Source: Chthoniobacteraceae bacterium (lineage in GTDB: Bacteria; Verrucomicrobiota; Verrucomicrobiia; Chthoniobacterales; Chthoniobacteraceae). From it: a DNA stretch of 64,000 bases. The notes under the pieces were generated by a model, which saw only the letters and a list, made by a program, of their open reading frames with translations, was not told the DNA's origin and did not search any database. Below, piece after piece: positions 1 to 64,000 of the stretch. The position numbers were made by a program, and so were the translations under genes. Location: assembly GCA_947479475.1 (NCBI GenBank), contig CANJZW010000006.1, positions 1 to 64,000 on the forward strand, written 5' to 3'. How positions within the stretch are numbered: position 1 is the first letter of the stretch; the number at the start of each line of letters is the position of its first letter.

Positions 1-470
1 GCCAAGGCGGCGAAGACGGCGACGGAAGAGCTGGCTCGCGAGAAGGCGCGTCTGGTGGAACTGGAGACGGAACGGGAGGCGGCCAAGGCGCGTGTCCTCG
101 AGGTCGAGGCTTCCGCAAAGGGGCCCGCCAAAGAACTTGCGAAGGTACGCGCTGAATTGGAGCGGGTCAGCGCGGAGAAGGCGGACCTTGCCAAGACGGC
201 GAAGACGGCGACGGAAGAGCTGGCTCGCGAGAAGGCGCGGCTGGTGGAACTGGAGACGGAACGGGAGGCGGCCAAGGCGCGTGTCCTCGAGGTCGAGGCT
301 TCCGCAAAGGGGCCCACCAAAGAACTAGCGAAAGTACGCGCGGAATTGGAGCGGGTTAGCGCCGAAAAGGCGGACCTTGCCAAGTCGGCGAAGACGGCGG
401 CGGAAGAGCTGGCTCGCGAGAAGGCGCGGCTGGTGGAACTGGAGACGGAAAGGGAGGCGGCAAAAAAAAC
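1..470 (+). repeat. 189-bp in-frame tandem repeat (63 residues, nine heptads)
   Basis: Copies start at bases 1, 190 and 379; the third is only partly conserved before the sequence diverges. The first two are nearly identical at DNA level, which points to recent duplication. The period is exactly nine heptads, so copies can be added without disturbing coiled-coil register. More copies probably lie upstream of the window. Confidence 0.9.
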
Positions 471-2163
471 GGCTTCTAAATCCGAGTCCAGCGCCAAAAA
501 ACCGGCGGCGGAACTCGCCAAGTTAAAGGTGGAGTTCGAGCGTTTGACTCAAGAAAAGACGGCTTTAGAGGCTGCTACGGCTTTGGAGGCTGTTACAGCA
601 GCTGAGCTGGTTCGTGAAAGGGCGCGTTTTGCCAAAATGGAAGGCGAGTGTGAGGCCCTCAAGGCCCGCGCATTGCAGGCGGAGAGCACGGCAAAGAGAC
701 CGGCAGAGGAGCTGGTGGAAGTGCGCGCTGAACTCGAACGCGTGCTCGAGGAGAAGGCGGCCACGGCGAAGACTCGCGCGGAAGAACTTTCGAAAGAGAA
801 ATCCCATCTCAGCGAGGTGGAGCACGCGCGGGAAGTTGCTCTGCGCAGGGCGGAGCAGACCGACGCAGCCACCAAGGCGCTTTCCTCTGAAATGGAGCGC
901 CTGATTGAAGCCAAAACGGTGATTGAACGGGCGGCCGCGGAAAGGCTTAAAAACGTGGAAAGCCGCCTGCATGGGGCAGAGAGGGAACGAGAAGCTGTCT
1001 CGCTTCGAAGCGAAGAGCGAGAGAAGGACGTTTTGGCGCTTCAGGCGAAGGTGGAGGAGCTTTCAAAAAAGGTGGTCGCTCAGATGGGCGCTCCCGCAAG
1101 TGCGGTAGACTTGGGTTTTGAGAAGTTACTTGAAACCAGAGAGCTGGAAATCAAGAAACTCACGGAGCAACTCGCCCAGGCGGTTAGCGCGAACAGAAGC
1201 GCGAACAGAAACTTGAGCCAGAGCGCGGACCAGAGGGCTTCCGGTTGGCTTCCGCAGGCATTGCAACGCAGGGAGGCTGTCGCTGCGGTCTCTCTCGCGG
1301 TGGGGCTGGTGGTCGGGGTCGGCGTTAGCCGTTTGGTCTCACCCTCGGATTCCGCGCTTCCCTCACAGGGGGCGAGTGTCGCGGTTGCGCCAGCAACTCA
1401 GGTCAAGGAGGTGCCCGCGATGGTTTCTGAGGCGCCCAAGGAGGTGCAGTCTCCGCCCCCAAAACCCACGCCCGAACCAGGTGTGACAAGCGGGAGCGCT
1501 ACGGTGGCAGGGCCAAGCACCACACCTGCGCCCATGCCCCAACCGGCAGCCCCAACCGCCCCAACCGCCCCTCCCTCGGTGCCCGCCCAGTCGGGAACCT
1601 CGGGTTTTGCTTCTGGGATGCCCAGCCGTTTACCCGACACTTTTTTGGGCATGCGCTTAGGAACCTCCCTTTCAGACTTGGTGAACCGCGCACAGTGGCA
1701 GGAGACGGCAGGAAAGTTGCATCGCAAGGCGGACCTTCTGGGCACGCAGGTGGAGGCCGTTCTTTCCCAAGATGAGGAAGGTCGTTTAATCATGGGAAGC
1801 TACGTGCGGATCGTTCCACGGCTGTCGGCTGACGTGGGGCCCTTTCTGGAATGGGCGGTGAACTCCCAGGATGCGGTGAGTGCCCTCTATGGAGAACCAA
1901 GCCGCATGCATCAGGTTGAAGGAGCCACCGACGAGGCCGAGGTCGTCCGCCGGATTACCTCGGGTGACGACTTTTATGCCGCCGGTTGGGAAAGGGAAGG
2001 GGAGGACACCATGATAGACCTGAGCATCCGCGTTTTTAACGATCGGAGCGTCGTCTTCCGGCTGGAATACCGGAGCCGGGAATTGGTGAACGCCTACGCT
2101 CAGCGCCTGGAAGCGAACAAGGAAAAGGCAGCCCAGAAAAGTGCTGACGAAACGCCGAAGTAA
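1..2163 (+). CDS. Coiled-coil, single-pass membrane protein, 5' partial
   Basis: The frame is open from base 1, so the true start lies upstream; the first in-window start is a GTG at base 55, which is internal. About the first 400 residues are charged E/K/A-rich heptads with almost no proline, typical of a long coiled coil, and begin with near-identical 63-residue repeats. A hydrophobic segment (AVAAVSLAVGLVVGVGV, about base 1276-1330) can span the membrane. A Pro/Ala/Thr-rich linker (about bases 1430-1600) follows, then a globular C-terminal domain of about 180 residues that I do not recognise, starting near LPDTFLGMRLG. The predicted layout is a cytoplasmic coiled coil, one membrane helix and an exported C-terminal domain. 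Function is unknown; it could be a scaffold or cell-envelope linker. It converges on eboE with 34 bp between the stops. Confidence 0.8.
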   Translation, partial: AKAAKTATEELAREKARLVELETEREAAKARVLEVEASAKGPAKELAKVRAELERVSAEKADLAKTAKTATEELAREKARLVELETEREAAKARVLEVEASAKGPTKELAKVRAELERVSAEKADLAKSAKTAAEELAREKARLVELETEREAAKKTASKSESSAKKPAAELAKLKVEFERLTQEKTALEAATALEAVTAAELVRERARFAKMEGECEALKARALQAESTAKRPAEELVEVRAELERVLEEKAATAKTRAEELSKEKSHLSEVEHAREVALRRAEQTDAATKALSSEMERLIEAKTVIERAAAERLKNVESRLHGAEREREAVSLRSEEREKDVLALQAKVEELSKKVVAQMGAPASAVDLGFEKLLETRELEIKKLTEQLAQAVSANRSANRNLSQSADQRASGWLPQALQRREAVAAVSLAVGLVVGVGVSRLVSPSDSALPSQGASVAVAPATQVKEVPAMVSEAPKEVQSPPPKPTPEPGVTSGSATVAGPSTTPAPMPQPAAPTAPTAPPSVPAQSGTSGFASGMPSRLPDTFLGMRLGTSLSDLVNRAQWQETAGKLHRKADLLGTQVEAVLSQDEEGRLIMGSYVRIVPRLSADVGPFLEWAVNSQDAVSALYGEPSRMHQVEGATDEAEVVRRITSGDDFYAAGWEREGEDTMIDLSIRVFNDRSVVFRLEYRSRELVNAYAQRLEANKEKAAQKSADETPK

Positions 2164-2197
2164 GGCCGCTGGATTTGAAGGGGTAGCCGGTTGGGGC

Positions 2198-3394
2198 TCA
2201 CTCCTTAATTCTCTCGAGCACCCAGCGGTATTCCTGAGCGATGCTCTCCACCATATCTCCGGGATGCACCTCCTTCGGGAGCACGTCAAATGTGTACGTT
2301 TCGATCTCCAGATGGGGACAGACCCCGGAGCGCACTTCGCTCCAAAAATCAGCGTCCAGGGCGTCCGCAGTGGAGGCGAGTGGTGCGATGGGGGCGACGA
2401 AAAGTGGGACGTGAAAGTGCACACGCACTTCCTCCAACCCCGGAGCAGAGGGGAACCCCTCAATGCCTTCGGGAAGGTCGGGCCAGGATTGGACGGTACC
2501 GTCGGCTCGGCGGGCCTTGACTTGGTGAAGATAGGTGGGTTCGCGGAACTGTTTGAGAGCCTCGGCTCCTTCGGCGCTTGCCGGAGTGCGCAGGGCGGCG
2601 CTGAGCTGGATTTTTGAAAGGCGAATCCCCGCCTTCCGATAGGCTCGCAGGGAATGCGCCAGATTTTCGTACTGAAGCGCCACGTGGCAGGTGTCAAAAC
2701 ACACACCGATGTGGCGGCGGAGCAGTTCGAGTGCGCGCTCCGGGCCTACTTGGCGGAGTCGCTGGATTTCGGGGACGGCTCCTTGCGGGAGAGCCCCCTC
2801 AAAAAAGGCGAGGGTCTGCGCGGTGGTCTCCAAAAAACAATCGGGCTCAGGCTCTAGTCCGAGGTGGAGCAGACGTCCTGTTTCGGCTTCAATTCTGGCG
2901 AAATCGGCGGCTACTGCACCGAGGTTGCGGGCCATGCTGAGTTCGTCCTCCTTGGATCGGATCCAGGAAGCGTAGGAACCTGGGACGGTGCTGATGCTGC
3001 CTTCCACCTCTTCCGGGAGCCAGAAGGCGAGGGCTCGGCCCAGTTCGAGGGTGTAGTGCAGGCGCTGGGGGGAGCGCCAGTCCGGGGCGTAAACATCGGC
3101 TTTGACCGGGCCTCGGTGAAATTTACCGAACGGAAAGCCGTTGATGGAAAAGGGGTAGAAGTTGTGTTTTTTAAAAAGCTCGCGCCCCTGCTCCAGCTCT
3201 GAGGGTTCGAGTAGCTCGGATGCTGCGGTGGCACTCAGGCGGAGTCCTAGTCCGAAGGGTTCGGTGACGTTGAGCGCCTTTTGCACTCCGGTCGTTTTGC
3301 TGGCGATGGCCTCGTAGTGTTCCGCCCAGGTTTCGCCGGGGTGGATGTTCTGGCAGTACGTTAAATGAAGGGAGGCGTTTTCAGAAAGGCGCAT
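2198..3394 (-). CDS. eboE: EboE-like metabolite traffic protein (TIM-barrel)
   Basis: The N-terminal HLTYCQNIHPGETW is the hallmark opening of EboE, a sugar-phosphate-isomerase-like TIM-barrel protein encoded in eboABCDEF clusters that have been linked to transfer of a precursor to the periplasm. Conserved blocks such as NGFPFGKFH, VKADVYAPDW, CFDTCHVALQYE and HLEIETYTFDVLP fit a metal-binding xylose-isomerase-like barrel. The start is taken at the ATG of MRLSENASLHL (base 3394); a TTG at 3457 would add 21 unconserved residues. No other ebo gene is visible here, so the gene is isolated from its usual partners. Substrate is unknown. Confidence 0.8.
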   Translation of the reverse strand: MRLSENASLHLTYCQNIHPGETWAEHYEAIASKTTGVQKALNVTEPFGLGLRLSATAASELLEPSELEQGRELFKKHNFYPFSINGFPFGKFHRGPVKADVYAPDWRSPQRLHYTLELGRALAFWLPEEVEGSISTVPGSYASWIRSKEDELSMARNLGAVAADFARIEAETGRLLHLGLEPEPDCFLETTAQTLAFFEGALPQGAVPEIQRLRQVGPERALELLRRHIGVCFDTCHVALQYENLAHSLRAYRKAGIRLSKIQLSAALRTPASAEGAEALKQFREPTYLHQVKARRADGTVQSWPDLPEGIEGFPSAPGLEEVRVHFHVPLFVAPIAPLASTADALDADFWSEVRSGVCPHLEIETYTFDVLPKEVHPGDMVESIAQEYRWVLERIKE

Positions 3395-3460
3395 GGAGGG
3401 GCGGGGCTGGGAGATGTGGCTATTCACCTTGGACGCCGCTCTGGCGTCTTTGTTCAAGGA

Positions 3461-4078
3461 TCAGTGCGCAGGGAGGCCTGTTTTTGGGCGGATGCGTGAG
3501 AGTTTAAAGCGTTCGTCGTAGTGGCCTGAAGCGTATTTACGGCAGCACATCATGCAGGCTGCAGGGCGCCGGAAGGCCCGCACCCGTTCAAGAAGCGTCT
3601 CGCAGTGCGGGCATTGGTAGACGAAATCGCGGGCCAGTTTCCGCCGGGGCAGGGGCAGGTCGTGGCAGCGGGCCTCGTTGGGCAGGCCCAAATCCTGGCA
3701 GGCTTTGCGCCATTCCGGACCGTGCGGGGCGATTCTTCGGCGACCGCACCGGTGATGGGCCACGAGGTGGGCGAGTTCGTGGAAGAGCGTGCGCTCCACT
3801 TCGGCAGCCCCAAAACCCAGCAGTCGCGGGTTGAGGACGATTTGAGCCGTGGACGGATAGGCGAGTCCGGCGGTGCTGCGCATGCGCGGGTTCCAAGCCA
3901 CGGTGAGTTTTTTTGCAAGGAGATCCATTCCGAGCTTTAAAAGCTTGGCATTCGCCAGGATATGGAGTTCAGGGGCGGGCTTGTAGTTGGGATTGAGGCT
4001 GGGATTGCCGCCACCCACCGCTGCAGGAGTCGAGGTCTGAGGGGTTTTAAGTTTTCGAAAAGCTGCAAAAACATTCAT
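3461..4078 (-). CDS. SprT-like zinc metalloprotease-fold protein
   Basis: 205 residues. The HExxH zinc motif is HELAH at residues 100-104, with H119 as likely third ligand, followed by a C-terminal zinc ribbon (CPHC at 156-159, CMMC at 175-178). This is the SprT/Spartan-like arrangement; in eukaryotes the family clears DNA-protein crosslinks, while bacterial members are poorly characterised. The ATG at 4078 overlaps the stop of the upstream cysteine desulfurase in an ATGA, indicating translational coupling. An earlier start at 4096 would lie inside the desulfurase gene. The N-terminal 30 residues are low-complexity. Confidence 0.85.
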   Translation of the reverse strand: MNVFAAFRKLKTPQTSTPAAVGGGNPSLNPNYKPAPELHILANAKLLKLGMDLLAKKLTVAWNPRMRSTAGLAYPSTAQIVLNPRLLGFGAAEVERTLFHELAHLVAHHRCGRRRIAPHGPEWRKACQDLGLPNEARCHDLPLPRRKLARDFVYQCPHCETLLERVRAFRRPAACMMCCRKYASGHYDERFKLSRIRPKTGLPAH

Positions 4079-5205
4079 GAGCGTAGTCGGTCCCACACCC
4101 TTCTCACCTTGCCAATCGCGGCTTCAATGTCTTCGGGAGTCAGGGACCTTCCCAAAGAGAATCGCACCGCACTCCCTGCTCGCGCGGTGGGAACTCCCAT
4201 CGCCTCCAGAACGTGACTGGGCGTCATGGAACCCACCATGCAGGCGGAACCGCTGGAGGCGCAGACTCCCTCCAAATCCAGCGACATAAGCAAACTTTCC
4301 GCATCGGAGGCAGGGAAACTCACGTTGAGCGTGTTCCACATCCGCGGAGCCCCAATGCCGTTGACCAAAACTCCCGGGCAGGCCTCCAGCACCCCGGCCT
4401 CCAGGCGGTCTCGCAGGGGGCCGATCCGGGCGGCATCCTCCTCCATCCGAGCCACGGCAAGTTTTGCGGCGCTCGCCATCCCAACGATGGCCGCGGGGTT
4501 TTCCGTTCCGGGGCGGCGTTGTCCTTCCTGATTGCCCCCGCGCTGGACAGCATCCAGCACGATGCCGCCTTTAAGGAAGAGGAGGCCGGCGCCTTTTGGG
4601 CCGTAAAACTTGTGGGCGGCAAGGCTGAGGGCGTCGAAATCGGCCATTTCGAGAGGTTCTTTGCCAAAGGACTGCACCGCATCTGAGTGAAACAAAACGC
4701 CCGCTTTCCGGCAAATTTCACTGAGCTTGCGAACGGGATGGCGCACGCCAGTTTCATTGTTGGCGCTCATGATGGAGACTAGGGTGGTGTCCGGGCGCAG
4801 CGCGGCCTGAAGGGTCTCCGGATCGAGAAGGCCGGAGGGGCTCACCCCTAGTTTGGTGACGGAGAAGCCCTCCTTTTTCTCCAAGTGTTCAAAAGCCTCG
4901 AGGACGGCGTGGTGTTCCGTCTGGCAGGTGATGAGATGGCGCCCCTTACGCGCGTGGGCGCGTGCGAGGCCCAGAACCGCAAGGTTGTCGGACTCGGTGC
5001 CGCCGGAGGTGAAAATGAGTTCGTGGGATTTGCAGCCCAAAACAGAGGCGAGTTCGTCGCGGGCGGTGTCGATGAGGGCCCGCGTTTGTCGGCCGGCGAA
5101 GTGGCTGGAGGAGGGGTTGCCGTAGTGGAGGGAAAGGGAAGGAAGCATGGCCTCCAGCACCTGGGGATCCAGAGGAGTGGTGGCGTTAGCGTCTAGATAA
5201 ATCAT
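4075..5205 (-). CDS. Cysteine desulfurase (NifS/IscS family, class V aminotransferase fold)
   Basis: PLP enzyme that removes sulfur from cysteine for Fe-S cluster or thio-cofactor assembly. 376 residues from ATG MIYLDANATTP, the standard family opening. PLP contacts seen: GGTESDN at 68-74, H98, D175 and Q178 (HSDAVQ), and the Schiff-base lysine K199 in SLAAHKFYGPKG. The sulfur-accepting cysteine is C322 in SSGSAC. The short catalytic loop followed by MVGSMTPSHVL is NifS-like. The open frame continues upstream to 5490 but that stretch is not conserved. The gene overlaps the SprT-like gene by 4 bp; no isc/suf scaffold gene is nearby. Confidence 0.93.
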   Translation of the reverse strand: MIYLDANATTPLDPQVLEAMLPSLSLHYGNPSSSHFAGRQTRALIDTARDELASVLGCKSHELIFTSGGTESDNLAVLGLARAHARKGRHLITCQTEHHAVLEAFEHLEKKEGFSVTKLGVSPSGLLDPETLQAALRPDTTLVSIMSANNETGVRHPVRKLSEICRKAGVLFHSDAVQSFGKEPLEMADFDALSLAAHKFYGPKGAGLLFLKGGIVLDAVQRGGNQEGQRRPGTENPAAIVGMASAAKLAVARMEEDAARIGPLRDRLEAGVLEACPGVLVNGIGAPRMWNTLNVSFPASDAESLLMSLDLEGVCASSGSACMVGSMTPSHVLEAMGVPTARAGSAVRFSLGRSLTPEDIEAAIGKVRRVWDRLRS

Positions 5206-5249
5206 GCAAAACAGAGAGGCGTCCGCATTCGTTCGCGCGCCGGGAAGCC

Positions 5250-5951
5250 TTAAGCAGAGGGAGCAGGGGCTGGGGCGACGCGGATCTGGATCTGGCGGGA
5301 GAGCAGCCAACGCACGGCAAACATGTCCATGGTGGCGCGCAGTGCGCGGTTTCCGAACCCATACTTGCTCACCCCTGCGACCCGGGGGCGGTGGTTGACG
5401 GGCATTTCCGTGATCCTGTACCCCATGCCCTTGATCAGCGCCGGGATAAAGCGGTGCATCCCGTTGAAGGGCAGCAGCGCTTCGCGGCACTCACGCCGCA
5501 GCACCTTCAGAGTGCAACCGGTGTCGCGCACGCCGTCGCGCGTGAAGCGGGAGCGGATGCCGTTGGCGAAGCGCGAGGTAAGGCGCTTGGAGAGGGTGTC
5601 TTTGCGCGAGGCCCGGTAGCCGCACACCAGGTCGTATCCCTTGTTTAACTCGGAGAGCATTTTTGGGATATCCGCGGGGTCGTTCTGGCGGTCTCCGTCC
5701 ATAAGGATGAGCACATCCCCGATGGCTGCGTTGATTCCTGCGTACATCGCGCCGCTTTGGCCTGTGTTCTTGCCAAACTCAATCACGCGGATCTCTGCTT
5801 TGAGGGGAATTCGCCGCAGCGTTTCATCTGTCGATTTATCGTCTACCAAGACAATTTCGTAAGGCTGGCCCGCCAGAACCGTGGCGATTTCCTCGCACAA
5901 GGGCGCGACATTGTCTTCTTCGTTAAATAGCGGAATGACTACAGAAAGCAT
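5250..5951 (-). CDS. Family 2 glycosyltransferase, polyprenyl-phosphate sugar transferase type
   Basis: 233 residues, ATG start. The N-terminus SVVIPLFNEEDN is the nucleotide-sugar binding strand, VDDKSTDET and the DxD-like LMDGDRQNDP give the donor/metal site, and VNHRPRVAGVSKYG is the acceptor-side signature of DPM1/ArnC-like enzymes. It lacks the two C-terminal membrane helices of many homologues, so it is the soluble DPM1 type. The gene is followed upstream in the same direction by a GT39 transferase (66 bp away), which would use the lipid-linked sugar made here; the pairing is a common one for envelope glycan or lipid A modification. Confidence 0.9.
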   Translation of the reverse strand: MLSVVIPLFNEEDNVAPLCEEIATVLAGQPYEIVLVDDKSTDETLRRIPLKAEIRVIEFGKNTGQSGAMYAGINAAIGDVLILMDGDRQNDPADIPKMLSELNKGYDLVCGYRASRKDTLSKRLTSRFANGIRSRFTRDGVRDTGCTLKVLRRECREALLPFNGMHRFIPALIKGMGYRITEMPVNHRPRVAGVSKYGFGNRALRATMDMFAVRWLLSRQIQIRVAPAPAPSA

Positions 5952-6017
5952 GCGGGAGATATCTATTCCTTAAAACCAGGCAGAATGCCAAAAAAAGAAT
6001 AGTTTTGTTCCCTCTGG

Positions 6018-7622
6018 CTACAAAGAACGGCTGTGATAATTGGTGCATTCGAAAATTCGAATCTGGCGCACCCGCCACCCCCGCCGCTCCAGATCAAAGC
6101 AGGCGATGAGTTCCGCCTTCTCAAAACCACCGGTGATGGCACTAGGGGCGGAGTCGTCGTCGGAGTCGGAAATGAACAGGGCGCTGCGTCCGTGGAAGGG
6201 GTTGAACCCGCCCTCTTCTGTGAAAAGGGAGTCGACTGGCCGCTGGCCGGGTTTGAAGGCCACAAACTGGTCGTACTTCGGCCAGAAGGCAAACTGGTCT
6301 TCGATGGCCTGGGACTCCGGGGTGTAAATGGGTGGGTGCCCGGGGCCTTCCATGCGTTTTTCCTTCAGATAAAAGCCGACGCTGGAGGCGACACCCCGGC
6401 CGTTGGCTATCAGAAACAGCGGCGCGCCGAGGGCCTTTTCGCGTTCGGCACGGACTTTTTCCACCGCTTCCGCCGCCGTCTGCCATCCGCGCAGGCGCGT
6501 GGTTGGGTCCCTTCGGTAGGGGTAGGGGAGGCCGGCAGAACGCAGCAGGTCGATGTTCATGACCAGAACACTCAGGACAAGCCCGAATCCCAGTCCGATT
6601 CCCAAAAAGCGGCGCACGCCTGCACTGCGGCGCGCCCGTTCGTACCAGTCAGCCGTGGCCAAAATCCCAGCCGAAACCATGGCGGGAGCCGTCCAGTTGG
6701 CTTCGCCCGCTTTTTTCAGAGAAAGAAACAGATACAGCAGCAAAAGGGGCAGGGAAAAGGCGAGCAGGAAGCGGGGTTTGAAGTGATCCTTGGCCCGGGG
6801 AACGGCCCGCCAAAGAGTCATTAAAATGGCGATAAAAAGCAGCGGCGAATAAACCCCGGCGTGGGCGCCCAAAAAGGCAAAGGGTTCGCCGATGTGGATT
6901 CGAAAAGGTTCTTTCAGACCGCCCCGGTGGGTGAGATGCTCAAAGGTGATCCACTGGTGCTGGGCATTCCAAAGGAGGGGCGGCAGCAGAAAAACAAGGA
7001 ATACCAAAAGCATCAGCCAAAAGCCCGGTTGGAAAAAATGACGCCTCAAGCGCCGCCCCGAAAGCAGCACCGCCAGAATGGAAACCAGCTGCATGGCATT
7101 CGTCCATTTGCACAAAAAGCCCGCGCCAATCAGAGCCCCCGTCGCCAGCCACCAGAAGCTCCAGCCGGCCCCCAAGTTTTCGCCCTCCTCGGGATGGGAT
7201 TTTTCGATTGCCAGCCAGAACGTGAACATTGCGGCAGTCCAGAAAAAGATCGAAAGCGGGTCGATGGTCATCACGACGCTGCCGACCTGAAGGATCGGGA
7301 GGAAATTCATGGCCAGGGCGGTCCACACGGCGACTTGTTCGGAAAAAAGACGGCGAGCCATCAGGAACATGAGCAGGCTGGTCCCGAGTGAAAGCAGCGG
7401 GCTCAGAAGCCGGACCCCGCGTTCCGTGGGGCCGATGAGGTCGGTGCCGATCCGGATCGCTGCGGCGACACCGGGGCCTTTGCTGAAGTAGCAGATATCG
7501 GGGTGCTGGCTCCAAAGGTAATAGTAGGACTCGTCGGGGGCGAGTTCCATGCAGCCCGTCATCCAGACGCGCAAGAGGGTGAGAATGGCGAGGGCGCTAA
7601 ATAGCCAGCGTTTCGGGTTCAT
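6018..7622 (-). CDS. GT39/ArnT-like integral-membrane glycosyltransferase
   Basis: 534 residues, ATG start. About ten predicted membrane helices occupy the first 360 residues. The early loop has ELAPDESYYYLWSQHP; the acidic DE there is the catalytic/metal-binding region of PMT/ArnT enzymes, which transfer sugar from polyprenyl-phosphate carriers to protein or lipid A on the outer face of the inner membrane. The C-terminal about 160 residues form a periplasmic soluble domain. Likely co-transcribed with the downstream GT2 gene that supplies its donor. The acceptor cannot be told from sequence. Confidence 0.85.
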   Translation of the reverse strand: MNPKRWLFSALAILTLLRVWMTGCMELAPDESYYYLWSQHPDICYFSKGPGVAAAIRIGTDLIGPTERGVRLLSPLLSLGTSLLMFLMARRLFSEQVAVWTALAMNFLPILQVGSVVMTIDPLSIFFWTAAMFTFWLAIEKSHPEEGENLGAGWSFWWLATGALIGAGFLCKWTNAMQLVSILAVLLSGRRLRRHFFQPGFWLMLLVFLVFLLPPLLWNAQHQWITFEHLTHRGGLKEPFRIHIGEPFAFLGAHAGVYSPLLFIAILMTLWRAVPRAKDHFKPRFLLAFSLPLLLLYLFLSLKKAGEANWTAPAMVSAGILATADWYERARRSAGVRRFLGIGLGFGLVLSVLVMNIDLLRSAGLPYPYRRDPTTRLRGWQTAAEAVEKVRAEREKALGAPLFLIANGRGVASSVGFYLKEKRMEGPGHPPIYTPESQAIEDQFAFWPKYDQFVAFKPGQRPVDSLFTEEGGFNPFHGRSALFISDSDDDSAPSAITGGFEKAELIACFDLERRGWRVRQIRIFECTNYHSRSL

Positions 7623-7640
7623 GGAGAGTTAAAGAGGAAG

Positions 7641-8315
7641 TCAATCCATCTTGGATTGGGGCAAGGGAAAGGAAGGTAACAAGAAAAAAGGCCAACGGCC
7701 CGTCCATTCTGGCCGAAGCCGGCTCAGGCGTCTGCGCCAAAACCACTCGGCGCCCCATATCAGCCCCCCGTTGATGAAAAGCCCCATCATGACGGATGCG
7801 AGTACGTCGCTCGGCCAGTGCGCGCCCGTGTACACGCGGGACCAGGCCATCAGAATGGGGAGCAGCAGCCAGAGAGGTGCTCGAAAAAACAGCGCAAAGG
7901 TGAGACCCAGTGTGGTGGCGTTGAGTGTGTGGGAGGAGGGGAAAGAGCGTTTATTGGGCTCGGCGGGGTTGGGCGCACCCGAGAAACTGATCTGCATCGG
8001 GGCAACGGCCGCGAGGATCTTGGGCTTGATCGGCGCCACATCCACCCGGCGCACTCCCTCCAGACTCTGATGGGGGCGGGGCCGGGCCGTCCACTTCTTG
8101 AGCGGTTGAGACACCCCCTCCTCGTTGATTAAAACCGCCAGTGCGCAAAACACCAAACAGGCCGCCCCCCGCACCCGGTATTTCCAAACGAGAAAAAACG
8201 CCCCCAGACCGAACACTGGAAACCAAAATTCCATGCAGGAGAGAATCCCGAGGAAGCGGTCCAAAAAAGGGTGCGTCCATTTGCTGTTGAGCAAAAAAAG
8301 AAGGTGGCTGTCCAT
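7641..8315 (-). CDS. PAP2-superfamily membrane phosphatase
   Basis: 224 residues from ATG MDSHLLFLLNSKWTH. All three PAP2 signature blocks are present: KKWTARPRP (K73 to P81), PSSHTLN in place of the common PSGH, and SRVYTGAHWPSD. Several hydrophobic helices place it in the inner membrane. Family members dephosphorylate undecaprenyl pyrophosphate, phosphatidylglycerophosphate or lipid A, so a role in lipid-carrier recycling next to the GT39/GT2 genes is plausible but unproven. The ATG lies only 27 bp from the ATG of the divergent gene at 8343, so both promoters must overlap the opposite gene or its leader. Confidence 0.88.
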   Translation of the reverse strand: MDSHLLFLLNSKWTHPFLDRFLGILSCMEFWFPVFGLGAFFLVWKYRVRGAACLVFCALAVLINEEGVSQPLKKWTARPRPHQSLEGVRRVDVAPIKPKILAAVAPMQISFSGAPNPAEPNKRSFPSSHTLNATTLGLTFALFFRAPLWLLLPILMAWSRVYTGAHWPSDVLASVMMGLFINGGLIWGAEWFWRRRLSRLRPEWTGRWPFFLLPSFPLPQSKMD

Positions 8316-8342
8316 CGGGATCGTGAAAGGGTAGGAGAAGCT

Positions 8343-9128
8343 ATGAGTGATTCCATTTGTGTGAAATCGAAAACTGCGGGAGGGGCGGCTAGGGCTCTGA
8401 AGGCCGCCTTGTTCGCGGGCGTGACTTTGACCTTGGGCGGCGTGGCTGTCGACCTTTGTGGAGGACGGGTCCAGGCTGCGGAAACAAAGCCGGCCGGTAA
8501 AATCGACCCGGTTGCCCTGCTCGAGGGGGTGCGGGAGGCACAAGCCTCCATCAAACAAACGCTCCAGGGCAAGCTGCGCAAGGGACCGAAATCCATCTTC
8601 TACCGAATGGTCATGGACGGCCCTAGAGTGCGCTTTGAATTTCCCAACGCCACCCCCCCAGCCCCGCTTTTGGTGTCTCTTCACTTTGGGGAAAAGTCCT
8701 CGACCCTCGAAGTCGGGACGGCGGCAGGCGTTTCCCAAAAGATTGATTTTGCGGATGAAATCTCAGGCATGGGGGTCTGTTACGAAGACCTCGCTCTGCG
8801 TTTTCTCTACTGGAACGAGGCGACGTTGGAGGGTGAAGAGAGCCTGATGCTGGCCAAGTGCTGGAAAATCAGGGTTCGCCGTCCTGCGGGGGTGCGTTCG
8901 CCCTATCGCGAGGTGCTTGTGTGGGTGAGTCAGTCCGACGCGGCTTTCCTCAAAAGTGAATCTTATGGCGACGACGGCACTCTGTTGCGCCGCCTAACCG
9001 TGCGCCAAATCCAGTCGCTGGATCAAGTGACGACCCTCAAGCAGTTGCGCATCGAATCCCCGGGGAAAGATAAAACGCCCACCTATTTGGACGTGGACGG
9101 CCAATCCTCCGCAAGACCCGCGAAGTAG
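8343..9128 (+). CDS. LolA/MucB-fold periplasmic protein (outer-membrane lipoprotein-sorting-like)
   Basis: 261 residues. The ATG is preceded by a good ribosome site (AGGAG at about 8331-8335), one of the few clear ones in this window. A signal peptide (hydrophobic run ALFAGVTLTLGGVAV, cleavage near VQAAETK) sends it out of the cytoplasm. The mature part has the pattern of TP_0789-type proteins: a helix around ASIKQTLQGKL, strands FYRMVMDGPRVRFEF, a CWKIRVRR strand and VLVWVSQSDAAFLKSESYG. This fold binds acyl chains or senses lipid. Function is inferred from fold only. It is divergent from the PAP2 gene. Confidence 0.72.
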   Translation: MSDSICVKSKTAGGAARALKAALFAGVTLTLGGVAVDLCGGRVQAAETKPAGKIDPVALLEGVREAQASIKQTLQGKLRKGPKSIFYRMVMDGPRVRFEFPNATPPAPLLVSLHFGEKSSTLEVGTAAGVSQKIDFADEISGMGVCYEDLALRFLYWNEATLEGEESLMLAKCWKIRVRRPAGVRSPYREVLVWVSQSDAAFLKSESYGDDGTLLRRLTVRQIQSLDQVTTLKQLRIESPGKDKTPTYLDVDGQSSARPAK

Positions 9129-9321
9129 CGAAGTAGCGAAGGGGCAGGGGAGACGGAAGGGAATCGGTTGCAAGCGCCCAAGGCGAGATGCCGCAAGCCG
9201 ACTCTCAGTTCTTACAAACGGCACCTTGAGCGGCAAGACACCGCCAAAAGGTGACGAGGAGAAACCCAACCAAAAGCATGGCCCCGCTGGAGTCACCGCG
9301 ACCAAGGGGGGCACGCCATTT

Positions 9322-9354
9322 CGACTCTGAGGCTACGCCTTCGGCTCAGAGTCG
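9322..9354. terminator. 10-bp perfect hairpin at the convergent gene ends
   Basis: CGACTCTGAG (9322-9331) pairs perfectly with CTCAGAGTCG (9345-9354) around a 13-nt loop. It lies between two converging genes and overlaps the stop of the minus-strand one. No T-run follows on either strand, so it may be a factor-dependent or mRNA-end-protecting hairpin rather than a classic terminator. Confidence 0.4.
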
Positions 9355-10754
9355 TGCATGAACAGCTTCTTTTGCTCGATCGTTTCAACAACCTCCGGAG
9401 GAACCATCGTCTTCCATGTTGGATCCCGCCGCAGCATCGCGCTGAGCACATCTTTTGGATAAATTGAAAGCAGACTGGGATCCGCCGCGTCCAGGCCCAC
9501 AAACGAACCGCGCTCGTTCAGATACTCGTAAAGCTTCTGCAATCCGGCGGGAACCACGAGGTTTTCCACCGTACGGATCGTCGCTGAATCCTTGTCCAGA
9601 GCTGGATACACAAAAAGCTTAAGCTGGTGTTTAAGGAGTCGGCCAAAAGATTCCAGAAGGCCGCCCGGCAAATTCGCGTAAAAACTCTCGTCAAAAAGAT
9701 TCAACAACCGTGTGACACCAAGCGCGATGCCGATCGGTTCATGGGTCATCCGCGAAAGAAACGCGCTCAACCGGTAGTATTCGGAAAAGTCCGAGACGAG
9801 CACCGGCAGTCCGCAGGCAGCCAGCACGTCGGCCCGGTCTAGAAAGTCCTGCGGGTCCACGGCCGTCTGGTCTGAAAGAAGATTCCGCATGGTGATCTCC
9901 ATGACCTCGATCACAGGCGTATTGGCATTCTTAACCTCGGGAAGCGCCCTGAACTTTTCAGAGGCGCTTTTGAGCATGTCCATGTGCACCTTAGTGACCG
10001 GATGAAACGCCCCGCGTTCGACAAGAATTGCCTTCCTGTAGAAGACTTCCGAGGGCTGTAGAACCTCACCGTGTGGCCCAAACATGGCGGCCCCGGACAA
10101 CCCGAGTTGCACCAGCTTCAAGCTCATCAAGCGGTTGTCTACCTTTGAAAATGCAGCCCCAGAAAATTCGATCATGTCGATCTCAATGCGGCCCACGGAC
10201 AACTGGTCCAGCAATGAAAGCAACAGCGATTCCGGATCCTGGTGCAGAAAACCGGCCCCGTACACCAGGTTGACGCCCACCATACCGAGCGCCTCCGCCT
10301 GGGCCGCATTCTCGACGTCCAGCATCCGAACGTGGATCAAAATCCGGCTCTCGGGAGCCCTCGGCGCGTGCTGAAAAGTGATCCCCATCCAGCCATGGCA
10401 CTCTGATCCACCGCGGAAAGAACGTGCTGCCACGGTGTCTGCAAAAGCAAAAAAGCAGGTGTGATCGCCGCGCTTGGAATCAAGCCTCTGGACATTGAGC
10501 TCGAACTCGTGGGCCAGCATCGCCTCCAGACGGCTCCGTGACACGTAACGGTCGCTTGTCCCGTAAATGGCATCGGAAACCGTCATATCGTAAGCCGACA
10601 TGCTCTTGGCAACCGTCCCGGCGGCTCCGCCCACGCGGAAAAACCAACGCACCACTTCCTGACCGGCGCCGATTTCAGCGAAGGTCCCGTAGAGGCGAGG
10701 ATCCAGATTTACAAGGAGGGCTTTTTGGCGGGTATCAAGGGCGGTGTCGGACAT
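9333..10754 (-). CDS. Conserved protein of unknown function, 473 residues
   Basis: Start taken at ATG MSDTALDTRQKALLVNLD; the frame runs on upstream to 11138 but that part is Pro/Arg-rich shadow sequence. I recognise the opening (NLDPRLYGTFAEIGAGQEV, then AGTVAKSMSAYDM) as a widely distributed bacterial family whose members carry inconsistent database names, so I assign no function. It has no signal peptide or membrane helix. Conserved-looking blocks include YGTSDRYVSRSRLE, HGWMGI, MVGVNLVYG and GLSGAAMFGP. It stands alone with a 990-bp leader region. A cytosolic enzyme with a nucleotide or NAD-type substrate is possible but speculative. Confidence 0.8.
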   Translation of the reverse strand: MSDTALDTRQKALLVNLDPRLYGTFAEIGAGQEVVRWFFRVGGAAGTVAKSMSAYDMTVSDAIYGTSDRYVSRSRLEAMLAHEFELNVQRLDSKRGDHTCFFAFADTVAARSFRGGSECHGWMGITFQHAPRAPESRILIHVRMLDVENAAQAEALGMVGVNLVYGAGFLHQDPESLLLSLLDQLSVGRIEIDMIEFSGAAFSKVDNRLMSLKLVQLGLSGAAMFGPHGEVLQPSEVFYRKAILVERGAFHPVTKVHMDMLKSASEKFRALPEVKNANTPVIEVMEITMRNLLSDQTAVDPQDFLDRADVLAACGLPVLVSDFSEYYRLSAFLSRMTHEPIGIALGVTRLLNLFDESFYANLPGGLLESFGRLLKHQLKLFVYPALDKDSATIRTVENLVVPAGLQKLYEYLNERGSFVGLDAADPSLLSIYPKDVLSAMLRRDPTWKTMVPPEVVETIEQKKLFMHDSEPKA

Positions 10755-11744
10755 AGAGCAGTTTGTTAAAAAGTTGGCTGGCGTGGGACGGTTGCCCGTG
10801 GATGGGAACCGGCGAGCGCCGGCAGGAGCTGGACATTGAGGGAGGTAAACGAGTGCGCAGCAGAAATCGAGCCCGTAGATTGTCTTCGGATTAAAACGTG
10901 GGGTTCGTGCGCGGGCCCGGGCTGGCGCGCGAGGATCGATGGAGCGCTGCCGGATCAGGATTTCGCGGCGGGGCGGAGGTTTGTGCGGTTTGGGAGGGCC
11001 GTTGGTTTTTCGCGGTCGGTTTTTCGCGGTCGGTGTTTGGAAGTCGGTGTTTGGAAGCCGGTGTTTGGCGGGCTCTGTTTTTTTTGGGCGCTCTGTTTTT
11101 TGGATCGGGCGCGGGCTTGGGCAACGAAGGGCCTCCACAAGTTATTCACAGCACTGGAAAAACTTCGCCCGCAGACCCTAATCTATAACTTAATACAATG
11201 TATGTCATATGGAGTGGCTTTCGGTACGTGGCAGGGTCAGTCCGTGCCGGCCCTTCCTGCTTCTCCGACCCTTGCTCAATTGCTCCCAACCCCGGCCAAC
11301 GAAACCGGCCCTCCAACAAGGAACAAGGCACCGCACGTTCCCGCTCAACTCCAAATCTCCGACCACCCGCGCCCAAACGCCGAAACAAAGACAGCCTTGC
11401 TGCTCTCCCGGCCCGCACTCGAACGGACGATGCACGCAGCAAATCCGTCCAAGCCGTCCAAGCCGTTCGATGCGCCCGCACCTGAATCTTCAAACGAGCC
11501 TTCTCCATTTAGAAGGTTCACCGGCGCTCGTGAGGCGCTCCCGCCGCCGCTTTCTAAAGGCCGGCGGTTTGAGCCCCGGCACCCGAATGCCCCACATTTA
11601 CCCCCGACCCCCATCCCTCCGATGCCCGAAAGCAACGCGCGCCACTGCACCCGCCTCTCAAGCGACCCTTGAAACTGCCGGGTTCCTCCCCCAGATCCTC
11701 TAAATTTCTGCTCTCGCCCGCACCCCCCCGCGAAAAAGAGCACC
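10755..11744. other. 990-bp intergenic region without a supportable gene
   Basis: Open frames exist on both strands but encode Pro/Arg/Ser-rich sequence with no domain. The region holds a G/T-rich repeat cluster (11006-11110), one perfect DnaA-box match (TTATTCACA, 11142-11150), an AT-rich patch at 11160-11205, and short CGTCCAAGCC duplications near 11450. It lies upstream of the 473-residue protein gene and downstream of queA. Confidence 0.6.
11006..11110. repeat. Short G/T-rich direct repeats
   Basis: TTTTTCGCGGTCGG occurs twice in tandem (about 11006-11034), followed by two copies of CGGTGTTTGGAAG-like units and two GCTCTGTTTTTT units. The strand asymmetry (G and T on plus) is strong and could favour slippage or unusual structure. 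Confidence 0.7.
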
Positions 11745-12725
11745 TCAAACAACCAGCATGCAGTCTCCATAGCTGAAAAACCGGTACTCCTCACGCACCG
11801 CATCCGCATAAGCGGCCAGCACGAGTTCCCGGCCAGCCAGAGCGCTCACGAGCATCAGCAAGGTGCTCTTGGGAAGATGAAAGTTTGTGAGCAGCGCGTC
11901 CACCGCCCGGAATTCGTACGGCGGCCGGATAAACAGATCCGTCCGTCCGGGCCCCACCCGCAATGAGCCGTCCTGCATAGCGCAGCTTTCGAGCACCCGC
12001 GCCGTCGTTGTGCCAATTGCAATAATCCGTCCGGCATCCGCCACCGCAGACGCGGTTGCCGCAGGAAGGTCGAAGCGCTCCGAATGCATGGGATGCTCCT
12101 CCAGAACTTCCGTCTGCACGGGGCGGAAAGTTCCTGCCCCGACGTGCAGGGTTAGGAACGCATGCGGTATCCTGGCAAGGAGACCCTGCGTAAAGTGCAG
12201 TCCGGCCGTGGGCGCCGCCACCGATCCCTCCGCTTTAGCGTACACGGTTTGGTAGCGTTCCTCATCCAGAGCCACCGCTGCCCGCTCGAAATACGGAGGT
12301 AGCGGCAACTTTCCCACGCGGGCCAGATCCAAGGGGGCGTCAAACTCGATCCGTCGGTCCCCGTCGGCATAAACTTCCCTCACCACACCGGTCGAGCCGC
12401 CCACCAGAATCAACGCACCCTCGCGCAGTTTCCTGCCTGGTTTGACCAAACATCTCCAGGAAAGAGGCCCCAGCGGCTCCAAAAGAAGCAATTCCAAGCG
12501 GCCATCGTCGCTGAAGACCCGGGCGGGAATGACTCGTGTATCATTAAGCACCACCAGGTCGCCGTCTCTAAGGTAGGATTCAAAATCGGCAAAAAGCCGG
12601 TGCTCCCAGCGGCCCTCGTCCTTGTAAACCACGAGCATCCGGGATTGTTCCCGCCGCTCGGGAGGTTGAACAGCGATCAGAAGCTCGGGAAGCGGGTAGT
12701 CAAAATCTGAGGTGCGCAGGCTCAT
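11745..12725 (-). CDS. queA: S-adenosylmethionine:tRNA ribosyltransferase-isomerase QueA
   Basis: Adds the ribosyl part of SAM to preQ1 in tRNA wobble position 34 to make epoxyqueuosine. 326 residues, slightly shorter than the usual 340-355. Family blocks seen: DFDYPLPELLIAVQPPERR, LNDTRVIPARVF, APTAGLHFT, LHVGAGTFRPV and HPMHSERF, and TNFHLPKSTLLMLV near the C-terminus. ATG start. It is transcribed alone; no other queuosine gene is in the window, and its leader shows no preQ1-riboswitch pattern that I can see. Confidence 0.97.
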   Translation of the reverse strand: MSLRTSDFDYPLPELLIAVQPPERREQSRMLVVYKDEGRWEHRLFADFESYLRDGDLVVLNDTRVIPARVFSDDGRLELLLLEPLGPLSWRCLVKPGRKLREGALILVGGSTGVVREVYADGDRRIEFDAPLDLARVGKLPLPPYFERAAVALDEERYQTVYAKAEGSVAAPTAGLHFTQGLLARIPHAFLTLHVGAGTFRPVQTEVLEEHPMHSERFDLPAATASAVADAGRIIAIGTTTARVLESCAMQDGSLRVGPGRTDLFIRPPYEFRAVDALLTNFHLPKSTLLMLVSALAGRELVLAAYADAVREEYRFFSYGDCMLVV

Positions 12726-12855
12726 GGGCCGAGCATCGTCTCACAAAGGAGGCTGTTCACAAACGCCGCGTTCGCAAAAAAAGCGACCAGAGCGCGTGGG
12801 AACGAAGGCGAAAAACGCACTCAACGCCCGCTCTCTTTTCATTTTTTGAATACAT

Positions 12856-12883
12856 AATGAATAAAAAGTTCAATCTATTCATT
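12856..12883. promoter_or_regulatory. AT-rich 8-bp dyad, AATGAATA-N12-TATTCATT
   Basis: Perfect inverted repeat (12856-12863 and 12876-12883) inside an AT island about 130 bp upstream of queA. Size and symmetry would suit a dimeric regulator, or the island could be a promoter for queA. No factor can be named. Confidence 0.4.
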
Positions 12884-13626
12884 TTAAGATTAATAAAAAT
12901 GCACTTACCTTATAATTCGAAAGTCTTTTCTTTGGTTAAGTATTTTGCATAATTCCGGCTTGTGAATTCGTGAATTCTAGGCGTTACACACTTCAAAACC
13001 CAGACAACGAACCCTCCCCGGAAGAGCGCCCAGGGGAACTGCCCCCTGCCCCACGTGGCAATGCCACAAACAAAGACCGCTCCCTGCCGTCTGGGTTGGA
13101 TCAGGGCTATCGCATCCTCACTCATTCTTTGGCTTTTGCGGTAGATTCCGCAGCCCTCTCGCCCGTCCTTAAAGTCGCCTGCTTGAATCCAGCATGGCGA
13201 CGGAAGGCGGGTCTAAGATTGCACAGAGGAACGCAGACGGGAACACGCAAACTTTCGAGGCTTCACCCTAGTCGGCCGTCGGTTATTCGCTTTAGGGCAA
13301 TGGAATGCAGGGTTTTGTGAGGCGCGGGAAAAACTTGGGAGGCATTCTCCCCGGCGCACTCTCCTTTCCGTGCACAAAAGAAAGCCCCGGATCACGCAGT
13401 AAATGACTGCCACAAGAAGCCTAACCGGTTATGTTTAGTGAAATATGATCCGCCTAGTTTCCGAACGTCCCGACGCGCGCTTAAAGGGTTGCGGCAAAAA
13501 GATGCATTGCGTGTTTTCCTGATTGAAATTTGTGTATCAATCTAGTATTCAATAATTTAATTCCGACCCTAAGGGAGGCGACGTTCAAGCCTCTGAGCCT
13601 TTCTCAGCGGTGGCCAGATTTCTGCG

Positions 13627-13785
13627 GCAGAGCCTGACTTAGGACGCCCCGCCTACGACGGGGCTCTGCGACGCGGCTGTTTCGTATCTTCAGTATGCAT
13701 AGGGAGGATCCGACAGGCTTCATAACTTCGGTAAAAAGAGCCTGACTTACAGAAATTCAGGCATGTTTGCTACGAGTGCATGCCG
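13627..13785. other. Hairpin-rich block, possible structured RNA
   Basis: Three consecutive inverted repeats: a nested hairpin at 13627-13669 (GCAGA/TCTGC enclosing GCCCCG/CGGGGC), GCCTGA/TCAGGC at 13740-13762, and GGCATG/CATGCC at about 13760-13785. The 11-mer AGCCTGACTTA occurs twice, at about 13631 and 13739. No known RNA family consensus (SRP, RNase P, tmRNA, 6S) was recognised. Confidence 0.3.
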
Positions 13786-13822
13786 GGAAGACTTCAAAAA
13801 ATAGCCACGAATGCCTTTTTGG

Positions 13823-13854
13823 TATAATAACTGCTTCGAATAAATTAATTTATT
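13823..13854 (+). promoter_or_regulatory. Promoter-like -10 with downstream 16-bp palindrome
   Basis: A consensus TATAAT (13823-13828, preceded by TTGG) is followed 10 bp later by the perfect palindrome AATAAATTAATTTATT (13839-13854). The palindrome would sit at or just after the transcription start, an ideal repressor position. The next gene is the HTH protein at 14057, making autoregulation a reasonable guess. No good -35 hexamer is visible. Confidence 0.45.
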
Positions 13855-14056
13855 TAATACTATTGGTTTACAGCCTAGAATTTCTCCGCTAATCACTCAC
13901 AACCGGAGCAGATGGCTCCAAAGCACAACCCTATCAGAGCACCTTCGCAGAAAATTCAGTCAGAAGAGCCTTGGCTGTCCGATAAGCTTATTAAGGGCAC
14001 CACCGGCCAGACTGTTTTCCGCGTTTCCTCAAACCCTTCTTATACCTCACACTACG

Positions 14057-14491
14057 ATGCACGAATTTCGGACGCTTCTGGCAAATTTTTTAAGGCAAAA
14101 CCATTGGACGCAACAGCACCTCGCAGGTCTTTTGGATGCAGATCAGGCTACCGTGTCCCGCTGGTTGAGCGGGCGGGTGCAAATGGGCGGAGACACGCTC
14201 GCAAAGCTTCTTTCTCTCGTCCCGGATGAGCAGAAAAGTGTGCTTTTGGAGACTTACCTACGGGACCAGATCCCCGAAGGCTGCGATTACCTTGTGAAGC
14301 TGAGCGCAGTCGGAGTAGAGAATTCTCGGTTGAAGCCGCAGACCATACCGGAACCCGATTTCCCCAAGGCGATGGAGCCGCAGTTAAAGCGCCGGTTGGT
14401 GTTTTTTGCGCACCTTGCCATGGGCTCTCCTGATGTCCGGAAATTGATCGACGTTGTTTACAAACTTGTAAGCAGGGGAAAATCTTTGTAG
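14057..14491 (+). CDS. Small XRE/Cro-type helix-turn-helix protein
   Basis: 144 residues. The N-terminal part (about residues 3-55) is a Cro/C1-type HTH: FRTLLANFLRQNHWTQQHLA is helices 1-2, and LLDADQATVSRWLSGRV contains the recognition helix, followed by TLAKLLSLVPDEQKSVLL. The C-terminal 70 residues are not recognised and lack a peptidase or sensor motif. Likely a DNA-binding repressor. It stands alone, with an AT palindrome about 200 bp upstream and a terminator 57 bp after the stop. No Shine-Dalgarno precedes the ATG. It may be a remnant of a mobile or toxin-antitoxin module, but no partner gene is seen. Confidence 0.78.
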   Translation: MHEFRTLLANFLRQNHWTQQHLAGLLDADQATVSRWLSGRVQMGGDTLAKLLSLVPDEQKSVLLETYLRDQIPEGCDYLVKLSAVGVENSRLKPQTIPEPDFPKAMEPQLKRRLVFFAHLAMGSPDVRKLIDVVYKLVSRGKSL

Positions 14492-14547
14492 AGCTAGGGT
14501 TAGGACCCTTGGAACCCTGAACGGATCTAAATGGTTTGTTACGCAAA

Positions 14548-14575
14548 GACCTTCACTTCGGTGCGGGTCCTTTTT
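14548..14575 (+). terminator. Rho-independent terminator with UUCG tetraloop
   Basis: GACC (14548-14551) and CAC pair with GTG and GGTC (14566-14569) around a TTCG tetraloop, with a two-base internal mismatch, and five Ts follow (14571-14575). Placed 57 bp after the HTH gene stop. Confidence 0.6.
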
Positions 14576-14674
14576 GTCGGCCGCCAGCCCTCCCGCACAG
14601 CCTTGGAGCGCCCGAACCGCGCGGCCCTCTGTGCGCTAGAATCGGGAGGCCGGAACTTTAGCTGATTTGGGATA

Positions 14675-15166
14675 TCAGATGCTGTCTCCGGCTTCGATCA
14701 TCCATTCTTGGAGCATTCCGTAAAACTGGATTTGGAAAAGAGCCAAGCCCTCAAGCCCGGGCACGAGCGACCCCTCTTCCAAGGCTTCCTCGCTGACGCT
14801 GTGGCGGGCCACCAACGAAAGCCGCGCCTGATTGAGCGCATGCACCCATGCAGGGACGTGTGCCTGGAGGATCTCGATGGTAATTCCCCGTCTTCCTTCA
14901 GAGCGGAGTCCTTTGAGGTCCTCCGCCACCACATCCCGGTTCCAAGAAAACTGGGACTCCAGTTCGGGACGTACAAACTCCTTCCAGTCGGCATCCATCT
15001 CGGGCTCGCGTCCGGCGCTCAGGGGTGGAAAGAGGCGTGCGTCTGAATCAGGATGCGGAGCGCCAGCCTCGGGAATTCGGCACAAAATATCCGACAGAAA
15101 GTCGTCCAGGCCGGAGAGGACCAGCGTCTGGGCATCTTTCACCTGCAGCGTGAGTCTGCGGCTCAT
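14675..15166 (-). CDS. DUF2017-family protein
   Basis: 163 residues with no signal or membrane segment. The arrangement, an acidic mid-region (DADWKEFVRPELESQF) and the C-terminal helical stretch with WVHALNQARLSLVARH and QIQFYGMLQEWMIEA, fits DUF2017, a family encoded directly after clpS in actinobacteria as well. Its ATG overlaps the clpS stop (ATGA), so the two are translationally coupled. Function is unknown; the fixed association suggests a partner or regulator of ClpS-dependent N-degron proteolysis. The AR[LF]xL helix near residue 120 is the most conserved-looking part. Confidence 0.75.
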   Translation of the reverse strand: MSRRLTLQVKDAQTLVLSGLDDFLSDILCRIPEAGAPHPDSDARLFPPLSAGREPEMDADWKEFVRPELESQFSWNRDVVAEDLKGLRSEGRRGITIEILQAHVPAWVHALNQARLSLVARHSVSEEALEEGSLVPGLEGLALFQIQFYGMLQEWMIEAGDSI

Positions 15167-15597
15167 AGGCTCCGCTCCAAGGAGGCCAGTAACAGGGCGC
15201 CGTGTAATTGTTGGATGTAGAACTCCGCCTTTTCTCTTTCCCCGCTCCAGACGATGGAACGGCCCTTCTTGTGGACTTCCATCATGTGCTGCTCGGCTTT
15301 TTCGAGAGAAAAACCCAGTATTTTCATGAAGATTTTAGTCACGTAGGACATCAGGTTCACCGGATCATTGTAGACCACCACGTTCCACGGGGTCTCCAGC
15401 CCCTCTTTGGTTTCGTCCTCGAGTTCGGGGAGCGGGCTGGAGACTCCGGCGGACTCCACCCATTCACCCCAAACGCCTCCAAACACAGGCGCTGCAGAAA
15501 AAGGAGAAAGCCCCCTATCCCGTCCCCCGGCAGGAAACTCTCGCAGGCGGGCGTCATCCCCCACCGCACTCCTTTGGATCTTCCCGTTGGCGTTCAT
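15163..15597 (-). CDS. clpS: ATP-dependent Clp protease adaptor ClpS, N-terminally extended
   Basis: Delivers N-degron substrates to ClpA/ClpC with ClpP. The folded core starts near residue 68 with PWNVVVYNDPVNLMSYV; NDP is the N-degron pocket motif, and HMMEVHKKGRSIVWSGERE and the terminal helix AEFYIQQLHGALL complete the fold. A preceding segment of about 65 residues rich in Gly, Pro and acidic residues is longer than the usual 20-30-residue flexible tail. An internal start is possible, but the ATG at 15597 sits 2 bp from the upstream LOG gene stop, which supports it. It overlaps DUF2017 by 4 bp. Confidence 0.92.
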   Translation of the reverse strand: MNANGKIQRSAVGDDARLREFPAGGRDRGLSPFSAAPVFGGVWGEWVESAGVSSPLPELEDETKEGLETPWNVVVYNDPVNLMSYVTKIFMKILGFSLEKAEQHMMEVHKKGRSIVWSGEREKAEFYIQQLHGALLLASLERSL

Positions 15598-15599
15598 TT

Positions 15600-16679
15600 T
15601 TACTTTTGATCCGCTAGATTCACCGCGTCGATGAACTGCCGGAATCTTCCGAAATTTTTGCGCGCTGGGACGAAGACCAGGCGTGGAAGCGCCGCGATTT
15701 CAGGCTCGTTGCTTTCTTCCGGCAGCTGGACGGTTTGCTCGAGGGCGTTGGCCCCCAGGATGTCAGCGAACTGGACACGGATTTTTGTGAGAGACTCCTC
15801 CCTTAACGGGTGATGCATCCTCAGCACAAACCGGTCCCCTACCCAGCGGTATGAATGGAAGTTGCTGTAAAAGCGCTCAATTTCGGCAATGGCCGTTTCC
15901 AGGGAGTCGGTGACCTTGAAGAGATGAAAATCCTCTGCGGAGATCAATCCAAGTTTCAGGAGATATTCGGCGAGGAAACTGTTCCACGTGTTCCAATAGG
16001 CGCCGTGCAATTTGTCGACCATGATCACGGGAAGGATTCGCGCCTTGCCCGTTTGCATGAGGGTGAGCACTTCAAAGGCCTCGTCCATCGTGCCGAAGCC
16101 TCCGGGGAACAAAACCACGGCGTGCGACTCCTTGACGAAGTTCAGCTTTCGCGTGAAGAAATAGTTGAAGTTAACGAGCTTCTGGTCGCCGTTGATCGTG
16201 TCGTTGGCCTTTTGCTCGAAAGGCAGGCGGATGTTTAGCCCAAAGGAGGCTGCGCGCCCGGCTCCGCGCTGGGCGGCTCCCATGATGCCTTCTCCTCCTC
16301 CTGTGATGATCATGTACCCCAGATCTCGGATGCGCGCTGCAAACTGCTCGGCGGCTTGAAATTCAGCCTCACCCTCCGCCGTGCGTGCCGAGCCGAAAAC
16401 CACCACCTTGCGCTTCTCCCGGTAGGGCGCGAACATCCGCGAGGCCGTGCGCATTTCGCGCAGGGAGCGGTTGAAAAGCTTGAGGTCCGCGATGCTCGCG
16501 TGATCTTTGGACAACTTGAGCGCCGTCATGATCATCTCTGCAACCAGACTGCCGGTTTTTTCATCCGCCCCCCAGTCTCCGACTAATTCCCGGATGCGTT
16601 CGTCAAATGCCGGGTCGCCGCAGGACCGGGTGCTGCGGTTGGGTAAAGCGTGAATCCCGCCTCCAGTGAAGTCTTGCAC
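15600..16679 (-). CDS. LOG-family nucleotide-binding protein (lysine-decarboxylase-like fold)
   Basis: 359 residues from a GTG start. The Rossmann-type core runs from about residue 88 (KVVVFGSART) through ITGGGEGIMGAAQRGA to the signature PGGFGTMDE, the PGGxGTxxE motif of LOG proteins, which hydrolyse nucleoside 5'-monophosphates to bases (cytokinin activation in plants). The extra N-terminal helical region and the C-terminal extension of about 100 residues are typical of the longer bacterial subgroup. It is first in an operon with clpS and DUF2017 (2-bp gap). The physiological substrate is unknown. Confidence 0.88.
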   Translation of the reverse strand: MQDFTGGGIHALPNRSTRSCGDPAFDERIRELVGDWGADEKTGSLVAEMIMTALKLSKDHASIADLKLFNRSLREMRTASRMFAPYREKRKVVVFGSARTAEGEAEFQAAEQFAARIRDLGYMIITGGGEGIMGAAQRGAGRAASFGLNIRLPFEQKANDTINGDQKLVNFNYFFTRKLNFVKESHAVVLFPGGFGTMDEAFEVLTLMQTGKARILPVIMVDKLHGAYWNTWNSFLAEYLLKLGLISAEDFHLFKVTDSLETAIAEIERFYSNFHSYRWVGDRFVLRMHHPLREESLTKIRVQFADILGANALEQTVQLPEESNEPEIAALPRLVFVPARKNFGRFRQFIDAVNLADQK

Positions 16680-16813
16680 GGTATTGGTTAGGGGTGTGAG
16701 TTAGGGGTGTGAGGGCGTTGCGAAGGCGATGCAGTGGGGCTGGGGCAACCGGGTATGAACACGGTTATTCCCATGCCCCCCCTGCAGAATAACCCGGAAC
16801 GCCTCTTTTCTCA

Positions 16814-17077
16814 ATGTCCAACTCCCGCGCAAAATCAAAAGCCCCTCGCAGATCCCCTCCCGATGTCGAGGCCGTCTGGTTTACCCAAATCACTTTGACT
16901 TTCGACCTCCGCGATGGTCGTTCCATTTCCGTGCCCCTCTCCTTCTACCCGGCGCTTCTCGCAGCGCCCGAATCTGCCCGTCTTCAGCATGAAATCCACG
17001 GCCCCTGCGTCTACTGGTCGGAATTACACCTCAAACTGAGCGCCACCGACCTGCTCTCGGGCAAAAAGAAAGGCTAG
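16814..17077 (+). CDS. DUF2442-family small protein
   Basis: 87 residues. DUF2442 pattern seen: strand ITLTFDLRDGRSISVPLSFYPALLAA, then ESARLQHEIHGPCVYWSELHLKLSATDLL. These short proteins are often paired with DUF4160 or sit in toxin-antitoxin-like neighbourhoods, but no partner is present here. The start is ATG with no clear ribosome site; the first 18 residues are basic and Ser/Pro-rich. It precedes the phosphofructokinase gene by 133 bp on the same strand; a functional link is not implied. Confidence 0.8.
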   Translation: MSNSRAKSKAPRRSPPDVEAVWFTQITLTFDLRDGRSISVPLSFYPALLAAPESARLQHEIHGPCVYWSELHLKLSATDLLSGKKKG

Positions 17078-17210
17078 CGCCCCCGCGGGCACGCCCTTTT
17101 CCTCGGGCTACAATCCCCGTGGGGGCCGCCCCTGAGGCGCGTTTTCATTTTAATTCGTCGCTTTTGCCTTGTCTAAGGACCGTTCGCTGGGGGTTTATCT
17201 ATACCTAGCC

Positions 17211-18494
17211 ATGGAAACGAACATTGAAAAACTCGGAGACTGCAGATTCGTTTCCCCCCTGACACATTCCTCCTTCGAAGTCACCTTCAGGGCGGATTCG
17301 GAGCAAGTTCTTTACGACCATCTCCGGAACGATTCCGGTGGGGATACTAGCTCCGTCGGCTTTGAACTAGCCGGCCCGCGTGAACAGCTCTTTTTCGACC
17401 CTAGCAAAACAACCGCCGCGATCGTCACCTGCGGCGGTCTTTGCCCCGGACTCAACGATATCATTCGGGGGATTGTCACCCAGTGTTACAACCGGTACGG
17501 CGTGTCCCGGGTATTCGGCTTCCGCTACGGGTACCAGGGCCTGATCTCGCGTTACGGCTTCACCCCCATGGTGCTGCGGCCAGAATCGGTGGCCCAGATC
17601 CACAATTTCGGCGGCTCCATTTTAGGCACCTCCCGTGGACACCAGGACATCGGCGAAATGGTGGACCTCTTGGAGGAGATGAACGTGGACATTTTTTTCG
17701 TGGTCGGCGGCGACGGTACCCTGCGGGGCGCCTCGGCCATCGCCGCGGAGTGTCGTAAACGCGGCCTCAAAAAAGCGGTGGTGGGGATTCCAAAGACCAT
17801 TGACAACGACATCATGTATTTGGACAAGAGTTTCGGCTTCGAAACGGCCTTTGCCATGGCCGTCCAAGCCGTGCGATCCACCTTTGTTGAATCCACCGGC
17901 TCTCTGAACGGCATTGGCCTTCTCAAACTCATGGGCCGGGACTCTGGATTCATCGCGTGTTACGCGGCGCTGGCTGGGAGCAATGTCGATTTTGTCCTCA
18001 TTCCAGAGGTGCACTTTGAACTCGAAGGCTCCGGCGGCCTGCTTGAGGCCCTGCATTACAGGGTCGCCAAACGGCGCAGCGCAGTGGTCGTCGTCTCCGA
18101 GGGGGCCGGCCAGCATCTGCTGCCTCCAGCGGCGGCGAAGGACGCCAGTGGCAACGTAGTTTTCGGCGACATCGGAGCCTTTTTGCGTGACCGCATCACC
18201 GCTTCCTTCAAGGACAGGCGTGTTTCGACCAGCGTCAAATACATTGATCCGAGCTATTTGATCCGGAGCGTTCCGGCCAATGCCCAGGACAACGTCTACT
18301 GCTCCCAGCTTGCTCAGCACGCGGTCCACGCCGCGATGTCTGGGAAAACGAGCATGCTCGTGGGCCGCTGGCACGGCGCTTTCGTTCACCTGCCCTTAGA
18401 CATGGTCACCCACGGTCGCCGCAAGGTCGATCCCCAAGGGGAGCTCTGGAATTCCGTGCTCGAAAGCACCGGACAACCCGCCCGACTCTATTGA
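17211..18494 (+). CDS. 6-phosphofructokinase, long (plant/spirochaete-like) group A type
   Basis: 427 residues from ATG METNIEKLGD; a TTG at 17169 would add 14 residues. The phosphate-binding GGDGT (166-170) has the glycine that favours ATP over pyrophosphate, and PKTIDND (194-200) has the lysine seen in PPi-type and plant ATP-type enzymes. Catalytic CGGLCPGLND and the substrate motif LMGRDSGFIA are intact. The N-terminal extension of about 65 residues fits this long clade. The combination predicts an ATP-dependent, probably non-allosteric enzyme catalysing fructose-6-phosphate phosphorylation in glycolysis. It is a single-gene unit. Confidence 0.92.
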   Translation: METNIEKLGDCRFVSPLTHSSFEVTFRADSEQVLYDHLRNDSGGDTSSVGFELAGPREQLFFDPSKTTAAIVTCGGLCPGLNDIIRGIVTQCYNRYGVSRVFGFRYGYQGLISRYGFTPMVLRPESVAQIHNFGGSILGTSRGHQDIGEMVDLLEEMNVDIFFVVGGDGTLRGASAIAAECRKRGLKKAVVGIPKTIDNDIMYLDKSFGFETAFAMAVQAVRSTFVESTGSLNGIGLLKLMGRDSGFIACYAALAGSNVDFVLIPEVHFELEGSGGLLEALHYRVAKRRSAVVVVSEGAGQHLLPPAAAKDASGNVVFGDIGAFLRDRITASFKDRRVSTSVKYIDPSYLIRSVPANAQDNVYCSQLAQHAVHAAMSGKTSMLVGRWHGAFVHLPLDMVTHGRRKVDPQGELWNSVLESTGQPARLY

Positions 18495-18521
18495 GCCCGG
18501 CGTGGGCCTCTCAACTCGGAC

Positions 18522-18568
18522 GAAACGGCATCAATTTACGGGATGTAGACGCGTCGAGCGGCCGTTTC
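18522..18568. other. 8-bp inverted repeat downstream of the phosphofructokinase
   Basis: GAAACGGC (18522-18529) and GCCGTTTC (18561-18568) pair perfectly around 31 nt. No T-run follows. It could form the end of the phosphofructokinase transcript. The remainder of the 18495-19071 gap holds only the pseudogene fragment listed separately. Confidence 0.35.
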
Positions 18569-18621
18569 AGGCGCTATGGTGCGAGTCGCTTTGAATTTGT
18601 GAGCACGGCCACGTGGGAACG

Positions 18622-18887
18622 CTAAAGAGAAGCCATCTGTCTCGTTCCAATCGCGGCGATGTCTTCCATCCCGATGGACTGCACCTGAGAAGTGTTCAGG
18701 GTGTTCAGTTGCTTAGGCGTAAGCGCCGCTCCCTGAGACGCGAGCAACGCGACGACTTGACTAGTCCCAAAGATAGAACCTGTGCGGGTGAAAGAGTCGC
18801 CAGTTCAGAAGTCGTTCGAATCTGAAGAACACCTGTCGACAAATCATAAACATCTCGCGTAGAAAGTAATGCGAAATCAAACGACAT
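18622..18887 (-). pseudogene. Frameshifted fragment of an ALTTxQ-type repeat protein
   Basis: Read on the minus strand from 18887, one frame gives FALLSTRDVYDLSTGVLQIR, then SELATLSPAQVLSLG. From about 18768 the match moves to another frame: TSQVVALLASQGAALTPKQL, then NTLNTSQVQSIGMEDIAAIG and TRQMASL, ending in TAG at 18622. Both halves follow the 10-11-residue repeat A-L-T/S-T-x-Q-V/L/I found in very large secreted or surface bacterial proteins. A frameshift near 18762-18768, no further repeats upstream and tiny size mark it as a decayed remnant rather than a gene. Confidence 0.5.
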
Positions 18888-19071
18888 AAAAAGAGGGGGA
18901 TTCCTGGAAACTCTTCGCAAGAGGCCCTTAAATAATCTATGTCCAGCGATTCCTTGCCATTTTGACCGGCCGGAAAGATTTCCGTTTTCAGCCTAATCTC
19001 TTCCGCTCTGGAAGGTCAGGTTCAGCGTACTTCTCCCCTTCCCCTCCTCTGCAATCCCCTGCCCGCGTGCC

Positions 19072-21273
19072 ATGACACTCCTCCGTTCCCTCCAATCCGC
19101 CCTCCTTTTCGCCGCCTGTGTGCCATTACAAGCCGCCGACCTCACCTTAAACGAAACGCTCCAACTGCCGGAGTGCCACAGCATCGGCTGGGTCAACGCG
19201 TGGATCAAAGCCAATCCCGCCGCCAAGGGCGAAGGATGGAACGGGGTGCTCGATGAAGCAAAATGGGGCACACCCTCCCCTCAGCAGATCCTGGAGCGAA
19301 ACTGGGACTGGAAGCTCACCGACTCCCAATGGGCCGCAGCCGTTCAAGAAAAGGGCGAGGGAAAGCTTCAGGACGTCAAATTTGAGTTGTGGATTCCCGA
19401 AGGAGTGGAGGTGATCAAAGGCATCATCGTGCTGTCCGGCCATGGAAGCGGCCAGTCGGTCCTCGTCAATGGAGTCCAGTCCGCGATGCTGAAGGCGGTC
19501 GCCCGGGAACTCCATCTGGCCACCTTTATGTTTCTGGGCGATCCCATGCAGCGCGGTTTCTGGCCGAAAAGTCTGCTCTACGAACGGCTCAAAGCCTTCG
19601 CGGACAAGTCCAGTCACCCCGAGCTTCAGCACGCGCCGCTCTTTTTGTACGGCCACTCCAACGGCACCGGATTCTCCGCCGTCTTTCCTTCCACCGAAGG
19701 GCCGCGCGTCTGGGCCTGGGTTTCCATGCGGCCAGGGATCACCTTTCAAGTTTACCAACCGGGTGCGGCGCAGGTTCCTGGACTTGTGATTTTCGGCGAG
19801 GACGATCCGTTTCTCAAAAGGCCGTCCAGGGAAGAAAATCTCGCCGTCGTGCCCCTGATGCGCAAGAACCACGGCGCGCTTTGGAACTTCGCCGTCGAGC
19901 CAAAGACTGGGCACGGCCCCGGCGACAATACCTGGCCCTTCGTCTTCTCTTTCCTTCGCCACACCTTCAATGCCCGCGTCCCGGCCGAAGCCGACCCGCG
20001 ACAAGGACCGGTGAAACTCAATGTTCTCACCCCTGAAAGCGGCCATCTTGGCCAGAACTGGGACGTGAATCAGGGCGGATATCAAACGCTGCCTACCGGA
20101 CGTCATTCGGATTTCAAAGGCGACAAACCGACAGCCTCCTGGCTTGTCAACGCCGCCTATGCTGCCGATTGGCAGGCTTTTCAGCGGGATGGAAAAATTG
20201 ACTCGAAGGCGGCCGTCCAAAAAGCACCCGAAGAACGCGCTAAACCGGCTCTCGCACCCGCACCGCCCGCGCCCGCGCCCGCACGAAAGGCCACTATCGC
20301 CGAGCAACGCATCGAGGCCGCCAAACTGGGCGTCCGCATCCCCAGCTCGATGGATGCGACAGAGCAACAGATCATCTGGTTTTGTCCCGAGAACGCGGGC
20401 GCCGAAGCGTCCAGCCGCCCTGTTCCGCTTCTGGTTTTCCTGCATTCTTGGAGCGGCGGTTTTGAGCAAGGCGTCTCCCTGATCGCCCTGGCGAAAAAAA
20501 AGGGCTGGGCGCTGGTTGCTCCCGACTTTCGCGGCCCCAACAACAGGCCGGAAGCCTGTGCCTCGGAACTCGCTTCGGCCGACATTCTCGATGCGGTTGA
20601 TTACGCCAGAAAACACGCCCGCATCGACCCCACGCGCATCTACCTCCTTGGCGGTTCGGGGGGAGGCCACATGTCTCTTGTCATGGCTAGCCGTGCTCCA
20701 AAGTTGTGGGCCGGAATCAGCGCCTGGGTGCCGATTTCTGACCTCGCCGCATGGCACGCGGAGAGCGTCGTCCGCAAAAACAACTACGCAAAAATGCTCG
20801 AACAATCCTGCGGCGGCGCTCCCGGAACCGCCACTGAGAGCGAATATCGAAAACGCTCGCCGCTTTTTCATTTGGCCGAGGCCAAAGACGTGCCCCTCGA
20901 CATCAATACCGGGATCCACGACGGGCACAGCGGGTCGGTTCCTGTGAGCCACTCCTTGCACGCCTTCAACGCTCTGGCGGCGGCATCAGGCAACTCAAGC
21001 CTCAAGGTTGCCGAGGCCGATATCGCCTTCATGGTGAGCGAGCAGAAAATCCCCGCCGCCCTCGCCAGCCAAACACAGTCCGACCCTGAGCGAAAAAATC
21101 CTGTCCTGTTCCGCCGGACTGCCAGCCAGGCGCGCCTCAGCGTCTTTGAAGGAGGGCACGATTCGGAGGCTGCGGCTGCCGTGGAATGGTTGGCCCGCCA
21201 GCGCTCGGGCCAGCCCGCGGATTTCAGCCTGGGCAGCGCGCCCGCCTCTGCGGCGAGCGCCGTGGGGAAATAG
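19072..21273 (+). CDS. Secreted protein with two fused alpha/beta-hydrolase domains
   Basis: 733 residues with a signal peptide (LLRSLQSALLFAACVPLQAADL). Domain 1 (about 40-310) has the nucleophile elbow GHSNGTG and a GHGPGDNTWPF stretch supplying the probable catalytic histidine, resembling feruloyl-esterase/PHB-depolymerase-like hydrolases. A Pro/Ala linker (PALAPAPPAPAPAR, near 395) joins it to domain 2 (about 420-710), which has LLVFLHSWSG for the oxyanion region, GGSGGGHMS as nucleophile elbow and a late GGHD histidine, as in S9 prolyl-oligopeptidase-like esterases. Both domains look catalytically complete. Substrate is unknown; plant or algal polysaccharide esters fit the sulfatase and DUF1080 genes nearby. 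Confidence 0.8.
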   Translation: MTLLRSLQSALLFAACVPLQAADLTLNETLQLPECHSIGWVNAWIKANPAAKGEGWNGVLDEAKWGTPSPQQILERNWDWKLTDSQWAAAVQEKGEGKLQDVKFELWIPEGVEVIKGIIVLSGHGSGQSVLVNGVQSAMLKAVARELHLATFMFLGDPMQRGFWPKSLLYERLKAFADKSSHPELQHAPLFLYGHSNGTGFSAVFPSTEGPRVWAWVSMRPGITFQVYQPGAAQVPGLVIFGEDDPFLKRPSREENLAVVPLMRKNHGALWNFAVEPKTGHGPGDNTWPFVFSFLRHTFNARVPAEADPRQGPVKLNVLTPESGHLGQNWDVNQGGYQTLPTGRHSDFKGDKPTASWLVNAAYAADWQAFQRDGKIDSKAAVQKAPEERAKPALAPAPPAPAPARKATIAEQRIEAAKLGVRIPSSMDATEQQIIWFCPENAGAEASSRPVPLLVFLHSWSGGFEQGVSLIALAKKKGWALVAPDFRGPNNRPEACASELASADILDAVDYARKHARIDPTRIYLLGGSGGGHMSLVMASRAPKLWAGISAWVPISDLAAWHAESVVRKNNYAKMLEQSCGGAPGTATESEYRKRSPLFHLAEAKDVPLDINTGIHDGHSGSVPVSHSLHAFNALAAASGNSSLKVAEADIAFMVSEQKIPAALASQTQSDPERKNPVLFRRTASQARLSVFEGGHDSEAAAAVEWLARQRSGQPADFSLGSAPASAASAVGK

Positions 21274-21724
21274 GCGGGAATCTTAGGGCGTGTCACCCTC
21301 GACGCCTTTGGCTCAGCTCTTTTGAGCGCAAGCAGTGCGCCACAACAAGAGCCCGGGGCGCTGTGCGCAACGCGTTGCTGCCATTCGCCAAGTTGGGGTG
21401 TTCAAAAACACCACCTTGGGCATGGCCGCCTACCAGGCTTTGACTGCCGGCCGATTGCTTGCGCAAACAACCAAGTAAATTGAGAAAAAAGAATTTGCGG
21501 GTGCGTTGACTTGGCGCCTCCATTGCGGCGTCGCAGGCCCGGGAGCCCGCAACGCCAGTCTTTTTTTTCTGGATCAAAACATCTTGGAGTTTGGAGGCGC
21601 GGGAGCCGCAAGGGTGCCGCCCCTGTGCGCGTTCTTGGGCCGGACTCCCTTGATTTTCCGAACCATTTTGGCGTTTCCAGAACCAGATCGACGGAAGTTT
21701 TTTTAAATAAAACCAAATAAAATA
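21274..21724. other. Intergenic stretch with small hairpins
   Basis: No supportable gene. A hairpin GGTGTT-CAAA-AACACC lies at 21397-21412, and a T8 tract follows GC-rich inverted sequence near 21540-21570. The stretch becomes strongly AT-rich from about 21700 toward the His-rich gene, marking its promoter region. Confidence 0.5.
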
Positions 21725-21750
21725 TAAATTGCGTTAAATCTCGCAATTTA
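21725..21750. promoter_or_regulatory. 9-bp perfect dyad, TAAATTGCG-N8-CGCAATTTA
   Basis: The two arms (21725-21733 and 21742-21750) are exact inverse complements within AT-rich DNA, 60 bp upstream of the His-rich gene start. Length, spacing and AT content resemble operators of dimeric regulators, including metal sensors of the Fur/Zur type, although no known box is matched exactly. Confidence 0.5.
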
Positions 21751-21810
21751 AAGAACATCATGACTTTAATTCAATCGTCTTAATTATTAGACAATCATAA
21801 CCCCAAAACC

Positions 21811-22050
21811 ATGTCCAAACACGACCATCATCATCACGCCGCTCTCCACCACGAAGCCGCCGCTCACCATCACCGTGAGGCCCACACCCACCACCAGGCG
21901 GGTGACCATCACGCCGCCTCGCACCATGCCCATCTGGCGCATGGCCACACCGTGCTGGCGCATGAACATCACGAACATTCCACAAAGCATCACGCAAAAC
22001 ATCACTCCGCTCATCACCCTGAGCATCCCCAGCACGGCCACAAGCACTAG
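21811..22050 (+). CDS. Histidine-rich small protein, putative metal-binding
   Basis: 79 residues, of which 34 are histidine (43%), arranged as HH, HHH and HHHH clusters separated by Ala, Glu, Lys and Asp. It contains no cysteine, so nickel, zinc, copper or cobalt binding by imidazoles is expected, as in Hpn-like storage proteins; this is inference from composition. It has no signal peptide. It is preceded by AT-rich DNA with a 9-bp dyad and followed directly by two hairpins, a layout that argues for a genuine single-gene transcript. No Shine-Dalgarno is seen. The opposite strand is also open, but encodes only Val/Met-rich shadow sequence. Confidence 0.72.
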   Translation: MSKHDHHHHAALHHEAAAHHHREAHTHHQAGDHHAASHHAHLAHGHTVLAHEHHEHSTKHHAKHHSAHHPEHPQHGHKH

Positions 22051-22057
22051 CTTGCAC

Positions 22058-22094
22058 ATTCACCAATCACGCGCCTAGGCGAGGCTTGGTGAAT
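22058..22094 (+). terminator. 9-bp hairpin directly after the His-rich gene
   Basis: ATTCACCAA (22058-22066) pairs with TTGGTGAAT (22086-22094); the loop itself contains the palindrome CGCCTAGGCG. No T-run follows, so it probably acts with the stronger terminator just downstream or protects the mRNA end. Confidence 0.5.
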
Positions 22095-22114
22095 GGCAGC
22101 CGTTCGGACTTAAG

Positions 22115-22145
22115 AGCCAGTTGTCCCGAGGACGACTGGCTTTTA
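22115..22145 (+). terminator. Rho-independent terminator
   Basis: AGCCAGTTGTC (22115-22125) pairs with GACGACTGGCT (22131-22141, one G-T wobble) around a 5-nt loop, followed by TTTT. This is the cleanest plus-strand terminator in the window and ends the His-rich transcript. Confidence 0.8.
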
Positions 22146-22631
22146 GTATTTCAGGGGTAGAGCAAGGGAGCGACCTGGGCGCGATGCGGGAAGGAGGCTC
22201 ACCTTAATCTGCAAACCCACTCAAAATCCGTTCCTTTCACCGGCCCGTGGGATGGCAATACAAACGACACCCACCCGAACCAAAGCCCCTGTCTCTTTTG
22301 GGATTTCCCTTTTGAGCGACGCCGCTCCTGCGAGCAAAGAACTGCCAAAGCGATGTAAATCCCCGCGCAACCGGTGCCGGTCTCGATAGCAACGCGCCTC
22401 AACGGTATCCGTCGAAGCCCAGAAGTCCTGCAAATCTCCATCGGCACCGTCAGGGAAATCCGTCCCCCAGGAGCACGCGATCTTGATGTCTTAATCTGGA
22501 GCGCGCTAAATCTCACTAGCGCTCGATCATCTCATGTCATTTCTCTGCCCGCTTTTTCAGGCGATCTCCCCACGGCTTGGTGCTGCCATGACTTCTTTCA
22601 CTAACGAACATTTGGGTGCGGGTTTGAGACC
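22146..22631. other. Intergenic stretch, nothing recognised
   Basis: Minus-strand open frames of about 70-105 codons exist between 22199 and 22516 but show no domain, overlap each other and lack start context. The stretch precedes the DUF2071 operon and should contain its promoter; none stands out. Confidence 0.5.
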
Positions 22632-23396
22632 ATGAGCGTCCCCTGCCCCACGCCTCCTACCCCGGATGTCGCCCAGCGTCTCGCCGCAAGGACGACGCCT
22701 GCAATGGCTCCGGTGATGTACCAGCGCTGGAGCGACCTTCTTTTTTTACACTGGGAATATCCCGCGATGTCCATTCAGGCGCTGCTGCCGGAGGGCCTGT
22801 TTGTCGACACTTACGCTGGCAAAGCGTACCTCGGCGTCGTGCCGTTCTTCATGAAAAAAATCCGTCCCCGCTTTCTCCCCGCTGTGCCGGGCCTCTCGGA
22901 TTTTATGGAACTGAACCTGCGCACCTACGTGCATGACCGCAACGGCGTCCCGGGTGTTTGGTTTTTTTCGCTCGATGCGAATCAATGGCTCGCGGTAAAA
23001 ATCGCACGGCAGTTTTTCCACCTGCCCTACGAACACGCCCGAATGCAGTCGCACCACTCGGCCGATGGTCGCATCTGTTTTGACTCGCTGCGCAGCGGCA
23101 CGCCGTGTGTCTTTGAGTACGCAGCCGGCGTCGAACTGCCCCTGCCTGCACCGGACTCGCTGGAGTTTTTCCTCGTGGAGCGCTACCGGCTGTATTCCAG
23201 CGCACCCGATGGCCTCCGGCGCGGCGCGGTTTTTCACGAGCCTTATCCGGTGTGTCGCGCGGATGTGACGCGGTGGGATGAAAACCTGCTCCTTCTCGAT
23301 GGCTTCGCCCCGACCAAGCGCCCCCCCGACCATATGCTCCTGTCGCGAGGAGTGGACGTGACGATTTTTCCGCTGGAGCGCATCAAAACCCGCTAG
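22632..23396 (+). CDS. DUF2071 (YqjF-like) protein
   Basis: 254 residues. DUF2071 pattern: MYQRWSDLLFLHWEYP near the N-terminus, LLPEGLFVDTYAGKAYLGVVPFFM, then DFMELNLRTYVHDRNGVPGVWFFSLDA and a late FFLVERYRLYS. The fold is beta-rich and related to acetoacetate-decarboxylase-like proteins; no reaction is established. First gene of a four-gene run, 15 bp upstream of the radical SAM gene, so it is likely co-transcribed with the putative DNA-repair genes. The link is by position only; DUF2071 proteins also occur in other settings. Confidence 0.85.
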   Translation: MSVPCPTPPTPDVAQRLAARTTPAMAPVMYQRWSDLLFLHWEYPAMSIQALLPEGLFVDTYAGKAYLGVVPFFMKKIRPRFLPAVPGLSDFMELNLRTYVHDRNGVPGVWFFSLDANQWLAVKIARQFFHLPYEHARMQSHHSADGRICFDSLRSGTPCVFEYAAGVELPLPAPDSLEFFLVERYRLYSSAPDGLRRGAVFHEPYPVCRADVTRWDENLLLLDGFAPTKRPPDHMLLSRGVDVTIFPLERIKTR

Positions 23397-23411
23397 AACC
23401 CACACGGCAAT

Positions 23412-24695
23412 ATGGACCTCACCCACAAACTCGAAATCCTCGCCGACGCCGCAAAGTATGATGCCTCCTGCGCCAGCAGCGGTGCCGCCAAGAAGGATTC
23501 GCGGGGCGGAAAGGGCGTGGGCTCCACCGGCGGCGCGGGCATCTGTCATTCGTACGCGCCGGATGGCCGCTGCATCTCGCTGCTGAAGGTGCTCCTCACG
23601 AATGCCTGCCTCTACGACTGCCACTATTGCATCAACCGCCGCTCCAGCAATGTGCAGCGCGCGCGTTTCACGCCGGACGAAGTGGTGCAACTCACGCTCG
23701 ACTTCTACAAGCGCAACTTCATCGAGGGCTTGTTCCTGAGCAGCGGCATCATCCGCAGCGCGGACTACACCATGGAGCTGGTGATCGAAGTCGCCCGAAA
23801 GCTGCGCGAGGAACATCAATTTCGAGGCTACATCCACCTGAAGACGATTCCCGAGGCGTCGCCCGCGCTCATCGAAATGGCCGGTCGGTACGCGGACCGG
23901 ATCAGCATCAACATCGAACTGCCCACGCAGGAAGGGCTCACGAAACTCGCCCCCGAAAAAAACCTGGACCGCACACAGGAGGCAATGGGTCACATCCGCG
24001 GGAAAATCGAAGAGCGACACACCGAAAAGCGCAAGCCCAACGCCCCCAAGCCGCCTCCTTTTGCCACCGGCCAAAGCACGCAGATGCTCGTCGGCGCGGA
24101 TGATTCCACCGACGCGGTGATCTTGCAGCGGGCGGACGTGCTTTACAGCGACTACCGTTTGCGGCGGGTCTATTACTCGGGTTTCAGTCCGATTCCCGAG
24201 CCCTCCTCGCTGCTGCCCATCAAGCCGCCGCCGCTCGTGCGCGAACACCGGCTTTATCAGGCGGACTGGCTGCTGCGCTTCTACGGCTTCAGGGTGGATG
24301 AAATCGCCTCGGCCGACGCGCCGAACCTCGACCTGCAGCTTGATCCAAAGCTCGCCTGGGCGCTGCGCAACCGCGCCACGTTTCCCGCCGATGTCAACAG
24401 GGCCTCCCGTGAAATCCTGCTGCGCGTTCCGGGGCTGGGCGTACGCAATGTGGAGCGAATTCTCAGCGCACGCCGCTACACAAGGTTGCGGCTTGCCGAT
24501 CTGCTGCTCCTGCGCGTTTCGATGAAAAAAGTCCTGCCGTTCATCATTGCGGCGGACCACACGCCGGCGCGGCTTGGACTCGATAGCGATACGCTGCGGC
24601 AGCGCTTTCTGCCGCCCCCGCTTCAGACGGAACTAAATTTTGACGCGCCACCTGTGTCCGGCGAAATCGACTCCGTGCGCTCGGGCGAATTGTAG
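23412..24695 (+). CDS. Putative DNA modification/repair radical SAM protein (SplB-like, TIGR03916 type)
   Basis: 427 residues. The 4Fe-4S/SAM motif CxxxCxxC is C66-LYD-C70-HY-C73, followed by INRRSSN. FLSSGIIRSADYTMELV and NIELPTQEGLTKLAPEK fit the spore-photoproduct-lyase-like radical SAM fold. A helix-hairpin-helix (about 334-354, LRVPGLGVRNVERILSARR) supplies non-specific DNA binding. The family is regularly encoded beside TIGR03915 proteins and is predicted to act in DNA repair or base modification. Here it lies 2 bp before that partner. The damage it treats is unknown. Confidence 0.9.
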   Translation: MDLTHKLEILADAAKYDASCASSGAAKKDSRGGKGVGSTGGAGICHSYAPDGRCISLLKVLLTNACLYDCHYCINRRSSNVQRARFTPDEVVQLTLDFYKRNFIEGLFLSSGIIRSADYTMELVIEVARKLREEHQFRGYIHLKTIPEASPALIEMAGRYADRISINIELPTQEGLTKLAPEKNLDRTQEAMGHIRGKIEERHTEKRKPNAPKPPPFATGQSTQMLVGADDSTDAVILQRADVLYSDYRLRRVYYSGFSPIPEPSSLLPIKPPPLVREHRLYQADWLLRFYGFRVDEIASADAPNLDLQLDPKLAWALRNRATFPADVNRASREILLRVPGLGVRNVERILSARRYTRLRLADLLLLRVSMKKVLPFIIAADHTPARLGLDSDTLRQRFLPPPLQTELNFDAPPVSGEIDSVRSGEL

Positions 24696-24697
24696 CC

Positions 24698-25579
24698 ATG
24701 CGAACGGTCGTGATCCAGCCTGTCTTCGGAGAGTGGCGGGAGCGCGCGCGCGAACTGCTTGCGCTGCGGGTGCCGCCCGAGGAGGTGCTGTGGTCGGAGG
24801 ACGGGGAGGATCCCGGCCTTTTTGACATTTTGGAAACCGCCTCCCCGCTTGGCGATGTGCCGAAAGTGCCGGCTGCATTTCTCGACCTGGCCCGCCGCGT
24901 GGCTGCGCACAGGGACGCGCGACGCTGGGGCGTGCTCTACCGGGTGCTCTGGCGGCTCACGTTTTGCGGCGAACGGCATCTCCTCTCGCTGCCGACGGAC
25001 CGCGACGTGCACCAGCTCCAGCAATGGCAAAAGACGATCAACCGGGACGTCCACAAGATGCACGCCTTCGCCCGCTTCCGCCTGGTGGGTAAAGACGAAG
25101 CCTCGAACCGCGAACAATTCGTGGCGTGGTTCGAGCCCGAACACCGCATCGTTCGACTGGCTTCCAGCTTTTTTGAAAAGCGGTTCGTCGGCATGGACTG
25201 GTCGATCCTCACGCCTTACGAGTGCGCGCATTGGGACGGCAGCAAACTGCATTTCTCGCCCGGAGTCCCCCGCAGCGCGGCGCCGGATGAGGATGCGCTT
25301 GACGAACTTTGGCGCACTTATTTCCGCAGCATCTTCAACCCGGCGCGGCTCAAGGTTCACGCGATGCAAACGGAGATGCCAAAGAAGTACTGGAAGAATC
25401 TTCCCGAGGCGCCGCTCATCGCCGACCTGATTTCCGGGAGCAGCGAACGCGTGAAGCAAATGCTGCGCACAGAGGCCCGCCCCGCCAAACCCGCGCCAAA
25501 GAACGCTTATCTTGATTATCTCCGCGAACTAAACACCCCCACGCAGTCCCCTCCCGAAGCCCCGTCACAAAGTGCATGA
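24698..25579 (+). CDS. TIGR03915/DUF4130 DNA-metabolism protein
   Basis: 293 residues. The family pattern is seen in [71 protein letters not shown] and [31 protein letters not shown], ending shortly after LISG. In many genomes this domain is fused to a C-terminal uracil-DNA-glycosylase-like (UdgX) domain; here it ends after a 40-residue Pro-rich tail, so only the DUF4130 part is present. Function: predicted partner of the radical SAM protein in DNA repair. Its stop overlaps the DUF2256 start (ATGA). Confidence 0.88.
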
Positions 25580-25737
25580 AAGGCGTCAAAAAACAGCACC
25601 TGCCCTCTAAAATCTGCGTCACCTGCGCCAAACCCTTTACCTGGCGAAAGAAGTGGGAGCGCGTTTGGGACGAGGTGAAGTTTTGCAGCGATCGCTGTCG
25701 GATGAACAAGGCCAAGACGCATCCAGAACAGCGTTGA
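25576..25737 (+). CDS. DUF2256 small zinc-finger-like protein
   Basis: 53 residues. It has the DUF2256 layout: [38 protein letters not shown]. Two CxxC-like pairs (CVTC and CSDRC) can bind one zinc. DUF2256 genes are frequently next to photolyase/cryptochrome genes, supporting a DNA-repair link. The ATG overlaps the preceding stop in ATGA, which confirms the start and coupling. The stop lies 5 bp from the stop of the converging IclR gene. Confidence 0.88.
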
Positions 25738-25742
25738 GCGCT

Positions 25743-26555
25743 TCACCGCAACAGCGCGCTGATCCGGCGTCCTGCTTCAATCACAAGGGGGGCATGCCTG
25801 TGTTCGGCCTCGGTATCCAGGCGGGTGGCCGGCGCGGTAATCCAAATGGAGGCGCAGACTTGATCTTGGGCATCAAAGACAGGGGCTCCCAGGCAGCGCA
25901 GGCCCTCCATGGTCTCGCCAAAATCCATGGAATAGCCCTGGCGCCGGACCTCTTTGAGGTGGCTTGAAAGAACCGCTTTGGACGTGATGGTTGCTGCCGT
26001 CAGCGGGCGGAGTTCCATCTCACCGAGGGCCCTCTCTAAATCAGCCTCCGGCAGCCAAGCCAGCATCACCTTCCCTGGAGCACCCGCGTGCAGCGGCCCT
26101 CTGGCTCCCGCTTCCACATAGTACTTAAAGAGACTCAACCCAACCACACGCTCCAAGACCACGCAGTCAAACTCCGAGCGAATGCCAATATGGGCAGATT
26201 CCCCCGTGGCGTCCCGGAGCCAGCGCAGCGACTCCAAAGAAATCTGAGCAAGACTGCGATCGTCCCGCCTGGGTTGGACCAGCGTCAGCAATTTTTTGGT
26301 GAGCAGAAACCGTGTACCGGAAAGATCCCTCTCAATGTACCCGTGAACGACCAACGCTTTTGTAAGCCGGAACACAAGATTGGCCGAAAACCCCAGGGCC
26401 TTCCTGATCTCCGCCGCCGTCACCCCTTCGTTATGGGCGCTGATAAACTCCAACAGCGCCAGCGCCCGGTCCAGCGCGGGAGTTTGAACCCCGGAATCAC
26501 GGACTTCAAACGTCGGCAGGACGCCGTCCTCTTTTGGCTTTTTTAGCACATTCAT
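25743..26555 (-). CDS. IclR-family transcriptional regulator
   Basis: 270 residues. The N-terminal winged HTH (about 25-90) reads ALDRALALLEFISAHNEGVTA then AAEIRKALGFSANLVFRLTKAL with a wing GYIERD. The C-terminal effector domain has LHAGAPGKVMLAWLPE, the GYSMDFGETMEGLRCLGAPVFD block and a late ITAPATRL, all standard for IclR. It is the last gene of an operon with the DUF1552, DUF1592 and propeller genes (12-bp gap), unusual because IclR regulators are more often divergent. It probably controls this operon in response to a carbohydrate or aromatic metabolite. The effector is unknown. Confidence 0.93.
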   Translation of the reverse strand: MNVLKKPKEDGVLPTFEVRDSGVQTPALDRALALLEFISAHNEGVTAAEIRKALGFSANLVFRLTKALVVHGYIERDLSGTRFLLTKKLLTLVQPRRDDRSLAQISLESLRWLRDATGESAHIGIRSEFDCVVLERVVGLSLFKYYVEAGARGPLHAGAPGKVMLAWLPEADLERALGEMELRPLTAATITSKAVLSSHLKEVRRQGYSMDFGETMEGLRCLGAPVFDAQDQVCASIWITAPATRLDTEAEHRHAPLVIEAGRRISALLR

Positions 26556-26567
26556 ATCGACTGAAGA

Positions 26568-27881
26568 TCAGGCCAAATCGAGTCCGGAGAGGGTTCCTGT
26601 ACTGGAGCCGAAACTCTCGCCCTCCAGCCCAAACCGGTGGAGCATGGAGACAAAGAGATTGCTCAGGGGAGTGTTTGCTTCCCGGTTGAAGGCGAGGTGC
26701 TGGCCGTGTTTGAACCCGCCTCCGGCCAGGAGGATTGGCAGGTTCGAGTTGTCGTGGGTGTTTGCGTCGCCCATGTTGCTACCGTAAAGGACCATCGTGT
26801 GATCCAAAAGCTGCCGGCCGGCCTCCCCTTTTGCCTCGAGGCCCGCAAGCAGGTTGCGCAGCAGACGCATCTGCTGGACGTCCGCGTCTTCCAGCTGCCT
26901 GAGCTTCTCAGCCACCTGCCCGTGATGGCTCAGAGTGTGATAGCCGTCGGTCGTGTTCTGGTTCTCGTGCAACTGAAATGCCGGCGTTGCGAAGGCGTCC
27001 ACCATCAGGGTGACGATCCGGGTCGAGTCCGACTCAAAAGCCAGCTGCGCCATCGACAGGAGGAGTTCGAACTTTTCAAAGAACAGCTTTTTGTCCTTCA
27101 CCTCGGGCGGTTCAGGCTGGGTGGCTGTCGGCTTGGGTTTGGTTTCCCATTCCCTGGCAGAATTCAGGCGCTCCTCCACCTCGCGCACCGAGGTAAAATA
27201 TTGGTCCAAACGTTGCCTGTCGTTTTGTCCGAGCGAACGGCTGAAACTCTCTGTCTGCTGCTGCAGCGTATCCAAGATGCTTCCCCGCTCCTCGATGCGG
27301 TGCAATTGGCTGGCGACTTCCTTTTGATCACCCTGCAGAAACATCTTTCGGAAAACCACGAGGGCGCTGTCCTCCGCAGGCAACAACACGCCATCCCGGG
27401 TCCAGGAAAGGCTCCGATTGGCTTTGTCGATATTCACCCCGAGGTTGAGCGCGGCAAAACGCGTGGCGTGACCTGCCTTCTCCGCCGCAAACTGGTCGAG
27501 CGAAATTTGATTCCGAAACCCGCTCTTCGTCGGCCCGCGGGCCGCCGTGAGAAAACAGTTTTCCGTGCTATGCCCCCCGACGACTCCGGGATGAGACAAA
27601 CCGCTCATCAGGGTGAATTTCTCGCGGAACTCCGTAAGCTCCCGGAGCGTGGGCGGCAACTCGTAACCGCGCCCGCTTGAGGCAGGGAAAAACAGCTTTG
27701 GCAGAACCCCCAGATTATTGGAGATAAGCAACATTCGCGGAGGCATACCGGCCTGGGAGGCGCGGGAAAACACCGGGCTCATGCACTCCAAAAACGGGAG
27801 TGCCAGAGTGACCCCGACGCCCTTGAGAAAGGTGCGGCGGGCCACCAGTGGGGCCGAGGCGGAGATATAGGGTGCATTCAT
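26568..27881 (-). CDS. DUF1552 secreted protein with Tat signal
   Basis: 437 residues. Twin-arginine signal RRTFLKGVGVTLALPFLE (R15-R16). The mature part shows DUF1552 blocks: LLISNNLGVLPKLFFP, LMSGLSHPGVVGGHSTENCF, YHTLSHHGQ and VLYGSNMGDANTHDNSNLP, an alkaline-phosphatase-like metal-site flavour shared with DUF1501. Such proteins are encoded together with DUF1592-type cytochromes in Planctomycetes and Verrucomicrobia, as here (12-bp gap). The activity is undescribed; Tat export suggests a cofactor- or metal-loaded folded enzyme. Confidence 0.92.
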   Translation of the reverse strand: MNAPYISASAPLVARRTFLKGVGVTLALPFLECMSPVFSRASQAGMPPRMLLISNNLGVLPKLFFPASSGRGYELPPTLRELTEFREKFTLMSGLSHPGVVGGHSTENCFLTAARGPTKSGFRNQISLDQFAAEKAGHATRFAALNLGVNIDKANRSLSWTRDGVLLPAEDSALVVFRKMFLQGDQKEVASQLHRIEERGSILDTLQQQTESFSRSLGQNDRQRLDQYFTSVREVEERLNSAREWETKPKPTATQPEPPEVKDKKLFFEKFELLLSMAQLAFESDSTRIVTLMVDAFATPAFQLHENQNTTDGYHTLSHHGQVAEKLRQLEDADVQQMRLLRNLLAGLEAKGEAGRQLLDHTMVLYGSNMGDANTHDNSNLPILLAGGGFKHGQHLAFNREANTPLSNLFVSMLHRFGLEGESFGSSTGTLSGLDLA

Positions 27882-27893
27882 AAAAAACGCCGC

Positions 27894-30479
27894 TTAGTGG
27901 CAGCCGGGGGTTCCAAGAAAGAGAGAGCTTTCAACCAAGGCGAGCAGCAAGTCGCGCCCGCGAAACCCCTCCCCGGCACAGGCGTCCAGGATTGACTCAA
28001 TTTCGGGGCGGTCCGAAAAGCGCACCGGGGAGCCTGTGGCATAAACCACGAGCTGGTGGAGGAGATTGCGTCCGAGCTGTCTGGGATTGGCCGCGAGAAG
28101 CGCCTTGAGGGTGTGGATGTTTTCAAAACCGGGACCGTTTAAAAGCTTCCCGCTCGCGTCCACAGGAGCCGCGAGGGTATACGAAAAATCATGTCCGGCG
28201 CGGTCGATCCCCTTCACACGATCCCCCTCCTCCAAGCCACGGTAACGGTCCCGCCAGCCTCCCAGAACATCGAAGTTCTCCAACGCCAACCCGACCGGAT
28301 CGAACCTTGCGTGACACGCCGCGCACGACTTGTCCTTTGTGTGCAGAGCAAGCACCTCCCGGATTGTCTTGGCTCCGCGGATGTCAGGCTCTACGGCAGG
28401 CACGTTCGGGGGCGGCGGCGGTGGCGGCTCGCCCATGAGTCGCTCCATCACCCACGCCCCTCGCACCACTGGGGAGGTGGTGGTGCCGTTGGTGGTCACC
28501 TTCAAGATCGCGGCCTGAGTCAAAAGACCTCCGTAGGGACTGCCGGCGGGGACGGGCACCCTTCGGAGCGTCGAACCGGAGAGCGGCGGCAACTGGTAGT
28601 GTCGGGCAAGGCGATCGTTGGCGAATACGAAGTCCGCTTGCACGAGCGTTTTTACAGGCAGATTTTCGCGGATCAACGCCCTTACAAAAGCATGCGTCTC
28701 CAATTCCATGCTCTCCACAAGGTAGTCGTCGAAGCGATATTCAGGATAGAGGCGAATATCGGGGTCGTCCCGGCGCACGTGCCGCAAGTTCAGCCAATAG
28801 GCCGTGAAATTCCGGATAAACTGCTCGAACCCCTCTCCGGCAATCAAGCGCACGGCCTCCGAACGCAGCGTTGTGCGACGACGGAGCGCTCCTTCCCTGG
28901 CGAGAGCGCTCAAAGCCGCGTCGGGTCGGGTATTGGTCAAAAAATGTGAGAGACGCGCTGCGATTGCAAAATGGTCTTCCGCACGTTTGGGCTCGCGCAG
29001 GTAGAGGAAATGCCCGGAACACAAAAGCGCCTTGTACCCGGCCAGCAGAGCGTCTGAAAAGGGATCGCCCTTCTCAAGACGGGCCAGCACAAGCGCGTCG
29101 AACATGTGCAATTCTTCTTCTGGAACCGGCTCCCGCAAAGCCAGACCCACAAAACGACGCATCAGTCGCCGGGCCTCCTCTTTGGGCTGGTCCGGTGTGG
29201 CCCCCACCGGCAATTCGTCAAAAAGAACCCGGTGTGATTGGGGCGGCCAGGAAGCCGGAGCCAGCGGTCCCTCCACCTCCAACCAGCGCACCGCGATTCC
29301 CGGCTGTCCTCCCTCGGGAAGCGGCGGATAGCGGTAAGTAGGCGCGCCCCCGTTGATGTTTAAAGCGAGCGGCACGGGCAATCCCAGCAGGCTGTATTCA
29401 AAGGTCTCCTTCTCCTTGAGCAGCACGGTGGTCTCGTACACGCCCCCCTCCGGTTGGATATCCAAAATCCCCCCGGTAGCCCGGACATCTCCCGAAACAT
29501 CCGCCCCCGAGGGCTTCCGCGCGCGGAACGTCATCGCCTGAGGACTTTGGGCGGGAGTGATTTTATGGCCGGCAAGCTCCTTCACCGCCCTCGCAGAAAA
29601 ACGCACCCGATACTCCCCGGAAACCTTCGCCACAAAACCTTTCGGATAACCGTAGTACGGCCAACTCGCGGAGCGAAACAGCGCCATCTCCAAACTCTCG
29701 TCCTGGTCCAATTGCAGAGTCTCCTCCTTGGACAGCTTTCCGTCGATCTTCACCGCCTCCCCTTCCCTCGCAAAAAACATGGCCTCCTTGTTGCCAAAGG
29801 TGCTCAGGCCCGGAAATAAACGCGTCCCCACCGCCCGGTAAGACTCCACCTTGGGTGGCTCCTTCTGCACCACCATCGCCGCACGCAACGCCGTCTCCGC
29901 CGCATCCAGATAAGCCGTCAACTGCACCCGGGACATGTCCAGCGTCTCGGTTGTTTTATTGAAATGATGGCCTTCGCGGTCCTCAGGCAGAATGTCCCGA
30001 ATGTCCAAACGGGGCATCTGCAGGAGATCGCGCAGGTTGTTTTGGTACTCGTCCCGATTGAGGCGACGCAGCGGCCCCCTGCCCTGTGACGCAACCTCCC
30101 CACGGTCCACCGCGAGGAGCGAGCCTCCCAGAAGCTGGACCATGTCCGCCCTCTCGCGGTCGGGCAGTTTCTCTCTTTTGGGAGGCATCTCCCCCTTCTC
30201 CATCCGGTCGTGGATCCGAATCCAGCGGTCGCGCAGCGCGTGCTCCTGAAGATCCTGCGCAAGGTTGGCGAGATCCAGCCCGCCCTTGGCGTTGTCCTTG
30301 TCATGGCACTCAACGCAGTGGGTCTCCAGCAGCGGGGCAAGCGCCTTAAACACCGGCGCAGCGCTGGCGGACGCCGCCGCCAAAGGCCGGGTGCCAGAGC
30401 CGAAACTCAAGATGACGGCCAAACTCACCGCCACAGAGCTGGCGCGTAAGTACGGAGCGAGGGCGGAGCGAGGATCCAT
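27894..30479 (-). CDS. DUF1592/DUF1588/DUF1587/DUF1585/DUF1595 cytochrome-c-like protein
   Basis: 861 residues from ATG MDPRSALAPYLRASS; the frame extends to 30605 without conserved sequence. A signal segment is followed by a c-heme motif CVECH (C55, C58, H59), as in the planctomycete-type cytochrome C domain. LRRLNRDEYQNNLRDLL marks DUF1587, a jelly-roll carbohydrate-binding-like region lies around 270-440, the DUF1595/1592 regions follow (RFVGLALREPVPEEE; THAFVRALI), and CAACHARFDPVGLALENFD is the second heme-like motif of DUF1588, ending in DUF1585. Predicted periplasmic electron-transfer or redox enzyme acting with its DUF1552 partner. Substrate unknown. Confidence 0.93.
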   Translation of the reverse strand: MDPRSALAPYLRASSVAVSLAVILSFGSGTRPLAAASASAAPVFKALAPLLETHCVECHDKDNAKGGLDLANLAQDLQEHALRDRWIRIHDRMEKGEMPPKREKLPDRERADMVQLLGGSLLAVDRGEVASQGRGPLRRLNRDEYQNNLRDLLQMPRLDIRDILPEDREGHHFNKTTETLDMSRVQLTAYLDAAETALRAAMVVQKEPPKVESYRAVGTRLFPGLSTFGNKEAMFFAREGEAVKIDGKLSKEETLQLDQDESLEMALFRSASWPYYGYPKGFVAKVSGEYRVRFSARAVKELAGHKITPAQSPQAMTFRARKPSGADVSGDVRATGGILDIQPEGGVYETTVLLKEKETFEYSLLGLPVPLALNINGGAPTYRYPPLPEGGQPGIAVRWLEVEGPLAPASWPPQSHRVLFDELPVGATPDQPKEEARRLMRRFVGLALREPVPEEELHMFDALVLARLEKGDPFSDALLAGYKALLCSGHFLYLREPKRAEDHFAIAARLSHFLTNTRPDAALSALAREGALRRRTTLRSEAVRLIAGEGFEQFIRNFTAYWLNLRHVRRDDPDIRLYPEYRFDDYLVESMELETHAFVRALIRENLPVKTLVQADFVFANDRLARHYQLPPLSGSTLRRVPVPAGSPYGGLLTQAAILKVTTNGTTTSPVVRGAWVMERLMGEPPPPPPPNVPAVEPDIRGAKTIREVLALHTKDKSCAACHARFDPVGLALENFDVLGGWRDRYRGLEEGDRVKGIDRAGHDFSYTLAAPVDASGKLLNGPGFENIHTLKALLAANPRQLGRNLLHQLVVYATGSPVRFSDRPEIESILDACAGEGFRGRDLLLALVESSLFLGTPGCH

Positions 30480-30489
30480 GGTGGGCGCT

Positions 30490-31572
30490 TCAGCGAGTCG
30501 GTTTGAGAACGTCCCCCATCCGCTCCGTATCGTAGGCGTGAACGTTGGTGATCCGCATCTCCTCCAATCCCGTCTTAGCTTCCACGACGCCCTCAATCTG
30601 ATCAATAAGCTGTTCGCGCGTCACGCGCCAGACCACGTGTCCCTCGGTATCAATTTCGGCCAGAAGATCCCTCCCCTCCTCGGGCGTCTTTAAATGATAG
30701 TCGCCGCACGCCACCAGCAAATGGCCGTTCTCCAACTGCTGCGTCCCCAGTAAATACCGGCAGGACAGTCCCAGCTCCTCGGCTTTCCAAGAACGTTCCA
30801 CCTCCCCTTTGGCCCCCAACCGCAACAACTGCTTGCCGGTCGAAGTGGCCACCCAGAGCACTCCCCCTTTTAGCGGAGTCACTCCAAACACGGTGTGACC
30901 CGCCGGGGACGGTTTGAGAAGCGGATCGAGTTGCCGCGTCTCCAAAATCTGCCCACTGCCCACAGCCACCTTCAAAACCGCACGCTTCCCATACTGGGCC
31001 ACCCAGAAAGCGGCTTCTCCAGGAACCGCACGGATCGTCCGATAGCGAGAGTGCAAAGAATCCTCCGCCAGTTCCGGAAGCTGCGTTTCGCTCACAACCT
31101 GACCCATCCGGTCCACCACCCGAATTTGCCCCACGCCGGAGTCCATAAGGGCAAACCGCGCGCCCCCTTCCAGTACGGCGCAGCTGTTAGCCTCCGTTCC
31201 CTTGCTCCCCGCGCGCGCGGCGTGCGAGAGCACCAGTTTCTTTGCCCGGTCAAACACGGCAAGACCGCCCTTGTGAGCGTATGCAATCCCTCCGTCGGAT
31301 AGCCGCCAAGCCTCATAGATCCCCGAATGCCCCTGCTTCGAAATGGAGTCGGTGACCTTCCCTTCGCGGTTGATTTCAATCACCTGGTTATCCGCTGCCA
31401 ACAGCAACCGTTCCTCCGCATGAACCATTACCGGGGACGACAGAAGCCAAACCAACGCTGCGACGGCTCCTAACTCGGCCAAACGGGTTGGTGGCCCGGA
31501 AGTTTTCTGAAGTGACGGCTGAGGGATGCCGCGAGGAAGGGCGGCGGCTTTCTGGGGGAGAAACAAACGCAT
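30490..31572 (-). CDS. Secreted beta-propeller (PQQ/NHL-like repeat) protein
   Basis: 360 residues from ATG MRLFLPQ. A long N-terminus with hydrophobic run LAELGAVAALVWLLSSPVMV precedes repeated 40-50-residue blade units, e.g. LLLAADNQVIEINREGKV, GGLAVFDRAKKLVLS, QIRVVDRMGQVVSE, LLRLGAKGEVERSW and LAEIDTEGHVVWRV. The latter style (D..G.vvW) is typical of PQQ-like propellers found in planctomycete and verrucomicrobial genomes. It is first in the operon with DUF1592, DUF1552 and IclR (10-bp gap to DUF1592). Possibly a substrate-binding or sensor partner; no catalytic residues are evident. Confidence 0.8.
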   Translation of the reverse strand: MRLFLPQKAAALPRGIPQPSLQKTSGPPTRLAELGAVAALVWLLSSPVMVHAEERLLLAADNQVIEINREGKVTDSISKQGHSGIYEAWRLSDGGIAYAHKGGLAVFDRAKKLVLSHAARAGSKGTEANSCAVLEGGARFALMDSGVGQIRVVDRMGQVVSETQLPELAEDSLHSRYRTIRAVPGEAAFWVAQYGKRAVLKVAVGSGQILETRQLDPLLKPSPAGHTVFGVTPLKGGVLWVATSTGKQLLRLGAKGEVERSWKAEELGLSCRYLLGTQQLENGHLLVACGDYHLKTPEEGRDLLAEIDTEGHVVWRVTREQLIDQIEGVVEAKTGLEEMRITNVHAYDTERMGDVLKPTR

Positions 31573-31966
31573 GACCAATCTATATCCGCGATTTCATTTC
31601 ATTCATAGACTTTCCCGTGGAAACCCTTTATTTCACGCGTCTATCAGCGTAAAACTCGCACTTGGCGCCCATTTTTGGCTCCCGCATTGAGCCAAGAAGA
31701 CGCCGCCCCAGCGTTCAATGGGGTTGTGAATGCCGCCCATTCCCTCGGCAACATGGAGGCCGTGGCCGAGGGTTTGCACCTGGGAGCGGAAATATATCTT
31801 CAGTGAAACGCCTCCTCTCGGAACTAGGGCTCGGTAATTGCCGCGGTATGATGCGAGCCTCAATAAGGCGGGCTTTTTAGGTGGGTGTAAGAGTGGTTCA
31901 TTGGTATTCTCGGGGACTAACCGCCCTGCCGCGTGATGCCGGATTGGGGTGTCTCATTCCTCTCCC
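31573..31966. other. Divergent intergenic region
   Basis: Lies between the start of the propeller operon (minus) and the DUF4407 gene (plus). No gene, strong hairpin or clear promoter is seen. AT content rises just upstream of the propeller start (31575-31640), the likely promoter site. Confidence 0.5.
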
Positions 31967-33670
31967 ATGCGCGATATTATTCCTCCGAATCCAGATCCCA
32001 GTTATCCGGCTTTGGGCGTGCCCGCGGGCGCGTGCGAAGTGCCCAATCGGCTGCAGAACTTCCTCTACTGGCTTGCCGGCGCACACTGGGAGACGCTGCG
32101 CCTCTGTCCTGCGGCGGAACGGGAACGCGTTGCCGTACTGGGCTCCACCGTTTTGGTGCCCACGGTGATGGCGTTTCTAGGCATGTTTTTCTTCGCCCGA
32201 AGCCGGTTTGCCGAGCCGCCCTTTTTTTCTGTCCTCTTCGTCTCGCTGCTCTGGGCCTTTGTGATCCTAAATACCGACCGGACACTAATTGCCCTCTACC
32301 GCCCGTTTCAACCCTTGTGGCGCAGAGTGATCCAAGTCTTGTTCCGTCTTGGGTTGGCCAGCGTGGTGAGTCTGGCCATCGCATTCCCCTTTTGTCTGGA
32401 CCAATACCGGCCTGCGATTCGTTTCCGGTACCAAACCGAGTTGCAGGGCAAACTTAACGACCTTCGAAATACAGAGGCAAAGGGGCGTTCTGAATTGAGG
32501 GAGCAGTTGACGAAACTGCGTGAAACCTCCGAAGTAGATCGCCGGAAACTTCACAGCGATGCCGCAAAGTTGCGTGACAGCCTCGCCGCACAGTTGCCGG
32601 CTTTGGAAGCGGCTCAACTCAACCCCGAGATCTTTGCCGATCAGAAGATGGAGGAAGAGCGCCAGCGCGTGACCGCCCCCGATTTTGTCGCGCCCGCCTC
32701 CGGAGCGACGCTCAACATTATCGCGCAAATCGACGTCCACAAGGAGACGACTGAGCGTCTCGGCAAACTCCTCGAGGAGCAGCAGTCCATGCACCGTCGC
32801 CTTGTGGAGGCCACCGCCCGGGAGGAGCTCGGCCAGTCCAATGAGTTTTATCCCGAGGCCAAAAAGCCGGGTGAAGGCCCCCGCCTTAAGGACATGAAAT
32901 TGCGGAATCTGAGAGTGGAGGCTGAAATGCGCCGTCTGGAAATCGCAAGGCAGACTACTGGGGTGGATTTGGCGGCCTCTGAAGCTGCCCTTGCGCGGGC
33001 GCGTTTAACCGACCGAAATGCTTATTTGGACGGCATCAACGCCAAGCGGACCGCCTTTTTGGAAGAGGCCAAGGAGCGTGACAAAATCCGCCGCGACCGG
33101 CTTACGCACCTCAACGCCCAGATTGAGCAAACCGAGGCCGAACACTCCCAACTATTGCGCAAGCTGGAGAACCATACCCTCACGCGTGAAGAAGATTTCG
33201 GGAGGGCCCAGCAACGCCATGATGACACCTTTCTTCCTCACATTAAGCGCTTGGAGAGCAAGATTAACGGAATCTTTGATCCGATGGAGGAAACCATCGG
33301 CCTCTACAAGGTGATTTTCCTGCCGCCTCCGGACATGCCCGAAGATGCCAAATTACAGTACCGCTGGCTGGCTGGAGTCTTTCAGTTCTTTGTCGTCTTC
33401 GGGACGCTTTTTCTCCTGGATTTGATTCCCATTATTGTGAAGTTGCTCTCGCGGCCGGGGCCCTACGATATTTTGGTCGAACACTCTGAATTCGTAGCAA
33501 ACCTCAACTGGGTGGCCTTCGAGAGTCATTTTCAAAAACACGGGAGTGCTTGGCCTGGCGAAGACTTGAGAAGTCCCGCGAGCGTGGAAGTTCTCCTGCG
33601 TCCCCATTACGCAGCGCCCCCGCCCGCTCAACCATCCGCGGAAGTGGCGCAGTCCGTGCCGCAAGGATAA
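31967..33670 (+). CDS. DUF4407-like membrane protein with long coiled coil
   Basis: 567 residues from ATG MRDIIPPNPD; an in-frame GTG at 31949 is an alternative. Three N-terminal membrane helices (about 56-77, 86-102, 122-143) include FVILNTDRTLIAL, the ILxxDR motif of DUF4407. A coiled coil of about 320 residues with E/K/R/Q heptads follows, then a fourth helix (about 475-500, FFVVFGTLFLLDLIPIIVKL). The topology puts a long coiled coil between membrane segments on one side of the inner membrane. DUF4407 proteins are uncharacterised. It is encoded opposite to the neighbouring protease/VWA operon, separated by a pseudogene. Confidence 0.85.
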   Translation: MRDIIPPNPDPSYPALGVPAGACEVPNRLQNFLYWLAGAHWETLRLCPAAERERVAVLGSTVLVPTVMAFLGMFFFARSRFAEPPFFSVLFVSLLWAFVILNTDRTLIALYRPFQPLWRRVIQVLFRLGLASVVSLAIAFPFCLDQYRPAIRFRYQTELQGKLNDLRNTEAKGRSELREQLTKLRETSEVDRRKLHSDAAKLRDSLAAQLPALEAAQLNPEIFADQKMEEERQRVTAPDFVAPASGATLNIIAQIDVHKETTERLGKLLEEQQSMHRRLVEATAREELGQSNEFYPEAKKPGEGPRLKDMKLRNLRVEAEMRRLEIARQTTGVDLAASEAALARARLTDRNAYLDGINAKRTAFLEEAKERDKIRRDRLTHLNAQIEQTEAEHSQLLRKLENHTLTREEDFGRAQQRHDDTFLPHIKRLESKINGIFDPMEETIGLYKVIFLPPPDMPEDAKLQYRWLAGVFQFFVVFGTLFLLDLIPIIVKLLSRPGPYDILVEHSEFVANLNWVAFESHFQKHGSAWPGEDLRSPASVEVLLRPHYAAPPPAQPSAEVAQSVPQG

Positions 33671-33787
33671 AAAAGATGCCATGGAGTGGCCGACTTGCGG
33701 GAGTTCGCGCTGTCTTAGAAGCGATGACAGACTCAACGCCATCCCATCCGGAATCCCCGCTCAGCCACAGGCGCCTCTCCTATGAAA

Positions 33788-34642
33788 TTAGGGCGCGCTC
33801 AAAAGCAGGGCCCCCGACAACTTTGGGGCTGTCGTCATCGTTTGCCCCGGCGCTGGCGGCTTGGGCAAAAGGAAGTAGCCGTACCCGTTGAACGCACCGT
33901 CTGGAGTCTGCACAAGCTGACCATAGAAGATCGCCTTGCGTGCCGCATTTTGGTGCAGTCTGAAAGAGATGTCGTTATGAAAGACACCCCCGATTTTAAG
34001 CTCACCAAAAGTGATCCGAAGCCAATACCTTGGGCAAGTTTTCATCGGTAGCATTGATGCGCGGGAAGTAAGATGCGTGTAATCCCTTAAAGGCAGCGGC
34101 ATCGCCGGGAGTCGTCGGCCAGACATTGCGCCACCCCTCAATGCTAACGGTGTTTGCGGATCCGTCACACAGTACCCGATAAAACATTTCCCGCGTTATC
34201 CAGAGAAACGTCCAGGGTGATGTTCGTTTTTGGAAGCACACACAAGATCTGCGCTGTTTACTGAGCCGAAGGCAATCAGGCGGGCGAGGCAATCAAACTT
34301 CCGCGGAGAGCAACCGCACTCCCACCGGTAAGCAGTTTTCCGCTGTATGCGCCCCTTCTCGTCGCTGGTGATCTGAATGGTCGACCCTAGGTTTTTATTG
34401 AGCGTGTTATTCCGTTCAATCCAACACTGGAACACGCCGACAAGCTCTGGATTCAGGGGTGCGACATTGATTTCAAAAATTAAGGGACCCGCTCCGCGAC
34501 TCTTTCCTGTAATGCTGACGGCGTAAGTGCCCGCTTGAATTGGAGAACCGCTAAGCACCCCAGTCGCACCGTTGAGCGTAATTCCAGAAGGCAAGTTTGC
34601 GGTGCTGTAACCGAGAGGATCTGTGGCCAAATAGGCGGACAA
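33788..34642 (-). pseudogene. Degraded Ig-like (He_PIG-type) domain protein
   Basis: Three minus-strand frames each hold part of one recognisable product. The highest-coordinate part (about 34642-34450) has LPSGITLNGATGVLSGSP, the He_PIG putative-Ig signature. The middle (34190-34040) reads EGWRNVWPTTPGDAAAFKGL then HASYFPR and ATDENLPK. The last (33930-33788) gives FYGQLVQTPDGAFNGYGYFL then LPKPPAPGQT, ending at a natural TAA. These blocks belong together in large verrucomicrobial exported proteins. Frame changes near 34290 and 34040 and loss of the signal region mark it as a pseudogene. Nothing else is seen between 33671 and 34694. Confidence 0.65.
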
Positions 34643-34694
34643 CGCAGGGGCACACCTTCAGTCGCTGTGGTTGCGCGCGCGCGATGAAATCCTC

Positions 34695-35675
34695 TTAATG
34701 AGATGGCAGACGCTTTTGAGCGTCCTGATAAATCGCCGCCAAACCTAAAAAAACAACTTCCACCGCTTTACGGTAAACCTCGGGGTCCATGCCGGACTTC
34801 ACCCCCCGCAAACGGGCAAGTTCCCGCTCGAATTCGCCCCGCTTGAGGCGCTCCTCAGCGCTGAGAGCCGATTCCAAAGGACTCGCCAGCAGAAATGAGT
34901 CGCGGGAACGCAGCCCCGGCGCCCCGGAAACATCCGTCGTCTTCCCGGAATACTCGCCAAAGCGGTCGAACGCTTCCCTGCCCTGCGGTTTCCCAACCCC
35001 CAGATCCTCTAGCACGGCATGTTCTGTCACAAGACGGCCCGTGTCCTTGTAGAAAGCCTCCACAGAACCCACCGCAGCCAACCAGGCCTCGAATACAGAC
35101 ACCTGGCCGTCGCCGTCCCCATCCGCAGCCAGTCCCGTGATCGCTTCGGCAAAAAGCTTCGGGAAGCGAGTCCAATTTTCCTCCTCGCCAGAACGGGTCG
35201 CGGCGATGATCTGGCGGTTTGGGGCGGCAAGGGTTTTGATAAAAGCGCCCGAACAAGAAAACCCGAGCACCAGAATCGTAGGCCGCTTGATTTTAACAAG
35301 CCGCGCCGCGAGTTCATCGGCCCCCAAATCGGCCCCCGTCAATGCGAACCGAGCGACGGTTCCCTGCGCATTCCCGTGTCCCGTAAAAACAAGCCACAGA
35401 GGATCCAGACTCGGGGCTTCGAGCGCACTCAATTCAGAATGCAGCCTCGCAATTTGTGTCTGTTCACCTTCGCCAGACTGCGAGGGAATAAACTTGGTCT
35501 CGTATCCCGCTTTCTTTGCGGCTTGGACCCACCTCGTTGACGTCGCCTCGATGGATGATTCGAAAGCGGAGTCCCCCGGATGCCCCGAAACCACCAAGCA
35601 GTGGGGAGCGGCCTCCAATGGGGCTGAAATGAGAAGTGCCGAAAGAAGCGCAGCCTTGAATTGATATCCCTTCAT
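34695..35675 (-). CDS. Caspase-like (clan CD) exported cysteine peptidase
   Basis: 326 residues with a signal peptide (FKAALLSALLISAPLEAAP). The core follows the caspase/legumain hemoglobinase plan: strand HCLVVSGHPGD, then LWLVFTGHGN with the catalytic histidine of THGHG-like motifs, then TILVLGFSCSGAF with the catalytic cysteine after a hydrophobic strand. ADGDGDGQVSVFEAWLAA is an EF-hand-like acidic loop found in C13-type bacterial homologues. It ends a minus-strand operon, 16 bp after the VWA/GATase gene. Export implies periplasmic proteolysis; specificity is unknown. Confidence 0.78.
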   Translation of the reverse strand: MKGYQFKAALLSALLISAPLEAAPHCLVVSGHPGDSAFESSIEATSTRWVQAAKKAGYETKFIPSQSGEGEQTQIARLHSELSALEAPSLDPLWLVFTGHGNAQGTVARFALTGADLGADELAARLVKIKRPTILVLGFSCSGAFIKTLAAPNRQIIAATRSGEEENWTRFPKLFAEAITGLAADGDGDGQVSVFEAWLAAVGSVEAFYKDTGRLVTEHAVLEDLGVGKPQGREAFDRFGEYSGKTTDVSGAPGLRSRDSFLLASPLESALSAEERLKRGEFERELARLRGVKSGMDPEVYRKAVEVVFLGLAAIYQDAQKRLPSH

Positions 35676-35691
35676 ACAACGTCCTCTTTAA

Positions 35692-38049
35692 TCAGGCGGC
35701 TCCATGATTCCTTCGAATGAGCCACTCGCCACACAAACAAAGAAGCGCTAGCCCGAAAACGAGTCCCGTGTGCCAAAGCGGTTTTGTTCTCAATTCGTCC
35801 GTAAGATTTGGCACTTTTTTTAGCCGCTGAGGCAATGTGTCTAGTTGCTCGATATTTAAAACTTCACCCCCCGTCTTCGCCGCAAGCAATTCCATCGCTT
35901 TGCGGTCGGAAGAGACGGAACGAAACTCAATTTCCGCACTGTCCTGAACCCAGCCAAAAGAGCTCGTTCCAAGAAGCTCGCCATTAGAATTGCGTGCCGT
36001 CGCCTCGCCCACGAAGCCGCTGCGCCCCCCCCCTGGATACTCGACGGAAAAAGTCCCGGGGTCCGCCGTGGCTTCAGCCCTCAGGAGCACAGATGCGGCC
36101 GTCGCTTCCCCCACCCGGCGCACTTGAATTTCCACTTCTGCATCCTCCACCGGATGCGCCTGGGCGTCCCTGACATGCGCAGTCAAAACACTGGCAGAGG
36201 AGGTCGCGTCTCGTTTTAGGCTCAATTCCACCTGAGACGGGACATCGGCAACGAGCCATCTCGCGGTCTGTCTCCAAAACTTTGCAAGATCCGCCCCGCG
36301 CGTTGGGTCGCCAATGCCCCACCGATAAAGGTCTCCACCCAAAAGGGCACCGCTCCTGCCAGAGCCATACCGTTGCGTCACAAGCGCCGGACGTTTTTGT
36401 GTATCGCCCGCCCCCCACGCCAAAACGCTCGCCGCAGGTTTAATTCCGGCCACCCCGTTGAGAATCTCAAAAGCGGGGAGTTGCTGGATTCTTTCGAGTT
36501 CCTGCGCCTCGGCCTTCCTGCGCCGCACCCAGGGTTCCAGCAGTCCTTCCCGACTCAACTTCCACTGAAACACGCCGCCACTTTCAGCGTCCTTGCCCAG
36601 CCATACCGGCAGGGCCGCCTCCACCGGAGTGCCCCGCCATCCACCCCCTTCGAAACTTTCCATTCCACCCAACATCAGCAAGCCGCCACCACGCTCCGCG
36701 ACGAAACGCTGCAGCAAACGCTGTTGTTCGGCCGTGAAAAACTCCGCCTCGACGTCGTCTAAAATGATTCCCTTATACGCAAAAAGTTCGTCTGCCGTTT
36801 TAGGAAACCCTCCGGATAATTCGTCGTTGCTCTCCACGTTCACGCGCACGAGCACGGGTTTGTCGTACTTTTGGACATCAGCATCCTCTCCCTTTTGAAA
36901 CCCGCGATACAGAGGGTTGGAAGCCTCCCCTCCCCTCCCCTTGAATGCAAATTTCGGTTCGCGCTTGGCCACCCGGATCAGTCCAAGTAATTGCAATTCA
37001 GAATCCCCCTCCAAGGCCCGGCGCATGGGTCCAAACTCCCAATTCGGACGACCCGCGACGTACAAAATCCGATGCGGACCACGCGCCCGGTTTACGCACA
37101 AAAGACGCGAGTTGTTTTCCAATGTGATCTCCTTTTCCGGCCTGATTTCCGGGCTATCCACACTCACCCGATAAAAAGTCGGCCCGCTCCTCCCGGGCGA
37201 AAACTGCAACTGCACACCCGCGTGATTTTGTCCTGCTTTGAATGTTACGAAGGACTCCGCAACCAATGCTTTTTCATCGGGGACCTCCTGCGTGTCGATT
37301 TCCTCGATTCGCACGCGAACCTTACCGGTCACTCCACGCGCGAATGTTTCGACGGCAACCGTGACGGGAGCGTCCTCAAATGCCGTTGTTGTGGCACTCA
37401 CGGAGCCGAGCGCGAGGTCCGGTTCCATTGCATCCCGTCCGAATACCACGGGAAAGACAGGAGGAAGGGCTTTGTAGTCAAGTTCACTCAAATCCGAGGC
37501 CACACCGTCGCTCATCACAACGACACCCGACGGTTTCTCCCCAAGACGTCCCGCGACCTGGGAGAGTGCCCCGCCCAAGGCGCTCGCACTTCCAGTAAAG
37601 CTGAACGAAGAAGATTTTCCGTACTCGCTCAACCCGTCTGCAAAAAGGAAGGTTTGAACCCGAAAAATACTTTCCAGTTCGTGTCGCCACGTCGCGACAC
37701 CCTCGTTCCAAACAGCCCGTAGTCTCTCTCCCCGGGACAAACCATTCTGGGCATCTGGAAGAAGCATGCTCCGTGAATCGTCGATCAGAATGGCAACCAC
37801 ATTCGCCTTTTCTCTCGGCACACGCTGCAGCCACTGAGGTTCCAGCCAGCAGCCCAAAAGGAGCAGGAACCCCAGAGTTTTTAAACCGCAGGCTATGCCC
37901 CTCCACTTGGGGGGAAGTGCCGTTCGGCTATACGACCAAAGCGTCAAACCAACGGCAAACGCCGCCACACAACCGACCGCTATTAAACGATCCGGGCGGC
38001 CGATCCCGATGCTCGCCAATGTGCCGGCATAAAAGGCTAGGCCAATCAC
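35692..38049 (-). CDS. Membrane protein with VWA and glutamine-amidotransferase-like domains
   Basis: 785 residues from GTG, overlapping the preceding stop in GTGA. Two N-terminal helices (about 1-35 and 55-70) precede a VWA domain whose MIDAS begins IDDSRSM (DxSxS) and continues GVVVMSDGVASD. An Ig-like segment (170-300) and a class-I glutamine-amidotransferase-like domain follow (RILYVAGRPNWEFGPMRRAL, then YKGIILDDVEAEFFTAEQQ and GGGLLMLGGMESFEGGGW; no catalytic cysteine, so likely non-enzymatic). A helix near the C-terminus (VFGLALLCLCGEWLI) anchors it. This is the DUF1355/BatA-related type found with MoxR modules; probably a protein-interaction partner. Confidence 0.85.
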   Translation of the reverse strand: MIGLAFYAGTLASIGIGRPDRLIAVGCVAAFAVGLTLWSYSRTALPPKWRGIACGLKTLGFLLLLGCWLEPQWLQRVPREKANVVAILIDDSRSMLLPDAQNGLSRGERLRAVWNEGVATWRHELESIFRVQTFLFADGLSEYGKSSSFSFTGSASALGGALSQVAGRLGEKPSGVVVMSDGVASDLSELDYKALPPVFPVVFGRDAMEPDLALGSVSATTTAFEDAPVTVAVETFARGVTGKVRVRIEEIDTQEVPDEKALVAESFVTFKAGQNHAGVQLQFSPGRSGPTFYRVSVDSPEIRPEKEITLENNSRLLCVNRARGPHRILYVAGRPNWEFGPMRRALEGDSELQLLGLIRVAKREPKFAFKGRGGEASNPLYRGFQKGEDADVQKYDKPVLVRVNVESNDELSGGFPKTADELFAYKGIILDDVEAEFFTAEQQRLLQRFVAERGGGLLMLGGMESFEGGGWRGTPVEAALPVWLGKDAESGGVFQWKLSREGLLEPWVRRRKAEAQELERIQQLPAFEILNGVAGIKPAASVLAWGAGDTQKRPALVTQRYGSGRSGALLGGDLYRWGIGDPTRGADLAKFWRQTARWLVADVPSQVELSLKRDATSSASVLTAHVRDAQAHPVEDAEVEIQVRRVGEATAASVLLRAEATADPGTFSVEYPGGGRSGFVGEATARNSNGELLGTSSFGWVQDSAEIEFRSVSSDRKAMELLAAKTGGEVLNIEQLDTLPQRLKKVPNLTDELRTKPLWHTGLVFGLALLCLCGEWLIRRNHGAA

Positions 38050-41000
38050 CGCCCACCTCCCAACGCTTCGTAATACCTCCGCACCGACTCTTCATACTTG
38101 CGAGGCACAGGGTCGCGGTCCACCGGTACATCGCTTTCCTTCCCCTCGCGCCGGGCCAACTCGGAAGTAATCGCGTCCCTCAACTGGGAGAGTGGAGCGA
38201 GCAGCTTCTGCTCCACTTCGTTCCGGCTGGGTTTGGTTGCGTGCCTTTTCATGTCGGCACGAATCTCTTCAGCCACCTGTTGCACGCGAGCCACTCCAGC
38301 CCTCAACTGGGGTTTTTCAAGGAGGGCCTCCACACGATCCAGCTTGTCTAAAAGCTGCCCAATTTCTTGGGCGGGCACGCCATTACCTCCGCCATTTATA
38401 CTCCCTGCGGTTGCCAAGGAACCCTCGGCAACCTCTCTCCCGTCTCCACCGCGACCCTTCGCCGTCTCCCCCGGTTTGCCATCCTTACCCGCTTCCCCCT
38501 TGTCTCCCGCACTGCCGCCTGCTGCGGGTTGGTTGCCCTCTCCCGCCTTGGCCATCTCAGAGGGTTTGCCGCCTTTGCCACCCTTACCCGCTTCCCCCTT
38601 GTCTCCCGCGCCGCCGCCTGCTGCGGGTTGGTTGCCCTCTCCCGCCTTAGCCATCTCAGAGGGTTTGCCGCCTTTGTCACCCTTGCCTGCTTCCCCCTTG
38701 TCTCCAGGATTCCCATCTGACTCCGGCGAATCTTTCGAAGCCGACTTTTCTCCCGTTCCCGCAACAACGCCCTCTTTTGAGGTTTGCGCCTGTCCGGGGG
38801 ATACGGCATCTGCCTCCCCTTTTTTTGGGCTTAAAGCCCGCGCAATCCCATCCAAAGCAGCACGAGCCTGCCTGAGTGCCTGAGCGTCGTCCCCCAGGAC
38901 CTCGTTGGAAGCCGATTCAAGGGCCTTTTCAAGCTCCGCTAGATCGCTTGCCGCCGACTTTTCGGCGCGTCGGGCAACCTCAGACTGACCAACCGCGAGC
39001 GCATTGCGAACCACTTTAAACTTTGCATCCGTTTGATTCTGCATTGTGGAACGATGGGCGTCCTGGAGCGCCTTCGAAAAAATCGGTTCCGACGATTCCG
39101 TGACTTCGGCCACTCGCTGTATTTCTTCCTGCAGATCCTTCAGGCGCTGTTGCTGCCCCTCGGCCTGGCGTCTCAGGTCTTCAGAAACAAGTTTCGACGG
39201 ACCTTTTACCGGGGCATTCAATGCCTCTGAAACCTTCTTTTCCTGCTGCTGCAACTCCTGCGCTTGTTCCTGTAAATTCCGGGCCGCTTCCCTCGTTTTT
39301 CCAGAGAGTTGCTGCCGCAGGGCCTCGCCGCTTTCCCGAAGCTTTTCCGTTGCGCGCGCCGAAGCCGCGCGCGCCTCGTCCATGGAACCACGCTCCATAG
39401 CGGCCGCCGCTTTCTGAGCGGCCTCCCGAGCGGCGTCCAGTTGTTCGCGCTGCGCGGAGAGGGTTTCGTTTTTTTGAGCGGCTTTCTGCTGGGCGTCCTC
39501 GAGTTCGCGAGCCAGAGCCTTTTGTTCGTCAGAGAGACGCTTCAGCTCACGCTGGGCAACTTCTTTCTCGCTCTTATCGGTGCTTGCGTTGACGCGTGCC
39601 TCCAATTCCCGCATTCGTTCCGCAATCTCCTCTTGGCGGCGCGCCAGTGCCCTCAATTGGGAAAGCAACTCCTCCATTTCCGTCCGCTCTTTGTTCTCCT
39701 GCTCAGACTTCGCCTCGCTCTTGTTTTGATAACGGTCCTCCTGCTTTGCGAACTCAAGATTGCTCATTTGACGAGTCCGTTCCTGCCCGTCCTCCGGTAC
39801 CGCTTTTTTTGAGCGCACCATGTTGTAGGAAGAGGGGGCGACGTGCGTAAGAGCATCGTAAGCAGCTCGCTCTTCGCTGATCGCCGCGTCCAGACTTTGT
39901 TTTGTCTCCGAGGCTTTCGAAAGTTCTGCCACGGCTTTCTCAAGGTGAGTGAGAGCCTCGGTATAGTGCGCCTGCCGAAGAGGATCCTCCTCTTTACCAG
40001 CGGCATCCCCGGCCATTTCCTGAACCTTTAGCTCGGACGCCCGGACCGTTTCCAACCCCTTTTTAAACTCCCCTTCAGGCTTTTCGGAACCCGCATTTTT
40101 TCTCCTGAGATTCCAAGAGGCTGCAATCACCTGCTTTTGAATTTCAAGCAACTGCGGACCGCCCTTCCCGGGTTCTCCCTCAGACTCGCTCTGGCGATAC
40201 TCTTCCTCAAAAGCGCGGACCCGGCCGAGCATCAGGTCGCCCTCCACTTTGCGCACACCCGCCTTCCCGAAGCTGTCTTCTGCCCAAAAGAACCAGCTTA
40301 ATGAATCTCCAACCTCAAGCTTGCGGCCCTCCAAGGCCTCATGCAGGCGCATCTTCACTTTCTGGCCGGCCTTCGCCCCTGTCCCCAAAACAAACTCACG
40401 GGGCTCTTCCTTACCGAATTGCAAGGTCACGCCCCAACGTTTCAGGCCGGTGTCATCCCAAACTTCGGCTTCAAAATCCACCTCTTCAATCGCCGTAAAA
40501 CGGGCATCGTTTCGGGGTAAAAGCGCCCGGATTTTAGGGAGTTGATTCGGGGTCACGTCGACACGAAACGATGTTTGCTCGCGCGCAAAGCGCCCTTCTG
40601 TGTCTTCCAATTCAAGTTTGAGCTCTAGGGATGAATGGATATCGGCAAGTTTCCACGGCGCCTCGTTTTTAGCCGAACCAAACGCCAACTCTTGGACACG
40701 ATTGTCTTTGCCTCGCAGCCTCGCTGCTTTCAAGGGTTTGTTGAATTTCAGCACCCAAATAACAGCACTTCCCTCCGGAACGCTTAATTTCCGGGCATCC
40801 TCGAAAGTCCGCTCCCGAGGCTCCATCCCCTCCGGGTAATGAACCGTGGCGGTGGCGTCCACGAGTTTCGGAAACTCAAACACGCGGGCCTTGTACCTCG
40901 GCGATTTAGAGCCAGAGGACTCCACCCAGTATTCCAAGTCCGTCTCCACGGCCTCGATGGACGCCCCATAAAGCGGTTCACCCACTCCTTCATGCATCGG

Positions 41001-41729
41001 AATTTTACCCGTCTCACCAGTGGATTCTTTAAAGGAAAGCGCAACCCCCGTTGTCATCTCCCCGAAGCGGGCACTCACCGTAAGACGCGTTCCCTTTTCA
41101 ATTTCCGTATCGCCCGGCGCGACCTTCAACTCATTCGCTGCGATGGAGACACTTTTTTCGCCACTCCCACTTTCAACCTTCGTCGGTGGCGCCGAAAGCC
41201 AGGCTAGAATGGAAACAAACGCCGCCAATCTCCCAAACCCACAGGCGAGGCTTGCGGTAAAATGCCGCCATTTAGGAACGCAACGCTGCCAGTCGCCTTG
41301 TTTCGCGAAGTCGACGACTTCGCAAAAAAGCCTCTCCTGCATGTAATTAAAGCGCCCATTTTGCCCCGCCTGCTCCGCAGCGGCTTTCAAGCGACCGGCA
41401 AGGCTCGCATCAAACCGCTCAATCACATCCGCAAGAACCCCCGGTTTTGGCTGCCACTCAGACGCCCTTGTCTCCGCCCATTGGATTGCCCGCAACGCGA
41501 CTAAAATGGAGGGAATTCCCCACAAGAAAGACACCCCTATCCACCGGTTAAAGAGAACCAATCCCACAATTCCAATATTCCCAGCAGCAAGAACCCAACG
41601 CCGGCGCTCCTTCTGCAACGACTTCAATGCGGCCCTCACCTCCGGCAACGCACAGAGGTCAAAAAACACCTCCTCCTGTCTGTCGCCGGAGCAATCCGAA
41701 TTAGGAGTGTGCGGATTAGGTTCGCTCAT
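38046..41729 (-). CDS. DUF4175-like giant membrane-anchored coiled-coil protein
   Basis: 1,227 residues from ATG MSEPNPHTPN, overlapping the BatA-VWA stop in ATGA. Two membrane segments (about 48-90, and near 180, AAFVSILAWLSAPP) are followed by Ig-like beta domains (200-480). A very charged coiled coil (about 540-1000) with long E/K/Q/R runs and repeated REQLDAAREAAQKAAAAME-type heptads comes next. A Gly-rich collagen-like repeat segment precedes a C-terminal helical region ending YEESVRRYYEALGGGR. The layout matches DUF4175 proteins of MoxR operons in this superphylum. It is likely exported and envelope-spanning, possibly a scaffold for the VWA proteins on either side. Confidence 0.8.
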   Translation of the reverse strand: MSEPNPHTPNSDCSGDRQEEVFFDLCALPEVRAALKSLQKERRRWVLAAGNIGIVGLVLFNRWIGVSFLWGIPSILVALRAIQWAETRASEWQPKPGVLADVIERFDASLAGRLKAAAEQAGQNGRFNYMQERLFCEVVDFAKQGDWQRCVPKWRHFTASLACGFGRLAAFVSILAWLSAPPTKVESGSGEKSVSIAANELKVAPGDTEIEKGTRLTVSARFGEMTTGVALSFKESTGETGKIPMHEGVGEPLYGASIEAVETDLEYWVESSGSKSPRYKARVFEFPKLVDATATVHYPEGMEPRERTFEDARKLSVPEGSAVIWVLKFNKPLKAARLRGKDNRVQELAFGSAKNEAPWKLADIHSSLELKLELEDTEGRFAREQTSFRVDVTPNQLPKIRALLPRNDARFTAIEEVDFEAEVWDDTGLKRWGVTLQFGKEEPREFVLGTGAKAGQKVKMRLHEALEGRKLEVGDSLSWFFWAEDSFGKAGVRKVEGDLMLGRVRAFEEEYRQSESEGEPGKGGPQLLEIQKQVIAASWNLRRKNAGSEKPEGEFKKGLETVRASELKVQEMAGDAAGKEEDPLRQAHYTEALTHLEKAVAELSKASETKQSLDAAISEERAAYDALTHVAPSSYNMVRSKKAVPEDGQERTRQMSNLEFAKQEDRYQNKSEAKSEQENKERTEMEELLSQLRALARRQEEIAERMRELEARVNASTDKSEKEVAQRELKRLSDEQKALARELEDAQQKAAQKNETLSAQREQLDAAREAAQKAAAAMERGSMDEARAASARATEKLRESGEALRQQLSGKTREAARNLQEQAQELQQQEKKVSEALNAPVKGPSKLVSEDLRRQAEGQQQRLKDLQEEIQRVAEVTESSEPIFSKALQDAHRSTMQNQTDAKFKVVRNALAVGQSEVARRAEKSAASDLAELEKALESASNEVLGDDAQALRQARAALDGIARALSPKKGEADAVSPGQAQTSKEGVVAGTGEKSASKDSPESDGNPGDKGEAGKGDKGGKPSEMAKAGEGNQPAAGGGAGDKGEAGKGGKGGKPSEMAKAGEGNQPAAGGSAGDKGEAGKDGKPGETAKGRGGDGREVAEGSLATAGSINGGGNGVPAQEIGQLLDKLDRVEALLEKPQLRAGVARVQQVAEEIRADMKRHATKPSRNEVEQKLLAPLSQLRDAITSELARREGKESDVPVDRDPVPRKYEESVRRYYEALGGGR
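38500..38700 (-). repeat. 99-bp in-frame repeat encoding a collagen-like Gly-rich segment
   Basis: Two near-identical 33-residue units (GDKGEAGKGxKGGKPSEMAK followed by AGEGNQPAAGG) and a third degenerate unit lie side by side. GxK/GxA triplets resemble collagen-like bacterial segments. The near-identity at DNA level indicates recent expansion. Confidence 0.85.
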
Positions 41730-43768
41730 AGCGCTGGATGTTTGGACACAGAAGAGAGCCGGGCAGCCCACCAGGTTTCAAGCGTCAGAAGAACCAACAC
41801 CACGCCCAGCAGCCATCGCCATCCTCCCTGTTGCGCCTCAATTTCCTCCGAGAGCAGCACCTCTGCCGAAAGCGGAGAGCCGCTGGCACGTTGCCTCCCC
41901 TCCCCGTTGGGTTTTGCGATGGGCACTCCCAGATCCTTGAGCTTTTCCGGAGGTAACGCCGCAAGCCTTCCTTCTTCCCTTGCCACGTTGACGACCGCAA
42001 TCCCCCCCGAAGGCTCGAGCGCAAACACGCCGGGCTGGTCTACTGTCCCACGTGGGCCCACCGCAGGAAGGCGCATTCCATCAGAGCCCAGCAGGCCCGT
42101 CGTCCCCTCTGGGAGAGCGAAAGACTCACCCGGCGTGGTCACTAAAAATGGCGCCCGACCACCAGCGGCCATTTCGAGGCAACCCGCAAGAAAGGGAACA
42201 CACCGCGAGGAAAGGACCCACTGGGCGTCCTGTGGACGCCAGTCGCTGGTCCAAACATAAATCCGGCCCTTCCCAAGCGCACATTCAAGCAACGCAGGAT
42301 CGCCTCCCTCAAAACGCGCCAGAACACGCGTGGAAGAGTCCTTGGGAAGCACAATGCGGCGGTAGTGCCAAAAACGGACACCCGAGAAATCCGAAAACTG
42401 CGGCGTCTTAAACGGAGCGAACACGGGATGCCTTCGGTCCATTTCCCCGAGTATGGCGAAATCACTGACCGGTGCCTCTTTGACATCCCACACCTCCCCA
42501 AAAAGCGCTCCCACGGAGCCTGCCCTTGAAACATCCTCAAGAGTAAGTATCGCAAGCGCGCCCTTTTCCACAGCGCTCCGCATCCTCAGGTTCCACTCGG
42601 GACTGGCTGCCGCGTTGGAAATCCACAACCCAACGTCCGCATCTCTTTCAGGCGCCAGGTTCTCCCCGGCCACCACTTCCACGCGCGCCTCTCCCAGAGC
42701 ATTCACCGCCCGGTGCACAAAATAACGCGTGCTGCTTGGGTCTTTGAGGTCACCAGTGTATCCCAAAGCCACCAGTGCCCGTTTCTGCGGCAACCGCGAA
42801 ACCCAGACTCCCGAAACAAAATCGGAAGCTTCCGACACCCGGACATAGCCGAAATCAAAAGCCGGCCCCGGCACCGTTACCGAGCGCGTCTTCCCCGCAG
42901 ATACAGGCACCATCCACTCTCTGGGATGCAAACCGTCCAGGACGAGTTTGACCCGGTCACCCCGAAAACCGGGCGCCGCAGTAACCTGAATTTTGATGGG
43001 GGCTTCGACGCTCGCCGTTTCCGCATCTGGAGGGAGCCAGTGAAGGGAAATCCCATCGTCCGGAACTGGGCTTTTCAAGGGCAGTTGCACCACCCTGACA
43101 TGGAAATTCTTGGGCCACTGCTGGCCCTGAAGTTTTGCGAGGCGGCTCCCCTCTTGCAGGTCGGAAACGACAACCACCTCAACCGGCTCTTCCATCGCAT
43201 CCCGAGCCGCACGGTCTGCCACAAATTTTAACGCTCCGCCCAATTCTGTTTGTGCCCACCCTGGATCGGTCCGTGCAAGGAGTTCGTTCAAAAGCCCGGA
43301 CCGCTCTCCAGCAGGCGTCTGGCGCCAGATTTCAAAGCTTAGGACGGGACGTACGATGCGGTCGAAACCAAGAAGCTCGAACTCATCGGAATCCGTCAGG
43401 CTGGATGCAATCTGGCGCACCGAATCCCGAGCCTCCGAAAAAAAACCGGCCCGCCGCATACTGGCACTCGTGTCGAGAAGCACCACCAGCCGCCTGTGCT
43501 CAGAAGCCGGCACACCGGAAACCGGGCCACTTTTCTTCACGTAAGGTCTCGCGAAGGCAAAGGCAAGCAGCCCCAAGGCCCCGATGCGCGCAACCATCAG
43601 AGCAATGTCCTCCCAGCGCTGGCGTGCCTTTTTGGGCGGAAGCGGCTCGAGAAAATCCATCGCACTGAAAGCGACGCGGTTCTTCACGCTCAAACGGCGC
43701 AGATGCGCCACCAAAGGCGCTCCCACCGCCAGCAACCCTAGAAAGAACCAAGGTGATAAAAAGCTCAT
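41726..43768 (-). CDS. BatA/VWA-domain membrane protein
   Basis: 680 residues. The N-terminus FLSPWFFLGLLAVGAPLVAH is the BatA-type helix, and FLEPLPPKKARQRWEDIALM the typical following loop. A VWA domain then has VLLDTSASM (MIDAS DxSxS) and VVVVSDLQEGSR. The middle (240-480) is beta-rich, and the C-terminal half has a GATase-like region with no catalytic cysteine, and a final helix (WLLGVVLVLLTLETWWA). It is the standard companion of MoxR-DUF58 genes. Stop and start overlap the neighbours by 4 bp on both sides. Probably displays the VWA domain in the periplasm as a MoxR-regulated adaptor. Confidence 0.88.
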   Translation of the reverse strand: MSFLSPWFFLGLLAVGAPLVAHLRRLSVKNRVAFSAMDFLEPLPPKKARQRWEDIALMVARIGALGLLAFAFARPYVKKSGPVSGVPASEHRRLVVLLDTSASMRRAGFFSEARDSVRQIASSLTDSDEFELLGFDRIVRPVLSFEIWRQTPAGERSGLLNELLARTDPGWAQTELGGALKFVADRAARDAMEEPVEVVVVSDLQEGSRLAKLQGQQWPKNFHVRVVQLPLKSPVPDDGISLHWLPPDAETASVEAPIKIQVTAAPGFRGDRVKLVLDGLHPREWMVPVSAGKTRSVTVPGPAFDFGYVRVSEASDFVSGVWVSRLPQKRALVALGYTGDLKDPSSTRYFVHRAVNALGEARVEVVAGENLAPERDADVGLWISNAAASPEWNLRMRSAVEKGALAILTLEDVSRAGSVGALFGEVWDVKEAPVSDFAILGEMDRRHPVFAPFKTPQFSDFSGVRFWHYRRIVLPKDSSTRVLARFEGGDPALLECALGKGRIYVWTSDWRPQDAQWVLSSRCVPFLAGCLEMAAGGRAPFLVTTPGESFALPEGTTGLLGSDGMRLPAVGPRGTVDQPGVFALEPSGGIAVVNVAREEGRLAALPPEKLKDLGVPIAKPNGEGRQRASGSPLSAEVLLSEEIEAQQGGWRWLLGVVLVLLTLETWWAARLSSVSKHPAL

Positions 43769-44799
43769 GGCAACCTCCCTTGTGAGGCAGACGCCCCCCC
43801 AGATTGCTGCCGACGCCTCGCAATGGCCGTGATTGCTTCCCGCAGTAGCGGCTCAAGTGGAGCATCGGAACGGACGCTCCAGAACAGGACAGACTCTCGG
43901 GCACAGGAGGCCGCAACGGCTTCGCGGTGCACCTGCATGCGGTTCACATAACCCAACCTGGCTCGGGGTGCGTCCAGATCCAAACGGCGGGCGTCCTCCA
44001 ACCCCACAAAATGAGTGTCGCCCTCGAAGTTGAAATCGATTTCCTGGGGATCTAAAACTTCAAAAACGACGACCTCGTGTCTGGCAGCGCGCAGAAGCCG
44101 GAGGGCTTCCGCCCAATCTTCGGAAGGAACGAGCAGGTCACTGACGAGAACCACCAGTCCGGGCCGGCGAAGAATCCGCCGAGCCTCCTCCAGAGCGACT
44201 CGCAAGCCGGTGCTTCCAGAGGGTTCGGCGGCCAGCAGAGACCACCAGCGCGCCATTTGTCGGGGCGCATGCGCGACGGGAACAAGCTCTCCCGCACCCG
44301 CGGCAAAACGCAGGAGACCAACCGGATCTCCCTGCCCGTGCAAAAAGGTCGCGAGAGTTCCCGCGAGTGTGCGGGCGTAGTCGGCCTTGCTGTAACCGGT
44401 GGTTCCAAAAGACATCGAGGCGCTCAGATCCGCGACCACAAGGCAGCCCCAGTCGGATTCTTCCTCATACTTGCGTAAAAACGGTCGGTCCGTCCGAGCC
44501 ATACGACGCCAGTCCATATGGCGAAGATCGTCTCCCGGGCTGTAGGGGCGGTACTCGGCGAACTCAGCGGAGTGGCCGCGACGCACACTCCGGTGCAGGC
44601 CGCGATGCAGGCCCTGAACCATCCTCTGCACGCGAAGTTCGAGGGAGCGGATCAACATCAGCGCCTGCAAGTCCATCCACGGACGCACTTCCTGAGACTT
44701 CGTACCCGCCAGTGTCCCTGTGTGCGGTAATCCAGACCGCGCGTCGCCCGAGCGCGCGGAAACTTTATTCCACCAACGTTGGACCCAACCCTTGCTCAT
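43765..44799 (-). CDS. DUF58-family VWA-like protein
   Basis: 344 residues. The DUF58 signature is seen as RRGHSAEFAEYRPYSPGDDL then RHMDWRRMARTDRPFLRKYE. A VWA-like fold follows with VADLSASMSFG (DxSxS MIDAS) and LVVLVSDLLVP. DUF58 proteins are encoded directly after MoxR ATPases and are thought to be their substrates or adaptors in assembling metalloenzymes or envelope complexes. Here the gene starts in the MoxR stop (ATGA) and ends in the BatA-VWA start (ATGA). No membrane helix, so it is cytoplasmic or membrane-peripheral. Confidence 0.92.
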   Translation of the reverse strand: MSKGWVQRWWNKVSARSGDARSGLPHTGTLAGTKSQEVRPWMDLQALMLIRSLELRVQRMVQGLHRGLHRSVRRGHSAEFAEYRPYSPGDDLRHMDWRRMARTDRPFLRKYEEESDWGCLVVADLSASMSFGTTGYSKADYARTLAGTLATFLHGQGDPVGLLRFAAGAGELVPVAHAPRQMARWWSLLAAEPSGSTGLRVALEEARRILRRPGLVVLVSDLLVPSEDWAEALRLLRAARHEVVVFEVLDPQEIDFNFEGDTHFVGLEDARRLDLDAPRARLGYVNRMQVHREAVAASCARESVLFWSVRSDAPLEPLLREAITAIARRRQQSGGASASQGRLP

Positions 44800-45776
44800 G
44801 CAATCGAAGTTCCCTGCACAAGACGTTGGATAAGGTCCTCTACTGTCACGCCCTCGGCTTCCGCCTTGTAGTTAAGCTGAATGCGGTGGCGCAAGACGGG
44901 GGCGGCAAGCGCCTTTACGTCGTTGACCGTGGCGTGGGAGCGTCCGTCCCAAATAGCGAGAACCTTGGCTCCCAAAATCAGGCACTGGCCCGCGCGTGTG
45001 CCGGCCCCCCAGTTGACAAATTTTTTCACAAACTCGGGGCTGCCCTCCCGTTGGGGTCGGGAAGCCGCAGCCAGACGCACCGCGAATTTAACCACTTCTT
45101 CGGCCACAGGCACCGTGCGCACGAGCGCCTGAAAAGCCAAAACGTCTTCCATTCCAAAAAGCGCACCAACCCCTTCCCGGGCCGGGGAGGTGGTCCGCTG
45201 TACGACCTCGATTTCCTCAGCCTCCGGCAGGTAATCAATGACGACGTTGAACATGAACCTGTCTAACTGCGCCTCGGGGAGCACGTAGGTGCCTTCCATC
45301 TCAACGGGGTTCTGCGTGGCGAGGACAAAAAATGGACTGGGCAATGCGTACCTGCGACCCGAAACCGTGACCTGCTTTTCCTGCATCGCTTCGAGCAGCG
45401 CCGCCTGCGTTTTGGGCGGCGTGCGGTTGATCTCATCAGCCAGCAGCATTTGGGCAAAGACGGGGCCCGGGACGAACTTGAGCGAGCGCCCTTCCGGCCC
45501 GTCCTGAAGGATGTCCATGCCGGTGATGTCTGCTGGCATCAGATCGGGCGTGAACTGGATACGGTTAAAATTCAGCTTAAAAACCTCGGCAAGCGACTTC
45601 ACAAGAAGCGTTTTAGCCAGGCCAGGAGCGCCCGTGATCAGGCAGTTGCCGCCCGTGAGCATTGCCACAAGGATCTGCTCGATCACGGCCCGCTGTCCCA
45701 CAACAGCCTTGCTGAGTTCCGTGTGAATGCGCTCACGCGCTCCGAATAAGGATTCAAATGTGGCGGCGGCGTCCAT
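44796..45776 (-). CDS. MoxR-family AAA+ ATPase
   Basis: 326 residues from ATG MDAAATFESL; a GTG at 45794 would add six. Walker A is GAPGLAKTLLVKSLAE, Walker B LLADEINRTPPKTQAALLEAM, sensor-1 ATQNP, and arginine-rich blocks near RFMFNVVIDYLPE. MoxR ATPases act as chaperones that load cofactors or remodel VWA-domain partners. It directly precedes DUF58 with a 4-bp overlap; the DUF4159 gene lies 71 bp upstream. It is the likely energy-using member of this operon. Confidence 0.95.
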   Translation of the reverse strand: MDAAATFESLFGARERIHTELSKAVVGQRAVIEQILVAMLTGGNCLITGAPGLAKTLLVKSLAEVFKLNFNRIQFTPDLMPADITGMDILQDGPEGRSLKFVPGPVFAQMLLADEINRTPPKTQAALLEAMQEKQVTVSGRRYALPSPFFVLATQNPVEMEGTYVLPEAQLDRFMFNVVIDYLPEAEEIEVVQRTTSPAREGVGALFGMEDVLAFQALVRTVPVAEEVVKFAVRLAAASRPQREGSPEFVKKFVNWGAGTRAGQCLILGAKVLAIWDGRSHATVNDVKALAAPVLRHRIQLNYKAEAEGVTVEDLIQRLVQGTSIA

Positions 45777-45847
45777 GGTGATGTTGTTTTGCACTGAAAA
45801 TTCAGGGGAGGTTAGGAAGAGAAAAACTGGAGGACGCGGAAAGTCAC

Positions 45848-46720
45848 TTAATGGGTCATTACCCAGAACAAGATGTTAATGAAGAGGGGGTAGGCCTTTT
45901 TTTCAGAGAATTCCCGAAAGTAATATTCGCTTTCGCCCTCTCTTTCCCAACCATCTCCGTTGTCTGTGTTGTGGGTGGCAAGCGCACACAAGCGCCCCCG
46001 GTCGTCAAACCAACCTCGCACATGCACCTCTTTCGCATCGGGCCTCTCCCAAGTGATTCCGGTAAACTCGCTTTGAGCCCCGAGCCTTACATTGGGACAC
46101 TGCAGGTTAAGGGACTCCGGTAAATCAAACACGCAATGGAACAGAGGATCCGAGCGCGGGATTTCCTTCCACGTGCGGTCTGGGAAAACGCGGCGCATTT
46201 GGCTCTCGTACCCCTCCCATTCCGCCTCTCCCCAAAAATCATCCGCCATCCAGAATCCTCCGTTCAAGAGATAGGCCCTCATGACTTTAACCTCCTGGTC
46301 GGTGAGCAACAAATCTCCCGGCTCCACAGTGTACACAAACGGAAAATGGCACAAATCTGGATCCGTGATCCGGAGGACACGAGTGTCCGGATCGACTTTC
46401 ATGGAGGTCATTTGCTGTAACCGGAACGAAAGGTTTAAATCCGCATCCGGATAGTCCGTTGCCCAGCGGTGCGGGTTGTAGCGCCCAAATCGCCCACCCA
46501 CCCCGTAACGCAGACGCACAAACGTAAAAACGTCCTTCTCAAAGCCTTTTGGATTCACCCAGCGCTCCACTTCCCTTGGGTCACTCAATGCCTCCCGTGC
46601 CGTTCTAGCATTGGGAGGGGGAACGCCATCACCCCAGGCCCGCATCCCGGCAAGAACGCCGACGCCAAACAGAGCGATGACAACCGATGGCCATCGGGAA
46701 AAAGAGAGCGAAACCTTCAT
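45848..46720 (-). CDS. DUF4159 exported protein
   Basis: 290 residues with an N-terminal signal-like segment (VVIALFGVGVLAGMRAWG). DUF4159 pattern: FTFVRLRYGVGGRFG, TDYPDADLNLSFRLQQMTSM, ITDPDLCHFPFVYTVEPGDL, YLLNGGFWMADDFWGE and a final REFSEKKAYPLFINILFW. The fold is GATase/trehalose-utilisation-like; the role is unknown, but these genes recur with MoxR and VWA genes in PVC bacteria. ATG overlaps the stop of the TPR-protease gene (ATGA). Followed 71 bp later by moxR. Confidence 0.9.
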   Translation of the reverse strand: MKVSLSFSRWPSVVIALFGVGVLAGMRAWGDGVPPPNARTAREALSDPREVERWVNPKGFEKDVFTFVRLRYGVGGRFGRYNPHRWATDYPDADLNLSFRLQQMTSMKVDPDTRVLRITDPDLCHFPFVYTVEPGDLLLTDQEVKVMRAYLLNGGFWMADDFWGEAEWEGYESQMRRVFPDRTWKEIPRSDPLFHCVFDLPESLNLQCPNVRLGAQSEFTGITWERPDAKEVHVRGWFDDRGRLCALATHNTDNGDGWEREGESEYYFREFSEKKAYPLFINILFWVMTH

Positions 46721-49251
46721 GGCACGGGTCCCCCCTTGGGGGCGGGTTGGGGCGCGCTTCCAAGAATGCGGCTGAAGGCCTCGAGCGCCCTCTGGTCGCG
46801 TGGGTTCCGTTCCAACGCGTCAAAAAGATGCTTCCTCGCAGCGCCGGGATCGCTTTTTTCAAGCAACCGTCCCAACCGCGAGTTCCAGCGGGGCGCGCGC
46901 GCCGGATCCAATGTGAGAGCCTTTCGACAACTCTCGACGGCGGCCGTGTGATGCCCCTGTGCCTCCTGCGCCTCCAAGAGCGATTCCAGCACACGCAAAG
47001 ACATTGGCCGCACCCCCAGACTCCGGGCGCTCACCTCCTCCACCTTGGCCCAAGCCTTCTGGAGCGTGTACAACTCGATCAACCGCTCGTGGGCCTGCGG
47101 CAAATCAGCCATGAGCCGAAGGGCCCGCTCCCAGGTCTGCTCCTCCTCCTGATGTTGGCCGAGTTCCCGTTGGGCGCGCGCGAGCATCGGATACGCCCCC
47201 TCCGGATCCCGCATTTCGGGAGCGCCTGCCACCGCAGACTCCAGGACGGTCCGAGCCCCCTCCCAATCCTTCTTTGCCAGAGCCTTTGCGCCTTTGCCGA
47301 TCAACTCCTCATAAACCAACCGATCCCCTGTGGGCTCCGCACCGGCCGCCTTGAAACGCAGATTCCCCCCCATTTTCACCGCCCAGTTCGCCGCGTACTT
47401 TCCAAACTCCTCGTTGATCTTGGCCGCCGGACCGAATCGCTTGCCCATGGCAGCGACCGTGTCCGCACCCTTGGCGATGTCGGAGAGAAGCGCCTTGAGC
47501 GCAGGCATCCCCGCCTTTTCAACCATCCAGTCCACAAGCAGGCCGGATTGAAAGTACGCAAAATCAATCTCAACCATTTCACCACTGCGGAAGGGTTCGG
47601 CCATCGACTCAACCGGAGTGATCTTCCCCGAAAGCAGACGCCCAGCATAACGTGGCTTAAAGCGCTGGCCCCAAGCCGGATTTGCCTGTTGCTCCTCGTG
47701 GACCGAGATGCCTTCACTTAACCAGCGGGGCATCTTGTTGTGAGTCAGCGTCAACGTCACCGTGTGTGTAAACTCATGCCAGAGAGTCGCCTCCCAGCTG
47801 TGTCCCGAGGCCCGTGGCGAGGCCGGACTCGGCGCCGTGATCACCGGCCCGAAGCACACCCCCAGGTAGCCATCTCCGCCCGGGACACCGAAGGTTCTAA
47901 CCGCGAAGTCCTTCTGTTCTGGAAAAATCTCCACCACCGTACGCTGACTGAGGACCGCTCCATACTTCGCCGTCAAATGGGCATGCGCGCGCTCCAGCAA
48001 CCCTTGCACGCGGTCGCCGTACACCTCGGCCTCCGTTTCCTCCATGTGGATTTCAAAGTGCGGGGTTTCGATTTTTTTGAATTTTGCCACCCGGTCGCGC
48101 AGTTCGAGAAGATTGAACGTTGCAACATCGTAGCCGTCCTCCTTTTGCAGCGCTTCGAGCATGGACCAGGCCTCCTGCGCATGACCGGTTCGCAACAAAT
48201 CCTCCGCAAGACAGCGTTTTGCGGGAAGCAGTTCGGGATCCAGCTCAAGCGCTGCCCTCTGCAAACGAGACCCATCTGCAAATCGATACCTGGAGGACAA
48301 GAAGGCTCCCGCCCGGTGGAGCACCCACGCATTCTTGGCGTATGCCTTCCGCGCGGTTTCAGCCTTTGCATCGTCGCCCTTGAGGAAAACGTCGGCCAGA
48401 CGAAACGCAGCCGCCTCGGCATTGCCTGCCTGAAGCTTGGAAAGTTGTTCCTGCACTGCCGCGGAATCCTCTATCCGAAAGGCCGCCTCCGCAAGCGCAC
48501 TGCGGGCCGATGATTCGCTTGGATTGAGCTCCAATGCACGCTTCCATTGCTGGGTGGATTCTTTACCCGAAGTCCATTCCAGAGCCCTGCCAAGCTGCAC
48601 CAAAAGCCGCGGGTTCGCATTGAAACGTTTGATCCCTTCGCGCGCCTTGGAGGCAGCCAATTCCGCGTCACCCCGCTCCAAGGCAAGCTCGGCAATGGCC
48701 TCGAAGGCCTCCTCGCATTTGCCATCCTCCTTCAATGCGCGTTCAAAACAGGACTCCATCACTTTCTTCGCATCCTCCCCTGAGGCTAGGCGCAGCCTGC
48801 CCAGCAACACCCAATCCGTGGGATCCCGCCCCCACCAGTACTGGGAAACGTCCGAACGCTGGGTTCTTTCGCGGGCAATCGCCCTGGCAGAGGCGGTGTC
48901 GCCGCGGAATTGCGCCTCCCTGAAGCGTAAAAATGCCCCGGCCATGCTCCTCGGAAGCCCCGTCTCAAAACGTTCTGCCAGTGGTAAAATCTCTCCGGGA
49001 CGGTTCAGTTCCAACAAAGCCTCCCCCGAAAGCCAGCCAGACAACGGGCGCAATGCGGCTTTGGGATCGGAAGCGCAGAGGCGGGCAAGCTCCGTGTAGG
49101 CCCCTTTATTTCGTAATTCGCGGGGCCCCTCCACATCGGCAGCGCGCGCACTGACAAGGCCCGCGGACAGGCAAAGGGCGCACGTGAGCCAGCGCAGGCG
49201 GGCTGAAGACCCGCAGGCGAAAAATGCAGCAGACTTGGAAGGGGTTTTCAC
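46717..49251 (-). CDS. TPR protein with peptidase MA-like gluzincin domain
   Basis: 844 residues from GTG, with a signal peptide (LRWLTCALCLSAGLVSARAAD). TPR-like helical pairs fill about residues 40-390 and 650-840. Between them lies a zinc-protease domain: strand TPHFEIHMEE, then WHEFTHTVTL (H492-E493-x-x-H496) and downstream WLSEGISVHEE with E513 as third ligand, the gluzincin pattern of peptidase MA-family proteins. It would be periplasmic. First gene of the operon; its stop overlaps the DUF4159 start. The TPR arms probably bind the partner or substrate proteins. Catalytic competence is predicted, not shown. Confidence 0.88.
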   Translation of the reverse strand: MKTPSKSAAFFACGSSARLRWLTCALCLSAGLVSARAADVEGPRELRNKGAYTELARLCASDPKAALRPLSGWLSGEALLELNRPGEILPLAERFETGLPRSMAGAFLRFREAQFRGDTASARAIARERTQRSDVSQYWWGRDPTDWVLLGRLRLASGEDAKKVMESCFERALKEDGKCEEAFEAIAELALERGDAELAASKAREGIKRFNANPRLLVQLGRALEWTSGKESTQQWKRALELNPSESSARSALAEAAFRIEDSAAVQEQLSKLQAGNAEAAAFRLADVFLKGDDAKAETARKAYAKNAWVLHRAGAFLSSRYRFADGSRLQRAALELDPELLPAKRCLAEDLLRTGHAQEAWSMLEALQKEDGYDVATFNLLELRDRVAKFKKIETPHFEIHMEETEAEVYGDRVQGLLERAHAHLTAKYGAVLSQRTVVEIFPEQKDFAVRTFGVPGGDGYLGVCFGPVITAPSPASPRASGHSWEATLWHEFTHTVTLTLTHNKMPRWLSEGISVHEEQQANPAWGQRFKPRYAGRLLSGKITPVESMAEPFRSGEMVEIDFAYFQSGLLVDWMVEKAGMPALKALLSDIAKGADTVAAMGKRFGPAAKINEEFGKYAANWAVKMGGNLRFKAAGAEPTGDRLVYEELIGKGAKALAKKDWEGARTVLESAVAGAPEMRDPEGAYPMLARAQRELGQHQEEEQTWERALRLMADLPQAHERLIELYTLQKAWAKVEEVSARSLGVRPMSLRVLESLLEAQEAQGHHTAAVESCRKALTLDPARAPRWNSRLGRLLEKSDPGAARKHLFDALERNPRDQRALEAFSRILGSAPQPAPKGGPVP

Positions 49252-49395
49252 GGCAGGAAAAGGCCAAATGATGCAGGGGCAACCATCGGATGTCCCTGAT
49301 TTTGTTCAATCAGAAACTTCCACGAGCGGCGCCTCCCACATACAGCGGTCGGTCAGGCGCAACGCGCGGAGATAAACGAAACATCCAGACACACG

Positions 49396-49426
49396 AAAGG
49401 CAGCGTCTTTTTGTGACGCTGCCTTT
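49396..49426 (-). terminator. Strong hairpin ending the hpf transcript
   Basis: AAAGGCAGCGTC (49396-49407) pairs perfectly with GACGCTGCCTTT (49415-49426) around a 7-nt loop. It lies between hpf and the TPR-protease gene on the minus strand. Read on the minus strand the stem ends in TTT. It separates the LPS/hpf operon from the MoxR operon. Confidence 0.8.
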
Positions 49427-49497
49427 AGTTATCCCAAAAGCCCCTGAGGGACTTCACCTGCTAGCCGGTGCGGCCTGCAAGGCGGTTTGCACGGCCT

Positions 49498-49842
49498 TTA
49501 AGCCGCTTTCCTTGAGTACGAACGGTATGCAGAGAGGTGACGCGCCTTGAACTTGCGCATTTGCTGTGCGATTTTGAGGGTAACCGAATCAATGGAGGCG
49601 TAAATATCGGTCGTTGTTGCGGATGCCTCCAGGGTGATGTGCCCGGCGCAGTGCAGAATAATTTCTGCGAAATGCCGGTTTCCGTGTTTTTGAAGATCGA
49701 GGACCACGTGGGCCTCAATGATCCTCGGATAGTCCAGATGGAGCTGGTCTATCTTGTTAACCACATGCTGCCGAATCGCTTCAGTAATGGCGAAGTGCCG
49801 GCCATCCACTCGAATAGGAACATTAACATTTGCTGTCTGCAT
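49498..49842 (-). CDS. hpf: Ribosome hibernation-promoting factor, short form
   Basis: 114 residues, ATG start. HPF/RaiA pattern: VPIRVDGRHFAITEAIRQHV, LDYPRIIEAHVVLDLQKHGN, HFAEIILHCAGHITLEASAT and DIYASIDSVTLKIAQQMRK. It binds the 30S decoding centre and helps form inactive ribosome dimers in stationary phase. It lacks the long-form C-terminal domain. Placed at the end of the kdsA-lpt operon, as in proteobacteria where hpf follows lptB-rpoN; here rpoN is absent from the interval (78 bp to lptB). Confidence 0.95.
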   Translation of the reverse strand: MQTANVNVPIRVDGRHFAITEAIRQHVVNKIDQLHLDYPRIIEAHVVLDLQKHGNRHFAEIILHCAGHITLEASATTTDIYASIDSVTLKIAQQMRKFKARHLSAYRSYSRKAA

Positions 49843-49920
49843 GGTTGTCTTTCCGTTTCGGTGGGCACGCTCCCCTCTGGCCAGGGCTCGTGTCCTTTGT
49901 TGTTATGGGGTTATTCTCAA

Positions 49921-50688
49921 CTACATGCGGAAGCCCTCACCGAGATACACCCGGCGGGCTACCGGATCATTGACCAGAAATTCTTTGGTGCCGTGGGTCT
50001 CCACGCGGCCTTCAAATATGAGGTAGGCACGGTCCACAATCGCGAGTGTTTCGCGCACATTGTGGTCGGTAATGAGAATGCCCAGTCCGTCGTTTCTGAG
50101 GCGCTCAACGATCTGCTGAACATCAGCCACCGCGATGGGATCCACTCCGCTGAAAGGCTCGTCCAACATTAGGAGAGTCGGGCTCGTGACGAGGGAACGA
50201 GCAATCGTTAGCCGCCGTTTTTCACCGCCGGAGAGAGTCAAAGCGAGTTGCTTAGCCACGTGTGCTATTCCAAACTGATTGAGCAGTTCTTCGCAACGAT
50301 ATTTTCTATCTTTTTTAGACATCGGCTGCGTTTCCAAAATCGCCAGCAAGTTGTCCTCAACGCTCAATTTCCGGAAAATCGACTCTTCCTGAGGCAGATA
50401 GCCCATCCCCATGCGGGCGCGTTTGTACATCGGAAGACTCGTCACATCCTCCCCCTGGAAGATGACCCGCCCGCCATCCGGGCGCACCAAACCCGCAATC
50501 ATGTAAAAGCTAGTTGTTTTGCCGGCTCCATTGGGGCCAAGCAGGCCCACGATCTCACCCCTGCCCAACTGGATGTCGACGCCGTTCACCACGGCCCGAC
50601 GCCCATAAATCTTCAAGAGCTTCTCCGTGCGCAAGATCGGTTCGCGGCCGGCGCTCATGGCCCCGGAATTGTCAGCGGAAGGTTTCAT
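49921..50688 (-). CDS. lptB: LPS-export ABC transporter ATP-binding protein LptB
   Basis: 255 residues. Walker A GPNGAGKTT, Q-loop YLPQEESIFRKL, signature LSGGEKRRLTIAR, Walker B LLMLDEPFSGVDP and H-loop TDHNVRE are all intact, and the sequence has the LptB-specific QEESIFRKLSVEDN. Powers LPS extraction with LptF and LptG, which are not in this window. ATG start, 7 bp after the lptA stop. The N-terminus is about 18 residues longer than usual. Confidence 0.97.
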   Translation of the reverse strand: MKPSADNSGAMSAGREPILRTEKLLKIYGRRAVVNGVDIQLGRGEIVGLLGPNGAGKTTSFYMIAGLVRPDGGRVIFQGEDVTSLPMYKRARMGMGYLPQEESIFRKLSVEDNLLAILETQPMSKKDRKYRCEELLNQFGIAHVAKQLALTLSGGEKRRLTIARSLVTSPTLLMLDEPFSGVDPIAVADVQQIVERLRNDGLGILITDHNVRETLAIVDRAYLIFEGRVETHGTKEFLVNDPVARRVYLGEGFRM

Positions 50689-50695
50689 CAGAAAA

Positions 50696-51382
50696 TCAGC
50701 GCCCTTCTTCCTGGCTCACGTTGCGCAGCACGGACTTGGAGTGCCCCAGCACCTCCATTGTCCCCTTGCTATTGAGGATGATCACCGTCCCCTCCTCCGT
50801 GGCGACGACCGTGTTCTGCTTCTGCTCCACCTGAGGCCATCCCGTCAGTGTGATGTCTCCCGTGAGGGAGTCGTAAATCGCCTTTGCAGCCCTGCCGATG
50901 CTGCGCTCAATCTGCCCCTTATCGTTAAGCTTGTCCTGCACGATCACCACGTCCCCCTCGGCCACAGCCTTTTCCACGCCGCCCCCGGGCGTTGGCCCCT
51001 GGGACTCAGTGCGTGCTTTAGGGACCTCGGAGGCCGCCCCGACCTTAGCCTCCGGCGCCGCGCGCTTCAAGTAGGCCGTCAGCTTGTCGCAGGTGAGTGA
51101 AAACCTCGGGTCCAGCACCTTAACTTCCCCAAGAAAAGTCGCCTCGTTTCCCTTTGAATCCAGCAGAAGGCGTTTGGTGGCGGTGATCACCGTTTCCGAA
51201 ACGGTTCCCGAACTGACTTCGCTGGACTTAGGGCGCGAGGCGGAAATAGGAGCCGTTTTTTTGGAGGAGTCCGGACGCTGCTCCGCAGCGCAAAGCGGTT
51301 CACCTGCCAGGAATGCGATCCCCTGACCAACCGCTAGAAAAGCGGCCAAACGGGGTAAGGTTTTGTGCGTTTTAAAAAACAT
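50696..51382 (-). CDS. lptA: LptA/OstA-like periplasmic LPS-transport protein
   Basis: 228 residues from ATG MFFKTHKTLPRLAAFLAVGQ; the frame continues upstream over the preceding gene's end, without conservation. Signal peptide at the N-terminus (LAAFLAVGQGIAFLAGEPLCAA). OstA-type strand pairs follow: TATKRLLLDSKGNEATFLGE then VKVLDPRFSLTCDKL, then AVAEGDVVIVQ, AIYDSLTGDITLTG, and GTVIILNSKGTMEVLG. An inserted Gly/Pro-rich loop (PKARTESQGPTPGGG) is unusual. It would bridge LPS across the periplasm. Position between the LptC-like gene and lptB supports the call. Confidence 0.85.
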   Translation of the reverse strand: MFFKTHKTLPRLAAFLAVGQGIAFLAGEPLCAAEQRPDSSKKTAPISASRPKSSEVSSGTVSETVITATKRLLLDSKGNEATFLGEVKVLDPRFSLTCDKLTAYLKRAAPEAKVGAASEVPKARTESQGPTPGGGVEKAVAEGDVVIVQDKLNDKGQIERSIGRAAKAIYDSLTGDITLTGWPQVEQKQNTVVATEEGTVIILNSKGTMEVLGHSKSVLRNVSQEEGR

Positions 51383-51401
51383 TTTGGCGGAAAATGAGGT
51401 G

Positions 51402-52184
51402 CTATTGAGAGGGTGGCTTTCCAGTCTTTGCTGGGATTGGGACGGCCGGGTTGGAGCCGACAGACACGCTGCCCGCGCGGGATGCCCCAGGAGCGCCAGA
51501 AGAGGGAACCACATCTCCTCCCAAACCATTGTAAATGACCATTTTCACAGGCCCGCCCAACCCGCCCTCCCGGGTCGTCGTGTTGAACTCCATGCTCTCG
51601 CCGCGCACCTCAAACTCCTCGCGCCTGATGGTGACGGGCACCTTTGCCACAAGAACCCGGGTGAAGCGATCCAGCGTCGCCTTTTTAAGCTCAATGGAAA
51701 AGTCCCTGCTGCCATCGTCCTTGTAAGTCTCCAAAAAGCTGTCGCGGATTTCCACATTGCGATCGTCCACACGGGACACCGCCCCGATCACAAAAATCGA
51801 GCGCAACCGGCCCGCTTCATCCAAGTCCGGAATGCTCAGGCCGAAGCTGTCGTAACCCTGCACGATGGGGATGGCCATTGGAGGAGGCTCCGCCGCAGGC
51901 TTTGCTGGGGCGGGAACCGCTTCTGGAAGCGCCTCAAGCGGTGCCTTTGCACCCGTAGGCAGGCGGGCCCCCCAGTCCTTCGACTGGGCCGGGGGCGTGG
52001 CTGGGCTTTTCGCTTCCGCCACTGGAGCAGGCGCCACTGGAGCAGGCGCCACTGGAGCAGGCGCCACTGGAGCAGGCGCCACTGGAGCAGGCGCGCCGGA
52101 GACCGAAAACGCCTGGCACAGAAATGCCGCCGTGGGAAACAAAGTCCCCTGACGAATCCCAAAACTATTGGCGAACGAGCGCAT
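51402..52184 (-). CDS. LptC-like periplasmic protein with APVAP repeats
   Basis: 260 residues from ATG MRSFANSFGIRQ, overlapping the kdsA end by 20 bp; a TTG at 52196 is an alternative. A signal-like N-terminus is followed by a Pro/Ala repeat region encoded by exact 15-bp repeats. The folded part begins near IPIVQGYDSFGLSIPDLDEA, with beta strands VSRVDDRNVEIRDSFLETYK, EEFEVRGESMEFNTTTREGG and VKMVIYNG, an LptC/LptA-like jelly-roll pattern. Position next to lptA and lptB supports an LptC role; similarity is distant, so no symbol is given. Confidence 0.65.
   Translation of the reverse strand: MRSFANSFGIRQGTLFPTAAFLCQAFSVSGAPAPVAPAPVAPAPVAPAPVAPAPVAEAKSPATPPAQSKDWGARLPTGAKAPLEALPEAVPAPAKPAAEPPPMAIPIVQGYDSFGLSIPDLDEAGRLRSIFVIGAVSRVDDRNVEIRDSFLETYKDDGSRDFSIELKKATLDRFTRVLVAKVPVTIRREEFEVRGESMEFNTTTREGGLGGPVKMVIYNGLGGDVVPSSGAPGASRAGSVSVGSNPAVPIPAKTGKPPSQ
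52021..52094 (-). repeat. 15-bp tandem repeat, four exact copies plus 14 bp
   Basis: ACTGGAGCAGGCGCC repeats perfectly from 52021 and encodes APVAP-type units. Because 15 is a multiple of three, slippage changes linker length without loss of frame. The exactness suggests recent expansion. Confidence 0.95.
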
Positions 52185-53022
52185 GGATTTTTGCAAGTTG
52201 AGACAAAAGCGCTGGCAACTCCGCCAGAGGAACCTGGTTAGGACCGTCGCTCAAGGCTTTAGAGGGATCAGTGTGCGTCTCGATGAAGATTCCATCACAA
52301 CCCGCCGCCGCCGCCGCGCGGGCGAGAACAGGAGCCAGAACCCCGTCCCCCGAGGTTCGATCGCCGCCGCCGCCGGGGCGCTGGACGGAATGGGTGGCGT
52401 CGAACACGATGTGGTAGCCCATTTCCCGGATCCAATACAACGAACGCATATCAGCCACGAGGTTGTTGTATCCAAAGGTCACACCGCGCTCGGTGAAAAA
52501 GAAGTTTTCGCAGCCGAAGGACTGGAGCTTTTTGGCAATATTCACCACGTCCTGCGGCGCCAGGAACTGCCCTTTTTTGACATTTACGGTGCGTCCCGTG
52601 CGCGCGGCAGCCTCGATCAGGTCCGTTTGCCGGCACAGGAAGGCGGGAATTTGGAGGATGTCGACCCATTCCGCCGCGATCTTGGCCTCCTCCGGAGAGT
52701 GGATGTCGGTGGTCACGGGAACGCAGAAGTTGCGGGCGATTTCGCCCAAAAGCCGGCACCCGACCTCGACCCCGGCGCCCCGGAAACTTGCTCCGGAAGT
52801 GCGGTTTGCCTTGTCGTAAGAAGCCTTGAACACAAACGGCAAGTCTAACTCCGTGCAAATCCCCTTGAGTGCCCGAGCCATTTCCCAGGTGAACTCCGGA
52901 GATTCCATCACACACGGGCCGAGAATGAAAAGCGGCTGCGCCCCTCCGAGGTGGACAGTCCCAGGACCGGAACCGATGGTGAGTGGGGCGAGCAAATGAA
53001 CGGATTGCGAGGACTCAGACAT
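52165..53022 (-). CDS. kdsA: 3-deoxy-8-phosphooctulonate synthase KdsA, metal-dependent type
   Basis: Condenses arabinose-5-phosphate with phosphoenolpyruvate to Kdo-8-phosphate for LPS inner core. 285 residues. FILGPCVMES places a cysteine at 37 where the metal-independent enzymes have asparagine, so the metal-dependent class is expected. KASYDKANRTS, the DIHSPEEA metal/substrate block, NVKKGQFLAP and FDATHSVQRPGG are conserved. First gene of the LPS operon; overlaps the LptC-like gene. ATG start. Confidence 0.97.
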   Translation of the reverse strand: MSESSQSVHLLAPLTIGSGPGTVHLGGAQPLFILGPCVMESPEFTWEMARALKGICTELDLPFVFKASYDKANRTSGASFRGAGVEVGCRLLGEIARNFCVPVTTDIHSPEEAKIAAEWVDILQIPAFLCRQTDLIEAAARTGRTVNVKKGQFLAPQDVVNIAKKLQSFGCENFFFTERGVTFGYNNLVADMRSLYWIREMGYHIVFDATHSVQRPGGGGDRTSGDGVLAPVLARAAAAAGCDGIFIETHTDPSKALSDGPNQVPLAELPALLSQLAKIHALVRQ

Positions 53023-53117
53023 GATGAAAGTGGGCGACTAGAATGTGGGTCTAAAGCATTAGGCCGAGTTCGCTGCATTCAATCTAAAAACAATGGCATC
53101 TCCATGAATTAAAAAGC

Positions 53118-55682
53118 TCACCCCTCCAGCGCCGCCGCCACGGGGCCTGCAATCACGGTCACGCACGGCCTGCCAGCAAAATGCCGGGCCGCCACAGCGC
53201 GAACCTCCTCCAGCGTCACAGACCGTATCTTTTCCCGCTCCGCCAGATAGTTTTCGGCCCCGAGTCCGAAAAGTTCGTCCACCGTGCACCCAGCGGCGAA
53301 AGCCCCGGGGTTCTGGTTGCGAAGTTCCATCGAGCCGAGGGATTTCTCCTTAGCCCTGGAAAGCTCGGCCGCCGTAAGGCCCTCGTTGGCAACCCCTAAA
53401 ATTTCCGCCTGCAGTTCGGCCAAAACGGCCGTCTGCTTGATGGGATCTGTGCCAACGTAAAACACAAAGGTGCCGCAGGCCAGGCCGGAGAACTGGCTGG
53501 ATCCCACGGAATAAGCGAGCCCAAGCTGTTCTCTGATGCGCACAAACATACGCGAGCCCAGGTCGCTGCAGGCCTCGTCCAAGAGGGAAAGAGCGGTTTC
53601 GTCGGCGTCAAACAGATCCACGCCACGGTACCCCACCATCAGGATGGCCTGCTGGCGTTCGATGACTTCGGAGACGCTTTTAGAGGCGCTCAGAGGGGCT
53701 AGCCGGACGGGGTCGCACAAGGCCTCGGCGCCGGCGGGCATTCCCCCAAAGTAACGGGCGGCGAGTTCGGCGGCGCGCGCCTCCTCCACATCGCCAAAAA
53801 TGGATAAAACACCGTTGCTTCCCACCAAATAACGCTCGCGAAAAGCCAATAGCGCCGCCCTGTCCAGCGAACCCACGCTCTCCGGGGTCCCGAGCGGAGG
53901 AAACCCGTCGGGATGCCCCTCCAGCAAATGACGCCGCAGAGCCTGGCCGGCCACGGCAAAAGGGTCTTCCTTTTCGGCTTTGATTCCCGCGAGTTGCACT
54001 TCCTTTTCTCGATTTAACACGTCCTCAGGGAAAACCGCGTTGCTCACCACGTCCGAAAGCAACTCCAAGCCCCGTTCCAAGTCGTCCCGCAGCACGCTCA
54101 CTCCAATGGTGATCGTTCCTTTGCCAGCATCCGCGCTGATGCCACCGCCAAGCGATTCGATTTCTTCGGCGATTTGTTTGGCAGAACGCCCTGCCGTCCC
54201 TTTGATCAGAACGCGGGTGAAGAGCTTGGAGATCCCGTTGTTTTGAGGCGTTTCCTCCAGCCTCCCTCCTTTAAACCCGATCACAACACTCACCATGGGC
54301 AGACGCTTGTCTTCACAAACAAGGGTACGCAACCCGTTTGGAAGCCGGTGCCGGCGGATCGCCCCTCGCAAAGGCGTCTGCCCGCGCGTTACAGCCGCCG
54401 CGGGCGCACCGGCGGGATGCACCGCAACCACGTTTACCCGGTCGGGCAGGAGGTAATCTCGGGCGACGCGTTGCAAGTCCTCGGGCTGCACCTGGGCGAG
54501 CATCTGGGTGTAGAGGCGGGAGAAATCAGCATTCCGGCAGGTCAGCCAGCTGTCGCCGATGTCCGAGGCACGCCCCCGGGCGGTGGCCAGGCCGTTGATG
54601 TAACTGCTGAGCCGCATCCGGCGCACTTTTTCAAGCTCCTGAGGCAGGATGCCCTTTTCGCAGACGGACTCCACCTGCGCCAGCAGGGCGGCGCGAACCG
54701 CATCGGCGCGTTCAGGGTCCAAGACGGCGCTCAGTCCAAAAAGGCCCGCTTCGACCGGTGCGTAACACCAGGCGCCAACGGAATGCACGATCCCGAGTTC
54801 CTCCCGAAGCGAGCGGTAGAGACGCGCGCTTCTGCCGTCGCCAAGAATGGACGCCAGCAGATCCAGAGCCGGAGTGTCTTTGTGCCGGATGTCGGGCGTA
54901 TGCCAGGCCAGACAAAGCCGGGTAAGTTCGGTGGGAAACGCCTCGCTGACTTCACGGGTGGCGAGCTGGCGCGGTTCAGAGGGGATCCAAACCGGCTCCA
55001 GGGCCATGCGAGGCAGGGGTTCCACCCAGCGCAAAAGTTCCGCGTGCACCGTATCGGCGTCCACATCGCCGGCCACCACAAAAAACACGTTATTGGGAAC
55101 GTACCGGCGCTTGTAGTACGCCAAAAGATCCTCCCGCGTGAGCGCGTTAAACACATCTAGGTGTCCGATCACAGGGTAACGGTAGTGGTGAGTCTGGTAG
55201 GCCGTGGCGAAAAGACGTTCAGAGCTGAGCCGGTCGGGATCGTCAAATCCCATGGCGAACTCCCGGCGGATCACCTCCTGCTCCTTCACAAACTCCTCAG
55301 CGGGCAACGTGGAGTGAAAGACCGCGTCAGCCAGAATCTCCAGCACGGCCGGCACGCCCTTGGAGGGGAGGTCCACCCAGTAAACCGTACGGTCAAACGA
55401 TGTGTAGGCGTTGATGTATCCGCCGACGTCCTGGACTTGTTGAGCGATCTGGCTGCAATTGCGGGTGGGAGTCCCCTTAAAAAGCATGTGTTCGAGTAAA
55501 TGCGAGATGCCGGAACCGAGGTGGCGTCCCTCGTGAATCGACCCGGTCTGGACCCACGCCTGAACGCTGGCAACAGGGGCCGAGTGATCCTCGTGCACCA
55601 AAAGCTCCAACCCATTGGGAAGCGTGAAATGGCGGGTATCAAGCCTGGGCAGGGCCGGGGAAGCGGGACGGGATTCAGACAT
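53118..55682 (-). CDS. M16-family peptidase with two domains
   Basis: 854 residues from ATG MSESRPASPA. The first half has the inverted zinc motif HLLEH (H61-E64-H65) after SGIS, with E141 in VIRREF as third ligand. The second half (about 445-854) repeats the fold, but the equivalent site reads NNGISKLFTRVLIKGT with no HxxEH, so it is the non-catalytic partner. Both halves show the R/Y motif of M16B (e.g. RIREQLGLAYSVGSSQFSG). No signal peptide, so cytosolic or unconventionally placed. It lies 95 bp upstream of kdsA on the same strand; a link is not implied. Confidence 0.93.
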   Translation of the reverse strand: MSESRPASPALPRLDTRHFTLPNGLELLVHEDHSAPVASVQAWVQTGSIHEGRHLGSGISHLLEHMLFKGTPTRNCSQIAQQVQDVGGYINAYTSFDRTVYWVDLPSKGVPAVLEILADAVFHSTLPAEEFVKEQEVIRREFAMGFDDPDRLSSERLFATAYQTHHYRYPVIGHLDVFNALTREDLLAYYKRRYVPNNVFFVVAGDVDADTVHAELLRWVEPLPRMALEPVWIPSEPRQLATREVSEAFPTELTRLCLAWHTPDIRHKDTPALDLLASILGDGRSARLYRSLREELGIVHSVGAWCYAPVEAGLFGLSAVLDPERADAVRAALLAQVESVCEKGILPQELEKVRRMRLSSYINGLATARGRASDIGDSWLTCRNADFSRLYTQMLAQVQPEDLQRVARDYLLPDRVNVVAVHPAGAPAAAVTRGQTPLRGAIRRHRLPNGLRTLVCEDKRLPMVSVVIGFKGGRLEETPQNNGISKLFTRVLIKGTAGRSAKQIAEEIESLGGGISADAGKGTITIGVSVLRDDLERGLELLSDVVSNAVFPEDVLNREKEVQLAGIKAEKEDPFAVAGQALRRHLLEGHPDGFPPLGTPESVGSLDRAALLAFRERYLVGSNGVLSIFGDVEEARAAELAARYFGGMPAGAEALCDPVRLAPLSASKSVSEVIERQQAILMVGYRGVDLFDADETALSLLDEACSDLGSRMFVRIREQLGLAYSVGSSQFSGLACGTFVFYVGTDPIKQTAVLAELQAEILGVANEGLTAAELSRAKEKSLGSMELRNQNPGAFAAGCTVDELFGLGAENYLAEREKIRSVTLEEVRAVAARHFAGRPCVTVIAGPVAAALEG

Positions 55683-55736
55683 AGCCCTGTAAGATAACAC
55701 ACACAGTCCACCCCGTGTAGAAGGAATGCGAGGAAG

Positions 55737-55809
55737 TGGAGCCTAGGGGATTCGAACCCCTGACCTCCTCAATGCCATTGAGGCGCTCTACCAACTGAGC
55801 TAAGACCCC
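55737..55809 (-). tRNA. tRNA-Ala (anticodon GGC)
   Basis: 73 nt cloverleaf on the minus strand: acceptor GGGGTCT/AGGCTCC with two G-T pairs, D arm TAGCTCAGTTGGTAGAGC, anticodon stem CCTCA/TGAGG around ATGGCAT giving anticodon GGC, and T arm AGGGGTTCGAATCCCCT. The discriminator is A; CCA is not encoded. It lies just upstream of the M16 peptidase gene, in the same orientation. Confidence 0.97.
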
Positions 55810-56164
55810 GTAGTCCTTTAGGGGAGATATCATTTACCTGAGGATGGCCACGTGTGGCAATGCCTTTTTTCCAAAATCACAAGGGGAATCTTAAGCCGAG
55901 TTTTTTCAAAAACGCGCTCGCTTTCCGTTTTTTTCATTTTTTCCAAGCTGATCTACGCTTAGATCACTCCTTTCCATGAGGCAGCATCGGGTTTCGACGA
56001 GTGTAAACGGCGGCCGAAAAGTGCAGCGGATGCCGGAAGAGACTTGGCCCCCTCAGGCTTTCGCTTGTTATTAACCCGAAGGCGTAAATTTTTTCTGGGA
56101 AACGCCCGTCTCAGGTCAAAGTTTCCCTGTAATCCAACCCGTTCCTACAGGTCGCATCAAAGCC
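55810..56164. other. Intergenic region upstream of the tRNA
   Basis: No gene seen. Contains GCCAC-GT-GTGGC followed by T6 near 55848-55872, T-rich tracts at 55905-55942, and a dyad TGATCT-ACGCTT-AGATCA at 55949-55966. This should hold the tRNA promoter. Confidence 0.5.
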
Positions 56165-56923
56165 CTACGGCAGCATCTTAATCTTCAGATTTTTAAACTG
56201 AATTGTCATGGTGTGCCCGCCGTGCATCTGGATCCCGATGACCCCGTTTTTGCACGCCTTAGGGCTCTCGTCCACCATGTCGGTGGTCACCTGCCCGTTG
56301 ATGCTGTATGTGATACGGTTTCCTTTAGCCACAACGACACACTCGTTCCATTCGCCAAGCGGGCTAATCTTCGCTTTGATTTCAGCCTCCGTTTGTGCCA
56401 AGGGAGTGGAGCTCCGCTTGTTATCGGCATCCCAAACCGTCTTCTCACCCCTCTTACTCATGATGCCGCGGCCGCCGGCCACCCCGCCCTCATCGTAAAT
56501 GATGCCCGTGTGGCTGTTCTCTGCGTCAATGTCCGCCTGATAGCCACCCACATGCAGCATCTCGGGGCGGTCAACCTTGCCGCGAAACTGCATCCCAGAG
56601 TTGCCGCCAGGTGTGAGCATCCTCCAACTGTAGCGAAGTTCAAAATCCGCAAACTTCTCCGGATAGTCCATGGAGGAAAGGAGAATCAGGTCGGACTGTT
56701 TTGAGGTTTCCTTGGTTTCCAGACACTGGATTGCGCCGTCCACCACAGACCAGTAACCTTCCAACCCCTTCCACCCCGTAAGTTCTTTGCCGTTAAAGAG
56801 CGAGATCCATCCGTCTGCGGCCGCAGAAGGCACTTCTGTTTTCGTTGCCTCCTGTGAAAAAAGTGCTGGCGTGACGGTGAAAAGAGAGGATGTCAGAAGG
56901 CTCAGAAACAGAGTTTTTTTCAT
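56165..56923 (-). CDS. DUF1080 (3-keto-disaccharide hydrolase-like) secreted protein
   Basis: 252 residues with signal peptide (FLSLLTSSLFTVTPALFSQ). The concanavalin-like DUF1080 fold is seen as WISLFNGKELTGWKG, YWSVVDGAIQC, DFELRYSWRMLTPGGNSGMQ, HVGGYQADIDAENSHTGIIY and EWNECVVVAKGNRITYSING, with a late GVIGIQMHGGHTMTIQFKNL. Members cleave 3-keto-glucosides in some bacteria, and the family is greatly expanded in planctomycetes and Verrucomicrobia. Single-gene unit with ATG start. Substrate unknown. Confidence 0.93.
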   Translation of the reverse strand: MKKTLFLSLLTSSLFTVTPALFSQEATKTEVPSAAADGWISLFNGKELTGWKGLEGYWSVVDGAIQCLETKETSKQSDLILLSSMDYPEKFADFELRYSWRMLTPGGNSGMQFRGKVDRPEMLHVGGYQADIDAENSHTGIIYDEGGVAGGRGIMSKRGEKTVWDADNKRSSTPLAQTEAEIKAKISPLGEWNECVVVAKGNRITYSINGQVTTDMVDESPKACKNGVIGIQMHGGHTMTIQFKNLKIKMLP

Positions 56924-57007
56924 GGGGGGAACTTAAGGGCTGAATTGGAACATAAATTTAACGGAAAGAGGCAAAGAGTCAAAAAACGTTTTGGGGTAAG
57001 TCCAAAC

Positions 57008-57760
57008 TTAAGACGCGAGTTTTCGCTGAAGCTCCACGATGCGTCCTATGGCGGCCACTTGGGCCTGAATCCGGAGTTCCAGGGCCATTTCGCTGGGCGT
57101 TTCAAAAGTCACACCCCTTCTGCATCCGATTTGATGAAGCCAGACCGCTTCAGGATGCCCGATTTCCTCGAACCTCTTAAGAGATAACCGGGGCCGCAAA
57201 ATACCCTGCCGAGCACTTCGCCCGTCGATTTTTGGGCGGGGATCCCTGGGGATCAACGCCTCGGCAGCCTGAAGAATCAACTCTCCGAAGGGCGGAGTCC
57301 GGGAGTGTTCATAGAGGTAAATCCCAAGAGCATCGTAGTCCTCATGCAGCAACATTGCCGCACTAAAGCGGTGGGGGCGGACCTCCCTGCGCACGGCTGC
57401 TGTCGTCGGGTGGATATCCCCCTGAAACATCCGGTTCACATCGTTGCCGGAGGCGTCTGAGCGTTGGTTCCGTGCAAGGCCCCAGGGGTTTAAACAGGGA
57501 AACAGCAGTAATGGAAGCCCCCTCAAAGACGCCTGATGGTTCTGCGCCCACGCAAGCAGACCTTCCGTGGAAGCGGGTTCGTCCCCATGGATTCCCGCGG
57601 AAAGATAAAGGCCCGGGGCAGTGCTGAGAGCCGGGGTTTTGAGGCAATAAACGGGGTACCCGTCGACTTGAGCGATCGCAAGTAAACGCAATCCCGAGGC
57701 GCGTGCGAGGGCGCGCCATCGCGCAATCAGGCGGGGATAGTCGTGGCAACTGCTGCGCAT
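57008..57760 (-). CDS. M14-type zinc carboxypeptidase/deacylase
   Basis: 250 residues from ATG MRSSCHDYPRLIARW; the frame is open to 57877 but the added 39 residues are unconserved. Zinc motif HGDEPAS (H and E of HxxE) near residue 55, then RNQRSDASGNDVNRMF with the substrate-binding NxxNR-like arginine, and LLHEDYD carrying the third zinc ligand. This is the succinylglutamate-desuccinylase/aspartoacylase-like M14 branch. A C-terminal FETPSEMALELRI holds the probable catalytic glutamate. Cytosolic. Substrate could be a murein peptide or an N-acyl amino acid. Confidence 0.82.
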   Translation of the reverse strand: MRSSCHDYPRLIARWRALARASGLRLLAIAQVDGYPVYCLKTPALSTAPGLYLSAGIHGDEPASTEGLLAWAQNHQASLRGLPLLLFPCLNPWGLARNQRSDASGNDVNRMFQGDIHPTTAAVRREVRPHRFSAAMLLHEDYDALGIYLYEHSRTPPFGELILQAAEALIPRDPRPKIDGRSARQGILRPRLSLKRFEEIGHPEAVWLHQIGCRRGVTFETPSEMALELRIQAQVAAIGRIVELQRKLAS

Positions 57761-57994
57761 GGCGTTTTTGTAAGGGACCTCCCGGCCATCTACGCACCCC
57801 GACGGGCTTGAAATGTCAGGGGAAAACGAAGCGGCTGGCGGGCGGAAAAGGGTCTCGCCCCAAGGGTAAAGTGGCAACGCGAAAATGAGGATGGAGAAAA
57901 AGCTCCATCCAACCCAAGCTTTGGACGGGCGGCCGACGCGAGGATAACCTTCGCGAGTGTGCCGGCTTTGAAAATACTAGAAAACAGTTCCACC

Positions 57995-58435
57995 ATGAGC
58001 AAATACGTTCCAATGATCAGTTCCGGTCTCGCCGGCCCCCTCGGCGTCCTGCACCTGCCGCGCCTCTGGCAGAAGGCCTCCCTCGAAGCCCAGGGCAAAC
58101 TCCACCACGATTACCCGGGCATTGGAAAAGGGTATGACTCGATGGTTCTCGCCGCCCTGCATCTGGACGAAGCGGCCGTACACGCGTTTATCAAAACCAA
58201 GCCGAGTTATCCCCAGTTCGAGGCCTGGATCAAACAGCAGCCCGGCGTAAAACTCGACAAGGCCACGGTCTACAAAAATAACGCCGCCATCCTAGGATAC
58301 ATCCACTCCGATGAAACCCGGCGCGCCATTCTTGAGGCCAACGGCATACCCGACGACGGCTCGGTAAGCCCCGGAGCCGTTGACCTAAACAACATCGACG
58401 ATTGGGGGACGTTCCACAAGGAAGTGCTCTGCTAA
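57995..58435 (+). CDS. DUF5069-family protein
   Basis: 146 residues from ATG MSKYVPMISSGLAGPLG. Pattern LGVLHLPRLWQKASLEAQGK, DYPGIGKGYDSMVL, IKTKPSYPQFEAWIKQQPGV and IDDWGTFHKEVL matches DUF5069, a family found mainly in PVC bacteria. Function unknown. The frame extends 12 codons upstream, but the ATG chosen gives the family N-terminus. Followed by a hairpin. Confidence 0.8.
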   Translation: MSKYVPMISSGLAGPLGVLHLPRLWQKASLEAQGKLHHDYPGIGKGYDSMVLAALHLDEAAVHAFIKTKPSYPQFEAWIKQQPGVKLDKATVYKNNAAILGYIHSDETRRAILEANGIPDDGSVSPGAVDLNNIDDWGTFHKEVLC

Positions 58436-58447
58436 ACCCGGCCAAAA

Positions 58448-58475
58448 AGCGCAGTCTTTCTCAAAGGACTGCGCT
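58448..58475 (+). terminator. 9-bp hairpin after the DUF5069 gene
   Basis: AGCGCAGTC (58448-58456) pairs perfectly with GACTGCGCT (58467-58475). There is no T-run directly after the stem, only GGGTTT further on, so it may be a weak terminator. Confidence 0.45.
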
Positions 58476-58605
58476 CCGGTTGGGTTTGAGGCGCCCCGCC
58501 CTCGACTCAGCGAGAGAAGCAGTCGCCCCCTCGCTTGCCCCTCCCGCGCTCTGGGATATGCCGGGCTGTTTGCCTCCAGCCCATCTTGTGAGCGTTTCCC
58601 CCTAC

Positions 58606-59751
58606 TCAGCCCTGCTCGTGGCGCACGTCCTCTTGTTTTGAAGCCCGAACCTCGAACTCTCTCCTGACGTATTCAAGCAGCGTTTCAATCCGCCCGTCCC
58701 CGTGGTGACACTCGAGCGCGAAACGGTGTCTTTGGACGATTTGGTCCGCCCCCCCGGAATCAAATCTCTCAACTGCCCGCTGAACGAGGGTGGCAGGTTG
58801 CACCACATCCATCGGACTGAAAAAGAAAATGAAATCCTCAGGGATGTCTCTTATCCCAGGGAGGTACTTCATGGAGGCAGGGATGATTGGAATCCCCCCC
58901 GTAATGAGCGCATCGAAAATACGGATCGGCACGTCATTAAGGACCGGCATAATCCAGTGCACTTTGTGCGCGCACCACTCGCGCAAGCGGTCTTCCGGGT
59001 CTCGCCCGTGAAAGGCCTGATTACTGAATCCCACGGAAGGGTAGTGGCCGGAAAGGGTCGAAATCACGCGATTGCGAAACGAAAACATTTCGTAGGGCAC
59101 GTGTTTGCCCAGCGGAAGGTTGGAGCGTTCCGCACGCACCAGTTGCTCGATTCGGTTCGTGAGGAAAGAACGCGACCACTGAATGTTGGCGCAATACACA
59201 GGGCCTGCGGTGAGCCAGTTGTACCGTGAAAGCAGGTAAAGATTTTCGTGGTGGGCAGGGAAATAAAGATCGGAATGAGCCGCTGAAAAACAACTATTTT
59301 CAAGCCAATGGTGGTTATCCCAATCCCAAGCACAAAAAATAGTTTTATCGCAGCGCGCAAAAAAGTCTGCATACCCGCCGGACTGCCGCGAACGTGCGAT
59401 ATCATTATTATTAAGAATCACGACAGCTCCTTCAAGGATCTCCCTATTTTGAGCCCTCAAAGTTTCGCTTGGTTCGTTAAAGAAACTTGGCGCCAAACTT
59501 AAGATCTCCCAATCCCGAGAGCTGGCATCGAAACGATTAATATCCTCGCCAATAAAAACACGGGAAACCTGCCTTTTTTTAAAAAACACCTTCAGTGCCT
59601 CAACCCGGATCTGCTTCTGAACCGCCAGCGGGAAAAAACCAGGGTCTTGGCAAAAATCCATCACATTTGCACTGATTCCACCGGGACTCAATCCGCCTGC
59701 AGGCAATGCGGCGGTCAGAGTCTGATAATGGCTGGAGATGGTGGCACTCAT
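58606..59751 (-). CDS. Glycosyltransferase-like protein (exostosin/CgeB-like C-terminus)
   Basis: 381 residues from ATG MSATISSHYQTLTAAL; earlier in-frame starts up to 59955 cannot be excluded. The C-terminal half (HGRDPEDRLREWCAHKVHW, then PIRIFDALITGGIPIIPASM, FFFSPMDVV) resembles the donor-binding half of exostosin or GT1-like transferases, in which a family-wide GGxPxxP loop sits after the acceptor helix. The N-terminal half is not recognised. Base composition is visibly AT-richer than its neighbours (e.g. 59270-59420), hinting at transfer. Divergent from the sulfatase gene. Confidence 0.55.
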   Translation of the reverse strand: MSATISSHYQTLTAALPAGGLSPGGISANVMDFCQDPGFFPLAVQKQIRVEALKVFFKKRQVSRVFIGEDINRFDASSRDWEILSLAPSFFNEPSETLRAQNREILEGAVVILNNNDIARSRQSGGYADFFARCDKTIFCAWDWDNHHWLENSCFSAAHSDLYFPAHHENLYLLSRYNWLTAGPVYCANIQWSRSFLTNRIEQLVRAERSNLPLGKHVPYEMFSFRNRVISTLSGHYPSVGFSNQAFHGRDPEDRLREWCAHKVHWIMPVLNDVPIRIFDALITGGIPIIPASMKYLPGIRDIPEDFIFFFSPMDVVQPATLVQRAVERFDSGGADQIVQRHRFALECHHGDGRIETLLEYVRREFEVRASKQEDVRHEQG

Positions 59752-60006
59752 GGGATAGCGCTTTGAAAAATGGCGGTTTTGCACCGCAAAGGAAAGGGAA
59801 GACTCGCTACCCGCCAACCTCCAAAGGCAAAAGAGCAGTTTTCCCATATTCTGAAAACTCTCGACGATAGTGCGGCCGAGGCGAAACGTTCCAATCCAAG
59901 GCCGGCAATGCATTTTCCCCCTACCCGTACCCCTGACCCGTCCCTCTAAACGCATGAGGGATCTTTGAAACCTTTTGCCTCCCTCGGTGTTTTAAAAATA
60001 TCCTCC

Positions 60007-61452
60007 ATGCGCACTCCCCTTTTCTTTTGTTCCATCCTCCTTCTCGCCGTATGCACCGCAGCCAGTGGATCGGCGGCGGATTCCTCCCCCAGAAAAAACG
60101 TCCTGCTCCTTGTCTCCGATGACTGTCGCGCCGGCATGGGTTCCTATGGCGGCGCCGGGATCACCCCCAATCTTGATAAACTCGCCAGCACGGGGCGCCG
60201 CTTCGAACGCGCCTATTGCCAATACGCCCTTTGCAACCCGAGTCGCACTTCCTTTTTGACCGGCTTGCGCCCCGATGTCACCGGGGTCACGGACAACGCC
60301 AAAGAGTTCCGCCGCGTGATTCCCGACATGGTCACCCTGCCCCAGATGTTCCGCAATGGCGGCTATTCCGTCGCCCGGATCGGCAAGCTCTACCACTACG
60401 GGGTGCCCAAGGAAATTGGCACAAACGGGCTGGATGACCCCGCTTCGTGGGAAAAGGTTTGGAACCCTCGGGGGCGGGATTGCGATGACGAAGACAAAAT
60501 CTTCAGCATCCTGGCTTCGCCCAACTCGAAAACAACCGTTCAAAAAGGCGCGGGCAATTACGGCGGCACTCTGAGTTGGCTGGCTGCCGAGGGTAGCGAC
60601 GAAGAGCAGACCGATGGTAAAATCGCGGCCCAGGCGAAAGAGTTTCTGCAACAAAAACACGACAAACCTTTCTTTCTCGCCGTGGGTTTCTTTCGTCCGC
60701 ACACCCCCTACGTCTCCCCGAAATCCTACTTCGAACACTATCCGAAGGACAAAATTGAACTGGCCCAGGAACCGGTCGGAAACCGGGAAAGTAAACCCAA
60801 GGCCGCCCTCTCCAACACGCCCAAGGCCCACTACGGCATGGACGAAGACATGCAACGGACCGCCAAACAAGCCTATCTCGCCTCCATGACGTTCATGGAC
60901 GCCCAGTTTGGGCTGGTCTTGGCGGAACTCGAAAAACAGGGCCTGGATAAAAACACCATCGTCGTTTTCATCAGCGACCACGGATACAACCTCGGCGAAC
61001 ACGGCCTCTGGCAAAAACGCTCCCTGTACGAGGACTCCGCGCGCGTGCCCCTCATCATTCGAGACCCCGGCATGAAAGCTCCCGGGCAGCCCACCGGGCG
61101 CACCGCCGAACTCATCGACCTCTACCCCACCCTCGCCGACCTTTGCGGACTCAAACCCGACCGTCGCATTCAAGGTACCAGCCTGCGCCCCGTCCTTGAA
61201 CAACCCGACCGCGAGTGGAACCGTGCGGCTTTTACTCAGGTGGTTTTTGGCAACAAAAAGGACTCCGCTGCCACCGGGCGCTCAGTCCGCACCGAGCGTT
61301 ACCGGTACACAGAGTGGAACGAGGGAACACTTGGGGTTGAACTGTACGACCACTTGAACGACCCCAAGGAATTCCTCAATCTAGCACAGGACGCCGCCCA
61401 TGCGACGGTCCTTCAGGAATTACAAACACTGCTGCATAAGGGCCACAATTAA
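60007..61452 (+). CDS. Secreted sulfatase (iduronate-2-sulfatase-like, S1 family)
   Basis: 481 residues from ATG MRTPLFFCSILLLAVCTAAS; signal peptide present. The sulfatase consensus CxPSR is C76-NPSR-80 followed by TSFLTG; C76 is the formylglycine site, requiring a maturase not in the window. Metal residues DD (38-39) and ISDHGYNLGEHG in the second half are intact. It resembles choline- and iduronate-2-sulfatases of PVC bacteria that act on sulfated glycans. An upstream in-frame start at 59965 is possible but less likely. Confidence 0.95.
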   Translation: MRTPLFFCSILLLAVCTAASGSAADSSPRKNVLLLVSDDCRAGMGSYGGAGITPNLDKLASTGRRFERAYCQYALCNPSRTSFLTGLRPDVTGVTDNAKEFRRVIPDMVTLPQMFRNGGYSVARIGKLYHYGVPKEIGTNGLDDPASWEKVWNPRGRDCDDEDKIFSILASPNSKTTVQKGAGNYGGTLSWLAAEGSDEEQTDGKIAAQAKEFLQQKHDKPFFLAVGFFRPHTPYVSPKSYFEHYPKDKIELAQEPVGNRESKPKAALSNTPKAHYGMDEDMQRTAKQAYLASMTFMDAQFGLVLAELEKQGLDKNTIVVFISDHGYNLGEHGLWQKRSLYEDSARVPLIIRDPGMKAPGQPTGRTAELIDLYPTLADLCGLKPDRRIQGTSLRPVLEQPDREWNRAAFTQVVFGNKKDSAATGRSVRTERYRYTEWNEGTLGVELYDHLNDPKEFLNLAQDAAHATVLQELQTLLHKGHN

Positions 61453-61486
61453 GGGCCACAATTAAGGGGCCGCCCACAACCGCTCC

Positions 61487-63262
61487 TCACGCCCGCCCGC
61501 GCTTGTCGGAGAGAACCCGCTCAATTTTCCCCAAGGGCAACGTGTTGACCACATCCGCCGCAGTCAGCCAGCCCTTGCGTGCCGCACCGATTCCGTTCCA
61601 CAAAAATTGCAGGTGCGAAACATGGTGCGCGTCCGGGTTGATTGAACAGAGCACGCCCTTTTCCTTAGCCAGGGGCCACCAGCGCCAGTCCATGTCCAAA
61701 CGCCGCGGACTGGCGTTGAGCTCGATGATGGTTCCGGTCGCAGCGGCCGCCTCGATCACGGCTGGAATATCCAGCGCGTAGGCATCCCTGCTCAGAAGCA
61801 GGCGGCCCGTCATGTGCCCGAGCATCGTCACGTGCGGGTTGGTCATGGCCTTGATCAAACGCGCCGTCATTTCCGCCTGCGGTTGAGTGAAAGACGCGTG
61901 CACCGAGGCCACCACGTAATCAAGCTGCGCCAGAACCTCATCTGGGTAGTCCAGGCTGCCGTCTTTGAGAATGTCGCATTCCACCCCGGCAAAGAGGCGG
62001 AAATCCGGCCCGAACCCCGCGTTCAACTCCCGGATCCGGGCCACCTGCTCCAAGAGCCTGGATGCGTCCAAGCCGTGCGCCTGAAACGAGGACACGGAGT
62101 GGTCAGAGATTCCCAAATACTCAAGCCCCAGCTCCTGGGCCGCCTCCGCCATCTCCTCCAACGTGGAGCGTCCGTCACTGGCCGTCGTGTGGTTGTGGAA
62201 GGTGCCTCTGAGGTTTTCAAGCTGCACAAGGTGAGGCAGGCGATGCTCCGCTGCCGCCGCAATTTCCCCGCGATCTTCCCGCAGCTCAGGCTCGATGTAG
62301 TCCAGCCCCAAAGCCCGGTACAAGTCCGCCTCCGTCTGGATCGGCGGGATCGGATCGGGTGTGCTTTTGGCCTTTTCATCCGGTCCAAGCCGGTACTCGT
62401 TTAACGTCCACCCGCGCGCCAGCGCGCGACTGCGCAGGGCGATATTGTGCTCCTTCGAGCCTGTAAAGTAATTCAGCGCGCTCGGATACTCCTCGGGCGC
62501 CACCACCCGAAGGTCCGCTTGAATCCCCGTTTTGAGGCGGACGCTGGATTTTGTAGCGCCATGGGCCAGCACCGTTTCAACTAAAGCGTGCTGGACAAAG
62601 AAAGCGGAGACAGCGGCAGGTTGGCGTGTGGAGACTAGGAAATCGAGGTCGTGGACCACTTCTTTACGCCGACGGTAGGATCCGGCGAGGGAAGCTTGGA
62701 GAACTTCGGGAAGCTCCTTGATTTGATCCAGCATGATCTCGGCGTCCGCAGCAATGTCACCCAAGCGGAAGGACCCGGCGTATTGTTTGCGCGCCTCGAT
62801 ACTGGTGAGAATGTTGGCTGCCGTTTTGGCGCCGAACCCTTTGAGCGAAGCCACCCGGCCGTCCTTGCAGGCGGCCTCTAGCCCCTCCACGGTCGTAATT
62901 TCCAATTCCTCCCAAAGCGCTTTGATCTTCTTAGGCCCGAGCCCTTGCAGCTCAAAGAGATCGAACAACGTCGAGGGAAATTCCGCTTTGAGAGCCTCGA
63001 AGTACGGCAGGTGGCCGGTAGTCGCAAACGTCGTGACTTTTTCCTCCAAGGCGCTGCCGATCCCGCCCACTTCGCCGAGTCGTTTTTCTTCCACCAGCGC
63101 GTTGAAATCGCCACTGAACGTTTCCAACGTGCGCACCGCGTTGGTGTAGGCGCGAATCTTGAAGACGTTTTCCCCCTTCAGTTCCAGTAAACGAGCGATG
63201 GATTCGAGCAGTTCAATGACGTCCTCTTTGGATTTTTCAAGCATAGGGCTGGGAGTCTTCAT
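61487..63262 (-). CDS. polX: DNA polymerase/3'-5' exonuclease PolX
   Basis: 591 residues from ATG MKTPSPMLEKSKEDV (alternative ATG at 63244). Helix-hairpin-helix regions (LFELQGLGPKKIKALWEELE; SLKGFGAKTAANIL) precede the nucleotidyltransferase palm with GSYRRRKEVVHDLDFLVS (catalytic aspartates) and ADLRVVAPEE. The C-terminal PHP domain holds FHNHTTASDGRSTLEEM, DHSVSS, AGVECDILKDG and VVASVHASF with late NPDAHH, giving 3'-5' exonuclease and AP-endonuclease activity in gap repair. Standard bacterial PolX length. Confidence 0.95.
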   Translation of the reverse strand: MKTPSPMLEKSKEDVIELLESIARLLELKGENVFKIRAYTNAVRTLETFSGDFNALVEEKRLGEVGGIGSALEEKVTTFATTGHLPYFEALKAEFPSTLFDLFELQGLGPKKIKALWEELEITTVEGLEAACKDGRVASLKGFGAKTAANILTSIEARKQYAGSFRLGDIAADAEIMLDQIKELPEVLQASLAGSYRRRKEVVHDLDFLVSTRQPAAVSAFFVQHALVETVLAHGATKSSVRLKTGIQADLRVVAPEEYPSALNYFTGSKEHNIALRSRALARGWTLNEYRLGPDEKAKSTPDPIPPIQTEADLYRALGLDYIEPELREDRGEIAAAAEHRLPHLVQLENLRGTFHNHTTASDGRSTLEEMAEAAQELGLEYLGISDHSVSSFQAHGLDASRLLEQVARIRELNAGFGPDFRLFAGVECDILKDGSLDYPDEVLAQLDYVVASVHASFTQPQAEMTARLIKAMTNPHVTMLGHMTGRLLLSRDAYALDIPAVIEAAAATGTIIELNASPRRLDMDWRWWPLAKEKGVLCSINPDAHHVSHLQFLWNGIGAARKGWLTAADVVNTLPLGKIERVLSDKRGRA

Positions 63263-63369
63263 CCTCACCGGTTTTGAATCGGAGCGCAATCCAACGGCGT
63301 GCACCGCCTCCGTTTTTGGCACGAAATCAAACCGATTGACCCCGCACCCTGCCCCCTCTGGCCTCCTGC

Positions 63370-64000
63370 CTAACGCAAAGCTAAAAGCGCCAGCATCCGA
63401 CCCGTTTTCCCCTGCTCCACCCGATAAGAGTAGTATTTCCCAAGATCGCCTCCCGTACACACCCCGGCGTCGAAGACCGAGCCCACCCCGGCTTGTTCGC
63501 ATTGCCGGCGAATCTCAGTCGCAAAGTCCACCTCATAAAAGGGTGGCCTGATACAAGGACTGAGCACCGCCACCAAGTCCCCTGCCTTGCTCCCGAAGCC
63601 CGAAACCATTTCCTCGATGGCGAGGCGCGTGATCCCGAGACGGGTGCCCTTGGCACCGGAATGCAGCAACCCCACCGCCCGGCGCACAGGGTCGACCAGA
63701 AAGACGGCGCAACAGTCTGCGGTGTAGATGCCCAGACAAACTCGTGGATCCAGTGTGAGCAACCCGTCCACACCCGCCTGTGCGGAGGGCGAGGCTGAGT
63801 CCACCACCGCGAGTCCCGCCCCGTGGACCTGTTCCGCGGTGCAAAAACGCCGCTCCCCCAGCCCCAACTCCTCTCGGAGCGTGGTATGCGCCGGCACCAA
63901 CCGCCGCATCGCCTCCTCGCGCTCGGTTGCCACGTCCAGAAGAGGCTGTCGCAGGGCAAACGCATGAACCACGCCCAAGCCATCGAGCCCGGAAAAAGCG
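63370..64000 (-). CDS. pgeF: Peptidoglycan editing factor PgeF (YfiH/laccase domain), 5' partial
   Basis: The frame is open to the window end, so the N-terminus lies outside. The translated part begins FSGLDGLGVVHAFALR, typical of the family start. Zinc-site residues are seen in EQVHGAG, TADCCAVFLVDP and LLHSGAKGT (His, Cys, His). PgeF removes wrongly incorporated serine-type residues from the peptidoglycan precursor UDP-MurNAc; older names call it a multicopper polyphenol oxidase. It lies 107 bp upstream of polX on the same strand. Confidence 0.93.
   Translation of the reverse strand, partial: AFSGLDGLGVVHAFALRQPLLDVATEREEAMRRLVPAHTTLREELGLGERRFCTAEQVHGAGLAVVDSASPSAQAGVDGLLTLDPRVCLGIYTADCCAVFLVDPVRRAVGLLHSGAKGTRLGITRLAIEEMVSGFGSKAGDLVAVLSPCIRPPFYEVDFATEIRRQCEQAGVGSVFDAGVCTGGDLGKYYSYRVEQGKTGRMLALLALR

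Follow-up and report, generated by a model that had tools for sequence, protein, structure and literature searches.

A small histidine-heptad protein from a Chthoniobacteraceae genome, a predicted helical hairpin and candidate metal-sequestering protein

Among small His-rich metal-sequestering proteins, those of Helicobacter are the best known. The His-rich protein Hpn of H. pylori sequesters nickel; it occurs only in gastric Helicobacter and is a protein of 60 amino acids that has two pairs of Cys and carries its His in stretches (PMC4671568). The copper storage proteins (Csp) have a helical scaffold that is lined with one type of metal ligand and serves for bulk storage (PMC9484137).

The window analyzed here, a stretch of 64,000 nucleotides, lies on contig C6 of a draft genome of 5.07 Mb in 214 contigs (G000). 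The following features are relevant to the His-rich gene it contains:

21691-21810, plus strand: A+T-rich leader, probable promoter region
21725-21750, no strand assigned: 9-bp dyad TAAATTGCG-N8-CGCAATTTA, probably a chance occurrence and not an operator
21811-22050, plus strand: coding sequence of a 79-aa His-rich protein of the HHxxAAx-heptad family (orthologs, third-position substitution excess)
21817-21897, plus strand: predicted helix 1, residues 3-29, with HH at 6/7, 13/14, 20/21, and 27/28 and Ala pairs between them (AlphaFold2, family alignment)
21907-22008, plus strand: predicted helix 2, residues 33-66, with the signature HAHxAHGH at residues 39-46 (AlphaFold2, family alignment)
22009-22047, plus strand: low-confidence His-rich tail, residues 67-79 (pLDDT below 50 for residues 68-79)
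22058-22094, plus strand: first 3' hairpin, with perfect 9-bp arms and an interior loop region (folding compared with shuffles)
22115-22143, plus strand: second 3' hairpin, intrinsic-terminator-like, AGCCAGTT...ACTGGCTTT (folding, conserved lower stem)

Like Hpn and Hpn-2 (Hpn-like), the protein is small, has a very high His content, and likely sequesters metal (PMC4671568). Unlike Hpn, it contains no Cys, its predicted helices carry the His in HHxxAAx heptads, and its family occurs in several phyla; compared with the published description, it has neither the two Cys pairs nor the clustered His (PMC4671568). With Csp, it would share a helical scaffold lined with one candidate ligand type. There, however, the ligand is Cys in a four-helix bundle, whereas the candidate ligand here is His, on two predicted helices that form a hairpin devoid of Cys. 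Searches of PDB and Pfam gave no sequence match. By analogy, the protein may work most like Hpn, or it may be, by its layout, a His version of Csp. As Cys is missing and no sequence relation was found, it was assigned to neither group.

The open reading frame of 79 residues with 34 His reported in the first-pass annotation is present at 21811-22050 on the plus strand. His makes up 43% of the protein, which also has 14 Ala. Two congeneric genomes encode orthologs with 94% (G011) and 82% (G009) identity. Over 76 codons, the window gene differs from the G011 ortholog at 5, 2, and 40 sites in the first, second, and third codon position, respectively, and from the G009 ortholog at 11, 2, and 39 sites; dN lies at 0.04-0.08, with dS saturated or about 3. 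Noncoding low-complexity sequence would not give such a codon-position bias; hence, the frame is a real coding gene under purifying selection. The opposite view, that there is no gene but just a low-complexity open frame, could draw on the low complexity itself and on the missing match in family libraries. It is refuted by the strong third-position bias across three species, next to which stands the conserved terminator hairpin, so that its probability is negligible. Compared with chance, the coding frame and both 3' hairpins stand out, and the dyad does not clearly do so. Opposite the gene, two minus-strand frames of 90-102 aa (21787-22059 and 21758-22066), Met-rich and Arg/Asp-rich, are by-products of the CAC/CAT His codons and a trap for gene finders.

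The window protein had no match in Pfam, NCBIfam, or PHROGs, and a PDB sequence search returned nothing. As the query of a tblastn-based search, it found no relatives, but a profile search did. The resulting family has the consensus HHxxAAxHHxxAAxHHxEAAxHxxxGDHxxAxHHAHxAHGHxxHAxxHxxxAxK, and the window protein matches its profile with the invariant His/Ala/Gly pattern; as this protein is itself part of the profile, independent support comes from the pairwise matches. In the alignment, the invariant His fall at window residues 6, 7, 13, 20, 21, 27, 33, 41, 44, 46, and 53. The His content of the tabulated members ranges from 22 to 44%, and the highest values are those of the window protein and the G011 and G009 orthologs. 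On this sequence basis, we describe an uncurated family from several phyla, built on HHxxAAx heptads with an HAHxAHGH signature. A literature search for its peptide motifs retrieved no paper.

Within the genus, the gene is patchy and occurs in 3 of 12 genomes. Members exist in two other families of the same class. Some class-level relatives have members identical to Methylacidimicrobium proteins, which suggests that the window genome belongs to Verrucomicrobiota. Among the matches listed, at least Verrucomicrobiota, Gemmatimonadota, Binatota, Eremiobacterota, Proteobacteria, and Bacteroidota are represented. By record title, the listed Verrucomicrobiota members belong to Methylacidimicrobium, other Methylacidiphilaceae, and unclassified Verrucomicrobiota, and the remaining listed ones to Gemmatimonadetes, Binataceae, Eremiobacteraeota, a betaproteobacterium, Lysobacterales, Rudaea, and Mucilaginibacter; several of these records are metagenome bins, so single taxon assignments may be off. 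Relatives were not found in the plasmid collection, the E. coli collection, or the viral contigs, although proteins of such low complexity can escape tblastn-based searches. The Mucilaginibacter member retains the Ala pattern but has other residues at several of the family's His positions, and hence the Ala scaffold may count for more than the number of His.

AlphaFold2, run on a shallow alignment of 11 low-complexity sequences, places helices at residues 3-29 and 33-66 (mean pLDDT 81.7, pTM 0.63). The protein is thus predicted to be a two-helix alpha-hairpin, and the model suggests that the His tail is probably disordered. Ala recurs with a seven-residue periodicity in four members (p 0.000-0.026), and the periodicity of His is weaker (p 0.025-0.13); both fit Ala stripes that alternate with His stripes. 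The stretch AAxHHxEAGDHEKAxxHA resembles the alpha-alpha repeat of TPR-like/DUF1771 hairpins. Other members match DUF1771, SNAP, and TPR models weakly (best E 0.0056, below curated level), and the window protein itself matches none of them.

A fold search gave no significant match. Its top matches were rubrerythrin and sulerythrin hairpins with TM-scores to the query of 0.61-0.69, which would fit a small redox-metal protein whose hairpin is half of a ferritin-like unit and dimerizes to a four-helix bundle. All E-values were 2.6 or worse, however, as expected of any two-helix hairpin. Diiron sites require carboxylates, and no invariant acidic residues occur in the family alignment. A redox-metal role is therefore given only a very slim chance.

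Judged by the His content, the invariant His positions, and the helical layout, the protein most likely binds metal. The reading we favor, by a modest degree over even, is that of a metal-sequestering helical-hairpin protein linked neither to one nickel enzyme nor to the dyad. It would be a small, probably cytoplasmic protein (no signal peptide is visible in the 79 residues) whose two helices carry His every seven residues, with pairs of Ala in between, and which ends in a flexible His tail. The helices would pack via their alanines and might form dimers or larger bundles. Several divalent ions (Zn, Ni, Cu, or Co) would bind reversibly to the tail and the stripes of His, so that the protein would act as a metal sink. 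It would serve no single nickel enzyme, and its expression would not depend on the dyad. No metal genes adjoin the gene, and no metal-responsive site was identified for it. The first-pass annotation had proposed a regulated metal-buffering protein, perhaps under a Fur/Zur-type repressor; buffering remains the best inference from the composition and the predicted helical hairpin, and the repression part has been dropped.

A more specific function would be in the service of urease or hydrogenase, for which the protein would be a dedicated store or chaperone of nickel, as Hpn is in Helicobacter. Hpn is likewise small and very rich in His (PMC4671568). A urease alpha subunit is encoded in G000 and G011, and the Methylacidiphilaceae-like members G108 and G129 have a [NiFe] hydrogenase. 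Urease was not found, however, in G009, G084, G330, or G108, and the urease gene lies on a different contig from the His-rich gene. The [NiFe] hydrogenase was likewise not found in G000, G011, G009, G084, or G330 (for the first three, the large subunit was sought), although single gene absences are weak in drafts that are 90-99% complete (93-97% for G000, G011, and G009). As no hydrogenase was found in the window genome and its two congeners and urease is also missing in G009, a store for a nickel enzyme is disfavored and appears improbable.

The main rival to metal sequestration is proton buffering. Here, the imidazoles, with a pKa near 6, would buffer the cytoplasm or shift the folding with pH under acid stress, and metal binding would be incidental. 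Several members come from settings that we take, from their record titles, to be acidic or peaty; among the matches listed, these are Methylacidimicrobium, Methylacidiphilaceae, palsa Gemmatimonadetes, bog Eremiobacteraeota, and Mucilaginibacter polytrichastri. Because of these habitat names, proton buffering stays a rival, and the variation of some His positions to neutral polar residues also suits it. Yet the sample is small and was chosen by peptide patterns, other members stem from pasture or unnamed soils, and the fixed His in HAHxAHGH seem to reflect constraints on single sites rather than bulk buffering. We consider it unlikely, if less so than the nickel store.

As a broader and more tentative proposal, the single-gene His-heptad hairpins found across phyla could be His-based counterparts of Csp that store metal, or buffer protons where bacteria are exposed to acid, on an Ala-packed scaffold, with a His content of 22-44% tuned by lineage. 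If true, this would define a simple and testable family of bacterial metal (or proton) buffers with ordered heptads, present in several phyla and covered by no curated model, and would make a name available for genes missed by curated libraries.

Downstream of the gene, the first hairpin was found as annotated earlier, with 9-bp arms (ATTCACCAA/TTGGTGAAT) beginning 7 nt past the stop codon and a z of -4.4 against shuffles. The second hairpin, at 22115-22143, is stronger (z -6.6 against shuffles). It had been noted as a hairpin with a T-run, and only the hairpin holds in full, as its U-tract is short and interrupted (GGCTTTTAGTATTT); it is not among the terminators listed by a consensus scan. 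G011 and G009 have counterparts in the corresponding position; these retain the lower stem, AGCCAGTT/(A)ACTGGCT, and have different upper stems that still pair. The distant members in G084 and G330 likewise end in strong hairpins with U-runs. For the first hairpin, G011 has one of unrelated sequence ahead of the terminator, at the same place as in the window (z -3.2), and no obvious counterpart was seen in G009. An Rfam scan of the window gave a single match, a tRNA.

The genes that adjoin the His-rich gene differ between the window genome, G011, and G009, and no conserved operon partners were found. DUF2071 was considered as a partner and rejected, since in G011 it lies on a different contig from the His-rich gene. 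As the terminator hairpin is conserved in three close genomes and the neighbors differ, the gene probably forms a single-gene unit with its own terminator. The earlier description as a self-contained gene is thereby supported by the hairpin shared with two relatives and by the unrelated neighbors. As a separate observation, AGCCAGTT is unchanged in three species (counterparts L003 and L004) despite about half of the third codon positions differing; this retention possibly reflects merely a slow change of paired bases.

Upstream, the leader (21691-21810) contains 74% A+T in surroundings of about 60% G+C and probably harbors the promoter. No Shine-Dalgarno-like motif was seen in it, and a consensus scan gave no sigma-70-type promoter match. 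As described in the first-pass annotation, the leader carries the 9-bp dyad TAAATTGCG-N8-CGCAATTTA, whose arms are exact and which ends 60 nt before the ATG. With this position, the perfect arms, and four matches to Fur-family proteins in the genome, it could be a true, species-specific operator for a metal-responsive repressor (Fur/Zur or another); none of the four, however, is tied to the site. A search of the 5.07-Mb genome for further copies, allowing up to 3 mismatches, returned none. The dyad is also absent upstream of the G011 and G009 orthologs and of the other examined members' genes. Neither ortholog has a dyad of at least 8 bp in the 150 nt before it, and a single one was found before the other examined members (L043), with an unrelated sequence. 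In 33 other genomes, the dyad pattern is about as frequent as a reversed control pattern. Of 2000 leader shuffles, 65 (about 3%) contain a 9-bp dyad, and across the whole window, 10 seeds of 9-bp dyads were counted, compared with 4-15 (mean 8) in 10 shuffles. The folding z of the dyad stretch is -4.75, for a segment that was selected for containing the dyad. Being unique, not conserved in relatives, and near the chance level for an A+T-rich leader, the dyad is most likely a chance occurrence and no operator; the Fur/Zur-type site proposed earlier thus finds no support, and a species-specific operator is very unlikely. A dyad that is unique and unconserved in relatives is an outcome that the first-pass annotation had itself named as a refutation. 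The dyad followed by TATTTTATTT (21725-21760, minus strand) is the sole terminator-like site listed in 21400-22400. As a minus-strand terminator, it was rejected, with only 3 G-C pairs and a shuffle rate above the observed count.

The family profile also covers a paralogue subfamily, for example G000:C56:21922-22104 (L072:5866-6141), with the same hairpin pattern (HREAAHHFxLAAKHH...AYGHALH). Besides the window's genome, six further genomes of the genus have it. Compared with the window gene product, these proteins are longer (about 90-106 aa), have about 22% His, and are acidic. In G000, G001, G004, G007, and G011, the paralogue follows rsmH/mraW in a conserved neighborhood, whereas the window gene is patchy and has different neighbors each time. 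In G000, G001, and G007, the paralogue adjoins a gene on the opposite strand, which in G000 encodes a carbonic anhydrase.

Elsewhere in the window, positions 19072-21273 encode a protein of 733 aa, both halves of which have alpha/beta-hydrolase-like sequence. One congener (G002) matches it over the full length, and the matches in the others are limited to the first ~380 residues, as would fit a fusion gene.
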